From Dolomedes plantarius (lineage: Eukaryota; Arthropoda; Arachnida; Araneae; Dolomedidae), in assembly GCA_907164885.2 (NCBI GenBank), contig OU015498.1:122935727-122999726 (forward strand): a DNA stretch of 64,000 nucleotides. The letters run 5' to 3'. The number at the start of each line of letters is the position of its first letter. The first letter of the stretch is position 1. The notes beneath the pieces were generated by a model that worked only from the letters and a program-made list of their open reading frames with translations, made no database searches and had not been told where the DNA came from. The position numbers and the translations under genes were made by a program. Shown here piece by piece: positions 1 through 64,000 of this stretch.

Positions 1-245
1 AAATATGTTGTGACGTGTCCGGAATTTTTCCATCCATCCATTTGAGGCGTTAAAAGCTTCTAATTTTGAAATATTTGCCAAAATAATTGAAAGTTTTTCA
101 AAAATACCTGTCCGCTATTCGGAGTGTCCGCTATTCAGAGGGAATAACATGGATTGTCCTATATAAAAGGACTGGGACTCGTAAAAATGTCCGTTAATTA
201 GAGGTGTCCGCTATTCGGGAGTGTCCGTTAAGGGAGGTTTCACTG
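1..245. mobile_element. pogo/Tigger-like DNA transposon, terminal part
   Basis: The segment ends in a terminal inverted repeat (reverse complement begins CAGTGAAACCTCCCTTAACG) next to a TA dinucleotide at 246-247. Sub-terminal repeats of the type GTCCGCTATTCGG occur several times. Termini starting CAGT with TA target duplication and repeated sub-terminal motifs are typical of pogo/Tigger elements. The rest lies before the window and no transposase is visible, so the family call rests on termini only. Confidence 0.6.
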
Positions 246-247
246 TA

Positions 248-960
248 TATCATTTCAGCTCTAAACCTACCTAACAAGGAATGAATACAATGTTTGCTCG
301 AGAAAGATGGTGACAGACTAAATATCGAAAAGTAAATGAAACCTACAGATATTGCCTGGCATGGTTCCCACTGGGGGAGGTACAGCCCCCTGGTGGGCGC
401 TGAGAAGATCCGGGAGGGGGGGGGGGGTACTGCTGGTCCAAGATAATAGCGGGACGTTGAGGACCATCTCTTGGTCTATACTCGTAAAAACATACTTAAA
501 AGTTATTAATCAAATATAAACGCACGTTTTAACCAACATATACCTTCTTAGCTAAACATGTCTGTACTAGCCTGTACGTATGAAAGCTTGAGCAAGTCAT
601 GCATTTTCGGATCTTGCAAATCCTAAAAGGTTATCGCGTATACAGAGCACCAAATCTATTGCATGTTCTGAAGGGATCATTGAATATTACTATAAACAGA
701 GTGAAAAAATTTAGAACAATACCAGTTTTTTTAGGTACTCCTTCAGAGAAATTATTGCAAAACTAAAGTTCAGTGCAATGCCTATCTAAACAGAGATCAC
801 AATAAAAGGATAACTTATATCGCGTACTTAATATTATGTTTATAGATAATTTTAGTCAAATAGGTAAGTACCTATTTTTTTTAAAATTTAATATTATATA
901 TTTTAAATTCTGTATAATATTGTTGTGTATTATATTAATAAAAGGTATTTACGTAATGTA
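248..960. other. AT-rich non-coding stretch
   Basis: I see no coding region. A G-run of about 13 bases lies near 415-427 in a GC-richer patch (360-470) that may be an old DNA-transposon end, but I find no pair for it. Confidence 0.4.
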
Positions 961-961
961 A

Positions 962-1240
962 ACGCAGGGTTGCCCGACGGCCCAGTTTTCCCGAATTGTT
1001 CCGGTTTTTAAGGACCTGTCCCGTTGTCCCGAAAGCATATTTCGAGACACTATAATTATTTCGGTTTAGGGTTGATTTATATTTTCGTTATATTAAAGCC
1101 CACAAACAGTTTTAAAAATATTTAACATTTTTTTCTTCCTAAAGTTACACTTTCCTAGAAATGAACGCATAACGGCACTTTTAATTTTCTCCCCCCCCCT
1201 TCCCAAGAATGTAGGTTTTCAATATCTGGCAACCCTACGT
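962..1240. mobile_element. possible short hAT-like MITE
   Basis: The left side reads CAGGGTTGCCCGACGG and the right side ends CTGGCAACCCTA, so GGGTTGCC-type ends face each other over about 280 bp. A C-run and pyrimidine tract precede the right end. I could not find an 8-bp target duplication, so this is tentative. Confidence 0.3.
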
Positions 1241-1924
1241 TAAGGGAGCGCTGATTGGATTACTGTTTGAAAAAAAAAAAAGTCGGGAACCTCTGTGCTA
1301 GACAATAGAGACGATGAGTTCAAAGTAAATTGCTTTTCCGCAATCCAAGAGATAAAATCATGTAAACCCCAAATGAAAGACGTTCTTTATAGTTTAAAAA
1401 AATTCGGGGAGTGATCACACTCCTGCATGGCTCCTGTTGAAGCCTATGTCATCCATTTAGGATATTTAGGATATTTAGTTAGGATCCATTTAGTGACCAT
1501 TAAATAGAACACTCTATAGAAGCACCTCTATGGCTGTGTCTGAAGGCATTGCATAACAAAATTGGCACGATTGGTATTTACTTGTGAAAGAGGTAAAAGA
1601 TTTTGGTTTAAAAAAATAACATGAAAAGTTGAAATAGCATCTACTGTATTAAGTAAGGAAATGTAACCTTAAAATAGTGGATAATAATAATTTAAATCAC
1701 AAACAAAAAATACAGTATTTCAAAATTTGAGGGCATGATCACACACATGCAAGATTTCTTCTTGCTGCGTATGTTAAAGATTTAAATAACCAAGAGGATG
1801 CAATTTTGCTACATTCTCTCTCGCATGCTGTATTGCGCATTATTTACTAAATACATGAAACACCACATTTTTGTTGCCCAAATATGTCTACGTTTTATTA
1901 GTTAAATCATTATTTTAATGATTT
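1241..1924. other. non-coding stretch before BEL-1 gag remnant
   Basis: No supported gene. A short direct repeat of GGATATTTA-type units lies near 1460-1485. Part of this may be decayed BEL-1 gag, but I cannot read a conserved motif in it. Confidence 0.3.
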
Positions 1925-2106
1925 ATGTCTGAAATGTACCTTTTATCAACTTTGTTAATAGGAAAAAGTGCGAACTATATCGCAATGACGGAATCATACT
2001 GCTCTAGCGTCTTGCCTGTATTCAGGTTAGGTATGCCCCGAGTAATTCTAAAATTTGTAGTGATTTCTATGATACTCCGTTTCGAGGTAGGTTTTAGCGC
2101 TTCCGC

Positions 2107-2498
2107 ACTGACTGCAGTATCATACACATATTGTGTATTTTGTAGTACTAAAAATCATGAAACGGTAAATTGCTTCTCAACTGCAGACATAAAAAGGGAT
2201 TCAATCATTAACCAGCACCGTTTTCTCCATTGCCTGAAAAGAGGGCACTTGTCAAAATTTTGTTTCAGAAAAGATTAGTGCGATTTTTGTAATAAACCGT
2301 ATAATAGTTTAACACGTAACAATGAAGTTGTCGCAGTGAATAAATCTAAAGAAAGAACTGAGAGTGTGACACATGAAATTAATAATAATATGGCGTCTGT
2401 TATCACATTGCATATTATGGGGGAGAAAGAAAAAGTACTCGTATTACTCCAGACTTGTGTAGCGCGATCCTAAAATCAAAGAAAGGAGATAAATTAGT
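2107..2498 (+). pseudogene. BEL-1 gag zinc knuckle and start of protease (decayed)
   Basis: The translation shows the BEL/Pao Gag knuckle pattern: CVFCSTKNHETVNC, then CLKRGHLSKFC, the two CCHC boxes that bind genomic RNA in the capsid. A stop follows at 2276-2278, and downstream VLVLLQTC matches the Gag-protease junction of BEL elements. The aspartic-protease core should come next but is cut by the MITE at 2500; a piece of it (a tripeptide YSG where DSG is usual) lies at 3064-3106, between the MITE and the Tc1 element. Upstream Gag is not readable. Part of the plus-strand element continued at 4327, 6975 and 7690. Confidence 0.7.
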
Positions 2499-2499
2499 A

Positions 2500-3061
2500 G
2501 GGTAGGTGGGGGCAAAGTTTCGCATGTACATTTGAAAATGACCGGGAAGAGTTTTGGGTGGAATCCGGTAGACAATGCATTCGTATTCTCCCAGTCAGTT
2601 GCCTCATGAAAGCTGTTGGAGTTACGACCTTCTCCTGCAGAGAAAATGAGATAAGCTTATTTTCGTCCTTTTTAATGCAATTTTTTGCAACTTTTGAGTA
2701 ATATTGAGCATCACTCAAACTCGAGAACTGTTTTGTGATTATTTTCACATGTTAGGGTGGTAAATAATCTTTCAAATCCTACCTTAAGTTTTGGGTAACT
2801 CAAATACAATGGTATCCATTCTGCGTAAAGGTTTTGCTTAAAGGTTTGCACCCCACCGATTGGGGCAAAGGTTCGCAAACAGGTGTTTTGGTAAAATTAA
2901 AAATTCGGCGCCTAAAGTTTTCGGGAAAAAATTCATTATTTCATAGAAGGTAGAGGAGATACCCAACTACAATACAAGTGACTTTTTGGGGCGATAGGAT
3001 CTAATGGAGGCCCGTAAAAAACGAAAATCTCAAAACTGAAAACCTTTGCCCCCACCTACCC
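2500..3061. mobile_element. MITE with TIR GGGTAGGTGGGGGCAAAG
   Basis: The left end GGGTAGGTGGGGGCAAAG is matched as an inverted repeat by CTTTGCCCCCACCTACCC at the right end, and both are flanked by TA (2498-2499 and 3062-3063). The 562-bp interior has no transposase; an internal GGGGCAAAGGTT (about 2872) repeats the terminal motif. It interrupts the BEL-1 protease reading, which confirms it as an insertion. The TA duplication suggests mobilisation by a Tc1/mariner-type enzyme, but the superfamily is not proven. Confidence 0.7.
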
Positions 3062-3108
3062 TAAGGTTATTATTTTACTCAGGCATCGTAGCTTTGTGAA
3101 ACGTAATA

Positions 3109-4324
3109 CACTGAAGTGCCACTGAATTAGGGATACGTACCTAGTAACGAGTTGGGCCTCCTCTGGCCTTGATAACGGCTGCCACACGACGAGGCATAGA
3201 TTCAACAAGTTTCTGGAAACGTTCCACGGGAATGGCTTGCCAAATATTGGCTAAAGCTGTCCATAATTCAGTGAGGTTCTTTGGTGCTGTGTGATGGCCT
3301 TTCACGCCTTGTTCCAAAACATCCCAAAGATGCTCAATAGGATTTAAGTCTGGGCTTCTAGGTGGCCAATTCATGACAGAGAAGTCAGAGGAATGCTCAT
3401 CCAACCAGCCAGTAGCCAACCGGGACTTGTGAGAGGTACAGTTGTCTTGCTGGAAAACTCCATTACCGTGCGGATAACAGAACAGCATAAACGGATGGAA
3501 GTGATCACCCAGCAACTCTACGTACCGAATTGCATTGAGGAAGGTTGGTACACGCACCAAAGATCCCAAACTGTGCCACGAAAAAACACCCCAGACCATG
3601 ATTGAGCCACCATGCCCTTGTACAGTTCCAGCCAGGCATGTAGGATCCATGGCTTCATGAGCCTGACGCCATATTCTCAGCCTCCCGTCGGCGTTAAGTA
3701 GTCGGAATCGAGACTCATCACTCCATGCTACTCGTTTCCAGTCCTCTACACTCCAGTCTCTGTGCTCTCTTGCCCAGGCAAGACGTGCCCGATGGCGCGT
3801 ATAGAGCAATGGTACTCTCGTAGGTCGACGGCTCCCGAAACCCATACGGTGAAGCGAGCGTTTCACAGTCCGTTTACTGACTGTACGACTGGCACCGTCA
3901 TTAAACTGGGTGGTAATTTGAGCTAATGTTTGGTTTCGCTGGCTACGTACAATACGCCTGAGCCGTCTCTCACCACGCACTGTCAAGGCTAATTGTCCTT
4001 TGCAGTTTGTCCGATCGCTAGTTTTTTTCCACCATCCATGTATTCTTGGTATACTCTTGACACTGTCGACCTTGAAAATCCTAGCTGTCTGACGATTTCG
4101 GAAATTGAATGGCCCATGCGTCGCGCACCTACGATTTGTCCGCGATCGAAGGCGTCTAAATCAGGCAGTTTACCCATACTGGCAATTCCAACAACTAATT
4201 CAGAACAACCACAGTACGCGCTATATATGCAGTTACCACAACGCCCTCACTTGCGCATACATGATGCGCAGCTCTACAGAATTTGCATAGGCTTTGCTAT
4301 CCCTAATTCAGTGGCACTTCAGTG
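3109..4324 (-). mobile_element. Tc1-type transposon, DD36E spacing, complete with TIRs
   Basis: Perfect 27-bp terminal inverted repeats (starting CACTGAAGTGCCACTGAATT) bound a 1216-bp element flanked by TA at 3107-3108 and 4325-4326. It carries one minus-strand transposase gene with a single frameshift. It sits inside the BEL-1 protease. The perfect TIRs and single indel argue for a recent insertion relative to the host retrotransposon. DD36E spacing is that described for the Incomer group of Tc1/mariner elements; placement there rests on my residue count. Confidence 0.9.
3141..4177 (-). pseudogene. Tc1-type DD36E transposase, one frameshift
   Basis: A cut-and-paste transposase that would bind the 27-bp TIRs. 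From the ATG at 4175-4177, the first about 50 residues hold a helix-turn-helix (ISEIVRQLGFSRSTVSRV). The frame shifts in the A-run near 4020-4028 and continues from before 3986 to 3141. The catalytic triad is visible: WSDESRF (first D), QQDNCTSH (second D) and SPDLNPIEHLW (E), with 36 residues between the second D and E. Total length of about 340 residues is normal for Tc1. With one indel in a homopolymer, either recent decay or a sequencing error would explain the break. Confidence 0.88.
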
Positions 4325-4326
4325 TA

Positions 4327-4570
4327 TTTGTGTTGAATTGAACCTCCAATTCATTAAAAGCGAAAGGTTGCAAATCTATGGTTTCGGTAGTGAGTATGCT
4401 AAGCATTTCTCGTGTGATTTGGTACAGCTAGATCTTCGAAACACAAAAATTGAGATGCTACGAATTCCATTGGAAGCGCTCGTTGTAAACGAAATAACAC
4501 ATGCCAATATTCCCCCTCCCCCGTTGGAAGTGAAATAGGCTGTGATGTCTCCGGAGATCGGTGATGACGC
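4327..4570 (+). pseudogene. BEL-1 protease/DUF1758-like segment
   Basis: Directly after the right TA of the Tc1 element, the plus strand encodes SERLQIYGFGSEYAKHF and, further on, IPLEALV and NIPPPPLEV, the pattern that follows the aspartic-protease motif in BEL/Pao Pol. A stop lies at 4536-4538 and the similarity runs to about 4570, where 28S rRNA sequence begins. The next part of the same protein (FDLSDTGELDDVDVLVGAD) resumes at about 6980, so the 28S-R2 block is an insertion in this gene. Confidence 0.7.
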
Positions 4571-4572
4571 AA

Positions 4573-4658
4573 TGTGATTTCTGCCCAGTGTTATGAATGT
4601 CAAAGTGAAGAAATTCAGCCAAGCGCGGGTAAACGGCGGGAATAACTATGACTCTCTT
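4573..4658 (+). rRNA. partial 28S rRNA fragment ending at the R2 target site
   Basis: About 86 bp match the highly conserved 28S stretch upstream of the R2 site: TTTCTGCCCAGTG, AATGTCAAAGTGAAGAAATT, GCGCGGGTAAACGGCGGG and AACTATGACTCTCTT. A few positions differ from the common metazoan sequence (for example GTTATG where GCTCTG is usual, and GGGAATAAC where GGGAGTAAC is usual), so it is a pseudogene fragment. The match stops exactly after CTCTCTT, where R2 elements join 28S DNA; the AAGG that normally follows is missing. Nothing downstream of the site (TAGCCAAATGCC) is present. Confidence 0.88.
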
Positions 4659-5813
4659 ACACGGGAGACATAGGAATTTCGCGTTATTGCAGATGCCCCT
4701 ACCTCCGCATGGTTCGGGCTGGAAACTGGATTTATCCAGGGTAAGAGGGGTCAAGCCTGCCAAGAACAGGTTATCAAACGTTTCGTCGTCCTAACGACAT
4801 GAGCACCTATGGGATGAAGGCAGTGGAGTCTGGGACTGAACCTGGGAAACCAGGTTCGGACCTTTTTTCCTCAGGGCGGAAAATGGGAAAACAGAAAACT
4901 CAAATGCGATCTGGGTTTGAAACTCTGCATCGAACGTACCGACACCTGCCGGGATGGCTTAGGCCTGCCACGGCAAACTTGGAAAATATGGGTGCCTTCG
5001 TCCCCTCGGACCACTTGGTCCACATATCGGTTACCCGGCCTCAGTCGTGGAAACAGTACCGAGTGTGCTGGTCAATGTCTCATATGAGCTACGTTGACCG
5101 GGTTGAAACACCTATGCACAAAAGTCTTCGGGTGATCCCCGAAGCGGTTTAAGTGGTATAGCGAGCCATGATGTCTCAAAGTGTGGTACGTCCGAGTTGG
5201 TATGACTACCCCATTGACGCCTACATTTAATCGCACTCTACGTGCGATTTCACACACCTCGCCCGATAAGATCCAGATTGGATAAGAAATTGGGCACCTC
5301 CCACTTAGGTACGGGTCGACTGACAAAACGCCGTTTCCCCGACGTGGTCCGGAGTCTAAGCTTACTCTCGAACGCAAATCCTCTCTATGTTCCGTGGCTC
5401 GGCAATACTCGTTTTGGACGAGGGAACGCCGACCGAATAACGGTCTTGCTGAACGGATTATTGGACCCTACGTCCCGCACTCAGCGGGTCGCGAAAATGG
5501 GATTCCATGTCCTGGCAATTCTCCTCCGAAACTCATTCGGGTGAGGGCAATACTGAGGTATCCCGGACCCACTGCCTACGTGACGCTTGCTGACTTGGCG
5601 CGTTGCTAATGGGAACGGTTAAACGTTCCTCCGTATGAGGCTATTTCGGTTAAGGCTTTAGGTCTTGTTAGGGCACTTGTATCATGTGTTTAGTAAGCGA
5701 AATGTGCAAGTTGCTAATCTCTCCTTTTTCTCTTCTAGGTTCTGAGCTCTGGTGATCTGAATTTCTCGAAGTCTTTTGCTGGTTCTACTACAACATTACT
5801 TTTCAGTACTACT

Positions 5814-6269
5814 TTGGACTCTTCTTGTATCACTATGGATACCATCTGTGTCGTCGTGCCTGTGCAGGGTCAGCTTGACTGCCCATCGTGCAGCCAATCT
5901 TTCCGGTCCTTTCGCGACTTGGAAAGGCACAGACGAATTATTCACCAGTGCGAGACACTGGTACGCTGTGCCCACTGCGGACGTCGGGGAAATTCTTACT
6001 ACGCCATGACGATCCACCACGCCAAGTGCGCACCGAAACCCGATAAGGAGGATCTACAGAGAGTAAATCCATTCGTGTGACCACAAAGCGGCGAAAAATT
6101 CTGGACCATATCCGGAGTTTCTCAGCACAGGAGACACCGACATGTCGTAATCGTTAACGAGGAGCGTTTGGCCGCTCAAAAGGCCGTTGCTGGAATGGTG
6201 GCCGCTGTATGGTCACCTAAGGATGAGGAAGATCTTCTTCTCTGGATCACGGTATGGACGGATCCCTAA
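5814..6269 (+). pseudogene. R2 ORF N-terminus: zinc fingers and Myb-like motif
   Basis: Frame 3 from 5814 reads two zinc fingers, CPSCSQSFRSFRDLERH with RRIIH following, and CAHCGRRGN with IHHAKC following. After a stop at 6078-6080 a decayed third finger (SGVSQHRRHRH) remains but its two expected cysteine positions are a stop and a serine. A Myb-like segment, VWSPKDEEDLLLW, follows near 6207-6245. In R2 proteins these domains recognise the 28S target. Three fingers plus Myb point to an R2-A-like subclade. The reading is closed by a stop near 6267. The start at 5814 is only the first ATG in frame; R2 often lacks a clear start codon. Confidence 0.75.
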
Positions 6270-6405
6270 GCAAGAGACGCTGATGGTACGGCTTGCGGAA
6301 CGGTTCTCAACGTACTCGCAACTCAAGTACAGGCTTAAAGTGGGGAGACGCAGGTCCCGAACGGCTGACTCGTAGACTGCGATACCCCAGTGCCCGCAGC
6401 CGGAT

Positions 6406-6939
6406 GTGGAAGAGGAGCCCCAAACTGAGGACCCCACCTCCCCCGCGGATGATTGTCCGCATGCGGCGTCACCGGATGGATGCGGTTGGGCGTACATTGA
6501 GATGTGGACAAAGGAAATGATGAGAGAACTCATCCTCCTAAACCCGATCAAGAAGCGGTCGAAGCCCCAACCCAAAAAGGGTAGGAAATGGGCTAAGCGA
6601 ACTGGAGTTGCCGGTCAGCGCGCGGATTTATTCGCAAACTGCCAGCGACTTTGGGGAGTCGACCCCGCACGAGTAGCGCAGACCATTCTCGATTCTAGTG
6701 AGGAAACTCTGGGTTCGCCCACTCTCCGCAATGCCACGGACTTCTACCGTGGATTGTTCGAAGTATCGAATGACGCTGATGGCTCTTTCCCGAGAACCAC
6801 CAATTACCCGTCTTGTGTTCCGCTCGTGCAGCCTATCACGCCGCGGGAGGTAAAAACCGTTATTCGACGGATGAACCACAAATCCGCTGCCGGACCAGAC
6901 GGAATATACCCTATGCAGTTGACGTCCCCTGCTCCATAA
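6406..6939 (+). pseudogene. R2 ORF middle: pre-RT region and RT start
   Basis: A different frame from the zinc-finger segment. A basic stretch (KKRSKPQPKKGRKWAK) precedes the linker FYRGLFEVSN and then ITPREVKTVIRRMNHKSA followed by AGPDGI, which is the first conserved block of R2-clade reverse transcriptases. The reading ends at a stop at 6937-6939 shortly after that block. The catalytic FADD motif and the restriction-like endonuclease are absent because the element is cut here. Confidence 0.72.
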
Positions 6940-6974
6940 ATAGCTGTTTTCCCCGCAGAATTCGCTGCAGTTCT

Positions 6975-7560
6975 CGATGTGTGTGGACGCCTTATAAGAA
7001 GTTTGACCTTTCTGACACTGGAGAACTCGACGACGTAGATGTTCTTGTGGGGGCGGATTGTCTGTTTGAAGTTTTGTGAGACAGATCTTTTATATTAGGC
7101 TTGGTGAAAAACACTTCGCAACCGATAGCTTATTTGGATTTGTGGTTCAAGGAAGGGAAACTAATGGGTGCGGTACTTCTGTAATTGAAAACCATGCAGC
7201 TGCAACTTGTAATGCCTGATACAAAATTGTTTTCGGAACTAGAAGGTGTAGACATTGATAAAAGGAATGAAAATGATATTGTTTGTGATAATGAAATAAG
7301 AGAGTCCGTTAAATCAAATCGTCAATATGTAAATGACAGAAATACTGTAACGATTCTATGGAAACCTGGTACTAACCATTCATTGATACACAACTTTGAA
7401 CTAGCCTCAGAAAGATTCCGTAGATTTCGGACGCATTCTAAAAATGACCGTCTTTTGATTCATAATAATGAAAATGCCGTACAGGAACACTTACGCGACG
7501 GAATAAATGAGAAAGTAGCAGATAACAATAATGAAGGAATCAGTCGGAAGTTTATGCAGA
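6975..7560 (+). pseudogene. BEL-1 protease end and Pol N-terminus (decayed)
   Basis: FDLSDTGELDDVDVLVGAD is the conserved segment closing the BEL/Pao protease region. After frameshifts, VVQGRETNGCG and then LEGVDIDKRNENDI, TILWKPGTNHSL, FELASERFRRF and EHLRDGINEKV follow the order seen at the start of BEL/Pao Pol before the RT. Frames change at least twice between 7080 and 7185. The RT, RNase H and integrase core that should follow are missing; the reading breaks near 7560 and only the extreme Pol C-terminus is found at about 7690. Confidence 0.72.
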
Positions 7561-7689
7561 GGAGAGCCCAATGGTGGGGAAAGAGACGGGACGGGAAACT
7601 CAAATGCGGAGACAAGGACGGGAAAAAAGGCTGTGTTTACTCCAGATGAGAACTGATCACTACTTAAACGACTACTGCAGCTCGAAAAG

Positions 7690-7850
7690 ATCTCCGAAGA
7701 GGGGGGATATAGTGTTGTTTCGACGGAATAAGCAAGTCGAAGTTGCTGTAGGACTTCGCACACGAACTTGTGCGATCTTGTATCGTTCGTACTGCCATAG
7801 TACGTTTCAACAGACCTGATCAACTATTATACCCTTTGGAGAATTACATT
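7690..7850 (+). pseudogene. BEL-1 Pol C-terminus remnant
   Basis: KRGDIVLF matches the start of the C-terminal domain of BEL/Pao integrase (DUF5641-like). In a shifted frame RFNRPDQLLYPLEN matches its closing motif (usually ending LYPLE). Together with the Pol N-terminus less than 150 bp upstream this shows a large internal deletion of BEL-1. Confidence 0.6.
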
Positions 7851-8440
7851 AGAGTGAACTCAAATATAGTATTGATTTTGTATGTTCGATACAGCTTTAC
7901 CTTACTATATTGTGCTGTAATTAATAACTGTAAAATTTATTATTGCTAATTTGTGACTTGCGTCACAGTTAACTGTATTTACTATAGATGAATTAAGATT
8001 AGTATTTTATGTAAAGTGTTATGATATAATTTTCCTTAGTTTTATATTAGCTTTTTTCTTGAAATTAACAGGAAATGTAACGTGTATGAACTCTTTTATG
8101 AGTTCAGGTGGGGAGTATAACATATTTATTCGTTCCCGAGAGGGCGCTGCTTTGTATACCTGGTGTAGCCCTATCTTTGCCACAGAAAGAGAACCGATCC
8201 ACTGGGGGTCCGAATGTTTACCAAAGTGGAGTAGCACTGTAGTTGTGGTAACCTGAGAAACTACAATACAAAACTATGAGGAAGTCAAGGCAGTACTGCC
8301 ACCTATTGACCCTTGCAATAAATAAGTGATAATCACTCTCCTTTGTCTAGATACAGCAAATACAATCTTTTCTTCGTTTGTTAGGCCAAAGTTACCCCAG
8401 TTGACGGTATTCAATTAAGTTTTAAATATGTGCATATATA
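7851..8440 (+). repeat. probable BEL-1 3' untranslated region and LTR remnant
   Basis: The tract after the Pol end contains AGGTGGGGAGTATAACA (about 8105-8122), the kind of purine-rich sequence found just before the 3' LTR of BEL/Pao elements. I cannot find the matching 5' LTR in the window, so the LTR limits are a guess. No gene is supported. Confidence 0.4.
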
Positions 8441-8477
8441 CAGTTTAATTTTAATCGTATAATTCAAGATTATATAA

Positions 8478-8684
8478 TTATTGTACGTGTCGTTTTACAA
8501 CACCTGTTTCTGTTTTCATGCTACAAGATGTTATTTTACCATCTCTACCAGGAAATACATCAATAATCCTTCCCAGTTTCCAAAAGTTTCTGAGTAAATG
8601 CTCTTGATGAATTTTAACTATATCGTTGATTTTAATTTCGCGAATCTTATTTTTACGTACCAAATGTGTAGATCTTAAATTCAC
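8478..8684 (-). pseudogene. BEL-2 integrase C-terminal domain
   Basis: The minus strand reads IKINDIVKIHQEHLLRNFW then KLGRIIDVFPGRDGKI and VVKRHVQ, the DUF5641-type domain that ends BEL/Pao Pol. The usual closing LYPLE is not readable beyond 8478. It is separated from the integrase core at 9094 by about 400 bp where the frame is lost. Confidence 0.75.
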
Positions 8685-9093
8685 TTAATAATCTTTTTCC
8701 ACCTATTCCAAAATGATTGAACTAACCTTTCTCTATAATAAAAAGTTTTAATTAATAATTTCCTGGTAGAGAATTGACCTCCACAATGTAATTTTACTGC
8801 TGGTAGGTTCCATGAACTCTTCTACCCAAGAGAAAATGAGCCGGCATGAAAGGGATCGGCTCGTCACTAGTGGTGTAAACATAAGTGAGTGGTCTGGAGT
8901 TTATACACCTTCAATTTCCGCAATGACAGTATCCAGCTGCTCTCGTGTCGATGATTTTCCAAGAGTTTTTCTGAGGGAAACTTTTACAGAATGGATAAGT
9001 CTCTCATAAAATCCGGCTCACCACAACGCCTTTTCAACAATATATTTCCATGTAATTCCATGCGTAGAGTAGAAGTCCTTCACCTTAGGATCA

Positions 9094-9830
9094 CTAATTG
9101 TTGACCACCAATATTTCATCTCCCTTAAAGGTACGTGCATTGTCAGAGTATACTATAGAACACAGCCCAAGTCTAGCGTTGAATCGTCGAAAACCTAACA
9201 GAAAGGTTTCTATTATTATGTTTCTAACTAATTCCAAATGCACAGATCTGGTAACCCCACAAATAAACAGTAAGATTTGCTGTTTATCAGGACTATCTCT
9301 GACATATAATGGACCACCGAAATCGATTCCAACCACAGAGAAAGTTGGCGCTTGTTCGATGCGATTAGCAGGAAGAGGCGCAGTAATCTGTTTTCCAGGA
9401 ACCGAGTTAAGTCTTTTACACACAACACATTTTCTTAAGTTGATTTTTTTATGGCTTGTCTACCTTTCGTCAGCCAAAATTTTTCTCGTAACTGTATCAT
9501 AGTTTTCGATACTCCAGTTCGGAAAACTTTTTCATAAGCGTCCCAAATCAATAGTTCAGCAAACCTGTCCTTAGAAGAAATTATTATAGGATGTTTAGTA
9601 TAAAACTCCAAATTAGACTTTTCTAATCTTCCTTTTACTACTATTAGATCATCATCAGAAATTATAGGGTTCAAGTCAAGAATTTTCGATTCCTTAAAGA
9701 CTTGCTTTCCTTCTTTAAGACATTTGAGTATATCAAAATAATATTTCCTTTGGATTTGTCGAATCCACATTTTCTCAGCATCTTCCAATTCTTAACTCAC
9801 CAAACTTTCGATCTTCCTTCTTATTTTTAG
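9094..9830 (-). pseudogene. BEL-2 integrase (zinc-binding part and core)
   Basis: From the upstream side, LEDAEKMWIRQIQ and LDLNPIISDDDLIVVKGRLE lead to KHPIIISSKDRFAELLI and FWLTKGRQAI, the N-terminal zinc-binding region. After a frame change, SVVGIDFGGPLYV (first catalytic D), THE-like ICGVTRSVHLEL and SDNARTFKG (second D) follow. The catalytic E is not readable. This enzyme would insert the retrotransposon cDNA; the copy is dead because of the frame breaks near 9430 and 9094. Confidence 0.78.
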
Positions 9831-10089
9831 CGTTAAAAATAAATTTTTTTACCCATGCTGTTATACGAGAAACTCTTTTAATAGAATTGTACTTTTCTAA
9901 ATCCGAGGTAAATTCCACTTTAGTAGTGTATTCGATTGCACAATGCAAACTTAGTTCAGGTTTTCATTTTTGTTCTTCTACAACATTATTCATTTCTTTC
10001 TTAGTAACAACACAATCACTTCTAGGCCACTGATCTTCATGCAATGATGACAAGAATTCAGGACCATGCCACCCTTTCCAAGATCTCTG

Positions 10090-10520
10090 TTAGTCTCTAA
10101 CACTACAACCTCTAGTTAGAATATTAACAGGATTACTCTTATCTTCACAATGTCTCCAATCTATAGGATTCGTAAAATACTGAATTTCAATTACCCTATT
10201 ACAAACAAAGGGCTTCCATTTCTTAGCACACTCTTTTATCCAACTGAAAACTATTTTCGAACCAGTCCAAAGAAACATAGTCTGAAACGGAAAAATGTTC
10301 TTCAAATAACTGACAATCCTTGAAGCAATTAAAGCTCCCATGAGTTCAAGTCTAAGCAACATTAACCTTTTCAAAGGACTAATTCTGCATTTAGAAATAA
10401 ATGAGATCAATATCTCACCACTATTATTCTCGAATCGTAAATAAGCAACCGCACGATATGCTACAGGAGACGCATCTCAAAACCCTTGTAGATGCGCATT
10501 GCAACTCATTCCATGCATAC
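10090..10520 (-). pseudogene. BEL-2 RNase H region
   Basis: DASPVAYRAVAYLRFEN (upstream of 10410), then SKCRISPLKRLMLLRLELMG, TGSKIVFSWIKECAKKWK and PIDWRHCEDKSNPVNILTRG give the BEL/Pao RNase H-like block. The D of DASP and the E of LELMG are catalytic-type residues; the usual SD of the third motif reads TGSK here, so the site is damaged. Confidence 0.72.
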
Positions 10521-10717
10521 AAGCTGAAAAATAATATCTATCAATCATTAACTCTTTCAACAGACCTATCTCCAAACACCAATCCTTCCACTTCACCATC
10601 ATATCTTCTGGCAAATCATCGTCCCACTCACTACGTTTTCCCTATCAATACTAATATCACAAAATCCATTTTCAACCCATAATTCTTTTAACTCTTTTGA
10701 ATTAGTATTCAGTTTTC

Positions 10718-11280
10718 TCAAATTAATCCAGCATCACCTAAAATAAACACAGCATCCGAGGACAAACTGAATGCTTTCGACACTCTTTCTGCTCCATAAA
10801 ACACATCATCAACATACAACGATGAATCCAACATCTCAACGCACTCTCCTTTACCTTCTATTTTTTGCTTAAAATGGTGTTTGATCGTAGCGGCCAATAT
10901 AAAGGAACTACAAGTGACGCCGAATGTCACTCTTTTCATTTTGTAGGGTACAATATTTTTCTCAATGTCACAGTCGTCAAAATATATAAATCGTAATTCT
11001 GGTGTTCATTCTTTACCTTTATTGCAAAAATGCAGCTTGAATGTCCGCAGAGAAAGTTATTTTGTTTTCACGAAATTTTGATATAATATCCAAAATGTTA
11101 GGATTCAAGTTTGGCCCTAGCAAAAACCAATCATTCAAAGATGGGCCATTTAATTTTGAAGAAGCATCGTAAACAATACGTAATTTTCTGGTATCCTGAT
11201 CAGTTTTGATAACGAGTCTATGCGGCATTTAATATGAATCATCTAGAGGTAAATCCTCACATTTTTTTACCATGTTTTTA
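10718..11280 (-). pseudogene. BEL-2 reverse transcriptase (fragmented)
   Basis: The upstream part reads MPHRLVIKTDQDTRKLRIVY then DASSKLNGPSLND and FSADIQAAFLQ (RT motif A). Downstream, FGVTCSSFILAATIKHH and LYVDDVFYGAERV hold the catalytic YVDD box. A frame change separates the two near 10990. It would copy the element RNA. Upstream of 11280 the BEL-2 reading stops and resumes at 16200 beyond the non-LTR insertion. Confidence 0.8.
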
Positions 11281-11573
11281 TTAACTTGCTTTCTTGTTTG
11301 TTTGTGTGTGTGTTTGTCCCTTACAAATCTTGCAATCGATTTTTAACTAACTTCCCGACTAGCTAGACATTTGAAACTCTTAGAATAGATCAAAACAAGA
11401 TGACAATGCATTTTTTAAATACTTTTAGCCATCTTTATGCAGATTTGAAATCATTTTCAGTTAATTTTGTTTTGTAGACTGGTGCAGCCATCTATCGACC
11501 GGGACGGGAATGAAAAGTTAAACGCAAGTTAACTTCCGATTAACTTCATTTTCTTTCAAGTTGATGGGATAAT
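11281..11573. other. unassigned stretch
   Basis: Non-coding sequence between BEL-2 RT and the left 56-bp direct repeat. It contains a short GT/TTTG-rich tract (11290-11320). No element is recognised. Confidence 0.3.
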
Positions 11574-11632
11574 TCATCAAAAAAATTTTAAAAAAGCATT
11601 TATTAATACATAGAATTGTCAAGTTTATATCA
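11574..11632. repeat. 56-bp direct repeat, left copy
   Basis: An AT-rich block ending ATACATAGAATTGTCAAGTT plus TATAT is repeated at 16108-16163 with only two G-to-A differences over about 56 bp. The two copies flank the non-LTR element, as a long target-site duplication would. Confidence 0.75.
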
Positions 11633-12056
11633 CAAAGGAAAACAGCCCTGCCGTAAGGCATACTAAAAAACTGATTACTGGTCGCTCGACGCCAACCCAC
11701 CCGCCACAACAGGCCGCATGTTATCTAGTCGATGCCAGTCGGCGCCGCAGCAATAAAAGAGCAGAGCAGCCAGGAGCACGTGCCCCAAAAATTTCTTTAA
11801 AATTTGATAAAATTTTAATAAAAGTACTTGTGGGTATGCACCTGATTGCATCCACCATAGTGTGAGCTATAACGCGCAAGGGAAGCTTGATGAATAACAA
11901 ATGTGTTGGTACTTTATGTGCCAACAAGCTAGTTTTTATTTTGCTTTTCATGTTTGCCAAACTTTGTGCTTTTAGTTATTAACTTTTATGAAGTTAAGTG
12001 ACACATTAAGTAGATTGAGTGTCCTGCGTATGTGCTCCAGCAACTAATTGTCTGTA
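11633..12056. other. segment between direct repeat and non-LTR tail
   Basis: A GC-richer part (11650-11790) is followed by AT-rich sequence. An open minus-strand frame at 11721-11960 has no recognisable motif. It may be 3' flanking DNA carried with the non-LTR element, or an older insertion. Confidence 0.3.
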
Positions 12057-12092
12057 TTTTTATTTATTTATTTATTTATTTATTTATTTTTT
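12057..12092 (-). repeat. (AAAT)n tail of the non-LTR element
   Basis: On the plus strand this is TTTATTTATTTATTT repeated. It lies about 140 bp beyond the ORF2 stop on the minus strand, where a non-LTR element ends in a simple repeat tail. Confidence 0.7.
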
Positions 12093-12231
12093 AAATTAAC
12101 AATGATTACAGTTGATGATTTGCAATAAATGCAAACAGTACAGTACAGAATAGAACATTTTGCTGGATACAAAGAATAAATAGGTTACACTAAAAGTTTA
12201 CAAAAATATTTATACGAATACAAATTGCTAG

Positions 12232-13620
12232 TTAGAATGCATCAGATGGGTAATGTTGAGCCATTAATTTGGTGAAAATTTTGATTATTATTTTAGAGCA
12301 GTAATAATCTGTGAAGAATTTGGTCGGAGGCCAGGTGTTTGCTCCCGAAGGTAGTTCTTTGCGTTCTACTTGAAATTCCGGGCATTCAAAGGTGCAGTGT
12401 TCTATTGTTTGAACCACTCCACATGTACAGGTGTCTGATTTACTGAAGAATCTGTTTTGATAAGTTCCGATGCTGCCATGTTCTGTTATTGCTTGGTTGA
12501 TCCAAAAATTTCCTTTTAATCTTGAAGTTGATACTTTTGGGAAGATCTCGTGGACTCTCCTACCTTTGTCAGAGATGTCCCATCTTGCTTGCCAGTTTTT
12601 TATAGCTTCTTTTTGTAATTTGTTTTTTATGTTTTCTTTTCTATTCTTGTAAATGGATGTTACCACATCCAAATCTGTTGCTTCTTTTGCTAATTTGTCT
12701 ACTTCTTCATTTTCTGTAAATCCGGCATGAACCTTGACCCAGTGAAATTTTATTTCTAGTTGTTTGTTTTTGATGATGTTTTTTAAGTTTTGAATTTCTT
12801 CGTCATCGGTTTTGTGTGATTGTAGTGCTTGAAGTGCGCTACGTGAATCTGTGAATAGGTCTATGTTTGTTAATACGCTTTCTGACGCATCAAGTACTGC
12901 CATTTTTATCGCATGTATTTCAGCAAGGTAGGAGGTCGAGTTATCTGAAAGTCTTTCTTTTAATTCCTTTATTTTGTTTTGTTTATTGTATCTTATTACT
13001 CCTGCTCCCCCTCGATTGTTTATTTTTGAGCCATCTGTGTAGTAATAGTCATCATTTTGTTGTATACTTTTTCTGTCCCAATTGTGTGTTGTGATGTCTT
13101 TTATTTTTCTAATTTTATTAATTTTTATTTCTGTGTTTTCTGGGTTAAACTTTTGACCATCTATTTCCAATTCTGTTCCCTCTTTGAATAGGAGGCACCA
13201 GTCTTGCTCTTGTTTGGCTCTTATGTCTAATGGTAAACAGCCCGCTAGGATTGCTAGCGTGTCTGTAGCTACTGTTTTGTAACATTTTGTAATCATTAGT
13301 AGCAATGGGCGTTGAATTTGCTGTAGTTTTTTATTAAATTTTTTGGTACTGTAGTACCATGCTTGTGCTCCATGTAGTAGTATTTTCTCTTGTGTTATTT
13401 TGTATATTTCTTTGGCTATTTCTGGCTTTAGACCCCAGGTTTTCCTTGTGAATCTCAGTATTTTGTACATTATTGCTATTGACTTTTCTTTCACCATTTG
13501 TAGGTGGCTGTAGAAATTTAGGTCTTTGTCGATTATGAATCCTCGGTATTTTATTTCAGGTTTATATTTTATGTTTTCTCCGTTTATTTTTATTGTCGGT
13601 TTTCTTGTGACTTCCTTTTT
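12232..13620 (-). pseudogene. non-LTR ORF2 C-terminus: RT thumb, RNase H, Cys motif
   Basis: The minus-strand frame is open from about 13600 to 12232 (421 residues from the ATG at 13497). RNase H residues are clear: YYYTDGSKINNRGGAGV (D), YLAEIHAIKMAV (E), DLFTDSRSALQAL (D) and HWVKVHAGFTENEEVDKLAK. A terminal CTCGVVQTIEHCTFECPEF is the Cys/His motif that ends many Jockey-superfamily ORF2 proteins. RNase H removes RNA from the cDNA hybrid. Upstream KYRGFIIDKDLNF is the RT thumb. The frame is lost near 13615 in a T-run (TTTTTTTTGATG region). Confidence 0.85.
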
Positions 13621-14900
13621 TTGATGATATTATTGTGTATGTGCATTTTTCAACGTTAAAATTTAGTTCATTCTTTCTAGCCCATGCTTCACACTTGGAT
13701 AGTATCTTTGTAGAGAGTTCTTGGAACTTGTATATTACTGGGCTTTTTATTAGTATTAGTATGTCGTCGGCAAATGCTTGTAGATGGTAAGATTTATCGC
13801 TTGCGCAGTCTTGAAAAAGCTCGTTAATTATGGTTAGCCAAAGAATCGGGCCCAGTGAAGATCCTTGAGGGACTTCGACGTTATACTCCCATTCACCATT
13901 GCTTAATAGTATTTTTCTATCCGTGAGGTAGTCTATTATTGATCTTAATAATGTGTCTTCTAGGTTGAGTTTTTTAAGTTCTTCTATTAGTCATGATCTT
14001 TTTATAGAGTTGAATGCACTTTTGATATCTAATGAAATCATGCATGTGTTGTTTTTTGCCTTTGTATTTTCTTTGATGGTTCCTAAGACTTTGCGTAGTG
14101 CATCTGATGTTCCCATGTTTCTCCGAAATCCGTATTGCTTGTCTGATAGCAGTTTGTTTTCGTCAAGGTGTTCTACTAATCTATTTGTTAGGATTTTGTC
14201 ATATACTTTACCCATTACTGGTAGGAGACAGATTGGTCTATAGCTACTGGCTTGTGTGTGATCTTTTCCTTCTTTTGGGAAATAGACTACCTTTGATATT
14301 TTCCATTCTTTGGGAAATTTTGCTTTTTTCCAGAACACATTGTATAATTCTTTTAGTATTGTTATATTGCTTAATTGTATTTCTTCTATTATACTTGTGG
14401 TAAGTCCATCGTAGCCCGGCGATTTATCTTTTGCCATTTCCTTGATTATTATTTTAATTTCTTTTTCCGTTATTTTATTCTCTGTATTTGCTTTTTGGTT
14501 TCTTATCTGGGTTGATGATGAGGATTCATTCTTTGTTTCGAAGTGATATTTTGCCAGTATCAATTCTGTTTCTTTGTTGTCTGTATGCAGTATTCCATTT
14601 TTCGTCTTTTACTCCTTCTATTATTTGTTTTTTGTACATTTTGTCTCTTATTATTTTATATATGGTTCCAAATGTATCTTTTACTGTGATTTTTTCCAAG
14701 TATTCTTTGTATGTGTTTCTTTTTGCTTCTAGGAGTGCTTTCTTGTACTTTGCTCTTTCTTTTTTGTATATTATTTTATATCTGTCTCTTTCATTTTCAT
14801 TAGTTGTTCGCTGCATTTTTCTTCTTAATGCTCTTACTTTTCTTCTTTGTGTGTTTAGTCTTGGTAGACGTTTTTTTGTCCTTTTGTTTTTACTTTATGT
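13621..14900 (-). pseudogene. non-LTR ORF2 reverse transcriptase
   Basis: Minus-strand reading: a Lys-rich linker (ERAKYKKALLEAKRNTYKEY), then DKSPGYDGLTTSIIEEIQ (RT block 1), PKEWKISKVVYFPKEGKD, SSYRPICLLPVMGKVYDKIL and QYGFRRNMGTSDAL, then SLDIKSAFNSI (motif A). In another frame HLQAFADDILILI holds the catalytic FADD box near 13760-13800. At least two frame breaks (near 14540 and 13990) inactivate it. Motif order and spacing are those of Jockey-superfamily RTs. Confidence 0.85.
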
Positions 14901-15099
14901 TTCATGCATAGGCTTGCTATGTCCTCTGTGAAGTTCTTTACTGTGTTGTCTATTTCCTCAGATTGGAATCTTCCTTGGTATTCATTTAGTTTTTCACTCA
15001 GTTCTGCTTTGAATTCAAGCCATTTTAGTGTTTTTATGTCCCATATTGTTGTGTAGATTTTGTAGTCTGCAGGTGCGTCTAGTTTTATATCAAACGTTA

Positions 15100-15769
15100 T
15101 TGCGTTGTGGTCTGGCAGATTGTGGTCGTCTTTGATTTTCCAGTTTTGTATGTGACTGTCTTCAAAAACTTTTCACAGTGATAGGTCTATCCTGCTTTGT
15201 CCAGTGGATCCGTTGAAAGTTGGTGGGCTGTCTGGGTTGTTTAGGATTTTTAGGTCAAATAGTGCCGCAAGTCCCAGTATTGCTTGTCCTCTTTCGTCTG
15301 TGGGCCTTTGTCCTCAGACTGTTGATTTTGCGTTGAAGTCTCCCAGTATGATGATTCTTTCTCCTCTGTTTTCATTTAAAATTGTTCTTAGTATGTTCAG
15401 TTGCGGTTCCGTCCTGTCAAGGTCTCCTCTTGGTGAGGGTGGGAGGTATAATGATATTAGTATTATATTGTTGCCGTTGTAGTTCGCTTTAATTGCTACC
15501 AGATGCTCACTCATGTGCAGTTTGTAAAAGTTGTATTTTACTTTTAGGAGTAATACTGCTTTAGGGTCTGTATCCGCTTTTATTGTTGTATAGGATGATG
15601 GTATTCCTCTGATGTAATGTGGTGCTGCTTGTACCACGTGCGGTTCATTAATTGATATACAGTCTATATCAAGGGTGATGATGTCATTTGCTAGTTCGAA
15701 GGCTGTCAGGTATGATTTATTTAGGTTTATGTGCAATATTTTGAATGCGTACGTGTTACTTTCAGCCAT
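15100..15769 (-). pseudogene. non-LTR ORF2 endonuclease (APE-type)
   Basis: Starts at the ATG at 15767-15769, just after ORF1. FKILHINLNKSYLTAFEL, CISINEPHVV (catalytic E) and ERIIILGDFNAKS (GDFNAKS) are the APE endonuclease motifs that nick target DNA to prime reverse transcription. A TGA follows GDFNAKSTV (about 15317); beyond it the same frame continues with GQRPTDERGQ and NNPDSPPTF then GSTGQSRIDLS, so the break is a single stop codon. Confidence 0.85.
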
Positions 15770-15789
15770 AGTTTATTCTTGCTCTGAGT

Positions 15790-16100
15790 TTCTCGACCTC
15801 CATGAGTTTTGTTTTGCGTGTAATAGCGGTAGGTAAATGATTTGTTGCGTATTTTGTTTTATTTTTGTCATTATGGAATGCGCAGTTTCCACAATTTGTC
15901 CCTGTTTGGCAGACTCGATCATGATGTTGTTCTCCACAGTTTTTGCATATTTTTTTTATTTCTGCAAGCTTTTGCTAAATGTCCGTGTCTCCAGCAATTG
16001 TAGCAGATCAATGGTTTTACGTATTCTTTTATTCCATATTTTTGCCAGTCTAGTTTTATTTATTTTTTTTTGGTGCTCTACATTTTTGAATGCTTCTCCT
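15790..16100 (-). pseudogene. non-LTR ORF1 C-terminus with CCHC knuckles
   Basis: Minus-strand reading of CYNCWRHGHLAKAC followed by CKNCGEQHHDRVC and CGNCAFHND shows the three CCHC-type knuckles of Jockey-superfamily ORF1. One-base shifts separate them. KPLICYNC is preceded by a Lys-rich segment (VEHQKKINKTRL), after which the element sequence stops at the right direct repeat. ORF1 proteins bind element RNA. The N-terminal part is missing. Confidence 0.75.
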
Positions 16101-16107
16101 TTTAGAC

Positions 16108-16163
16108 AAATCAAAAAAATTTTAAAAAAACATTTATTAATACATAGAATTATCAAGTTTATA
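16108..16163. repeat. 56-bp direct repeat, right copy
   Basis: Matches 11574-11632 except for two G-to-A differences. It sits immediately beyond the truncated ORF1 of the non-LTR element and immediately before BEL-2 Pol. Confidence 0.75.
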
Positions 16164-16199
16164 TGATTCAACAGAAAATTTAAAAACATGGTGTATAAA

Positions 16200-16471
16200 A
16201 AAGTTCGTTTTATCTTGTAATTATTCTATTATTCCTTTATAACTGAGTTGCAATTATCAAATAATTGCATATCCCGATTAAATTTATTTACTAGATTATA
16301 AAATCTCCTTCTTGTGACCACCTAATTGTTTTCTAATTATTCTTTTGATTCATTCCACAACGAAGATGCTTCGTAACGTCCTTCAGTAAACTTTAAGTTA
16401 CTTTGAAAATCCTGCAAAACGCGGCATTCGTAAGAGCTCTCATTTGTTTCAACAATTCCCAGAGATTCTAA
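16200..16471 (-). pseudogene. BEL-2 Pol N-terminal segment
   Basis: The minus strand reads LESLGIVETNESSYECRVLQ, LKFTEGRYEASSLW, VVTRRRFYNLVNKFNRDMQ and YNSV-like NSVIKE, which is the region between protease and RT in BEL/Pao. The right edge at 16471 abuts the Harbinger-like terminal repeat; the preceding residues (LKNFWDL) are at 24416-24440 on its other side. A stop interrupts NESKE-LENN. Confidence 0.75.
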
Positions 16472-16485
16472 AGCCGGCCACTCAC

Positions 16486-17311
16486 TAGGAATGCGACATC
16501 GATAACAAGACATCGATGTTTTGAAACATCGATATTCAATATTAAAACATCGATGCTAATAAAACATCGCCCCAAAACCATCGATGTTTTTAAACATCGA
16601 TGTTTTAGAACATCCATTTTCTAAAACTGGTTTAGTAACCTCTAACATTAATATTACTTCAGTTAGTCGTGGGGGAGGGGGGATTTAATTTTACTCTCTG
16701 ATTGGGAAGACATAAATGACAAAAACTTGGTTGCTTTGGGCTACATTGATGACACAAAATTCTCGTTGTAAATACCGCCATGTTTTGCCTTCAAATGTCC
16801 AGATAAATTCGTGGTATTGCCAGAAGTTTTGAGGGACTTAAGGCAAATATTGCATTTCACTAATTTGTCAGAGGTTTTGCAAAAATATTTCCAAACGGTA
16901 CTTTTAGGAGGCATCTTACTAATAATATTAACGTCAACTTATATAAAACCAGAACAAAACAAAAACTTAAATGGCTGCTCTCGTGTAAATACTATTTATA
17001 AAATAAAACTCCATCTTCTGGAGTGGTTCTCCAGGTTCTGGAGTGTCAAGAACATTCCAAGCGCTCTGATTGTTCATTGGTTGTTGATTGCCCTTTGTCT
17101 GTTTGCTAAGGAATCGTTCCCCCTTTTGTATTCGTCCTTTACAGAATTCAGACTTACATTTACTGAGTGTGAAAATTATGCTACGTGGTAAATTTTTTTA
17201 TTATGGTACTTTTTCATTAAAAAAAATCGAGCACAAAACATCGATGTTAAAAAAACATCGGCTTCAATAAATCGATGTTTTGAAAACATCGACATCGATG
17301 TCGCATCCCTA
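16486..17311 (-). mobile_element. hAT element with BED-finger exon
   Basis: Ends TAGGAATGCGACATCGAT and (as reverse complement) TAGGGATGCGACATCGAT form inverted repeats; sub-terminal ACATCGATGTTTT motifs recur many times at both ends. The perfect 8-bp duplication CCACTCAC lies at 16478-16485 and 17312-17319. It inserted in the left terminal repeat of the Harbinger-like element. At 826 bp it is non-autonomous but keeps a BED zinc-finger reading frame. Confidence 0.9.
16741..16914 (-). pseudogene. hAT transposase N-terminus: BED zinc finger only
   Basis: A 57-residue minus-strand frame from ATG (16912-16914) to stop (16741-16743). It reads VWKYFCKTSDKLVKCNICLK and NTTNLSGHLKAKH: the aromatic start, C-x2-C and H-x4-H of a BED finger, the DNA-binding domain at the N-terminus of hAT transposases. 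The catalytic and dimerisation domains are absent. The intact reading frame could mean a recent deletion derivative, or a short protein able to bind the element ends; the latter is speculation. Confidence 0.8.
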
Positions 17312-17706
17312 CCACTCACATAGGCTTCTGGCATCTGGGACGCCGGGAGTTTTGGCCCCTCGGACACCTGGCATCGGCCACTCACGGGGATTCTCGGCGT
17401 CCGAGGCGCCGAACTTTTGACGTTTCGTTCACCTGCCTTCGCACTCGTGATGCCCGATTTAGCTCAGTTCATGTAGGTCTGTCGTATTGTAATCACGCTC
17501 ACTGTGCTCTCTCGCAAAAAAATAGCGACAATTTTTGTCGTTTCATAATCCACTCAATATCGTTATTGTTTTCCTCATTTAATTTGTTTATCAGAGCACA
17601 ATTATTTCGTAACTTTAAATATACGTTATGAACGTGAAATAGTGTAAAGCAGGGGTCCCCAACCCTATGCCCGCGGGCGCCATGGAGCTCGCCGATCGTT
17701 TTATGT

Positions 17707-18440
17707 GTGCCCGATTTGTGCCCTAGATTTGTAGATTTAATTAAAGAAAAAATTATCTCTCTAAAAAATCAAAATTTTTTTGAACTAACAGATCCTCGTT
17801 GGTTAGCGGATTTGGCTTTTTTAACAGATATAATGGAAAAACTGAATTATTTAAACTTAGACATACAGGGAAAGGACAAACATATATTTACAATGGTAGT
17901 GTCTATAAACTCGTTTAAAGCTTAACTGTGACCAAGTGAACAAGATGAAGTCCCTTGTGCACTTTTCCAAATATGAAAAAAAATTATAGGAGACGGGGAA
18001 AATGACTTATCAACATTTGTTAACAAACTTCAATTATTTCAAGACCAGTTTGAAAAGCGCTTTCAACAGTTTAATATCATCGCGCCAATGGTCACCTTTT
18101 TTGTTAATCCTTTTACTTACTAAGTAAATGTAACCAAACTAGCTACATACATTTCAGAGCTTGTTCAAGTAAGGACGGAAGAACTGGAGATAGAAATTTT
18201 GGATCTTCAGAACGACATTGTCCTAAAATCCATTGTATCCGATGAGAATTTCTCGAATATAGTTGACAGAAACAAATTTCCATTCTTTGAAAGAGCAGCA
18301 TATAAAAAAATCGTTATTCGGTTCCACATATTTGTATGAATCATTATTTTCGACAATGAATATCATAAAATCAAAGTACAGATCACGACTTACAGATGAA
18401 CATTTTGACGACTGCTTATGCGCGCGCGAGCAGGAATATC
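17707..18440 (+). pseudogene. hAT transposase remnants
   Basis: Frame 1 from 17707 reads FELTDPRWLADLAFLTDIME and LNLDIQGKDKHIF, the central part of a Charlie/ZBED-type hAT transposase. Later fragments (ENDLSTFVNKLQLFQDQF; about 18000) and the C-terminal dimerisation motif (YESLFSTMNIIKSKYRSRLT, about 18330-18390) follow in other frames. The N-terminal BED finger and the catalytic D region are missing. Confidence 0.75.
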
Positions 18441-18564
18441 ATCATACTCTCCTAATTACGAAGCAATGGCCAATGAAATGCAATGCCAAAAATCACATTA
18501 ATTTTGATATTTATATTTTTTATAAAGAATTTTTATACTTTGTAGATTTTGTATGCATTATATA

Positions 18565-19869
18565 CAAAGGCTGTTCACACATTTTTTAGACGATGTATAT
18601 TGTATTCACAAAACTAAATTACATAAAAATTCTTGTGTTTTAAATGTTCTATTTGACATCCCTTATTCTGAACTATCTTTCGACACCGCAATTTCCAGGA
18701 TAATAATGCCTTTTGAAGTGTCAGAAGAGGTATTCTATCCCATTCCTCCTGAACAGCTTTCCAGAGTCCTGTAAGGGTTTTGGGACGACGTTTGGATAAT
18801 GCAGATTTTAAAAGTCCGAAAGCACAAAAATCCATAGGTGATACATCGGGAGATTTAGTAGGGATATCAGTGAAGGGTATGGCCTTGATACCAGTTTTTT
18901 GTTCCATTTCTTTTAGGAAATTTACAGTGGATTTTGATGTGTGACTGCTAGCTTTGTCCTGATGGAGTCTCACAGATTGATGGCACTGTGGGTAAAGCGA
19001 TGGTATTTCATTCAGAAAAATTGGCGATAAAATATGTTCCTGATAGTATTTGGAGTTAATCTTGACATTTTTTTTCCACTCTCTTTATTTTTAACTTGCC
19101 ATTATAAGAAAAACCAGCAACAATCATGAATCCCTTAGAAAAACTTTCTTTCGATTCTCTGAACCATGTACTTAAATTTTTTTCTCTCCTTTTATGATAA
19201 TAAATGGCTCTTTTTTTGTTGCAATCATTTAAATACACCCATGATTCATCTATTGTGACAATTGTTTTCCATTTTTCTTTGGATAAGTGTTTGTCATATA
19301 GAATTCTGCAGCGTGTCCTGCGTTCACCGATATGATTTGGAAGAAGACGATGCACATTGCGTTTTTTCGCTTTCTTAAGATTTAAATCAACGTTTATCAT
19401 TTTGTTTACAGTGGACACCGAGCATTTTAATGATTTTGCAACTGTTCTTTGAATAGGGGGATTTTCTTTTAACATTAAACAACGTACCTTTGCAATAGTC
19501 GAAGATGTCCGTTTTTATCTTGGATACTTGTTTGGAATTTTTGTCCCACTTGAGGCTCCAATTTGACGTTTTTTTTCCTTTCTTGTTGACGATATTACCT
19601 ATCGACGCTTTAGATATCACAAAACCATGACTCTCACATCGTTTTTGGATAACGGAGTATGCATATTTCTCTTCGGAAAGAGCATAAATGTAGCCTTCGA
19701 ACCACTGCTTTGTTAAAAACGCCATTTTGAATAAAAACAAAACTTTCAAGCCGCAGATAATAATTTTGACTTTTAAAAACATAGTACAATTGCAATTATA
19801 TCTTTTGCAGCAAACGATTTTTTATTACCTCTTACCAAAATCGTCTAAAAAATGTGCGAACACCCTCTG
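18565..19869 (-). mobile_element. Tc1/mariner superfamily element with DD41D spacing (rosa-like)
   Basis: Left CAAAGGCTGTTCACACATTT and right (reverse complement) CAGAGGGTGTTCGCACATTT open an inverted repeat of about 30 bp, flanked by TA at 18563-18564 and 19870-19871. The 1305-bp element carries a minus-strand transposase. It inserted in the hAT element at 17650-21832. Confidence 0.85.
18614..19725 (-). pseudogene. DD41D transposase, frame-broken
   Basis: Probable start is the ATG at 19723-19725 (MAFLTKQWFEGYIYALSEEK). The N-terminal half holds HTH-type sequence (PPIQRTVAKSLKCSVSTVNK). Catalytic motifs: TIDESWVYLND (first D), HQDKASSHTSKS (second D) and SPDVSPMDFCAFG (third D). Counting between the second and third D gives 41 residues, the spacing reported for rosa-type DD41D elements rather than mariner DD34D. 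Frames change near 19430 and 18990-19050. It would cut and paste the element at TA sites. Confidence 0.82.
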
Positions 19870-20747
19870 TAGTAATAATTTATTTTACACAAGAATATTA
19901 ACAATATTTTTTATATGTTAAATTATATTTTTTGAATTAAATTTTTTTTTGTACATTATGTGTATATATTATTAACTACAGTGGACGCTCGTTAATTCGA
20001 ACTCAAAGGTTCTCAGAAAAAAGTTTGAATTATCCGATGTTAAGAGAAAATATATAACCTTAAAAGTGTATCACTGAAGAAGAAAAATCTCCAGGTATGT
20101 ATGACCCAAGAAAATGTATTGTACTATGCTATCTAAAATTAAACATATTAAAAAGCAATACAGACTTACCTTAATCATAAAATGAAGAAGAAGATATGCA
20201 GTAACTTTAATTAAAAATATTAATTACAGTTTTAAGAAAAACTTTAAAATGGATGTTTGGTTTTGTTTATGATGCCTACATTGTTCAGCCAGCTTCTCGA
20301 TTTGAAGTAAACATTTTTGTATTGGATTAAATGGCAGTGTTTAAATTCCTTTAAGACTTCATGGATTCTTGGACTTTCCAATCGCTAATAATTTAAGCTT
20401 TTCGCTCCCATCCATATTAGTACAAACTATAGCTGTAATCCTGTCTTTACTGTTTTTATCTCCTACGCAAGCTTCCCTTTAGATTGTAATGTCTTGTTTA
20501 GCAAGAGTTTATGAAAAAAATGCAGTTTCGTCCGCATTAAAAAATATCTTTCGGCAGGTAAGTAGAGAAAAGCCCTGGCAGTTTCGTACCGAAATTAATG
20601 CATACGTCTTCGTTTACATTAGAGCTTGGGCCACATACAGTTTGATAAGAAATATTGTGCCTTAATTAAATTGAGAAAGCCCTCCATCACTGCATTTAAA
20701 ATCTTCAATACCCATTCGAATTTCCAATTCATCAGCCTTTGTCTGCA

Positions 20748-21008
20748 CTAAAGGCCATTTATCGGAAAATTTCGAGATCTAAAATCCTGGAACCATAGCA
20801 GTAGAGCGTTTTCTAGATCTTCTTGGGACGCATTTCTCATACGTTTCCTTCCTCTAGCAAATTTTAATTTTTCCCATGAATCTAAAATTGACTCCTTGTT
20901 TTTCAAATAAGTTGACAAGGTATTTTTTTTAATTCCATAGTCAGCTGCTAACTTTGTTTTACACTCGCCATTCTTTACTTTCTTTAAAATTTCTACCTTT
21001 GTCTCCAA
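20748..21008 (-). pseudogene. Tigger transposase N-terminus (CENP-B-like HTH)
   Basis: Minus-strand reading METKVEILKKVKNGECKTKL, then ADYGIKKNTLSTYLKNK and LENALLLWFQDFRSRNFPI. This is the psq/CENP-B N-terminal helix-turn-helix followed by the second DNA-binding region of pogo-type transposases, which recognises the terminal repeats. Only about 86 residues are in frame. A catalytic DDE domain may persist in fragments between 20200 and 20740 but I cannot read it. Confidence 0.78.
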
Positions 21009-21086
21009 AGTTAAGATTTTCTACTTTCTACTTGTAGATATCCTGAATTTTTACACGTTCACACCACACACTGAAGAAGAAAAACT

Positions 21087-21273
21087 TGCCAGGGGATGGC
21101 CGAATGGCTAGGGCGCCGGCATTCGGTTCAGATCCTGTGGGTTCGAGTCCTACTGTTGGCATGGATTCTTGTAGCCGTTCGGAATCAGCTTTAAACTGTA
21201 GGTCCCGGTCTAATTAGCCTTCATGTAGCAAAAAGTTGACCGTAGCGCTCCAAACCAAACCAAACCAAACCAG
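21087..21273 (+). mobile_element. tRNA-derived SINE, family 1
   Basis: An A-box-like TGGCCGAATGGCTAGGGCG (from 21097) and a B-box-like GGGTTCGAGTCC about 40 bp later are spaced as in a leucine/serine-type tRNA. A tRNA-unrelated body and a CAAAC-repeat tail (21251-21270) follow. A perfect 11-bp duplication GAAGAAAAACT flanks it (21076-21086, 21274-21284). Pol III transcription from the internal promoter is expected of the family; movement depends on a LINE in trans. Confidence 0.9.
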
Positions 21274-22818
21274 GAAGAAAAACTAGATTACATTGACTTG
21301 TCTGCACTGCAAGCATAACTGACGCAGCTCCCTAGAATCTGTAGTAAAGACTTGTTTTTCTGAAATTCTAAGAAAATCGGTACAAATAACGGAAAATCGC
21401 TTTGTCCGTTAAGCACTGATGTCCCTAATGTTTAGCGGAAATACAATAGTCTAGGAATGCAGGCATGTGCCTCTTTACACGGAAAAGAAATACAGATGAT
21501 TTTGACACACAAAAAGAATAAATACAGCGTGTATTTTCTCCGTTAAACGAGGAAAAAGAAATTTTTTTTCGTCAAATTTTTAGTTCGAATTAACCGAAGT
21601 GATAAAAATTTAGTTCGAATTAAGGAGATTTTTTACCATTAATTCCAGTACAAGTTTTTGGGGGTCTTTGGATTAGTTCGAATTAACCGAAAGTTCGATT
21701 TAACCGAGTTCGAATTAACGAACGTCAACTGTATGTCCAACTATAAATTCCCCTTGAAAAAATAAATGGTGCCCGCCGTCCGACCGGTATTCTATAATGT
21801 GCTCATAGGTACAAAAAGATTGGAGACCCCTGGTGTAAAGTATTGAATTCAGAGGCTCATAAACATATGTTTTCGATATTTGTAGTAAGTTTCTTAAAAT
21901 TTTCTAATCTTTTTAAATCCAGTTTAAATGGTTACTTTTTTGCCGATATAAATTCAAGTACCCATACTCTTCGCTTTAAGTATACACACAATAAATCATA
22001 TTAAAGCTAAAAAAAAACTAAAAAAAACATAGATTCTAAATAAGAATTCGAATTCGGTCTTAAGGAACTATGTTTAATTATTTAGCGTTCCCCTTAAATT
22101 TTAAGTAAGTGATAGTGATATTAAAGTAATAGTGCGTTTTATGTTTAAACATTTTCTCCCCTTCACAAAGAAAAAAAATTGTCTGTGATTTTCTTTTAAA
22201 TTAGATGCCCTGATTTTATAAACCACAAAAAGTGGTTTTACTCCTTTCCTTTAAGTTTTAAAGCGCAATTATTTCGTTACTTTATGTAAGTGATTTTGAA
22301 ATATGTTGTGAAAAGTATCGAATTCAGACACGCGAAACTGCTCATTAATGTGTCTCCAATATCTGTAAAGAAATACTTTTAAGATCCCTAAACCATTTGT
22401 AAAGCCAATTGAAGGGTTATTAGTTTTTCGATATTTCTTAAATTATACGTATTCGTGTTTTTATGTAAGATACAAAAAATAATATACCCCAGTTTTATAA
22501 ACCACTAAAAATAGTTTTACTCTTTTGGTAGGAAGTTTGAGCTTATTTAAAAATTTTAAGAGTGGCTTCAAAAAAGGCCCATTTTTATTTTCTTAATATT
22601 TTGGAATAAAAAATTAAAACCTGAAACTCCTCACTAGGTGTCTCTATGAAACTTTGTACAGGTTTCCATTGTTTTTTAGAGTTAAATTTCTGAAAACGTT
22701 TTCCCTGAAGCAAAAGTTACACCAAAATATTAATTTTTTATTTTGCCGTTAAAAAATTTATTCAACAAAATTTTTATAAATCCGTAAGATAACGTATCTG
22801 GTAACCTTCCCCGTACAC

Positions 22819-23305
22819 CAGGGGTGTCAAACTCGCGGCCCGCGACGAACATTTCTGCGGGCCGACCAATATATTGGCACACAATAATATATAATAAAAT
22901 AACCGACGCAGAATTATAATAAAATAGGAAGAATTCGCTAAATGTTTTTTTAATGATACTCTTTTTTGCTATTATTAAACAAAATGCATATATTTATGTT
23001 GAATATGCTGTAATTAGGTAAATAAATTTTCTATTAATATTGATTTTTTTTTTGCGGCCCACCTATAGGTGGGCCGGTAAAATTACCGGCTATTCGGTAC
23101 TTGGTATCAGTACCGAAATATATATTATATCATCAAGTGAGCTTCGCTCGCATCATTTTAATTTGACGCATTTGCGGAGTTCGAGGTATAAAACTCATTT
23201 TTATTGTCTTGGCTATAAATATACCGTAGAGTAGGAGTCTTCAACCTTTCACCTTCCAACACCTTGTTTGTTTGCCCAAGGTAACCTTTGAGTTTGACAC
23301 CCCTG
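22819..23305. mobile_element. hAT MITE (CAGGGGTGTCAAACTC ends)
   Basis: Left CAGGGGTGTCAAACTC and right GAGTTTGACACCCCTG are perfect inverted repeats; the duplications CCGTACAC (22811-22818) and CCGTACTC (23306-23313) agree at 7 of 8 positions. No transposase. It lies in the right part of the Harbinger-like element and shares a 158-bp block with DNA at 23636. Confidence 0.85.
23099..23256. repeat. 158-bp repeat, copy 1
   Basis: Starts ACTTGGTATCAGTACC and ends CAACCTTTCACCTTC. I see no difference from 23636-23793. It lies within the hAT MITE; its end resembles a hAT terminus (GGAGTCTTCAACC), so it may be part of a further hAT family. Confidence 0.8.
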
Positions 23306-23635
23306 CCGTACTCTAAAGGGAAAAAAGCATGTAAATAGTGCCGGATTGGAAAATTTATTAGCGGAATCAAAAATTTAGTATTTTAAAACAAAATTTTAAA
23401 TATTTCAAGAATTTAACATATCCACAATATATATATAGACATTCAATGAGAAATATATATGTAAAAGAAATATGCAAGTAGAGAAATACTGAAAGAAAAA
23501 AAATTCCTTACAGAATGAAGTAAATTAAAAGATTAAATTTTTTTTGTCCCGGACTCCCCTTAGGTAAATTTTGAAAGTACTATATTTTTTCTAGCTAAGC
23601 CGTTTACTTCTGAATAAGTTAATTTGTAAATGCTA

Positions 23636-23793
23636 ACTTGGTATCAGTACCGAAATATATATTATATCATCAAGTGAGCTTCGCTCGCATCATTTTAATT
23701 TGACGCATTTGCGGAGTTCGAGGTATAAAACTCATTTTTATTGTCTTGGCTATAAATATACCGTAGAGTAGGAGTCTTCAACCTTTCACCTTC
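23636..23793. repeat. 158-bp repeat, copy 2
   Basis: Direct copy of 23099-23256 placed 537 bp downstream, outside the hAT MITE, with unrelated flanks. After it the sequence continues GAGGGCAACATCAG into what may be hAT internal DNA (GCGGGCCACTCATC). Confidence 0.8.
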
Positions 23794-24412
23794 GAGGGCA
23801 ACATCAGTAAATTCGTAAAGTTCCGCGGGCCACTCATCTATGAAATAAGTATCACAGGCAGAGGAAAAAATATTATTTGCAAACGAGCTTCAGCCTTTGG
23901 GATGAAGGTTTGATTTCCTTTTTATAGCAGGATGATGAAGGATTAATTCTTTCAAAACTCGTCACTAAAGATTTGTGTGTATGGTCTGTTTTAAAAAGTA
24001 TTTTGTACCTTTATAACTATTATAAATAAAAAGTTTTTATTTATTATTTTCTATAAACAACAAAAAATAATATTAGCATAATATTATTAGAATAATGTTC
24101 CGAATTAATCTTCCATATGCACGGTAGGTTTCTATACAGTTCAATAAACTAAATTAAAAATTCGGGGCTAAAAAATAATTTTTCTACTTCCATTTCGTTC
24201 GAAACTACCTTCAGGCGTCTAGCATCTGGCGTCCAGGACCCCACTCACGGAGACTTTTCGCTCCTGGAATTCGGTCTGGACAGAGACTCCAGACTCCAGA
24301 TGTTTGGCATCTGGCGTCTCCCCCCAACACCCTACTGACGGAGACTTTTGGTGTCCCAGATGCCAAAAGTCCGATGTCCCCAGACGCCAGAAGTCTACAT
24401 GAGTGGCCGGCT

Positions 24413-24892
24413 TAAATCCCAAAAGTTTTTCAGATCGTGAGAAACATTCGTCACAGCAACTCTGTTACAAGATACAGACGCTGACTTCCGTATAAGTCGG
24501 CTTGACCCTGAACAGTGCAGCCGAATATTGTTTGTGAAATAAATAAGCCAGGTTTTATTTTCCAAAATCTCCCCCACGTATATTTGTCTTGAAGTTACAC
24601 AACTTCAAACTCTCTCCCAAGCATTTCGCTGACCGAAGGAATAAATTAATAGCCTCTCTTTTCTAATTGGCTGTAATTGAAGGACATCTGCAATTTTTCT
24701 GTCAAAGAATGTTCTTTCCAATCCAGAATCACAAAGTATTCGAATAAATTTTGATTTGTTTTTCTCGGAAGTTTCAACGGTACAAGTTTGTAAAATAATA
24801 CTATTTAAATTTTGTTTAACTTTCTTTTCACACAATGAAGCTACTACATTTTCGTTTTCAGGTGGAGAATTATCATTATTAATGAGGTTCAT
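24413..24892 (-). pseudogene. BEL-2 aspartic protease
   Basis: Minus-strand reading NSIILQTCTVETSEKN, then FIRILCDSGLERTFFDRKIA with the catalytic DSG, then LQPIRKERLLIYSFGQ. In the next frame CNRVAVTNVSHDLKNFWDL closes the region and meets the Harbinger-like end. The protease would mature Gag-Pol. The expected middle segment (GAD motif) is missing between about 24600 and 24577, so there is an internal deletion as well as a frame change. Confidence 0.78.
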
Positions 24893-25028
24893 ATTTAATT
24901 TTTCTCAACAAGAATTCCAAATTTTTTGATTTTGTACAAAATAACACATTATGAGCATTTGAATTGCAATTTTAACATTGTTCCAATTTAACTTTGCATT
25001 GAGAAGAAAGGTGCTTTCCAAAACGTTT

Positions 25029-25409
25029 CTAACATCTTCCTTCCTTTCTCAATTTATAACGTTTTCTTTCATCCGATTTAGACTGACAATTTTTAGAATT
25101 ATGTTCAGTAAATTTACAAAAAATGCAATACGTTCTGGAAAAAGTATTGAAAGCTGCCGCTGACGGAATGCTATTTTTCACACGATAGTTATTTGACCTA
25201 TGATTTGAATAATATCGATCATTGTTATTATTACTTAAGATTTTAGTATTATGAATTCTTGTATGCCTTAAAGCGGCTTCTCTACATTCAATTTCATTCC
25301 TTGTAAAATTTACCAACTCTGTTATTTCATTACTCTTTTCAGAATCACATTTTCTATGATAATCATGTACCAAATCATGCGGTAGTTACTTTAATAAAAT
25401 CGGTCTTAA
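25029..25409 (-). pseudogene. BEL-2 gag C-terminal part with zinc knuckle
   Basis: Minus-strand reading LPHDLVHDYHRKC, then ITELVNFTRNEIECREAAL and FSRTYCIFCKFTEHNSKNC, a CCHC knuckle, then SDERKRYKLRKEGRC. This is the usual end of BEL/Pao Gag. Upstream of 25409 the similarity stops. Confidence 0.75.
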
Positions 25410-26745
25410 GAGATGTCCGTAGAAAGCTGAACCTACGCCGCAAGAATGTAATTTTTATTTTTTTTTGCTCTCCCAATTCGCCTGTTATCCAAGAACAATG
25501 CGTTTTTTTACATATTAAAAAGTTAATTTTTAAACCACAATTAAATCTAATCCACTCTCTTCGAATAGTGCTACTTACCTAAAAATATTGTAATTGCAGT
25601 GAATATAAAATTAAGCAGCATATGTTGATGTTTATTTGATATACTATGTGCAGACAAAACAATAATAGCTGAAGTGCGTATGAGGCACAGCATAACGGTA
25701 GTGCTGCATAAAGGTATGGAATGGGAAGCATAGCAAGCAAACATGAAATTTGAACGTAAATATATGGTACTAGTATGATAAAGCTTATTATCGAATTCTT
25801 AAGGGTAAAATCTGTAGATTTATGCTATAATTTCATTCAGAATGTAGTTAGCCACGAAAAAAAATTAAATAAATAAAATAATAATAAAAAATAACAATAA
25901 CAAAAATAAATAAAATTTAGCAATAATTGATCACGGAATTGCTATACAGGTACCAGTGTTTAATCAGGTGGCGTTATTTAAAAGTTACAAATTATAGTAT
26001 AGAACTTAGTTGGGTTCAAATGGTATGTATTGCTTGTATGAAAATATGGAAAGTGTAGTTCTCTGAAATGTTTAGTTGAATGAAATATGATGTATCGAGT
26101 AATGATTAATAGAATATTGTAAATGCATTGAAACATGTACCGGGTGTAATGGAATAGATAATTTAATACGATATATCATATAAAATAAGAAAAGCTGTAA
26201 AGGTAGCTCATTAATATGCTATAATATAATGTCAAAATGAGTTAAAAATAAAATGAATACCTACATCATCTTGTAAATATGTATATAGTATCATTGTATG
26301 TATCAGTGTAACGTAAGGTATATTTTACAATAGTATATTGATAATTTAATGTAATAATATACAATTGTTTTTAAAATTAGAATTAACAAATTGAAATGGA
26401 ATTGAATTGGGAAGTATAAAATGTAATTGTGTTGCATTTATGTAAATGGTGTTGTGCACAGTGTCGCAAATAGTGTTGTGTATTGTGTAAATAGTGATAT
26501 GTACAGTATTAAACAGAGTTGAAGTAATGTGTTGCCTATAGGGTATTTATATACAGTGCACTTACATATTGCGTATAATTGTATAACCTAATGACAAATA
26601 TAAATATAACAGGATAATACTTAAAGAAGAAAATGTTGCTTTGGTGTGACGGCCCCGCCGGTCCTGAAGTGGACTGGTAGGAGCGCTGTCGCGACGACAT
26701 TTTGTCAGCAGGAAAATTCGCCGTATTATCTAGCGATGGGGACGG
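25410..26745. other. AT-rich block splitting BEL-2 gag
   Basis: About 1.3 kb of AT-rich DNA with many GTAAT and TGTAAATAG-like words and no gene. Near 26640-26740 it becomes GC-richer (TGTGACGGCCCCGCCGGTCC). It could be a solo LTR or a part of BEL-2 gag too decayed to read; I cannot decide. Confidence 0.3.
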
Positions 26746-27334
26746 CATGACTTACGAATCCTTACTCTCTTCGACCCAGGAGCCACATCTAATCGATCTT
26801 TTAACATGATGTTCCTCCCCACCACCCCGAACACGATACACCCAAGAAAACCCATCATTTATATCTTTTCTCTCAGTTAAATTCATCGGTAAATTACATT
26901 TTGGACAATAATATACATATTAGCAAGCAACCCAACATACATACAATATTCGATCATACTTCTCTTACCCTCATTCTGCAAATCCTGAAAGAAATACAAT
27001 TTCACCGTCTCATTCGATACAACAGAGCCAGACTTAGCAACGAAAAGCACGTGCGAACGATGGAACTGCAAATCCCCGAAAGAACATAAAACGGATTAAT
27101 TTTTTGAAACGAGCGCAGTATAAAAATCCAGATTAAACTCGTCTAACAGTAAATCACAAGCCCTGATTGGCTATTAACTATTCAAATCGGAAGCAGTATA
27201 CGGAATAGCTAAAAAACATTTGATAAACACAACCCACATTTGGCATTTTATCGCCAATTTGGCAAAAATCTAAAAAATATTACCAAAAGAAAAATAAATA
27301 AATCGACAGCGGCACCGTTTATTGAGAATAAGCC
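26746..27334 (-). mobile_element. Merlin-type transposon relic
   Basis: On the minus strand the element begins GGCTTATTCTCAATAAACGG followed by TGCC, like the terminus of the Merlin copy at 60023-61605 (GGCTCATTCCCAATACACGG). Over about 500 bp the two copies share non-coding leader and coding sequence. The left limit is where similarity ends; no second terminal repeat was found, so it is truncated. Confidence 0.75.
26757..27071 (-). pseudogene. Merlin transposase N-terminus (IS1595/ISXO2-like)
   Basis: Minus-strand reading ETVKLYFFQDLQNEGKRSMI then EYCMYVGLLANMY. After a one-base shift, CPKCNLPMNLTERKDINDGF and SWVYRVRG precede VKRSIRCGSWVEESK. The zinc ribbon followed by DG-W and the RSIRCGSW block is the N-terminal signature of IS1595-family/Merlin transposases. 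The catalytic domain is absent. Confidence 0.7.
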
Positions 27335-27610
27335 ATTTTTTTTCTAAATGCTCTTCGCAAACTTTTATTTCTTTTTCAAACCCTGATGAGTCCTCAATTT
27401 CATTTTCGATTTCGGAATCCAGTTCATTTAAGGAGATTTCTTTTCCATTTAATTGTTCAAGATTTTCTAATAAAGAATCAGTTATTGTTTCCTCTATGTC
27501 AGCTTCTAAATACGCTTATATTTTCGATATTAATTTAGTAGTTCCAGTCCGAATTTTGGAACGTTTGCTTTTCAACTTATCAATTCATTCCATTTCAAGA
27601 TACTGAAATC
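27335..27610 (-). pseudogene. BEL-2 gag N-terminus
   Basis: Minus-strand reading IDKLKSKRSKIRTGTTKLI, LEADIEETITDSLLENLEQL, NELDSEIENEIEDSSGFEKE. This charged, coiled-coil-like region is the usual BEL/Pao Gag start, close to the primer-binding site. A stop follows KLISKI. The Merlin relic begins at its downstream end. Confidence 0.65.
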
Positions 27611-27699
27611 AAATCACAATATTTAAAAAATCAACCAAGTTCCTTACCTTCTAGTTTCAATATCTAAATTTATTTCAAGCATACTTCCCGTAATCCAAT

Positions 27700-27717
27700 T
27701 CCCGGGTTTTGGCACCA
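27700..27717 (-). promoter_or_regulatory. BEL-2 primer-binding site
   Basis: On the minus strand TGGTGCCAAAACCCGGGA directly follows an LTR end (TTTCCACA). It is a typical BEL/Pao tRNA primer-binding site, starting TGG and complementary to a tRNA 3' end. Confidence 0.75.
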
Positions 27718-28300
27718 TGTGGAAAATTCACTATATTATAACCAAGAAATCAATTAAAGGAATCAGGGTTCATATTTTTATTTGTACAAGAATAACACTA
27801 ACTACAAATGCACGCTTCGCACAAACCGCGAAGCAGCCAGATGGCGCTACCAGTATGCGAAAACAATTGATATCTTTTCAGTTTGCGACATCTGGTGTGC
27901 GAGTATATGAAAGATTGGTTGTTGTCGAGGCCCCTAAAGATATTAAGAAATTTCTGCCAAGGATCAGCCTCTGCCGCCAGTCCTTGGTGTCTTTTTATAG
28001 GTGGAGTGTAAAAAGATACTTATTAGTAAAGACTTGGATAAGAAAAGGAGAGGTAAGTACGTCTCGAAATCAGGAGATTTCGGATTAGAAACCTAGGATA
28101 TCCAGTTGTATTTTCAGTTAAGAAAAAATGATGACCGGGAAAACGTGTAACATTGTGAATAATATTTAGGCAATTTTTTTCAGAATCTTTTAAAAAATTC
28201 GCCATGTTCCAGCAAACTTGGCGGCAATGTTGACTCGACAGAAGTGCAGAGGCTGTTGCACCACTAACGGCCTCTTTGTCATAGGGACATGACAGTAGTG
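27718..28300 (-). repeat. BEL-2 5' LTR (outer limit uncertain)
   Basis: The plus-strand side starts TGTGGAAAATTCAC next to the primer-binding site. A TATA-like box is present on the minus strand near 27991. The second LTR is not seen, so the outer limit near 28300 is approximate. Confidence 0.5.
27991..28001 (-). promoter_or_regulatory. TATA-like box in BEL-2 LTR
   Basis: The minus strand reads CCTATAAAAAG within the presumed LTR, pointing toward gag. This is placement evidence only. Confidence 0.4.
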
Positions 28301-29309
28301 CCACGGAAAGGGGCAGGAGAAATGAAATTTACGGGACGAAGTAAAATAATTGTTAAATGTAAGAAAGAAATATGGCAAATGACGGGCAGTAAAAATACCT
28401 AGGAAGAGAGCGCCCAGTGTCCCGTGCCGAGGGTCTGCAAGGAGTGAAGGAGTCAGAGAACCGATGATGAGCGTGCCCCAGTGTCCCGTGCAGAGTGTCT
28501 GTCATGATTGACGGAGCCTTATACCAGACGAAGAAAGTGCCCTAGTTCCGTGCGATGATAATACAATGAAGTTCGTCATTACGAATGCCAGCTGCCCATC
28601 ATAGTGATCCAACAGTCATCTTTCGAGGTACCGACTTTGCGTTTCCTTTTTATATTACTGTCATTGCTTCTCAGTGTGTAGCCTTAATAACTAATATAGA
28701 GCGCGATGAGTATGTTATTTGAGTATAAAATGTTAAGGAGATGACCGATAATTCGTAAAATAACAATTTAATTAATATGATGTTATGCTTATATGTATGA
28801 GTAAATATTGGTAGTAATGGAACATGGTTATATGAGTGATTATGTTTATAAAATGTTATCATAATAAGTGAATGAATTAAATATATGAGTCGTAGTGAAT
28901 TAATTTAGTAGTAATGAAGTTGTGAGTAATGTGTAAATGAAGGATGAAATACTTAGTAACTTGTATCGTATTATTTATGTTTTTTAATATTCAATAAATT
29001 AATTTGTCAGTGTAAACCAGAGTTGTTTCCATCATTTTGGAATCACAACAATTAATCAATGTACTAACCACAATCTGAAGCAATGAATTCAAAATCATAA
29101 TCATCATTAATAGTATAATTTATATTAATATATAATAACCCTAAAAAATTAATAACTTCTCACCGCCACATTGTTCACATGAGTCTGGTAGCGTGTAAAG
29201 GTCAAGTAAAGTGTAAAAAGAAAAATGACGCTGAGACAGAAATAAACCAATCATAGGCGTTAAAAATTTTATTGTTAATCGTTTGAAGGTTTGCTATTGG
29301 TTAAATATA
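28301..29309. other. non-coding block, possibly another LTR remnant
   Basis: A 28400-28530 part contains two copies of CAGTGTCCCGTGC about 65 bp apart. 28630-29050 is AT-rich with a TATA-like CTTTTTATATTAC and an AATAAATT before GTTTCCATCATTTTGG. This resembles an LTR read on the plus strand, but no partner or internal region is present. Confidence 0.3.
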
Positions 29310-30813
29310 CACTAGTTATCAAAAGTTAAGGAAAAGTCACAAAAATAGCGATTACTCAAAAAGTTACGCGTAGAATTTAATGAAACTTATACACGTTTTA
29401 CAACACATATATAGGTATACAATAGCATAAAAAGAAATCGCCAGACAATTATGGTGTTATAGAAACTAGCATATGTATACAATGAACAAATCGGATGTGT
29501 CAGTTTGGTTTAGGAAAAGTACCTTAATATGGCGTATGATTCCCCCGAGAAGCAATACAGCACATACAGCGATGTACGATGCTGTCAGTTATGCGGTCTA
29601 TGAGTTCTGTAGGAAGTGAGAGCCATTGCTCTTGCAAAGCAGTTGAAAGCGTGGCTAGGGTCTTAGGAGGAGTATTGAGAGCAGCTATACGTCGTCCTAA
29701 AGCGTCCCAAACATGCTCGATAGGATTCAGGTCCGGTGATCGAGCTGGCCATTCCATGCGCTGAATTGTTTCCTGCTCAAGATAAGCATCCACGATGCGA
29801 GCCCTGTGCGGTCTCGCGTTATCGTCCTGTAGCACGAAAACATTACCTATTGCCCCGGCATAAGGGCGCACATAAGCATCAAGGATGTCATCTCTATAGG
29901 TGTGAGCATTCACATTTCCACGGGGAAAGACATGGAAGTCTGTGCGTCCAACCAAAGAGATACAGCTCCAAACACAGACACTGCCTGATCCGTATGCATC
30001 TCCTTCACGGATGTGGGATGGATGAAAACGAGTTCCAGATTCTCTCCAAATCAAAATACGCCTACTATCGCTTTGGAGGCTAAACCTGGACTCATCCGTA
30101 AAGAGAACAGTCCTCCATTGATCACGCGTCCAGTGGATATGTTTACGTGCCCACTGCAAACGTTCCCGCCTATGGCGTGACGTGAGCGGGACGCAAATGT
30201 TTGGTCGCCTTTCAAAAAGACATCCTTCGTGAAGCCTTCTGCGTACGGTTGACGTTGATACCAACCTTCCGGAGCTTGCAGCGAGGGAGGATAGACGGAG
30301 ACTGAGTTCAGATGGAGTTGCGGTTCTATTCCTTCGTGCGCATAATGACAAATATCGGTCATCGGCACTCGTAGTAGCGCATGGCCGTCCTTGGATGAAC
30401 CTCCTGGATGCCGAATCCGTGGTTACAAATTGTTGCCAAAGTCTATGAACCACAGACAGACTCACATTTAGCCATCTGGCCACTTCTGTCTGACTTTGTC
30501 CTGCCTCTAGTCTCCCAATAACTCGCAATCGCAGTTCTTCGGTCAAATGATGCCTGGAGGTCATTGTTACAATTTGGCTATGCCAAATGTCTAATCTCAG
30601 CCACGCAGCGACAATTGCCGCTTTGCTCTGAGACGTGCACTTTTATGCTCCTCGCAAATGACGTATTCCGACTTCAGCGTCACTATTTTGCATAATGTAG
30701 TATTGTTCAGCACCTTTTATTTAACAATATATTCAAATTTTAAACAAATTGAACTAGTTTTGAACGTGTTACCCCCCTTTTTGTGATTTTTCCTTAATTT
30801 TTGATAGATAGTG
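29310..30813 (-). mobile_element. Tc1-type DD34E transposon, apparently complete
   Basis: Left CACTAGTTATCAAAAGTTAA and right (reverse complement) CACTATCTATCAAAAATTAA open inverted repeats of about 36 bp that continue GGAAAAGTCACAAAAA. TA flanks lie at 29308-29309 and 30814-30815. The 1504-bp element has one uninterrupted transposase gene. It is not split by any other element. Confidence 0.93.
29524..30564 (-). CDS. Tc1-like transposase, DD34E, intact 346 residues
   Basis: Cut-and-paste transposase. N-terminal HTH (residues about 8-45: LRLRVIGRLEAGQSQTEVAR, SVVHRLWQQF), then a second HTH (about 75-115, SELSLRLSSL and VRRRLHEGCL). Catalytic triad: FTDESRF (about 155), LQDDNARPHRA (about 248) and SPDLNPIEHVWDAL (about 283); 34 residues separate the second D and the E. 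It starts at the first ATG after the left repeat and ends HTPY, as in the related copy at 41010-42061. A full-length frame with conserved triad suggests it could be functional, or became inactive very recently. The normal G of the GGGS-type block reads SGSVCVWSC, one oddity. Confidence 0.93.
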   Translation of the reverse strand: MTSRHHLTEELRLRVIGRLEAGQSQTEVARWLNVSLSVVHRLWQQFVTTDSASRRFIQGRPCATTSADDRYLSLCARRNRTATPSELSLRLSSLAASSGRLVSTSTVRRRLHEGCLFERRPNICVPLTSRHRRERLQWARKHIHWTRDQWRTVLFTDESRFSLQSDSRRILIWRESGTRFHPSHIREGDAYGSGSVCVWSCISLVGRTDFHVFPRGNVNAHTYRDDILDAYVRPYAGAIGNVFVLQDDNARPHRARIVDAYLEQETIQRMEWPARSPDLNPIEHVWDALGRRIAALNTPPKTLATLSTALQEQWLSLPTELIDRITDSIVHRCMCCIASRGNHTPY

Positions 30814-30815
30814 TA

Positions 30816-31986
30816 TTACAATACTTTAAAGTTTCCGCTACCGGACTCCTATGTGAACAGGCCCTAGGACTCAGTCGCTAATTGCTTGCAAGAGACTCAT
30901 AAAAAGTTGACGTGTTAATGTAGCGGGCAGCAAAATTAGTATACAACGCTGTGCTTTAAATTTCCTGGATGAATATTCCATCACGAGACCTTATTAACTA
31001 ACGCCTCAATTCTTCCTTCAGTGATGATAACCGTTCGGCGACTGCTCATTAGATAGAGAGATTTGAGAATACATTACGTTACTTTTACGTTTTTTGCTTT
31101 GAATCGGATAACTCAGCCATTTCCATCATTAAAGAAAACGGCACGATCTAATGTTTAAACCCAATTGCTTTTTTTACCCCCTCATTCGAACAATATAAAA
31201 AATACTCTTGTTCGTTTCAACATTAACAACAGTACTTATGGACTACATAACATATTTAGGTGTGTGCATGTGTGTACGGCTATAAAAATACAGTTCATTT
31301 AGCTGTACATGCAGTATAATTGAAATATTCTAAGCTTATAAAGTATCATTTGCGGAACATGTTTAGCTATTTAACTTTTGTAAATATCACGTAGCTAATT
31401 TTTAAAGGAGTTGTTTACAAGTTTAGATTAGATCCTTGAACTCACCATCCGTCTCAGATCCAGATATTTCCGATCAGTTTGTGGGTGTGTACATCAACGT
31501 ATATTTCGAATTCTTGAGATGACAATTGTGGAGGTGAAGTTGTCAATGATATATCACATTTGTAGAGACCAAAATTTCATTTAATTTTACGCACTAGATA
31601 GGGCCCGACATAGCGACAAAGACCTGGCGGATGGAATCCTATTAATTTCATCACTCAGAGATCAAACATTATGACCGACAAATGTGAAGTAGCGCTTGAG
31701 TGATTTCAAAAATTACATCTCAGAGAAAAAAGTTTTTTGATATGTAATTTCTAAAACTTCTTAAATGGAATCATTTTTCATAACGGGTATGGTTCTATTT
31801 CTTCGGCTGCGGCTGGCTTGATTTTTAGAACATATAAATTTAAATGTATCTTCAAAACACTGCAGCTGATTTTTTTAAAAATACTCTTTTAACTATACCA
31901 TCTTGGGACTTCGAATACTATTATATAAAGGTGCTGTGGTAACAGATAGATTGAAGTTAACTGACTTTTTTACTTGAGGAAATATA
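30816..31986. other. non-coding stretch
   Basis: No gene or element recognised. 31940-31986 matches 36380-36420 and represents the left flank of the Tigger-type insertion that follows. Confidence 0.4.
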
Positions 31987-31988
31987 TA

Positions 31989-32957
31989 CAGTAACCACCG
32001 CTTATAGTGATCAGTGGTTATAAGAATCAACCGTTTATAAGAATCAATATCGCAAAAACAAAAACAAATGTATTATTTCCATGTTAAATTTTTTCGCTTT
32101 AAAGAATCAATCCACCGGTTTTAAGAATCAGTTTACACTCTTCGCTTTCCTTTCATTTTTCTAAACAAGCCATTTAAACCCTCGAAAGGGACGAAGTTCT
32201 TTATTTATTTTTTTTAAAGGAAGAGTGATAAGATGGGATGGAATACAGTCGTAAAATGCATCCCTTTCTTTGTTGACCATAACATAATAGTTTCCCCTTA
32301 AACGCTTTAGTTAAACACTGTCCTATTAGCTTGACCCAGGGGCATCCTACCTGCACGGATGCGATTTCACTTTTCTCTACTGACAAACAAAGACATGGAC
32401 TCTTTTTTCCTACCTCCCACATCCTGGTTGCGGCCTCTTGAACCCTGAAACACATAAATCTTCGGGGAACTGTCCACTATCACTTAGGCAAACGTGACAT
32501 TATTAGATTCAGCACGTTATCAAACCGTGAAACGTAAGCTAGAAAGTGAATCTTGGTCAGAGACTACTGGTATTGAAAGAGATATAACAGCCTCCTGAAA
32601 ACTTCATTACGTCAAACTACCATAGAAAACTTTTTTTGCACCCTTCCTGTAGTTGAAATGTTAAACTGTTAAGCAGGTATGTTGTAACAAATATTGGATT
32701 TTTTTCTTCTCTTACTATAATCATGTGTATCTAATTATAGGTCTAGCAATTAAGTTGTATTTTTAAAATTATAAAAATAATTTTAATAAAAGAGAATTAA
32801 CGTAAATTATAGAGTATTTTATAGTAAATTATCTAATATATGTATATATAGGCGTGTGTTCCTGTCCAGAAACCTAAATTTCGGCTATAAGAATCAACCG
32901 CTTATAAGAATCAAAAACAGTAATAACAAACGTGATTCTTATAAGCGGAAATCACTT
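31989..32957. mobile_element. non-autonomous Tigger-like element, copy 1
   Basis: Left CAGTAACCACCGCTTATAGT and right (reverse complement) AAGTGATTTCCGCTTATAAG are imperfect inverted repeats; TAAGAATCAACCG-type motifs repeat near both ends. TA flanks at 31987-31988 and 32958-32959. It is clearly related to 53169-54170, but lacks about 170 bp that copy 2 has (near 32580). No transposase. Confidence 0.8.
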
Positions 32958-32959
32958 TA

Positions 32960-33690
32960 CTTTCGCAAAAGACCTTATAACCTGTCTTCGCAGATTATTA
33001 TTAATCTATATATATAAAACAGTTCCGTAACTGACTCACTGACTCACTGACATACAACGAACAGACCAAACCGCTGGACCTAAAGGGCTGAAATTTTGCA
33101 TGGCGATTCTTCTTATGGTGTAGGGATGCACCAAGAAAGATTTTTGAAAATTTCTTAGATTTTTTTAAATTAAATTTTTAAGCTGTTTTTGTAACTTTTT
33201 TTAAAGTTTGCATTTGAAATAATAATTTGAGGGTTATAAAATTTATATCACGAGAACGATCATAAAAATTCCTTTAAAATGAAATCTTTTTCGAACCTTT
33301 ACCTCGATTTTCTGAATTTTGGTGAATTTTTAAAGATTAATTTTTAGAATTTAATCTATTAAATGCTGATCACGTGATTTCTGTTTCTGGTACTTTAAAT
33401 AAATATATCGTCACGTGCATAACAACTAAATAAACAAAAAAAAAATTTTTATCCTTTCTAATGCAGTAGACGATTGGATATTATCCAAAAAAATAAATAT
33501 CCCTTACGATTTTTTTATAAATATATGTATGTATATTTTTTACATCAATTGTATACATTGATCGTCGCATTTATTATAAATATATATATTTATTTTTTTG
33601 GCATTAATTGCATACATTTATTTGGAAGTTTATTTGAAGTTTCTATAAAATCGTTGAGTGTTGTAAAAGACTCATACACACAGTTGTGAA
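32960..33690. other. repeat-like non-coding stretch
   Basis: 32960-33005 is the right half of a sequence also present near 36427-36470. From about 33006 the sequence ACTGACTCACTGACTCACTG and ACCGCTGGACCTAAAGGGCT resembles a dispersed arthropod repeat. The remainder is AT-rich. No gene supported. Confidence 0.4.
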
Positions 33691-34963
33691 TGCGTTTCGA
33701 CCACAAGTCGATTTTTTTTAATCGCTTCTATTTTATCTTCAACTTTAAATATATTTGCACCTTGTAAGCTCAAATTCATTCAAATAAGTAAAAATATCAG
33801 TCAAGTAAGCAACCTTAGCTAACCAGGAAAAATCTTTACAACATCTGTTTCACTTCAAATTGCGTATCCATTAAAAATAATGGTATTTCATCACGAAACT
33901 CAAAAAGGCGATTGAGTACTTTCTCACGTTACGAAGTTCTGTGTGCAACAGATGTGTATGTTGACTTCCCATCTCCTCGCACTAAACTTTAAAAACTCGG
34001 GAATTCAACGGAAGCGCCTTAATGAAATTGACAACTTTAACAACTTCATCCAATGTTTTCTTTCATTTTCGGATGCTAATGATTCTCTGTGTATGCAGGA
34101 ATGGTTCCAAACGACCTGAGGTGCAACACCTTTAATAAGATCAATCAATCCAGTTCTTGTTTCTGACATTGCACGAGCCCCATCAGTGCGAATTCCAACA
34201 CATTTTGACCACTCAATTTCATTTTTGGTTATAAAATTATTCAAAATATTAAATATGGCCTTTGCTGTAGTACGCGAAGGTAGTGAATCGCAAAATAATA
34301 AATCTTTTTGTATTTTAAACTAGCCACGTACCCCTTTTTGTGTATCATTAACTATGGGTACCCCCAATAAAAAAACCTTAGTTTTATAAAAATGTGTTAT
34401 ATTAGTTAAAGTTTAACTGTCCACGCACAAAGTAGCCATTTATCCATCGTCGTAATTAATAAATATAAACACTTATCGTTAAATATATAAACACTTTTCA
34501 AAGTATACGACGTTTAACTATTACTACTGTAATATGTCCACGCACAAAGTAAGATTGGAAATTGGAAAGTTACTGAGACTGAGCAGTTAATAATGAATAA
34601 ATAGACACAGACAGAATGGCGAAAGAGGGAAATGAATGCACGGTGGCCGAAACTCGCTGGAGGTGACTCGTCGTTGCGGCAGTGTGCCGGTAGCCAGCGC
34701 TGCTCTCCCTGTCTGTGACTGTGTTGCATACTTGCACACTACTGTTCCAATTTACTCCAGCCACAAATACAGTAGTAACGAGCGACATGTTTTCTTGCTG
34801 CTTTACTGATAGTTTTCAGTTTTAAATCATTACTCAAACTTTTGTCACAATTAAATTATAGCATGTATCAATATAACTTTGTATACTTTTTGGTAGTCAA
34901 CCGCGTACCCCTACATATTTTCGCGTATCCCCAAGGGGTACGCGTACCACCGGTTGAAAACTA
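33691..34963 (-). mobile_element. hAT element fragment (right terminus present)
   Basis: The right end, read on the minus strand, starts TAGTTTTCAACCGGTGGTAC and continues GCGTACCCCTTGGGGATACG, a hAT-type terminus. Decayed transposase is on the minus strand to its left. The left terminus was not identified. Confidence 0.65.
34005..34244 (-). pseudogene. hAT transposase fragment (ZBED5-like region)
   Basis: Minus-strand reading WSKCVGIRTDGARAMSETRT, then LIDLIKGVAPQVVWNHSCIH and RESLASENE. The TDGARAM and CIHRE blocks lie in the catalytic domain of ZBED5/Charlie-type hAT transposases. Further decayed sequence (LAKVAYLTDIFTYLNEF) continues to about 33790 in other frames. Confidence 0.78.
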
Positions 34964-35045
34964 TTAAGCTAGAGGATAAACGAAGATGCAGAAATGAAAA
35001 GCCAATAATGGATGGAAAAACTCTTTATTTAGCGATACTTTACAC

Positions 35046-36185
35046 CAGCGGTTCTCAACCTGGGGGGCGCGCCCCCCTGGGGAGGCGTAGAAGAATTTCA
35101 AGGGAGGCGTGAGTTTAAAAAAAAAATAATAAATAAAATTAACTGTAATTTACTGTACTCAATTTTGCAGTCACAATGTAACCGTAACATATTTTCGACA
35201 TACGAACACGAACACAATAACTGTCGCACACGATAATTGTCGTAGCTGCAATGTCAGAAAAACATTCTGAAGACTTAAGGATGCAGTTAAGAGTTTCACA
35301 GAAAAGATAACTCTTTGGCAACGCCGTCGTCAGAGTTCAGAGCCAAACATTTCGTCCTTTCGAAGACTGAACGACATCCTCGATGATAAAGAAACACTCA
35401 CATTGCAATATAAAAATGAACTGATGGACCTTATATCAGGGCATTTGGTAGCATTGCAATATGAAATTGCAGACTATTTTCCAGATATTAGTTCAGAGAA
35501 CTGGGAGTTTAAGTTGACAAGAGATCCTTTTAAAATCGACGTGGATATACTTCCTGATCATATTCAGGAACAGGCAGGCAATCGACCTAAAATGTGATTC
35601 TCAAGCAAACGCGGAATTGGAAAACATCGATGTTAAAAACTTTTGGTTACGCCATTTTCCTGTTTACCCAGAAGTTCCTTTGGAAGCTTCGAGGTTGTTA
35701 GTGAAGTTTTCATCCACATATCTCTGTGAATCTGGATTTTCAGCATTAGCATACATAAAGTCAAAATATCGAGCAAAGCTGGACGTTGAAAGTGACCTGA
35801 GGTGTGCTTTGTCACACTTAAAACCTAATATTTAAAAACTTGTCAAGGACAAACAGTTCCAACCAAATTAATGTCGTGAAAGTGACTGGTATTACATTCC
35901 AACCTCACCTAGATCCTTGATTACCTCAAATATATTTGATCTGTATTTAATTCTTTGATTTCATATGTTCTAATAATAATATATTCCAAATTAAGATATG
36001 AGTTGTAATATTAAATTTTGTGTATGAAATTATCTATTCTATATTTTCATTTAATAACCAGCTTCAGTTTCAAATTCCGATTGTACTACTTGTATTGACC
36101 ATATATGGTAGTGGTGGTGGGGGAGGCGTGACCTTACATCAGTGTTCAAAGGGGGGCACAGAGCCTGAAAGGTTGAGAACCTCTA
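35046..36185 (+). mobile_element. hAT element with SPIN-like termini
   Basis: Left CAGCGGTTCTCAACCTGGGG and right (reverse complement) TAGAGGTTCTCAACCTTTCA share GGTTCTCAACCT. The perfect 8-bp duplication CTTTACAC flanks it (35038-35045, 36186-36193). The 1140-bp element keeps the C-terminal part of a transposase. YAGNGGTTCTCAACCT is the terminal pattern of SPIN and related hAT-Charlie elements. Confidence 0.9.
35403..35835 (+). pseudogene. hAT transposase C-terminal part
   Basis: Plus-strand reading DYFPDISSENWEFKLTRDPF, then after a frame change FWLRHFPVYPEVPLEASRLL and STYLCESGFSALAYIKSKYR, the conserved C-terminal dimerisation block, ending ALSHLKPNI. The catalytic half and BED finger are absent. 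Confidence 0.82.
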
Positions 36186-36193
36186 CTTTACAC

Positions 36194-37218
36194 TACGATC
36201 ATTATTAAAGATCCCTTCACGAGAGAAAGAAGATCCCAACTACAGCGCTGATGAACAGCGCCCTCCACCGTCAGGATTACGTTTCCGGCTATACATCCCC
36301 ATGTGGTTCTGTTTTGTTTTGTTCCTATGTGAGTTTTCTACCTCCCCTAAAAGTTCGTACGTTGAGTTTTTAATCACCCTGTAGATTGCAGTTACATGAC
36401 GTTTTTACTTAAAGTAATTAACAGTTCCACAAAAGACCTTATAACCTGTCATGGTAGATTATTATTAATTAGTCTATATTTTTTTAGTATCATTTCTACA
36501 TATACTCGTAGTTACAGTAGAGTCGATTTATATTTTCAGCAGAACCCCAACCTTGAACGATATTTAAAGGCCGAAGGATCCCTATATTTCGAAAATAAAT
36601 TTTACTCATTGGTATTTTATTCCGATCGATAAGAACTTTTTAATTATTTTTTATAACCATTTTGAATTTCAAAAGTTTTGCTTGGTATTTTTTAGCAAGC
36701 TGATAGGAAGTGCAAAATTTTAATCAAAAACATTTTTGCATTTCTTTGAAAAAAACAAACAAATCTTTTAAACAAAAAACCTGTACAGGGCAAATAAGGA
36801 TGTCTCAGCAGTTTGGTGTAAATCGTATTTACAAGATTCGGTTTCCTGTATGCAATTTAATTTTCAATTGTTTCTTATCATATCTAAGCATTTTATCAGA
36901 TTACGTTTTATCAAATGCGTTTTATCTGCTAACGAGAGTATAATTTGATATTTTATCACTTTCATTATGTGGGACAAGTTTACATGAATGATGCATCATT
37001 GCAATGTACATAGTAGTTTAGTTTTTAGCATACTTGTTCAACATATTGAATTAAATTGGCAAATTGAGAAAAAGTCTATTAATCAGAGTTTCTTTATAAC
37101 AAAGTAATTAAGTGGAACGATGCGACTTTCTTACATGCAAACTAAACTATGCTTCGATTAAGAATTTAAAACTGTCACTATGATCATGTTCCAAAGATAT
37201 TTAAACTGCAGAAAAAAA
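36194..37218. other. non-coding stretch with a paralogous copy of a transposon target
   Basis: 36387-36480 matches the two flanks of the Tigger-type element at 31989-32957 without the insertion (for example AAAAGACCTTATAACCTGTC). No gene seen elsewhere in the stretch. Confidence 0.5.
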
Positions 37219-38194
37219 ACGAATGAAACATCTTCAAATTGGCATAAGAAATTGTTTAGCATTGAATCAAATCAAATCTGAGTGAATCAAATTTTAGGCC
37301 TTGATAACATTGGAGAAGAGCAGAAAGCCAACGATAAAAATTTTAATCAATCACAGAGCACAAGACAGTGAGTGACCTTGTGATACATCAAACCAGTCAT
37401 AGGTCATGTCAAAAATCTCTGCGGCACCGGAGAAACTACTCTACGTTCTGAAAGTTAAAACGAATGAAACACCTCCAAATTGGCATAGGAAATTGTTTGC
37501 AATGTTAATAAGGCCCTAATCATACATTCATTTTTTTCAGACATACACATGCGTACATATATATATATATAGATAGATACATACATATATGCATACAAAA
37601 GAGGTAAGCAACGATAAGTAATCCTACGTTAATAACCCGCGGTAGTTTCGTTAGAAGAGACTACCTGAAATTTTTTCTTAAATTAAACATTTGATTGGAA
37701 TTAAATTATGGGGAATGCATTTTAGTGTTTTTCTTCGTGTCTTAAAAGTCCTTTTTACAGATAACATGCTGTGCGGGAATGGGGAGAGGAGGTATCGCAG
37801 AATCCGTGGAAACCATTGAAGAGGGTCGCAACTCGAAAAAAAGATTGGAAACACTGGACTACAGGGTTTGCTGTCAAATACGTCGTAGAAGTCGCAGCTG
37901 TGATAAAATCACAGTTGCAGCACGATGTGGAACGATCAGACATGACCTTCAGTGAAGGAAAGTTCGAAAGGTGTCTAGTGATGCAACGTGTATTATATGT
38001 TAACGAATTAATTTTCCTTTCCGCGTAATTTTTTGGCGGCACGTGGAGGCCAGATTTTCAGTGCATTCACCATGCGGTATTTGTTGATTAAGACTTGACG
38101 ACAGTGATTTTAATTCGTAACTTTTGTTTTCCGCCTGAGGCGATATTTAAAACTCCTCAAGGTAAACCGGTGTCGTTTAAACAAGGAAAACTCG
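37219..38194. other. non-coding stretch with short direct repeats
   Basis: A block of about 48 bp (CGAATGAAACATCTTCAAAT onward) at 37219-37265 recurs at 37459-37505 with a few changes. An 85-codon plus-strand frame at 37771-38028 has no recognisable domain and is not supported as a gene. Confidence 0.4.
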
Positions 38195-38350
38195 AATAAA
38201 GTAAATTTATAAAATAAGAGGAATTTAATTATTTTAATATACACACATTACTTTAGATTCACTCAATTTTCATGATACATGTCTAGTAAATATATACATC
38301 ATCTATGTTTTTAGCGAGTAAATCACTGCTTAATAAATAACATGTTTTAT
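38195..38350. repeat. dispersed repeat of about 150 bp, copy 1
   Basis: AAAGTAAATTTATAAAATAA and the following AT-rich block (ATACATGTCTAGTAAATAT) match 50752-50905 in the same orientation at roughly 85-90% by eye. Confidence 0.65.
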
Positions 38351-38602
38351 GGCAGTAAAAACATCTTTCTGGGGAACCGTTAAGCACTTGTTTGATAGAT
38401 ATAGAATTTTGAAAAATATGTAATTTTTTAATAAATGTTTAATTTAATTTACAATTATTTGATAAATTTTTCGGTGGTCTTTGTCTCACACGAGGGTTAA
38501 ATTATAACTGCAATTTTTCGAAAGATTTTTTTATATATGTAGAGTTTTTCTCTCTCTCTCCCCACAAAATACGGGAAATACCAATTTAAATATTTCTATT
38601 CG

Positions 38603-38963
38603 ACGGACCCGGTGGCTCGATTGGTAAAGGCGTCGAGCAAGTGATCTGAGGGTTTGCGGGCTCGAGGCCGGTCGCTGACAAAATCCACCGCCGTGTACAC
38701 TAATGGTGGCCGGGTGCACGCAAAATAGGGCGTGGCTGCAATGTCCTCCAAGTTCTCAAATTTACCTCTGGGGGTGCTGGGTCAGGTGGTCTGGTCCCGC
38801 CCCTTGACTCGGTTCAAAATTCGCGGACCGTCAAACGAGTGCAGTGTGGACCCACCCCCTGTGGTGCACCGGGGCAACGTATGCGGCGAAGTGGTCTCAC
38901 GCTTCCGGCTCTCCCTGGAGAAGAGCCTAGGCTCAGTTCTCCCAGCCATTAGGGAAAAAAATG
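38603..38963 (+). mobile_element. tRNA-derived SINE, family 2
   Basis: An A-box-like GGTGGCTCGATTGGTAAAGG (38611) and a B-box-like GGGCTCGAGGCC (about 38658) form a tRNA-like head; a GC-rich body of about 280 bp and an A-rich end (AGGGAAAAAAATG) follow. Flanking TTTCTATTCG (38593-38602) and TTCCTATTCG (38964-38973) match at 9 of 10 positions. Sequence and body differ from the SINE at 21087. Confidence 0.85.
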
Positions 38964-38973
38964 TTCCTATTCG

Positions 38974-39506
38974 TTTTTCTTCTCTATTAGTTTTGGAAAA
39001 TGTAGCCACGTGTAAAAAAACAAAATGTACAAAAATTATAAAATTCGTAGACATGGGAAGAAATAAATTCAAATTCTGTAGCAACGTTTCGAAAGCATTA
39101 ATATTTGCAATTATTCTGAAATATTGTCGCAGAGCTTGAGATCATCTAAAGCTCGTTAGCTGAAGCACGGAATTTGATATAAAACTAAGTGAAAAGCTTT
39201 TCTGGTACGCAGTTTATGGAATTTTATATGTTGTGGGCGTTATTTGGCTAAACATAAACGTAAATGGTACACGTCTTTCCCTGCAATTTCAAGTATATTT
39301 AGCAATCACTTTAAATGAGTACAACTGGATAAAATTCTATCAAAAAGTTCATTTTTACACTTTTTCCTGAACGGGAAATCTGAAACTTAGAAAGCAAAAT
39401 CTGGATTTCACGGAACCTGATAGGTTGTGTTTACGAGAGCTACTACGGTCATCTCTCATTACACGAGGGCTAAATTGACTTAAATTCTATCACCGAGGTT
39501 TGCTTA
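38974..39506. other. non-coding stretch
   Basis: Nothing recognised between the SINE and the mariner remnant. Confidence 0.35.
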
Positions 39507-39800
39507 TGAGGTTCGTTTGGTAGGTCCGTGCAAAAATGATCAAAACATTTTTTTTTATAGTTTACATTTATTTTTCTTCATAATCTACCTTAGGTCAATA
39601 CATTTGGTCCAATGGCTTTCAAGTTTTTTAATCTCCTCCATTAAGTAAGACTTGTCCAACTCTGAAAACAAAACGTGTGTTTCACTAATAACTTTCGCCA
39701 TTTCGCCTCCGAAAAAGTACTGTTTTATCAAAATACAGTACTCATTTTTCTTCGTTGTGTGACCTAGAAAACTAAAAAAATTTCGACCCAAAGAAAATAT
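39507..39800 (-). pseudogene. mariner transposon end with transposase C-terminus
   Basis: Left end TGAGGTTCGTTTGGTAGGTC follows TA (39505-39506). The minus strand reads FSELDKSYLMEEIKKLESHW followed by TKCIDLR, the closing helix of mariner transposases. The catalytic domain is missing beyond about 39800. Confidence 0.65.
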
Positions 39801-40191
39801 GCAAAATTTTTCAGAACATAAAATTATACTGTCTTCCGTTACTACTCATTCCTATAGAATTGAGATATCTTAGTTTTAAGGCTCATGTCAATGTACTTCT
39901 GATCGTATGTCTGAAATTAATTTTTAGACGGTTTTATCTCAGAACGCCATTCTTATCGGTGAAATTACTTATGTCAGGCATATTTCACTTCTTGAAAAGC
40001 TCTTACGCATTATTTTTCCGTTTTCTGTTATTTGTTATTCTTTTATGTCATAATTTTATTTTTTAAGCTTTATCAAAATTTTAAAAACTGTACATTGTAA
40101 TTGATTTGATTTGATTTTTGTTCCTCATATGTATTGTTTTTACGTTTCATTTAGATTTATTTGTGAATTTTATCTTTATTTTATTAATATT

Positions 40192-40222
<31 letters not shown>

Positions 40223-40475
40223 TTGTTTTCCTGTGGCATTATTCGCCTTTTAATAGCTTTTATGGTGTATGGCAACGTCTGATCTTCGGAGGCAGTTTGA
40301 TTACTCTCGGGTAGTTTCATTGTTGCTTATTTTTCTCTTTCTGATGTCCTCGAAATTCGAGTTCTAGGTTAATTAAGTTTGCTGTGGACTATAACCCTAA
40401 TGGATTCGCTCACCTCAATGTTAACATACGGAGAAAATTTGTCCAAGGATTGCCGACTTGGAAAAGTACTTAGTA
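39801..40475. other. non-coding stretch with (GT)n and an inverted-repeat arm
   Basis: A GT microsatellite lies at about 40196-40222. 40381-40440 (GGATTCGCTCACCTCAATGT) has an inverted match at 50689-50742 on the other side of BEL-3. No gene. Confidence 0.5.
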
Positions 40476-40740
40476 GTTTATAATAGTGTATAATGTAATG
40501 TCAAAAACAACCGACAATGGCGGAGGCGCCAAATGTATGTAAATCGATAAACTAAAAGAGTTATTCAAACCAACCAAGCACCGACTGCCATGCAACCAAT
40601 GTGGGAAAGTAAATAAATTAAGCTTAACATGACCGAAACATTCTTACTTCCAGTCTTCTTGTAGTATGGTGTCACCGCAGTGCAAGGTATTCCAAATCAT
40701 AACTAATTAGAATCTAAATACATTTCACTTGTAGTAGATA

Positions 40741-42273
40741 CACTGGTGAGATAAATTAAGGGAATTTGCATATTTTATTGAATTTCATGAAAAGAACTGA
40801 ATTGAATATAAAACCACTGCTTCTAGACAAAAATGCAAATCTTGTACGTCAAATACGTAAGCGTACACGTGTGTGTAGGCGGAGCCAGTAGAGAAACAGG
40901 CTTTATAAGCGCGCGTAAGTTAAGACGCATTTCGTTCGCTAGCACACCTCGGCGAATTTCTTGGCGTTATTTTGCAGCAATCGGTTAATTTCAAATTGTA
41001 ACAGTAAAAATGAGTAACCACCAACGTTTAGATAATGGAATGAGGTGGCGAATTGTGGGGAGGCTAGAAGCAGACCAATCTCAAGTCCAAATTTGAAGAT
41101 TGTTCAATTTAACGCCCAGCGTCGTGTGTAACTTATGGAAACAGTTCCAGGATACCGGATCCATCGAGAGAAAGCCTGGGCAAGGTCGTCGAAGAGCCAC
41201 GACGGCCAGAGAAGATCGCCATTTGTCGATTATAGCGAGGCGTAACAGGAGTGCTACAGCTTCTCAGCTCTCTCGTGACTTCTCGTCTCTCGGGCAGCCA
41301 CAGGAACCCGTGTATCAAGGGTGACTGTTTCCAAAAGACTTCATGAGAGAGGGTTGCTTGCAAGAAGACCTTCTGTTTGCATCCCGCTCACTTCTACGAA
41401 CAGGAGAATCCGTTTATCATGGTGCAGAGAGCATAGAGATTGGAGTATGGATCAATGGGCGACCGTTCTCTTCACTGATGATTCCCGGTTCAGCCTAAAC
41501 ACCGATTCTCGCCGTACGTTCATATGGAGAGAACCAGGGACCCGCTACCTACCCTCCAATGTCCGCGAAATCGACCATTATGGCGGAGGAGGTTTAATGG
41601 TCTGGGCAGGCATCATGTTGTATGGCCGCACACCTCTCCATGTCTTTGAAAGAGGCACTGTGGCTGGTGTGGGGTATAGGGATGAGGTCTTGGAGCCCTA
41701 TGTTCGCCTTTTCAGGGGTGCAGTTGGCCTTGAGTTAATTTTAATGGACGATAACGCGAGGCCACATAGAGCTCTTCTGGTCGACGAATTTCTAGAGAGT
41801 GAGGATATTCGCCGGATGGTTTATCCAGCCATATCTCCAGACCTTAACCCTATAGAGCATGTCTGGGACGCTCTGGGGAGGGCAATTGCAACTCGCAACC
41901 CCCCTCCGAGAATCATCCAGAGAATGAAAACAGCGTTGCTGAACGAGTGGGACCAATTGCCACAGGAAATGATAAACTGCCTTATTTCAAGTATGAAATC
42001 ACGCTACGAGACCTGTATATCTGTAAGAGGGGACCATACCCCCTATTTACCCATCTATTAACCCTTTTTTTGTTTATTCTGCAACAGCTGTTTCATACCT
42101 TCCGACTCCAACGAGTGTTACGCACGATCATGCGTGTGTATTACAATTATTGAACGGTTGTTTGTTTTGTATTGTATCAATGTATGTACATATCAAATTT
42201 CATTAATATCGGTACAGTAGTTCTAGAGATAATCGACGAAATCTGAAAATTCTCTTAATTTCTTACAGCAGTG
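40741..42273 (+). mobile_element. Tc1-type DD34E transposon
   Basis: Left CACTGGTGAGATAAATTAAG and right (reverse complement) CACTGCTGTAAGAAATTAAG open inverted repeats, with TA at 40739-40740 and 42274-42275. The other BEL-3 LTR has the uninterrupted site GTAGATATTTATTCC at about 49192-49206, giving an empty-site control. Confidence 0.93.
41010..42061 (+). pseudogene. Tc1-like transposase DD34E, one stop and one frameshift
   Basis: The ATG at 41010-41012 starts MSNHQRLDNGMRWRIVGRLE; a TGA interrupts after SQVQI (about 41095), and a one-base shift near 41290 moves to the frame read to 42061. HTH motifs are followed by FTDDSRFSLN (D), LMDDNARPHRA (D) and SPDLNPIEHVWDAL (E), with 34 residues between the second D and the E. 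It resembles the intact transposase at 29524-30564 throughout and extends a few residues past HTPY. The catalytic triad is intact, so decay is recent. Confidence 0.9.
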
Positions 42274-42831
42274 TATTTATTCCAATTTTCACGACCAGTA
42301 AATGTGGAGTAGAACAAAACGTTGCAAAATGGCAGTGATTCACTCAGCGACATCGACGAAGGGAGAACTGGTCCCAAAAATAACAAATACGTTTAGGAGT
42401 AATTACTTGAATTCACAATGGGAGGACCTGCCTTGTGCAAAGCCCTCGCTAAAATATTTCTTGTTGAAACCCATAAATCTTGAGAAGCCGCTTCTTAAAA
42501 TTTGGCTTTAAATTGCACGAAAAGAACCATGCTAGTTGTAAAAGTTATTGAAAACAGAATTCTAAAAACTTATACCGTTGCCACTTCAGAAAATTGAAAA
42601 ACACTGCCATCTGTTGGTGAACACAAATAAAACGTATAAAAATTAACAATAAAAATGTCTTTTAAGTCCAAACATCATCCCGCACGAGGAGGTGGAGAAG
42701 TTAGTCTCTGGACAAAGGACAGATCTTAGTCACAGGCCTGGTGAATTCTCCAGCTTCAGTCCGAAGTTTAACTACTCGGATGATTCCGTCACTAGCTGGA
42801 AAAACCTGTTGGATTCGAGCAAGAGTTCACT

Positions 42832-43239
42832 TTAATGGCAAAGGGACACAGTCTTAAGCAAAAGCAAGTCGCCAACGTGCACATTGGAACTGGACATGCA
42901 CCACTTTGCCTTGCTTTGAAGAGTGTGAAGATAGTCCTTGCTCCACTGTGACCAGAATTGGGATCTAAGACTCTGGATCAAGACCCATCGAGACTTTAGT
43001 GTCATCACTGGTGATGAGTCCCTTTCAGGAAGCGACAAGAGTGGAGCACCTATAAGAAAATGTCCAGGCGTAAGCGGTTCAAGATCCGCAGGATCCGAGC
43101 TGAGCGGATACAAGGGTCTTGAATTGAGGCAAGCTTCGATTTGGTACAAAAGTGTAGAAAATTCCTCAAAATTTAAATTAGCTCTACCACAGACTTTAAA
43201 CAAATGCTTCTTTGTTGAATTTTTGTTTGATTCCCACAA
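42832..43239 (-). pseudogene. BEL-3 integrase C-terminal part
   Basis: Minus-strand reading FEEFSTLLYQIEACLNSRPL, LEPLTPGHFLIGAPLLSLPE and WSKDYLHTLQ. LNSRPL and LTPGHFLIG are hallmark BEL/Pao integrase motifs, the first carrying the region of the catalytic E. The final DUF5641 part (NVHVGDLLLL) is cut at 42832 by a stop. Confidence 0.82.
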
Positions 43240-44220
43240 ACCCCCAAAATAAGCGGCGAGAGGGGGGTATGAAATGACACGTGATCTCTAACTTTGAAAC
43301 CAATGCATTCAAATAGTTCCTTGCTCCCTTGAAATTTGTGGCGTTATCAGAAAAGACATCTGAAGGCCGACCTCTTCGACTGGTGAATCGTCTAAATGAG
43401 GCAAGGAAGGCTTCAGTTGACAGATCCGAAACTGGTTCGAGGTGAATTGCCTTAGTCGTTAAACATATGAAAAGTGAAATGCATGATTTAAGTTTAACTT
43501 TGGTTTAGTAACCTTTGAACGTTTGGTTTAGTAACTATAGGCCCGGCAAAATCAATACCAACTCGGTGAAAAGGCCTTGAAGGTGTAACACGCTCACGGG
43601 GAAGATTTCCCATCAGATATGTAGATATAGTGGCGTTGAACCTTAAACAGGTGACACACCTTCTCAAATACTTCCTAACAGTGTCTGCCAGCAGTGAATT
43701 AAAATTGTTGACGTATCAATGACAACACTACTGACGTTCCAGCATGAAGAGAAATTTTATGAAAATAGTCAATAACTAACTTTGCAAAATGATGATTCCT
43801 TGGCAAAAGTATGGGATGCTTGGCCTTGAACGAAAGACTTGAATTTTTTAATCTTTCGCCAACCCTCAAAATATTCTCAGCGTCTAGGAATGGTGAGAGT
43901 GGAAGGTACTGTGAATTCCCTGGAAGAATGCGTTTAGAATAAAGAGAACTGATTTCTAAATTAAAATGAATTCTCTGGATTCGATTTACAATACATAGTA
44001 AAGATTTGGTTAGTTCTGAAGATTCAAGTCTACCTTTAACTCTATTTTGAGGCTTGCTTCTAAGGTTAAAGAAAAATCTTCTACACCAGGTAATCACTCT
44101 AATAAGTCTGGTGTACGATGAAAACCTATGAAACAGTTCTTCAGAATCATCAATTGCTGTGCACGAAATTATTAAATCATCAGTTAAGCTGAGATAATCT
44201 GGAACTTTTTTATCGATCAT
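43240..44220 (-). pseudogene. BEL-3 integrase N-terminal and core region
   Basis: The frame 44220-43699 reads LSPFLDAENILRVGERLKNS, KAKHPILLPRNHHFAKLVID and HAGTSVVLSLIRQQF, the zinc-binding region. The core from 43690 to 43240 is readable only in pieces over changing frames. It would catalyse cDNA insertion. Confidence 0.78.
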
Positions 44221-44256
44221 CGGCGCTGTAACGATGTCTAGATTCTCCTTGGATAG

Positions 44257-45251
44257 TCATGTTGGGCCATGCCACCAAAGTTCAAAATCCCTTAGTTTCT
44301 TGGGGAAATTTCCTCTAGACCCACAGTCTGCAGGATTAAAAATGCCAGAAACATGCTTCCAACTTGTTTGATCAGTCAATGAAGTTATAACAGACACTCT
44401 GTTTTTAACAAATATATCCTTCTGGGAGTTTGATTGAATCCAACTAAGCACGATTTCTGAATCCGACCAAAGGAAAACTTGACTCCATAACTTATTTATG
44501 GAATTTGATATAGTGTTATACAACTTCGAGAGTAACAGTGCAGCACATCCTCTGGACACTAGAGTGTCTAGAGGAACGAATCGTCTGTCAATTCTGATTT
44601 CCGTTAGACTGTTGATTTCTGATCGGAAAGTGTTCCATGAAGTTAAAAACTCTTCAGAAATGGGTTCATCCCAAGACAATTTAGTCTTCCACAGGGTCTG
44701 CATCATAATTTTTAAGATGATTGTAGTCGGAGACAAGAATCCTAACGGGTCAAAAATCTTAGCAATGACTGAAAGTAACTCTCTCTTCGAAGTGACTTCA
44801 TCTGGTAATGAAATATTCACCTGCAAGGTATCTTGCATGGAATTCCAATATAGGCCTAAGACCTTTTGAAAATGATTTTCTTCAATTGTGATGTCGTGTT
44901 CCAAAGCAAGACTTGAGTCAGGAATATTAGACAGCAGTTTTGGGCAGTTCGAGGTCCATTTCCTTAAGTTGAATCCTCCCCTTTGTAGTAACATAGTAAG
45001 ATCTGAAACTAGCTGTTTGGCTTCAACGATGGAATCTGCTCCTGATAGCAGATCATGGACATAGAAATCCTCCCTCAGAACCCTTGATGCTTCCGGAAAA
45101 TTTCTTTCTTCATCTTTCGAGTTGTCGAAGAGTTCTCACAGCAAGATAGGGAGCACAAGCTGTCCCATATGTAACCGTCAACAGTCTATAGACCTTGATT
45201 TCTTCTTCGGGACTGAATCTCCAAACAATTCTCTGAAAATCAACATCTTCA
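44257..45251 (-). pseudogene. BEL-3 RT end and RNase H
   Basis: Near 45060 the minus strand reads LREDFYVHDLLSGADSIVEA: the catalytic box is YVHD instead of YVDD. The frame 44994-44257 continues GFNLRKWTSN, HFQKVLGLYWNSMQDTLQV, KRELLSVIAKIFDPLGFLSP and VFLWSDSEIVLSWIQSN (SDS/T RNase H motif), ending NPADCGSRG. The block is typical of BEL/Pao Pol. The YVHD change alone would be expected to inactivate the polymerase. Confidence 0.85.
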
Positions 45252-45809
45252 TCATTCATACGAATTTACCGAAACATTTTCTCGATGTCGGCCTGTAAGT
45301 GCAAATTTAAAAGTTCTGAATTTAATTAATGTTGAAAACAGCTCCGACTGTAAGTGAGGACTTAAATGTAGATCGTTGTTGAGATAATTTCCTGTTGAAC
45401 CCTTTGCCGAAGAATCATAAACAACCCTTAGTTTCATTGTAGTGCTATCTTCCTTGATAACAAAATGATGAGGCAAATAGAATACCGGCTCTTTATCCAA
45501 TTGGTCTAAATGAACAATCTCCATATGACCTAGCTGAAGATATTCATATATAAAGGGAGAATACTGATTTTCAAGTGCGCAATTTTTATGTAATTTAGTT
45601 TCAAGATAATTTAATCTCTTGGTAGCTTGTGTTATAGAGTCACCAAAAACAGTTTGATACTTAAAAGGCAGTCTTACAGTGTAGCGACCTGACGAGTCTC
45701 GCATTACAGTATTTTCATAAAAGGTTTCACAAGCAATGTCATCCTTTGACCTAAGTTCAGCTTGAGGTACGGATTCAAGATCCCAAAACTTCTGCAGTTG
45801 ACCTTCCAA
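45252..45809 (-). pseudogene. BEL-3 Pol N-terminus and first RT motifs
   Basis: Minus-strand reading QLQKFWDLESVPQAELRS, SGRYTVRLPFKYQTVFGDS, FYLPHHFVIKEDSTTMKLRV and VYDSSAKGSTGNYLNNDL. The C-terminal end changes frame near 45300. The hAT element sits directly upstream, at 45811. Confidence 0.85.
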
Positions 45810-45810
45810 A

Positions 45811-46849
45811 TAGGATTTGACGGTTTTTCAAACCCGGTTTTTAAAATAAATTTGTCCCATTTGAAAACAGGTTTTTAGATTATGAAATCCGGTTTTTAAA
45901 TTAAGAAAACCGGTTTAAAAGAATTCAAATTATTATGTAAAAATTAATTTTTAACTTATTTGATTTGCTATTCATTCTATGCAATGGGCAGAAGGCACAT
46001 TTTTTTCAACGTTGCGAGTTGCGTTGGCCAGTGCTTGTGCATTGTGCACTGCGCACTTGGAAAAGAAATGCCTAACCGACTTATTTTATGTTAGTACATA
46101 AGTGCAATCCGTCACGAGTCACGACAGGTTCGCTTAATCTTGTAAAGTGAAAACTGGAAACAAAAATATAAAGTTGTTATAGTTATCTGGAAAGATATTG
46201 TCTAGAATATTTCCAAATTCTTTTCTGGAAACCGATTCTGATGAAGAGCAAATCGAAGAAACTACTCGTCAGAGTAATGCTTTTTTAAAGGAAGCCAAGG
46301 AAAAATAAATTCATAAGTTTCTTGAAGATCCTGAAGAAAAACTTACAAATCCAAAGACAATGAAAGCTAAATTTTCATTATTTGAGGCAACGAATAAAAG
46401 AACCAAAAACTTAGATTTGTTATTTGCTGCCCTAAAAAGTATAAAACCAAGCTCAGTAGCTAGTGAACGAGTATTTTCAATTTCAGGCAATATTGTGTCC
46501 AAAATAACAACAAGACTTAGCCACCGTTCAGTGGATATTTTATGTTTTTTAAAATCCTATTTTCTTAGGAGAAATTAAAATTAGTGAAATAAATATAAAT
46601 ATTATTTGAAATTTGAAATTTTTGTTTGAGTTTTCATTATTTTGTGCAAGTAATGTGTTATCCTTAATTTTTTTTTATATTTTGACTTTGATATTGATTT
46701 CGTTTTTTGTTATTTTATATAAATTAAATAGAATATTTTCCCTATTCTATTTTTTTGACAACAATTCGAAACCCGGCTAAAACCGGTTTTTTGGAAATCT
46801 GGAATTTGAAAACCGGTTTTTCAAAAAGTCGGTTTTTGTATAAACCCTA
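45811..46849 (+). mobile_element. hAT element inserted in BEL-3
   Basis: Left TAGGATTTGACGG and right (reverse complement) TAGGGTTTATAC are short inverted ends; AACCGGTTTT-type motifs repeat near both ends. The perfect 8-bp duplication CTTCCAAA lies at 45803-45810 and 46850-46857. Removal rejoins the BEL-3 reading (CHLTTCLE to GQLQKFWDLE). Confidence 0.92.
46360..46578 (+). pseudogene. hAT transposase C-terminal dimerisation domain
   Basis: Plus-strand reading LDLLFAALKSIKPSSVASER, VFSISGNIVSKITTRLSHRS and VDILCFLKSYF. This is the conserved hAT C-terminal block (PSSVASERVFS). The preceding catalytic domain is missing; it is a deletion derivative. Confidence 0.85.
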
Positions 46850-46857
46850 CTTCCAAA

Positions 46858-47370
46858 CATGTGGTTAAATGACAATTTACATTCGAATTCATTAGTTTAG
46901 AATTTGAGAAAATTCTTCCACACAATAACCAACCTAAATGAGAGTTGATTGCCGCTGGAGTACCTCTTTCCCCCAGAATTAGCTGGCCTAATAACAAGTC
47001 AGCATATAAGTCTGCTCCAATCAAAATGTCGACTGGGCCAGTAACACAAAATTTCGGATCTGCTAGAATTAGACCATGAAGATGTAGCCAATAGTTAGTA
47101 GCCAATAGTTTAGTAGTTTGGAAAATCACTTGTAATTTTATCAACTACTAAACCTGAACAGTGATAAGTTTTCTCATAAAAATGCGGCCTAGAAACCAAT
47201 GACACTTCTGGGAGCAATGTTTTAACTAAGGTATCATTTATTCCATGAATTGAATGATTAGTCAACACTTCCGTAAGCTGCAACATATCTGAACAGGTTT
47301 TGCTAATTAACGATTTCTGCGAGCCATTATCCACCAATGGCTCTGCAAGGAATGAAATTGCACTTTGCAT
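46858..47370 (-). pseudogene. BEL-3 protease region
   Basis: Minus-strand reading FLAEPLVDNGSQKSLISKTC, LLPEVSLVSRPHF in one frame, then GPVDILIGADLYADLLLGQL and INSHLGWLLCG in another. DNGSQ occupies the place of the catalytic DSGSQ, and DILIGAD is the hallmark close of the domain. Frame change near 47110-47140. Confidence 0.82.
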
Positions 47371-48568
47371 TTTGAACTCTTACTAGGGTAGTCGACAACA
47401 ACGTATGACTTTCACTCACATTGTCAACATGGCATGACATACTGAGCTGAACGTTATTCTTTACTTCTATAATATTTTCAGGTTTGGCAAAACCAGTGGT
47501 TGAATTAGAATTGTACCCCTCCAAGAATGCATTATTAGCTAGAGAATTAGTGTTTCCAAGATTAGGATAAAATCTGTGTAGTGACGTGTGATGTCTCTTA
47601 TGGCATGATTTACATATGGAGCTCGATAAACATTTGTTAGCAAAATGATTTTTCCTCAAACAGTTAACACAAATTTTCTGAGATTTGACCAGCTTCCACC
47701 TCTCATCCAACGACATCTTATTAAATACTAGACATTTAAAAATTGGATGACTGCCACCGCAAGCAAAACATAAGTTTTCACTCTTATTTATTACAACATT
47801 GTTTACAACAGATTTCCTAGGCACAAAATTTTGTTTCGTTCCGGATTGAGTAATGGTTAACATGCTCTTAACTTGTTGTTCTAGAAAATTTGTCAAGTCT
47901 GAAAATTTTGGAATGTCTCTATGTGTCAAAGACAACTCCCACGTTTGTCTAAGTGTGTCATCTAACGTTCCTAAAATAAAATGAATTAGCACAACATCAA
48001 CCATAGAATTTACTTCCAAACCCAAAGTTAAAAGAACTCGGATCACCTCATTACAAGTACCCAAAATTTCAAATATTGATTTAGCTGAACCCGATCTGAC
48101 CACCTTTAAATTAAATAATTTTGAAATCTGGACGAAAGCTAACTCACGTTTATTATCAAATCTCAAATTTAAAGTCTCCCAAGCATGCTTATAATTTTCT
48201 TGAGTTAGCGAAAATCCAGAAATAAGTTTAAGTGCGAAACCCTTTACACTTGCATACAAATACTGAAATTTCTGAAGTTCCGTCAAATCAGGATTTTCAT
48301 CAGTGGAAGTCAAAAGCAATTCTTTAAATGACAACAATTTGTCATATTCGCCATAAAATGACGGTAATTCAAATTTTGGGAGTTTCAAACATAATTCAGA
48401 GCCTTTCGGTTTAGCTTTGCTTTGAACAGACTCATATTCTTCATGTTGATTTAGTTTTGCTTTCGAAATTTCACATGCTTTTTCGATTTTCAAAGTATCA
48501 ATTTTAGAAGCTAACTCATCAAATTCCTCTGAATTGCTAGTCATATCATCTTCCTTACACGCAATCAT
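47327..48568 (-). CDS. BEL-3 Gag, open reading frame
   Basis: 413 residues with no stop. Acidic N-terminus, then LPKFELPSFYGEYDKLLSFK (DUF1759-type start), YKHAWETLNLRFDNKRELAF and a C-terminal set of knuckles: CFACGGSHPIFKC, CVNCLRKNHFANKC and CKSCHKRHHTSLH. Gag packages element RNA. It is the only BEL-3 gene without a visible break; the frame ends at the gag-protease junction, where Pol is in another frame. Start chosen at the first ATG; MTSN nine residues in is an alternative. Confidence 0.85.
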   Translation of the reverse strand: MIACKEDDMTSNSEEFDELASKIDTLKIEKACEISKAKLNQHEEYESVQSKAKPKGSELCLKLPKFELPSFYGEYDKLLSFKELLLTSTDENPDLTELQKFQYLYASVKGFALKLISGFSLTQENYKHAWETLNLRFDNKRELAFVQISKLFNLKVVRSGSAKSIFEILGTCNEVIRVLLTLGLEVNSMVDVVLIHFILGTLDDTLRQTWELSLTHRDIPKFSDLTNFLEQQVKSMLTITQSGTKQNFVPRKSVVNNVVINKSENLCFACGGSHPIFKCLVFNKMSLDERWKLVKSQKICVNCLRKNHFANKCLSSSICKSCHKRHHTSLHRFYPNLGNTNSLANNAFLEGYNSNSTTGFAKPENIIEVKNNVQLSMSCHVDNVSESHTLLSTTLVRVQNAKCNFIPCRAIGG

Positions 48569-48865
48569 GATTTCATTATGTAAACTATTCAGTTTTACCC
48601 AAATTTCAGAAATTTAATCTTTGAAAACGTTTAATTCCTCAAATTCAACTACACCTGATTCAAACTTGGGGCTTAGAATATTCAAAATTCAGGTAATTTT
48701 ACCTTTAAACACACGGCGTTTCTTTTTCAAAATATCCATAATAAAGAATTTATACTAAAAATAATAACCTATGATAATTTTAAACGAAACGAAACTCACA
48801 ACAACAAATAAAGCAAAAAAATAGCTCAATGTTTCGCTCCTGCTACGACGGACCAAAAAAAAAAA

Positions 48866-49583
48866 CAGTTTAGTAATAGTGTATAATGTAATGCAATTAT
48901 AGTTTAGTAATAGTGTATAATGCAATGTAATTATAGTTTAGTAATAGTGTATAATGTAATGTCAAAACAACCGACAATGGCGGAGGCGCCAAATGTTACG
49001 TAAATCGGTAAACAAAAAGAGTTATTCAAACCAACCCAGCACCGACTGCCATGCAACCAATGTGGGAAAGTAAACAAATTAAGCTTAACATGAACGAAAA
49101 CATTCTTACTTCCAGTCTTCTTGTAGTATGGTGTCACCGCAGTGCGATGTATTCCAAATCATAACTAATTAGAATCTAAATACAGTTCACTTGTAGATAT
49201 TTATTCCAATTTTCACGACCAGTAAATGTGGAGTAGAACAAAACGTTGCAAAATGGCAGTGATTTACTCAGCGGCATCGACGAAGGGAGAACTGGTCCCC
49301 AAAAATAACAAATATGTTTAGGAGTAATTACTTGAATTCACAATAGGAGGACCTGCCCTGTGCAAAGCCCTCGCTAAAATATTTCTTGTTGAAAGTTGAA
49401 ACCCATAAAGCTTGAGAAGCCGCTTCTTAAAATTTGGCTTTAAATTACACGAAAAGAACCATGCTAGTTGTAAAAGTTATTGAAAACAGAATTCTAAAAA
49501 CTTATACCGTTGCCACTTGCCACCTCAGAAAAGCGAAAAACCCAACCAAGTGAATCACTGCCATCTGTTGGTGAAAATTAACA
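48866..49583 (-). repeat. BEL-3 5' LTR
   Basis: Matches the split LTR at 40476-42648. Its inner end (48890-48960) holds three tandem copies of a unit like AGTTTAGTAATAGTGTATAA, one copy in the other LTR. A TTTGGTCCGTCG sequence on the minus strand just inside (about 48846-48858) may be the primer-binding site. Confidence 0.78.
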
Positions 49584-50040
49584 ATAAAAATGCAAGCAGT
49601 TGTGTTTACAACAATTTTACAACAATTTTTCAAAAGACTTTTTTGAAAATTTGTTGTTGTTGTTGTTGTTGTTGTTGCTAATCCTCTGGCATCCGAATAT
49701 AAATTTAGATAAGATCCATCAGGTTGTTGACTCTGGCAAAATCAGTTACAAGAAGAGGATTTGTCATAAGATCTTTTCTGGCCCAGACACTCTAAAATGT
49801 GCTGCAGGCAGGCCCGCCGGAATGGCACTTAGTCCATGGTCACTGTAGTCCATGGCACTTAGTGCAGATGGAAAAGACCTTTCTTCCTCCGTCAAAAGAA
49901 ACGCTTCTGAGTCGTCCATTAGCAGGCATAAAGAGTGCAGTTTGGGAGCTTCTATCCCATTTTAGGAAAAGGAAAGTGCCAGGACGACTCCTCTTGTACC
50001 AGTGATGGGTGGGGGAGTCAGCCTAGAGATATTATCTAAG
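49584..50040. other. non-coding stretch with (GTT)n
   Basis: A GTT microsatellite at about 49651-49677, then GC-richer DNA that may be the C-terminal end of the non-LTR remnant at 50041 on the minus strand, too decayed to read. Confidence 0.4.
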
Positions 50041-50400
50041 GCCTTTCTGACAGAATATAGTTCACGGTGAGAGAAGAGCTGGAGAATGGCGCATTCTCAC
50101 GGCCCTCCTTGGCCAATTTGTCCGCAACCTCATTGCCATGAATATCCACATGGAAAGGAATCCACTGGAGGTGAACAGCGTGAGTCGGGAGAAATCATCC
50201 TCAGCCTGCTTAAGATAGAAATGCTGGTCCACCCACAGAGGTCCAATATCTAAGATGCTGTAGCGAGTTACGGCTGTCTAACAAAATCCACAGATCACCC
50301 AAATCTCTCTCAGACCTTATGGCTGCAAGCCCCTCGTCAATGGCGATTAATTCACATCTAAAGACAGAGCGAATCCGTTAGTCTGGATTGCGTTGCCTAA
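50041..50400 (-). pseudogene. RNase H domain of a second non-LTR retrotransposon
   Basis: Minus-strand reading CELIAIDEGLAAIRSERDLG, LWILLDSRNSLQHL and LQWIPFHVDIHGNEVADKLA followed by KEG. E, D and the H/GNEVADKLAKEG block are RNase H catalytic features in Jockey-superfamily ORF2. A stop lies after FLS. It is not the same family as 12057-16107. No RT or endonuclease remains. Confidence 0.8.
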
Positions 50401-50751
50401 GGGTGATTTCGCGGAGAGTCTTAACTGAAAAATTGTACTCCGTAACAGAGAAAGAAATTTTACACGGGGCATTTTTCGTTTTTAAAAAATGTAAATAATA
50501 TTTTAAAATTTAAATGATTCTAGGGAAAATCTGGTAATAGTGTGTTTTAAACCCTCATAAATTCCTTTGGTGGCCGAAAATTATAAAATGAATACTGTTG
50601 CAAGGGGCAGAAAAGTCCAGGCTATCCGAAAATACCATTTTTTATTTGATTATCAGCATTTATGTAACTGTAAATAGTAGACACATTTTCTCCATACGTT
50701 AACATTGAGGTGAGCGAATCCGTTAGGGTTACTACACAGCAGCCTTAACTC
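50401..50751. other. non-coding stretch with inverted-repeat arm
   Basis: 50689-50742 is the inverted match of 40381-40440. No gene otherwise. Confidence 0.45.
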
Positions 50752-50905
50752 ATAAAGTAAATTTATAAAATAATAAGAGGAATATAATTATTCTTATTCA
50801 CACACATTAGTTTGAATTCACTCAATTTGCATAATACATGTCTACTAAATATGCATCATCTATGCAGCTAGTAAATCAGTACTTAATAAATAACAGTCTG
50901 ATAAT
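50752..50905. repeat. dispersed repeat of about 150 bp, copy 2
   Basis: Direct match of 38195-38350 (AAAGTAAATTTATAAAATAA start). Confidence 0.65.
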
Positions 50906-51270
50906 ATAATTCCATATAAAACAGAAAGTTTATGAAATTGGACATAATTAGGCACAAATATAAAGTTAGGGCATCCTAGATTGAATTATGATAATCCTAC
51001 TTAAAGAGGAATGCAAACCTAACGGGTGAGTCTTTTTGAAAATTTGGTGGAACATCTGCCATTTCATGTACCGTATTTTTCGGACCATAACACGCACCGG
51101 ACGATAAGACAGGCATCAAATTTATGGGAGGAGTTTTAGATAAGAATATTTTGTATTTTGTTAGTTATATAAATATTATTTTCATTTTTTATTTAATAAA
51201 GATAATATATATAATATTATCTTAAAGTTATATATATATTATATTAAGTTACTTTATATTATATATATTA
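50906..51270. other. non-coding stretch with a possible MITE end
   Basis: At about 51071-51110 ACCGTATTTTTCGGACCATA and ACGCACCGGACGATAAGACA resemble the end of a widespread MITE family whose termini read CCGTATTTTTCGGACYATAA. No opposite end is seen. Confidence 0.35.
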
Positions 51271-52131
51271 CTAGCGGCCCGTCCCGACTTTGTCCGGGTT
51301 GAACAAAATATTATACCTATAAATTTCCAGTTGATAGCCAATAAAGTGTAAATCTTTTTGTACACCTTAAATGTCCAATAAAAAGCGTAGTTCCAAATGT
51401 AGTTTTCTTCAATAAACCCTTTAACGTTGCTAGTTTCAAAAATCCTTTTTGTATTTATCAATACCTCCTCTACTTGAATCTTAAAAATATTAAACCTTTT
51501 CCTTACGGGGTGGGATAGCATATATCCGAAGCACATACTCTCGAAAAATACGGTGTGATGTCGGCAGAAATATAGTCTCGAATTCCACTTCGTTGTGACT
51601 TTCCTAACGGCTTTGCCCCCAAAGAACAATTGGGTGACATTCTGGTAACGGAGGGTGAAACTTGCTGAAAAGGACTGAATAATAATCTTTTGTCGTTCTA
51701 GCTAGAGGCTATTTCTTTTCAGGCGAGAGGCATCAGAAGGGCGGTTCACCCGCAGTTCATCCATTTTCTGCCTTTTCAGAGATGAAAGAGTTACGGAGTG
51801 CCGATGAACTACTATTGAAATTCTTCTTCAATAGTAAGAAAGCAATAAGAAAACAATTAACCACTCTTTGGTCCCCCACTGGGTCTACTCCCTGACCCCC
51901 CAAGCTGAATGTCCCCCACGTAAAATGGGGATAGGAAGTAGATAACATTTTCCCATTGTAAAGAACGATTTCGAAAAACGGACCCCGTAAGCTAAAGGGT
52001 GTTGTTATGGTTACTTGACTGTGGTTGACAAAGGAAAAGATGTAAGGTACATTTTTATGTACAAAAGTTGTACATTACCCACCACATAAAAATCTGCTCT
52101 CTCTTTTTATATATTATTATAGAAGTATAGA
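51271..52131 (-). mobile_element. non-autonomous Helitron
   Basis: On the minus strand the element starts TCTATACTTCTATAATAATA followed by AAAGAGAGAG, ends with a hairpin (ACCCGGACAAAGTCGGG) about 10 bp before CTAG, and lies between A and T. These are the Helitron hallmarks: 5' TC, 3' hairpin plus CTRR, insertion between A and T, no target duplication. No Rep/helicase gene is present. Confidence 0.85.
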
Positions 52132-52179
52132 TACACATTGGTATCCCAAAATTAGAATAAGAGATGAAATAAAAATACA

Positions 52180-52760
52180 AAAATGAAAAAGGATTTTAAG
52201 TAAAGAATTTTTTAAAATTATTTTAAGCACCTAAAATAATATTCAAATTAATATTACGTTATTTATCAATTAAAGTTAATTTTTTAAAAGAAAGAGGTGT
52301 GCTTGCGACCGTAGTTTTATTCAAAAATGAAAAAGGATTTTAAGTAAAGAATGTTTTTTTTTAATTACTTTAAGCACCTAAAATAGTATTCAAATTAATA
52401 TTACGTCAGTTATTAATTAAAGTTATTTTTTTTAAAGAAAGAGGTGTGCTTGAGACCGTAGTTTTATTCAAAAATAAAAAAAGGATTTTAAGTAAAGAAT
52501 GTTTTTTTAATTATTTTAAGCACCTAAAATAGTAGTCAAATTAATATTACGTTAGTTATTAATTAAAGTTAATTTTTTAAAAGAGAGAGGTTAAGAGATG
52601 AAATAAAAATACAAAAATAAAAAAAGGATTTTAACTAAAGAATGTTTTATTTTAAATAATATTAAATTTTTTTTCAAATAATCTTTCTAAAATAATATTC
52701 AAATTAATATTACGTTAGTAAATAATTAAAGTTAATTTTTTAAAAGAAAAAGGCGTGCTG
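52180..52760. repeat. tandem repeat, about four units of 143-146 bp
   Basis: Units start near 52180, 52323, 52469 and 52611 with AAAAGGATTTTAAGTAAAGA (AACTAAAG in the last). Each contains ACCTAAAATARTATTCAAAT and a TTAATATTACGTTAGT-type block. Array lies inside the second Helitron-like segment. Confidence 0.8.
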
Positions 52761-52822
52761 GAGAACGGCTAGGTTCGAACCACTATCGTCAGAACAGAAG
52801 CCCACCGCAATAACACCACGCT
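52757..52822 (-). repeat. tRNA-like segment within Helitron
   Basis: On the minus strand an A-box-like TGGTGTTATTGCGGTGG is followed, about 25 bp later, by the perfect B-box GGTTCGAACC in a CTAG/CTAG-type stem. A related copy is at 54349-54413. The acceptor stem is not complete, so it is a relic, not a working tRNA gene. Confidence 0.6.
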
Positions 52823-53069
52823 AAGGATAGTTGAAGACTTCAGCAGAAAAAGCGGTAGAGGACAATAGCGGTAACAATGGAGATTGTTAGGATTAAGCCC
52901 CTAACTTTATTTCTACTGATCAGATATACATAATATATAGCCTATGTCCATCTGGAATAATGTACCTTTCAAACAGTGAAATAATTTTTCAAATAGGTCC
53001 AGTGGTTCTGGAGATTACCCTCCACGTACAAAATCGCTCTCTCTTTATATATAAGTAATGATACTAAAG

Positions 53070-54170
<1,101 letters not shown>

Positions 54171-54589
54171 CTAGCGGCCCGTCCCGACTTTGTCCGGGTT
54201 GAACAAAATATTATACCAATAAATTTCCAGTTGATAGCCAATAAATTGTAAATCTTTTTTTTACCTTAATAATAACCTAAATAATACCTTAAATTTAATT
54301 TTATGTTAGTTAATAATTAAAATAAATTTTTTAAAAGAAAAAGGGCGTGCCGGAGAACGGCTAGGTTCGAACCGCTAGCGTCAGAACAGAAGCCCACCGC
54401 GATAGCACCACGATAAGGATCGTTGAAATCTTCGGAACAAAAAGCGGTAGAAGACAGTAGCGGAAACAATGGAGATTGTTAGGATTAAGCCCCTAACTTT
54501 ATTTCTACTGATCAGATCTACATAATATATAGCCTATGTCCATCTGGAAGAATGTACCTTTCAAACAGTGAAAGAATTTTTCAAATAGG
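54171..54589 (-). mobile_element. Helitron, 3' part, cut by Gypsy LTR
   Basis: CTAGCGGCCCGTCCCGACTT repeats the 3' end seen at 51271, and the interior matches 52740-53000 up to TTTTTCAAATAGG, where the Gypsy LTR starts. It inserted between A and T of the Tigger-like copy. A tRNA-like segment is at 54349-54413 (GGTTCGAACC at 54364-54373). Confidence 0.85.
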
Positions 54590-55854
54590 TGATAACAGAA
54601 GGGGTGTTAAATTATCGGTGATAATAATTAGGTTAACTTTAAGATAATAAAAGTTAATTTACTTAATGCTTTTGATGGTAAATTAGAGCTGTTGGTGCAA
54701 AGATAGATTTTATCTATTTGGTTATTAATATTAACTCAAATGATAAGTTAAGTTATTAAGCACCTTACTCAGTACATCGCTTTGTGAATTATCCGTTGAG
54801 TTAATATTTAGCATGCAGTGAGGACATACACATAAATACAAATCAAATTACTTGAATGCATTCCTTTTATTTTAGGCCTTCTCACATTACACAATCATTA
54901 CTAAAACACCTTATCAAATTACTAAATATGCAAAACTCATCATAAATCATGAACATTATTGGGCCTGTTCTTAACACTTCAAATGTGCTAACTCATTGTT
55001 AAATCAAATACATTAAAAATTGTCAGGCCTCTTCTTTATCACATTTAAACACATATCACTTATTAGACAATCAATTAGTACATTAAAAACAAAGAAATAC
55101 AATCGCTCACCAGTTTGCTGAGGTATCGAGAATCATAGCATTTTTTGAAGCACGTGGATTTTATATAATCATGTTGATTGATTCCGCCAGAATAGTTTTT
55201 CACAAATATCGACTTAGCACTCACGAGAACGAATCTCACATTCCCTATATAACACGAGCGTTCAGTATGTAGTGATATCTGGAACAACACACGAGAATAA
55301 TTCCATCAGAACACGTGGTTACAAGTTCCGCCGAGAATGCCTTGCGCGGCAATATATGCAGTCATTCCATCAGACTGGCTCATACATAGCACATATTATG
55401 GTCGTTCGACTTTCACACGAAAAAAATATAGGCAATTGAAGAACTCTGGCACTCACTCGCTTCAGAGTATCCAGACACAATCGCAATCCATCCGTGGAAA
55501 TAAAATTTTTCACGTATCGGCCATTTACCTCATTTAGTGCAGGTATCCGAATGCTCAAGAATTATATTCGTATTTCGAGAAAAATCTTTTCGGTCACTAT
55601 TTCACATGCCTCCTCTTTTTGTAGCTTCAAATTTTACACAAGCCGGTGTAGCTCCACGCACGAACTCCATGTAGGAATCCGTCGTGAGCTACTGTCTTCA
55701 CAATCTAAAAATCGCGGTCTTTATCCACCACCGTTGCCACTCAGTTCCTCTTAACTTTTGCTGGTGCTTGAATCAGGGAATGGTATGCGCCTCGACGCAA
55801 CGCATTTTCGCAATTGCGATTTGCTCACAAATTGTGAAAGTCCTTGCTTTCACA
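54590..55854 (-). repeat. Gypsy 3' LTR
   Basis: 1265 bp; on the minus strand it begins TGTGAAAGCAAGG and ends CTGTTATCA. The start is set by the adjoining purine tract, the end by alignment with the 5' LTR. Confidence 0.88.
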
Positions 55855-55875
55855 TTTCCTCCCCCGAAGCGAAGA
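55855..55875 (-). promoter_or_regulatory. Gypsy polypurine tract
   Basis: The minus strand reads GCTTCGGGGGAGGAAA just before the LTR TGTGAAAG: a purine-rich primer for plus-strand DNA synthesis. Confidence 0.65.
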
Positions 55876-55907
55876 AAAAAATTTTTTTTTGATGGAAGGG
55901 AAAAAAA

Positions 55908-55938
<31 letters not shown>

Positions 55939-56562
55939 TCTCAGAAAAATGTGCACTGGAGTAAGCGATTGTCCGATAACACTTATTACATTACATTTTA
56001 CAACAAAACATTTTTATTTTGAATTCCTCACTGTGCCAAATATATCTTCAAAGTAAATGTAGTGAGCCATTTCCATCTTTACACTTACGATTATTTTTGT
56101 ATTTGAAGTTATGTATCTCACTGTTACTTTGATTCATTTTTTACCTCTCTTTTTATACAATTTCAAGTTACTGACACAAAACTATTCAATATTCTTACAT
56201 ATTATCAACATTTTTTTTGAAATCTTATCTTTTACACCCTATTTATGCATACATAATTTTTTTTAACCGTCTATCCACACAATCATCCTTTTGATAATTT
56301 CTGATTCTTTTTACCTGATTGAAATCAATTTTATCATCTTATCAGTTTTCTTATCACAGTATTCTTAGCAATCTTAAGTACTTTTTCATTGATCAGCAAT
56401 TAAAGACATATTTCAAATTTCAATTAACAATTTTCTTCCTAACAAATCTGGACCAGCCAAACAATTTGTTAAACACCCTAGAAGTTCGCAACGCCTCAAG
56501 AATGCTTGAAGAAATTAGCAAAAGAAAAATTAAATTTATCTGTATTTTCTAACTATTAACCT
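55876..56562. other. Gypsy 3' untranslated region
   Basis: AT-rich, with T-runs including one of about 20 near 55912-55932. No frame with recognisable similarity. Confidence 0.6.
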
Positions 56563-58287
56563 TTAGTTATTTGAATTAGTTGAGTTGTTTGATATTAGAT
56601 TTTCTCTTAATTTATTTTGTTTGAAAATTTTGCTTACATTTACCTTTATTGTTTTTTCATTCGGATCATTTACATTTTCAATCAGATAATTGTCGTTTCT
56701 CAATGCTTTTTTTATCACGAAAGGACCTTTGTATTTTTTTTTCAATACATGTGGATTGATGAACTCTTTTACAAATATTTTATCACCAGTTTCAAATATA
56801 GGTTTTTTTCTACCTTTAATATATTTAGCATGCTTTTTAAAATACTGGGATTCATTTTCTTGCACTTCTTTTCTTGTATTCCTTATTTGTTTATTCATTT
56901 TGCTTATATATTTTGAGTATTTTTCAACTTGTTTTGGTTCATCATGGCGGTGTATGGGTAAGTTGATTTCTCTGCCAAAGAATAATTTTGCAGGCGAAAA
57001 ACCTGTTACACTGTGTTCAGTACCATTATAATGCAACTTGAAAAGATGTATGTTCTGTGACCATTCAAATGTTTCATGTGATAGTGCTGTAATACTGGAT
57101 TTCATCGTTCTATGTGACCTTTCAACAACTCCATTTGATTGAGGATAGTAAATTGAACAATTTCTAAACTCAATGTTCAGATCACTTAAAAATTTTCTCA
57201 TGTCATCAGATTTGAAGTTCTGTGCATTATCTGAAATTATTATTTTAGGTATTCCAAATTTTGAAAAGTATTCATTTAAGGTTTTAATTATCGACTGAGA
57301 TTTTATACATTGCAGGGGAATTGCTTCCAAAAATCTGCTGTAGTGATCTACAATAGTCATGATGAAAAATTTGTTATCACTTGACCTTGGTAATTTACCT
57401 ACTATGTCAATTGCTAATAATTCACCTGGTGCAAGTGAAGATTTTGGAATCATATTAGTTATTGTATTTGCAGGTTTGGGTTTTGTTGATAGGCAGTTTT
57501 CACAATTCTCACAAAAACTTTTTGTATCTAAAAACATACCTTTCCAGAAATATTTTTTGTTTAGTAAGTTGTAAGTTTTTTGAGTACCAAAATGAGGTGC
57601 ATGTGCAATTTCAATGCAATGTCTAATTAATGTTTTGGGGATAAGAATTTTGTTGGTGATTTGCTTGTTGGTTAACTTTTTACTCTTATAAGCTGTATGC
57701 TTAATCATTACTAAATTGTTGTTTTTGTCAATAAAATATTGTTTGTATTTTGGATTGCTGTTATTTATGTTACTAATAATTTCTGCAATAAATTTGTCCT
57801 GTTTTTGATGCTTTAATATATTTTCAATAGACAAATCATTGTTTATACCAAAAATATTTATGTTATTTATGAATTTTTCCTCATCAATGGCTCGAGAAAG
57901 ATAATCAGCAGGATTATTGAAACCAGGGATATGTTGAATATCAAAATCAAACTGCTGTAAATGTAACAGCCATCGTTGAACAACTTCTGGTTGTTTGTCA
58001 AGTTGAAGATGATGCGTTAAAGGTTTAGCATCAGTTAAGATGGTGAATTTTTTGCCATAAAAATTTTCATGGAAATGCTGCACTGCTGCAAAAATTGCAT
58101 AAAGTTCTCTTCTGATGGAAGGATATCTAGTTTGAGCATCAGATAAAGTTTTAGAGTAAAATTCAATAGGATAAAATTTATTTTCAATTTTTTGCATAAG
58201 TATACCACATATTGCAATTTTAGAAGCATCAGTTGTTACATAAAAAGGTAGGTTTGGATCAATATTTTTTAAAGTGGGCTTTTCCAA
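56563..58287 (-). CDS. Gypsy Pol C-terminal part: RNase H and integrase
   Basis: 574 residues open. RNase H: YVTTDASKIAICGILMQK (D), RRELYAIFAAVQHF (E), ILTDAKPLTHHLQL (D), ending NNPADYLSRA. Integrase zinc finger: HCIEIAHAPHFG and CENCENC. Integrase core: ELLAIDIVGKLP (D), IISDNAQNFKS (D) and SNGVVERSHRTMK (E). A GPF-type motif (KKYKGPFVIKKAL) follows; there is no chromodomain. RNase H removes template RNA and integrase inserts cDNA. The frame is offset by one base from the RT part at a T-run near 58349-58355; this may be a true frameshift or a sequence error. Confidence 0.93.
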   Translation of the reverse strand: MEKPTLKNIDPNLPFYVTTDASKIAICGILMQKIENKFYPIEFYSKTLSDAQTRYPSIRRELYAIFAAVQHFHENFYGKKFTILTDAKPLTHHLQLDKQPEVVQRWLLHLQQFDFDIQHIPGFNNPADYLSRAIDEEKFINNINIFGINNDLSIENILKHQKQDKFIAEIISNINNSNPKYKQYFIDKNNNLVMIKHTAYKSKKLTNKQITNKILIPKTLIRHCIEIAHAPHFGTQKTYNLLNKKYFWKGMFLDTKSFCENCENCLSTKPKPANTITNMIPKSSLAPGELLAIDIVGKLPRSSDNKFFIMTIVDHYSRFLEAIPLQCIKSQSIIKTLNEYFSKFGIPKIIISDNAQNFKSDDMRKFLSDLNIEFRNCSIYYPQSNGVVERSHRTMKSSITALSHETFEWSQNIHLFKLHYNGTEHSVTGFSPAKLFFGREINLPIHRHDEPKQVEKYSKYISKMNKQIRNTRKEVQENESQYFKKHAKYIKGRKKPIFETGDKIFVKEFINPHVLKKKYKGPFVIKKALRNDNYLIENVNDPNEKTIKVNVSKIFKQNKLRENLISNNSTNSNN

Positions 58288-60014
58288 AATAATTTTTTGA
58301 AGTTTTTCAAATGCATCCTGACAAGCTGTATTCCAAATAAATGGTACATTTTTTTAGTTAAATTAATTATTGGACTGGCTATTTCTGCAAATTCATGAAT
58401 TAGGTGTCTAAAATAATTTAGCATTCCTAGGTAACTTTGTACTTGCTTGACATTTTTGGGAGTTGGAAATTTTGTCACTTTGGCAATATTATCTTCAGAA
58501 GGAGAAAAACCATTTTTGTCAATATTAAATCCTAAGTAAGTTATTCTGGCTTTACACAGTTGGACTTTTTTTGGATCAAGAGTTAAATTAAATTTAATGA
58601 GATTTTCGAAGACTTTATTCAGATGTGAAATTAGTTCGGGAATGGAGTTAGCAGCAACAATTATGTCGTCAAGAAAATATTGCACAAATTCACCTTTAAG
58701 GTGACTTAAACATTTAGAGATTAAAGTGTGAAAGTAAGATGTGCTGTTTTTTGCACCGAATGGGAGACGAGTAGGTTGAAAATTTCCTAACTCAGTACAA
58801 AATGCTAATTTATGTTTGTCAGCAGGCTTAAGTTTTAGTTGAAAAAATGCACTTTTTAAATCTAATACACAGTAATATTTTTTACCAGCAACATTTGATA
58901 TTATCTCAGATATTTTGGGAAGACAAATTTTAAATGACTCAGTTATGCTATTAAGAAGTCTATAATCTACTACCATTCTGAATTTAAGTTTGCTTTGGTC
59001 ATCACCAGGTAACAATTTCTTTTTTACGAATAGGATTGGAAAATTATAGTTAGATGTAGATGTTTCAATAATGCCAGCTTCTAATAATTTTTTAATTTCT
59101 TGCTGTGCAAATTCTTTTGCAATATTTGGTATGGGATATGGGCGGGTTTGAATAGGAAAGTTATGCAGTAAATTAAATTCGGGTATTACCCTGTCTGTCG
59201 AACCAAGTGTCTGATAAGACTTAGAAAACACTGCACTATTTCTCATTAATAATTCAATCATTTCTTTTTTATCTTTACTTTCTAGATGGTCTAGATCAAA
59301 ATCATTTTCATTTAACTCTGCTTTTCGCAGTTCTAAGATTTCTGAGAGATTTAAATTATTCACCTGCAATATTTGCTCTTGCATTGGTGACACTATTTTA
59401 TTTTCATCCCATTTGGTAACTGAACCAAGTTTCATACCCTTTTTTAAATTGATAGTATTATCAGATTGATTTTCTAATATGGAAAAAATATGATTATCCT
59501 CTGATACAGTGTGAACAGAGTTGCTGATATTTATGTCAATATTAATTTTAGATGGATTGAATAACACCTGATCATTGGGATTAAAATTTTTTGGCATAGC
59601 TAATTTTATTATTTTGAAGTTATTAGGTTTGATTGTAATGTTAGATATGGTTTTAACCTGGCTATTGTTAATATTACCATTATCCTTTGTTATATTATTC
59701 ACTACTTTAGTAGGTGGAGTTTCAGTGAAATTGATTTTGCTATTACCTATTACCAGTTGCTTATTCACTGTGTCTATGAGAATTTTGTTTCTCTGTAGAA
59801 AATCATACCCCAATATAATTTGATAGGATGAATTCCAATTAGTTTTGGTGATGAAAAAAGTGTTGGTGAACCAACGGTTGTCTATCTTAAATTTAATATT
59901 GGCTGCAGAGGCATATGGTATTGTGGACTTGTCGAGAGTTTGAATTTTAACTGCTCTAGAGATGTAGTCAATTTTGGTAAATTCCTTAATTTCCTCAATT
60001 ATTCCAGATTGGAG
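58269..60014 (-). CDS. Gypsy Pol: protease end and reverse transcriptase
   Basis: Open over about 580 residues from the Merlin junction. Protease C-terminal half: NSSYQIILGYDFLQRNKILI. RT: FVKKKLLPGDDQSKLKFRMV, VDYRLLNSITE, CVLDLKSAFFQLKL (motif A, D), LPFGAKNSTSYF and QYFLDDIIVAANS (catalytic LDD). The connection SYLGMLNYFRHLI leads to the RNase H part in the next frame. An apparent start MGMSL at 60035 is created by Merlin sequence; the genuine reading begins upstream of the insertion. Confidence 0.93.
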   Translation of the reverse strand, partial: LQSGIIEEIKEFTKIDYISRAVKIQTLDKSTIPYASAANIKFKIDNRWFTNTFFITKTNWNSSYQIILGYDFLQRNKILIDTVNKQLVIGNSKINFTETPPTKVVNNITKDNGNINNSQVKTISNITIKPNNFKIIKLAMPKNFNPNDQVLFNPSKINIDINISNSVHTVSEDNHIFSILENQSDNTINLKKGMKLGSVTKWDENKIVSPMQEQILQVNNLNLSEILELRKAELNENDFDLDHLESKDKKEMIELLMRNSAVFSKSYQTLGSTDRVIPEFNLLHNFPIQTRPYPIPNIAKEFAQQEIKKLLEAGIIETSTSNYNFPILFVKKKLLPGDDQSKLKFRMVVDYRLLNSITESFKICLPKISEIISNVAGKKYYCVLDLKSAFFQLKLKPADKHKLAFCTELGNFQPTRLPFGAKNSTSYFHTLISKCLSHLKGEFVQYFLDDIIVAANSIPELISHLNKVFENLIKFNLTLDPKKVQLCKARITYLGFNIDKNGFSPSEDNIAKVTKFPTPKNVKQVQSYLGMLNYFRHLIHEFAEIASPIINLTKKMYHLFGIQLVRMHLKNFKKLFWKSPL

Positions 60015-60442
60015 CAAAGTCAGGCTCATTCCCAATACACGGTGCCGCAGCTTGGCGATAAGTTTTTTAGATTTTTTTAGATTTTTGCCAATTTTGCGAT
60101 GAACGCCAAATGTGGTTTGTGTTTGTTAAATGCTTTTAAGGTAACCATTTATTGCTCTCGATTTCAATAAGATGGCGATATTTTTTTGGCGATGTTTTTT
60201 AGATTTTTGCCAAGTTGACGATAAAATGCCAAATGTGGTTTGTGTTGTTAAATACTTTTAAGTTAAAGCTTCCGATAGTATAGTTCCGTTTAGTATAGCT
60301 TCCGATTTGAATAATTAGCAGCCAATCAGAGCTTGTGATTTACTTGTAAACGAGGGTTATCTGGATTTTATATAACGCGCCTATTTCAAAAAATTAAACC
60401 GTTCTTTTCGGGATTGCAGTTCCAGCGTTCGGATGTACTTTT

Positions 60443-60810
60443 ATTTGCGAGGTATGGCTTCTTTTACGAATGGGAGGGTTGATTTGGATTTTTTTCGGGA
60501 TTTACAAAATGCGGGTAAGAGAACTATTATAGATTATTGTATTTATGTTGAGTTAATAGCTAATATTTATTATTGTCTTAATTGTAATTTGCAAATGACT
60601 ATAACTGAGAGGAAAGATCTGAACATTGCGTTAAAAGATCCATTAGATGTGGTTCCCGGTTCGAAGCGAGTAAATTAGATTTAATTATGGTTTTAAAATT
60701 AACTTATTTATGGGTAAAAAAAACACCGTGTTCTTGGATTACAGACGAATTGGGTGTATCGAAAAACACTGAAAAATCAACAAAACGTAAAAGAAGCTAT
60801 ACCGAAAGTG
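60443..60810 (+). pseudogene. Merlin transposase N-terminal part
   Basis: Plus-strand reading VDLDFFRDLQNAGKRTIIDY, CIYVELIANIYYCLNCNLQM and TITERKDLN. After a shift and a short deletion (the DG-W segment kept at 26746-27334 is missing) VKRSIRCGSRFEASKLDLIM and VLKLTYLWVKKTPCSWITDE then LGVSKNT, the HTH that precedes the catalytic domain in IS1595-type enzymes. A stop at about 60811 follows; the DDE domain is absent. Confidence 0.8.
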
Positions 60811-60847
60811 AATAACCGGTAAGTGGTTTTTTTTTTAATTTTAACAT

Positions 60848-60883
60848 GAAATAATATAAATGACAACATGCAGAACTTTCATT
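60848..60883. repeat. 36-bp inverted repeat inside Merlin, left arm
   Basis: GAAATAATATAAATGACAAC and the next 16 bases are the exact reverse complement of 61448-61483. Confidence 0.9.
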
Positions 60884-60927
60884 TTTTTACTTGCTGATAT
60901 ATTTAACCAAGATGTATTTTATATTTG

Positions 60928-61410
60928 TTTAAATGAATTATTTGCAATATACTGACTTTTTTAGCGGGGGGTTGGGGGGGCGGCAGCCCCCCCACACATA
61001 ACAAATTTCTCATCATTTTTTGTATTTGTGTATTTTTGTGTTTTTTCTGTGGTTGTATAGTTTAAAAAATGCGTAATTTTGGGACTTTTCGGACCTTCCC
61101 GTTCCAAAAACACGCGTTCTGCTTGGGCGACAAAAATTTAAAAAAATAAAATCGACTATTTAAATGAATTATTTGCAATATACTGACTTTTTTTTAGCGG
61201 GGGGTTGGGGGGGCGGCAGCCCCCCCACACACAATAAATTTCTCATTATTTATCAGCTTTCATTTTTTGTATTTGTGTGTTTTTGTGCTTTATTGTGGTC
61301 GTACAGTTTAAAAAATGCATATTTTTGGGACTTTTCGGACTTTCCCGTTCCAAAAATACGCGTTTGGCTTGGGCGACAAAAAATTTAAAAAAATAAACTC
61401 GACTGCCATT
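60928..61410. repeat. tandem duplication inside Merlin (two units of about 230-250 bp)
   Basis: Units 60928-61157 and 61159-61410 share TTTGCAATATACTGAC, a GCGGGGGGTTGGGGGGGCGG block with a CCCCCCC partner, and GCTTGGGCGACAAAAA. The second unit has a few small insertions. Confidence 0.88.
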
Positions 61411-61447
61411 ATTTAATTTCATTTTTTCATTTTCTGTATAAATTTTC

Positions 61448-61575
61448 AATGAAAGTTCTGCATGTTGTCATTTATATTATTTCACTGCATTGGAACCGCC
61501 ATCTTGGTTCCGTCTCCCATCGCCAAATTGGCGACGGGAGACGGAACCAAGATGGCGGTTCCAATGCAGTGAAAT
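61448..61575. repeat. inverted-repeat right arm and long hairpin inside Merlin
   Basis: 61448-61483 pairs with 60848-60883. Overlapping it, 61479-61575 is itself a near-perfect palindrome: ATTTCACTGCATTGGAACCG and its continuation return as the reverse complement, with arms of about 40 bp around CGCCAAATTGGCG. Confidence 0.92.
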
Positions 61576-61613
61576 ACAAGGGGCACCGTATATTGGGAAT
61601 TAACCCAAAGTCA

Positions 61614-61833
61614 AATTAGCACCTGTGTCTATTAACGCAGAAAATTCTTTCTGTCCAAATTTTAATTTTACAATTGGTAAATTTGAGTTGGAGTCTGCAT
61701 TATTACATGACAATACAACACCTATCTGCTCTTTAGTTGAGTCAGATTTACCTTTATTTTTTTTCTCTTGAATTTTTTTGGTATTGTTGTGCTTTTTTTT
61801 GTGGATTCCTACGCATTTTGTTTCTCTATTCAT
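61614..61833 (-). CDS. Gypsy Pol start: protease N-terminal half
   Basis: Lys-rich leader, then NSNLPIVKLKFGQKEFSALI and DTGANLTL with the catalytic DTG. The reading is split after LTL by Merlin and resumes LQSGIIEEIKEF at 60014. The protease matures Gag-Pol. The Pol frame opens just downstream of the gag stop in a different frame, so expression would need frameshifting or re-initiation. Confidence 0.88.
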
Positions 61834-61847
61834 GTGCGTGGAATCCC

Positions 61848-62777
61848 TTACCCGTTTAAATTTTTTCTACTGTTGTAGTTATTAAATTTTCTACCCCTAT
61901 TGTATGGGCGAAACTGGGTATTGAATCTACGTCCTCTCTGAAAGTTAGATTTTGTTTTGTGATTTCCTCTTGGATAATACCAACATTGTGTCGTCAAATG
62001 ATTTTTTTGACAAATGTGGCATGACACTATTGGCAGTGGTTGTTCATATTTAGCTGCTTGCTGAGAGGTTGAAGGAACTGATTCTTGTGATAAATTATTC
62101 ACTTGTTTTAATTTGTTCACTTCCTCTGCCAGTGATTGAATACATTTATTGGTTTCAATCTGCTGTGCTATGAGCATGTTAAATTCAGTTGATGTTTGAG
62201 AAGTCACATTATTTGTTTCAAAATTAGCATAGTCTTCTAAAGCACTTTCTATGTTTTTTGCTTTGCTTACTGCCTCCTCGAATGTTTTTGGGCCAAATTT
62301 TTTTAACTCAATTTTGATTTCTGGCCTAACAGCATCTATCAATTTTGAAAGTTTCATGTTCGCTTGAAGTCTTTTTAGTGATGGGTCTATAGAATTGTCT
62401 GTATTTATAAATTTTGACGCCTGAATTTCAATTAGTTCTGATAATTCAGCTACAGATTGATTGGGAAGTTGTTTGATTTTATTGAACTTTTCCTGGATTA
62501 CTTGGAAGTTTTCTTTAATTTTGAATTTATTTAGTAAGATTTTTTCAATTTCACCAAAATCTGAAGTTTTTTGCAGTCTGGGATCATTAATGAAAAAAGA
62601 TAGTGCTTTGCCCTTAAGATTCAGTTTTACAATTAACATTAATTTTTCTTGTGACCAATTCTCTAGTTTAGCTATTTCTTTTACTTGATTGATAAAGTAG
62701 GTTATATTTTCACCTTTTTCACCACTGAATGGTTGAACAGAAGAAGCTAGTGACTGACTAAATATTTTAGTTGCCAT
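61848..62777 (-). CDS. Gypsy Gag, 309 residues, intact
   Basis: Starts MATKIFSQSLASSVQPFSGE, a common Gypsy Gag opening. The capsid-like part holds FINQVKEIAKLENWSQEKLM and LKGKALSFFINDPRL; a coiled-coil-like stretch follows (QIETNKCIQSLAEEVNKLKQ), then a single knuckle CHICQKNHLTTQC and an Arg/Asn-rich RNA-binding tail (GRRFNTQFRPYNRGRKFNN). It packages element RNA. Intact frame and near-identical LTRs agree with recent activity. Confidence 0.92.
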   Translation of the reverse strand: MATKIFSQSLASSVQPFSGEKGENITYFINQVKEIAKLENWSQEKLMLIVKLNLKGKALSFFINDPRLQKTSDFGEIEKILLNKFKIKENFQVIQEKFNKIKQLPNQSVAELSELIEIQASKFINTDNSIDPSLKRLQANMKLSKLIDAVRPEIKIELKKFGPKTFEEAVSKAKNIESALEDYANFETNNVTSQTSTEFNMLIAQQIETNKCIQSLAEEVNKLKQVNNLSQESVPSTSQQAAKYEQPLPIVSCHICQKNHLTTQCWYYPRGNHKTKSNFQRGRRFNTQFRPYNRGRKFNNYNSRKNLNG

Positions 62778-63026
62778 ATTGAATTTTACACTTATTTACC
62801 ACAATATATTATCAAACACTAAATACACAATCATAAAAGAATAAAATATTTCAATATTTAAATATAATACCTGAAATTCATCAATACACTAAAATTCATA
62901 CTGATAGATGGAAATGACACACTATATTTAACTTTTTCAACAAACCAAGTTCTCAACCTAGCATGATATCATATAACACATAGTTAACTTATGCTAACTT
63001 AATATTTAATTATGCTTATTTCTTTT

Positions 63027-63038
63027 GTGACGGCACCA
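63027..63038 (-). promoter_or_regulatory. Gypsy primer-binding site
   Basis: One base after the 5' LTR end (CTGTTATCA) the minus strand reads TGGTGCCGTCAC, starting TGG as expected of a tRNA 3'-end primer site. I do not assign the tRNA. Confidence 0.7.
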
Positions 63039-63039
63039 A

Positions 63040-64000
63040 TGATAACAGAAGGGGTGTTAAATTATCGGTGATAATAATTAGGTTAACTTTAAGATAATAA
63101 AAGTTAATTTACTTAATGCTTTTGATGGTAAATTAGAGCTGTTGGTGCAAAGATAGATTTTATCTATTTGGTTATTAATATTAACTCAAATGATAAGTTA
63201 AGTTATTAAGCACCTTACTCAGTACATCGCTTTGTGAATTATCCGTTGAGTTAATATTTAGCATGCAGTGAGGACATACACATAAATACAAATCAAATTA
63301 CTTGAATGCATTCCTTTTATTTTAGGCCTTCTCACATTACACAATCATTACTAAAACACCTTATCAAATTACTAAATATGCAAAACTCATTATAAATCAT
63401 GAACATTATTGGGCCTGTTCTTAACACTTCAAATGTGCTAACTCATTGTTAAATCAAATACATTAAAAATTGTCAGGCCTCTTCTTTATCACATTTAAAC
63501 ACATATCACTTATTAGACAATCAATTAGTACATTAAAAACAAAGAAATACAATCGCTCACCAGTTTGCTGAGGTATCGAGAATCATAGCATTTTTTGAAG
63601 CACGTGGATTTTATATAATCATGTTGATTGATTCCGCCAGAATAGTTTTTCACAAATATCGACTTAGCACTCACGAGAACGAATCTCACATTCCCTATAT
63701 AACACGAGCGTTCAGTATGTAGTGATATCTGGAACAACACACGAGAATAATTCCATCAGAACACGTGGTTACAAGTTCCGCCGAGAATGCCTTGCGCGGC
63801 AATATATGCAGTCATTCCATCAGACTGGCTCATACATAGCACATATTATGGTCGTTCGACTTTCACACGAAAAAAATATAGGCAATTGAAGAACTCTGGC
63901 ACTCACTCGCTTCAGAGTATCCAGACACAATCGCAATCCATCCGTGGAAATAAAATTTTTCACGTATCGGCCATTTACCTCATTTAGTGCAGGTATCCGA
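63040..64000 (-). repeat. Gypsy 5' LTR (partial, runs off window)
   Basis: 961 bp aligned with 54590-55550, no indel, one substitution. About 300 bp more should lie beyond 64000. Confidence 0.95.

What the first reader, a model, noticed from the sequence alone, without database searches (positions are those of the whole stretch)
4573..6945. 28S rRNA-R2 chimera inserted in a BEL protease gene, retaining the 5' half
The 28S match ends at the exact R2 target (CTCTCTT) and R2 zinc fingers, a Myb-like motif and the first RT block follow, yet the block lies in the middle of a BEL-1 protease. R2 is normally confined to 28S genes and loses 5' sequence when truncated; this copy keeps upstream 28S and the 5' end and lacks the 3' half. 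Possible origins are a cDNA from an unprocessed 28S-R2 co-transcript (the family normally cleaves itself off with a 5' ribozyme) or a fragment of rDNA captured during break repair. The missing AAGG and TAGCC suggest a normal R2 5' junction upstream of a later cut.
Basis: partly seen in the sequence, partly recalled or inferred. Interest (0 to 1): 0.78.

Follow-up and report, generated by a model that had tools for sequence, protein, structure and literature searches.

The report
Ribosomal-R2 fragment patching a transposon break
A piece of ribosomal RNA gene with the front half of an R2 jumping gene sits outside ribosomal DNA, apparently used as patch material when a small DNA transposon left a break inside an old retrovirus-like element.

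Summary
Window 4551-4659 is 28S rRNA gene sequence (105 of 109 positions equal to four other genomic copies) ending at the R2 site; 4660-6913 is the 5' UTR, zinc fingers and first RT block of a decayed R2. Both edges were fixed with other copies from the same 2.78-Gb genome. On the left, BEL/Pao sequence runs to 4550. On the right, R2 is joined not to BEL but, at 6914, to the last 81 bp of a ~333-bp inverted-repeat MITE with 3-bp target duplications; then TAA, then BEL. Uninterrupted BEL copies show that the MITE had entered a TA(A) site. The 28S-R2 block replaces the MITE's 5' three quarters, and its left edge lies within 2 nt of the MITE's own insertion point. Best reading (inferred): MITE excision broke the chromosome, and abortive gap repair copied or captured a 28S-R2 unit as filler before joining to the MITE's 3' remnant. 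R2 retrotransposition does not explain it. The joins were seen once only in the searches made, and the 28S, R2 and MITE parts are all mutated, so assembly chimerism is unlikely. A new instance of a known repair process; other 28S-R2 pieces lie outside full 28S genes.

The parts
2096..2497 (+). BEL/Pao gag-pro part upstream of nested insertions
   Evidence: L056 BEL ORF residues 145-266 by tblastn on 2096-2464; colinear with other copies
2498..3063 (.). inverted-repeat element nested in the BEL (23-nt arms, 96% complementary)
   Evidence: the repeat finder I2; BEL copies continue across it
3105..4328 (.). Tc1/mariner-like transposon nested in the BEL (31-nt arms, 100%)
   Evidence: the repeat finder I1; BEL copies continue across it; Tc1 family name recalled, not tested
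4329..4550 (+). BEL/Pao left flank, ends GATGTCT
   Evidence: four BEL copies (L041, L044, L046, L049) match to exactly 4550
4551..4659 (+). 28S rRNA gene fragment, ends at R2 target CTCTCTTA
   Evidence: Rfam; own-genome 28S copies
4660..5834 (+). R2 5' UTR, including an HDV-like ribozyme core at about 4690-4757
   Evidence: starts at the R2 target; core shared with six dispersed copies
5835..6913 (+). decayed R2 ORF: zinc fingers, Myb-like region (label by eye), first RT block; truncated at 6913
6914..6994 (+). last 81 bp (3' end) of a ~333-bp inverted-repeat MITE
   Evidence: 31 genomic matches begin at 6911-6914, 28 of them at 6914; 5 of 81 differences to the majority of 10 copies
6995..6997 (+). 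TAA, right-hand target duplication of the MITE
   Evidence: 8 of 10 MITE copies have matching 3-bp flanks (read); BEL copies have TA or TAA here
6998..8100 (+). BEL/Pao right flank, appears internally deleted (by eye)

Best explanation
The block is filler DNA at a transposon-excision break. Shown: a MITE of about 333 bp with 3-bp target duplications stood in the TAA of a BEL sequence GATGTC-TAA-GGGGTTTGACC; its last 81 bp and the right TAA are still there; its first ~250 bp and two bases of the left TAA are gone; in their place lie 109 nt of 28S and 2254 nt of R2 in the order of an R2-bearing 28S gene, with nearly blunt joins. Inferred: transposase excision opened the left side at the target duplication; the free BEL end was extended on, or joined to, a 28S-R2 unit (a 7-nt word, TGCGATG, shared by two related BEL copies and 28S lies 2-3 nt before the join); after about 2.4 kb the copy was end-joined to the MITE's 3' part, which had remained or been copied back from the sister chromatid. 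On this reading the R2 machinery plays no part and R2 is a passenger in the captured rDNA. The product has no evident function: the R2 frame is broken and the MITE lacks one end.
For: Left edge of 28S coincides within 2 nt with the MITE insertion point, seen from BEL copies L041, L044, L045, L047, L049. Right edge is R2|MITE at 6913/6914: (40 matches scored of 170 candidates) the 8 other R2 matches stop at or before 6913 and the other 31 matches begin at 6911-6914; only the window spans it. The MITE has inverted ends and equal 3-bp flanks in 8 of 10 copies. A related insert stands at the same TAA in BEL copy L041, with TAA on both sides. Tan et al. (PMC8277862, passages) expect larger deletions and breakpoints at the element's end for excision-induced gap repair; here one breakpoint is at the end and about 75% of the MITE is lost. 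Tourist-like elements are proposed to excise with staggered cuts in the TSD (PMC4561436, abstract). 28S-R2 units that could serve as such filler exist outside full 28S genes (L038, L039).
Against: No excised allele or outgroup locus was available, so excision itself is inferred; Tan et al. found internal breaks, not excision, behind most animal cases. No transposase was tied to this MITE. The 7-nt word is intact in L041 and L044 but TGTGATG in the window, the join lies 2-3 nt beyond it, by local score 49 of 1105 BEL 20-mers match 28S as well as L044 does and 434 of 1105 as well as the window does, and the test is after the fact. The source R2 was not found: its 5' UTR has no other full match, its ORF start only one 77% relative. 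PIF/Harbinger-type excision is generally repaired precisely (PMC4561436, abstract), so this would be a rare miscarriage. L038 could also be R2 inserted into a dispersed 28S fragment rather than a captured unit.
Confidence: 0.6

Rival explanations
1. Gap filling after a spontaneous internal break in the MITE (no excision): resection happened to reach the MITE's left end, then a 28S-R2 template was copied.
For: Tan et al. (PMC8277862, passages) find this the main route for single-copy captures in animals; joins are nearly blunt.
Against: Requires the left boundary to fall by coincidence within 2 nt of the MITE insertion point after loss of about 250 bp.
Confidence: 0.17
2. A ready-made 28S-R2 DNA fragment (from a broken rDNA unit or an extrachromosomal rDNA circle) was ligated into the MITE-excision break rather than copied by template switching.
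For: Same anatomy; other 28S-R2 pieces lie outside full 28S genes in this genome.
Against: Word sharing near the left join hints at annealing, weakly; otherwise not distinguishable with these tools.
Confidence: 0.12
3. RNA-level origin: reverse transcriptase switched between a MITE- or BEL-containing RNA and an unprocessed 28S-R2 co-transcript, and the cDNA was inserted.
For: 28S and R2 are contiguous and in sense order; R2 is transcribed with 28S (PMC3774820).
Against: No poly(A) tail or new target duplication around the block seen by eye (not searched systematically); the left edge sits at a DNA-transposon insertion point; R2 cDNA starts at the 3' end, which is absent; no second copy of either join.
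Confidence: 0.07
4. Assembly chimera joining an rDNA read to a BEL locus.
For: rDNA is prone to misassembly; no reads were available.
Against: 28S part differs at 4 of 109 positions from four other copies, including conserved GGGAGTAAC to GGGAATAAC; no identical copy of the R2; both sides show BEL and MITE sequence in correct register.
Confidence: 0.03

Closest known systems
Filler capture in gap repair of TIR transposons / Pack-TIRs (Tan et al. 2021, PMC8277862, passages seen)
   Same: foreign DNA at a TIR element, nearly blunt joins, single copy
   Different: one TIR is lost and one breakpoint is terminal, as expected for excision; the paper reports no Pack-TIR in the insect reference genomes surveyed (one polymorphic family in fly populations) and mostly internal breaks; the filler here is rDNA with a retrotransposon junction
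R2 retrotransposon in 28S genes
   Same: target site, small 28S deletion at the 5' junction, zinc fingers, relative L035 closest to R2 chains of the zebra-finch type in the PDB (lineage A by recall)
   Different: outside a 28S gene, 3' part absent, only 109 nt of upstream 28S, no retrotransposition hallmark seen
BEL/Pao LTR retrotransposon
   Same: host element of the block; Pao peptidase and RT in relative L056
   Different: this copy is decayed and carries three nested insertions
Tourist/PIF-Harbinger-like MITE
   Same: about 333 bp, inverted ends, 3-bp TTA/TAA/ATA target duplication, more than 30 copies seen
   Different: TIRs imperfect; no transposase linked here

Membership tests
R2 retrotransposon | 5' junction at the 28S site CTCTCTTAAGG | tested here: met
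   28S ends CTCTCTTA at 4659, 3-nt deletion
R2 retrotransposon | RT of the R2 clade | tested here: met
   window fragment alone: only 3 chains matched in the PDB, all R2, but weak, E 0.07-0.16; nucleotide relative L035 (77.5-77.7%) hits R2 chains at E 2.7e-61
R2 retrotransposon | N-terminal zinc fingers | tested here: met
   zf-C2H2 E 5.1e-6, above cut-off; 2 R2 chains among 48 weak PDB matches, most of them other zinc-finger proteins
R2 retrotransposon | C-terminal restriction-like endonuclease and 3' junction | tested here: not met
   absent: copy truncated at 6913
R2 retrotransposon | 5' HDV-like ribozyme | tested here: inconclusive
   automatic search: 15 of 40 shuffles reach the best score; core shared with six copies fits a double pseudoknot drawn by me (92.1% of 126 cells paired, slid versions at most 48.8%) but shuffles reach that in 94 of 500
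BEL/Pao | Pao peptidase and RT in the same element | tested here: met
   in relative L056 aligned across the window copy; Pfam scans of the window's own pieces around the block gave no BEL hit
TIR MITE | inverted ends and constant-length target duplication | tested here: met
   imperfect TIR; 3-bp flanks equal in 8 of 10 copies (L024 and L030 disagree); L025 had no 5' end to test
PIF/Harbinger superfamily | mobilised by a PIF/Harbinger transposase | not tested
   only the 3-bp duplication and size agree
Pack-TIR | captured sequence flanked by both TIRs | tested here: not met
   5' TIR absent in the window
Excision-induced filler repair | breakpoint at the element's end / in its target duplication | tested here: met
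Excision-induced filler repair | direct evidence of excision | not testable with these tools
   no alleles or outgroup

The most novel reading that the evidence does not exclude
R2-bearing 28S units are a recurrent source of patch DNA for chromosome breaks in this genome: cuts made at 28S by R2, or rDNA circles, feed 28S-R2 ends into repair elsewhere, so that R2 lineages without a surviving intact copy persist as fossils with their 28S junction outside rDNA. The window block and other dispersed 28S-R2 pieces (L003, L005/L039, L004/L038, perhaps more of the 26 matches) would be products of that one route.
Probability: 0.15. Interest if true: 0.6.

Novelty: new member of a known kind. Interest (0 to 1): 0.42.

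Why it matters
R2 is the textbook case of an element tied to 28S genes. This locus gives a base-resolved way for R2 with its junction to leave rDNA without retrotransposing, and a likely animal example of filler capture at a DNA-transposon excision point, a scenario that Tan et al. (PMC8277862) set out but did not find to be the main one. It also preserves the 5' end of an R2 lineage for which no intact copy turned up in the searches of the assembly.

Tried and rejected
Rejected: R2 target-primed retrotransposition into BEL (would keep the 3' end; the block keeps the 5' end). SINE-tailed chimeric retrocopy (my own idea, note): dropped when the 6914-6997 repeat proved to have inverted ends and 3-bp duplications. 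BEL reverse-transcription template switch: dropped because the left edge sits at the MITE point and none of the 24 BEL relatives compared carries the block (15 further matches were not fetched). Upstream extension of 28S before 4551 (Rfam aligned from 4522-4528): rejected because four BEL copies match to 4550. Led nowhere: protein search with the BEL piece (354 candidates, none at E 0.001); R2 protein search found one relative, P0002 (5125 candidates); three scans of viral contigs (5, 2 and 8 pattern matches, no relative); automatic ribozyme search. The true rDNA array could not be located, so whether the donor was an array unit or a dispersed 28S-R2 piece is open. P0002 was not in the box, so the last part of the script did not run.

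Full report
Observation. The 28S match is real (Rfam RF02543, 84.4 bits). A search of the window's own genome (2.78 Gb, 390 contigs; window = C8:122935727-122999726) gave 26 matches including the window itself; five (L002-L006) match window 4551-4659 at 95-96%. Against L003 and L005 the window differs at 4 of 109 positions, against L006 at 5. The 28S part ends CTCTCTTA, the R2 target less AGG; 2-3 bp deletions there are reported for silkmoth R2 (PMC3774820, parts 1-2 of 7 read). Upstream cleavage by R2 ribozymes is reported up to 36 nt from the junction (abstract of the same paper), so 109 nt of 28S exceeds what a processed R2 RNA carries there; but the paper also reports horseshoe crab junctions with a further 113 nt of 28S, so length alone decides nothing.

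R2. Window 6484-6913 matches an R2 at seven places besides the window (L016-L022, six at 78% and one at 77%). The 442-aa open frame of that R2 (L035) hits R2 chains in the PDB first (E 2.7e-61; the R2Tg-type chains score above 8gh6, which I recall as the silkmoth protein). Window 5502-6660 matches a second R2 fragment, L037, at 76-78%. The window's own RT piece alone gives only R2 chains in the PDB, but weakly (3 chains, E 0.07-0.16), and its finger region matches 48 chains at E up to 1, two of them R2. The one protein relative found, P0002 (35% over 25%, E 4.5e-11), is itself R2-like (E 7.3e-128). The frame has stops and at least one shift. Query 4660-5260 found no other copy except a roughly 57-nt piece at five places.

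Right edge. In one search (40 matches scored of 170 candidates) the eight R2 matches other than the window end by 6913; the remaining 31 begin at 6911-6914, 28 of them at 6914, and are a short dispersed repeat; only the window spans the join. Eleven copies (L024-L034) were oriented and aligned. The majority of ten of them is 333 bp long with imperfect inverted ends (GGTGCATCCACATATA / GGTCCACACACATGGA), and the window holds its last 81 bp with 5 differences. Reading the ends printed, the 3 bp before and after the element agree in 8 of 10 copies (TTA, TAA or ATA; L024 and L030 disagree; L025 has no 5' end). By these signs it is a MITE of Tourist/PIF-Harbinger type; no transposase was sought.

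Left edge and empty site. Searching with BEL sequence right of the block gave 40 scored matches of 44 candidates, the window included. Of the 24 fetched relatives compared, four (L041, L044, L046, L049) match the window's left flank to exactly 4550; five stop earlier (L045 4542, L048 4533, L050 4523, L047 4512, L053 4408); the rest have no left match at the cut-off used. Three copies are uninterrupted at the site (L045 GTGTAGGGTTTGACC, L047 GTGTAAAGGGCTTGACC, L049 GTGTCTAGGGGACTTGACC); L046 has a short different stretch and L048 a deletion; L041 carries a related insert of about 225-231 bp with TAA on both sides (73-83% to the MITE majority in two pieces); L044 carries a different 341-bp insert with inverted-looking ends; in L042 and L043 BEL resumes near the same base but no left BEL was found in the stretch held. 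The window reads GATGTC-T|28S on the left and MITE-CCTTA|TAA|GAAGTTTGACC on the right. The block's left edge is thus the MITE insertion point, less two bases. Several copies carry an element at this TAA, so it may be a preferred target; PIF/Harbinger elements show an extended target preference (PMC2836001, passages). Whether the L041 insert and the window's MITE go back to one insertion cannot be told.

BEL identity. Pfam did not recognise the window's own flanks, so identity was tested through a relative: L056 has a 923-aa open frame with Pao peptidase A17 (3.7e-34), DUF1759 (2.2e-10) and RVT_1 (7.2e-9); its residues 145-266, 272-380 and 373-552 fall on window 2096-2464, 4260-4580 and 7008-7535 (the middle piece runs slightly into the Tc1 and the 28S, as local alignments do). 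The first break holds an inverted-repeat element (2498-3063) and a Tc1-like element (3105-4328); the second holds the block.

Joins. R2 relative ...TTTACCCTA|CCGCCC against window ...ATACCCTA|TGCAG: no shared base with the MITE majority, one with L025. Left: BEL GATGTCT and 28S GATGG share no base at the join itself, but L041 and L044 share TGCGATG with 28S 2-3 nt before it; 0 of 1113 BEL 12-mers share a word of 7 with the same 28S stretch, and 0 of 290 28S 20-mers score as high against the L044 BEL end; yet by local alignment score 49 of 1105 BEL 20-mers reach the L044 value and 434 of 1105 the window's own, and the window itself has TGTGATG. Suggestive only.

Mechanism. Tan et al. (PMC8277862, passages) describe capture of fillers when a TIR element's break is repaired and the template switches; they expect excision-induced cases to have larger deletions with breakpoints towards the element's ends, found most animal cases of the other type, and identified none in the insect reference genomes surveyed (one polymorphic family in fly populations). 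Here one breakpoint is at the end and about three quarters of the MITE is lost. Tourist-like elements are proposed to excise with staggered cuts within the TSD (PMC4561436, abstract). I therefore prefer excision-triggered repair at 0.6, with internal-break filling and simple ligation of an rDNA fragment as near rivals. Donor DNA rather than RNA is inferred, mainly from the absence of retrotransposition marks (by eye). L038 shows that 28S-R2 pieces lie outside full 28S genes here: 172 nt of 28S (all that Rfam found in 9.9 kb at its gathering score), an R2 with an 882-aa frame (R2 chains in the PDB, E 1e-107) and, by eye, about 80 nt of downstream 28S stand together; this could be a captured unit or R2 inserted into a dispersed 28S fragment. 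L003 carries the same R2 (96.5% over 486 residues) and L039 an R2 at 30-42%.

Ribozyme. The conserved piece at 4690-4757 and six dispersed relatives can be drawn as an HDV-like double pseudoknot: 92.1% of 126 cells pair against 20-49% when slid, but shuffles reach this in 94 of 500 and only one pair changes on both sides; the structure was drawn by me from these sequences. An automatic search over the window alone found nothing above shuffles (15 of 40 reach its best score). At the position I take for the catalytic cytosine (recalled), the six relatives have C and the window G.

Literature. Searches for R2 outside rDNA, rDNA capture by transposons and LTR or gap-repair capture (listings) showed no title or abstract start reporting a 28S-R2 piece at a MITE excision point; the held library lacks most subscription papers. 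PMC13188248 (passages) mentions non-rDNA R2-homologous proteins, a different matter.

Noticed in passing
L038/L004 (C10), L003 (C13), L005/L039 (C8): 28S fragments outside full 28S genes followed by R2 sequence of another lineage (one finger by eye, best PDB hit 8gh6). L002, L006, L007, L008 also end at the R2 target but were not tested for R2.
   Followed up: partly
L035 (C8:185974000-185983990) and L036 (C178:66000-75990): A tandem repeat (about 6.3 kb) containing a 5'-truncated R2 related to the window's and another RT-like frame; no ATGACTCTCTTA or TAGCCAAATGCCTCG motif found in the 10-kb stretches.
   Followed up: partly
window 4690-4757; L010-L014, L034:1821-1881: A roughly 60-nt ribozyme-like core shared with dispersed copies, some preceded by a 28S-like tail CTCTCTTA plus GGGGAGTTGTA: possibly short R2-derived elements outside rDNA.
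   Followed up: partly
BEL copies L041, L044 (and L042, L043) and window 4550/6995: Several BEL copies have different insertions at or next to the same TAA, a possible hot spot for MITEs.
   Followed up: partly
window 54590-55550 and 63040-64000: 961-bp direct repeat at 99.9% identity.
   Followed up: no
window 23099-23256 and 23636-23793: 158-bp perfect direct repeat.
   Followed up: no
window 9094-11228, minus strand: A second BEL/Pao element (Peptidase_A17, E 9.6e-13 at 10090-10476).
   Followed up: no
window 11576-11630 and 16110-16164: 55-bp direct repeat at 96% flanking a non-LTR element (RVT_1 at 13991-14608), unusually long if it is a target duplication.
   Followed up: no
L037 (C12:84811500-84817500): A second fragment of the window's R2 lineage, covering window 5502-6660 only.
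   Followed up: partly
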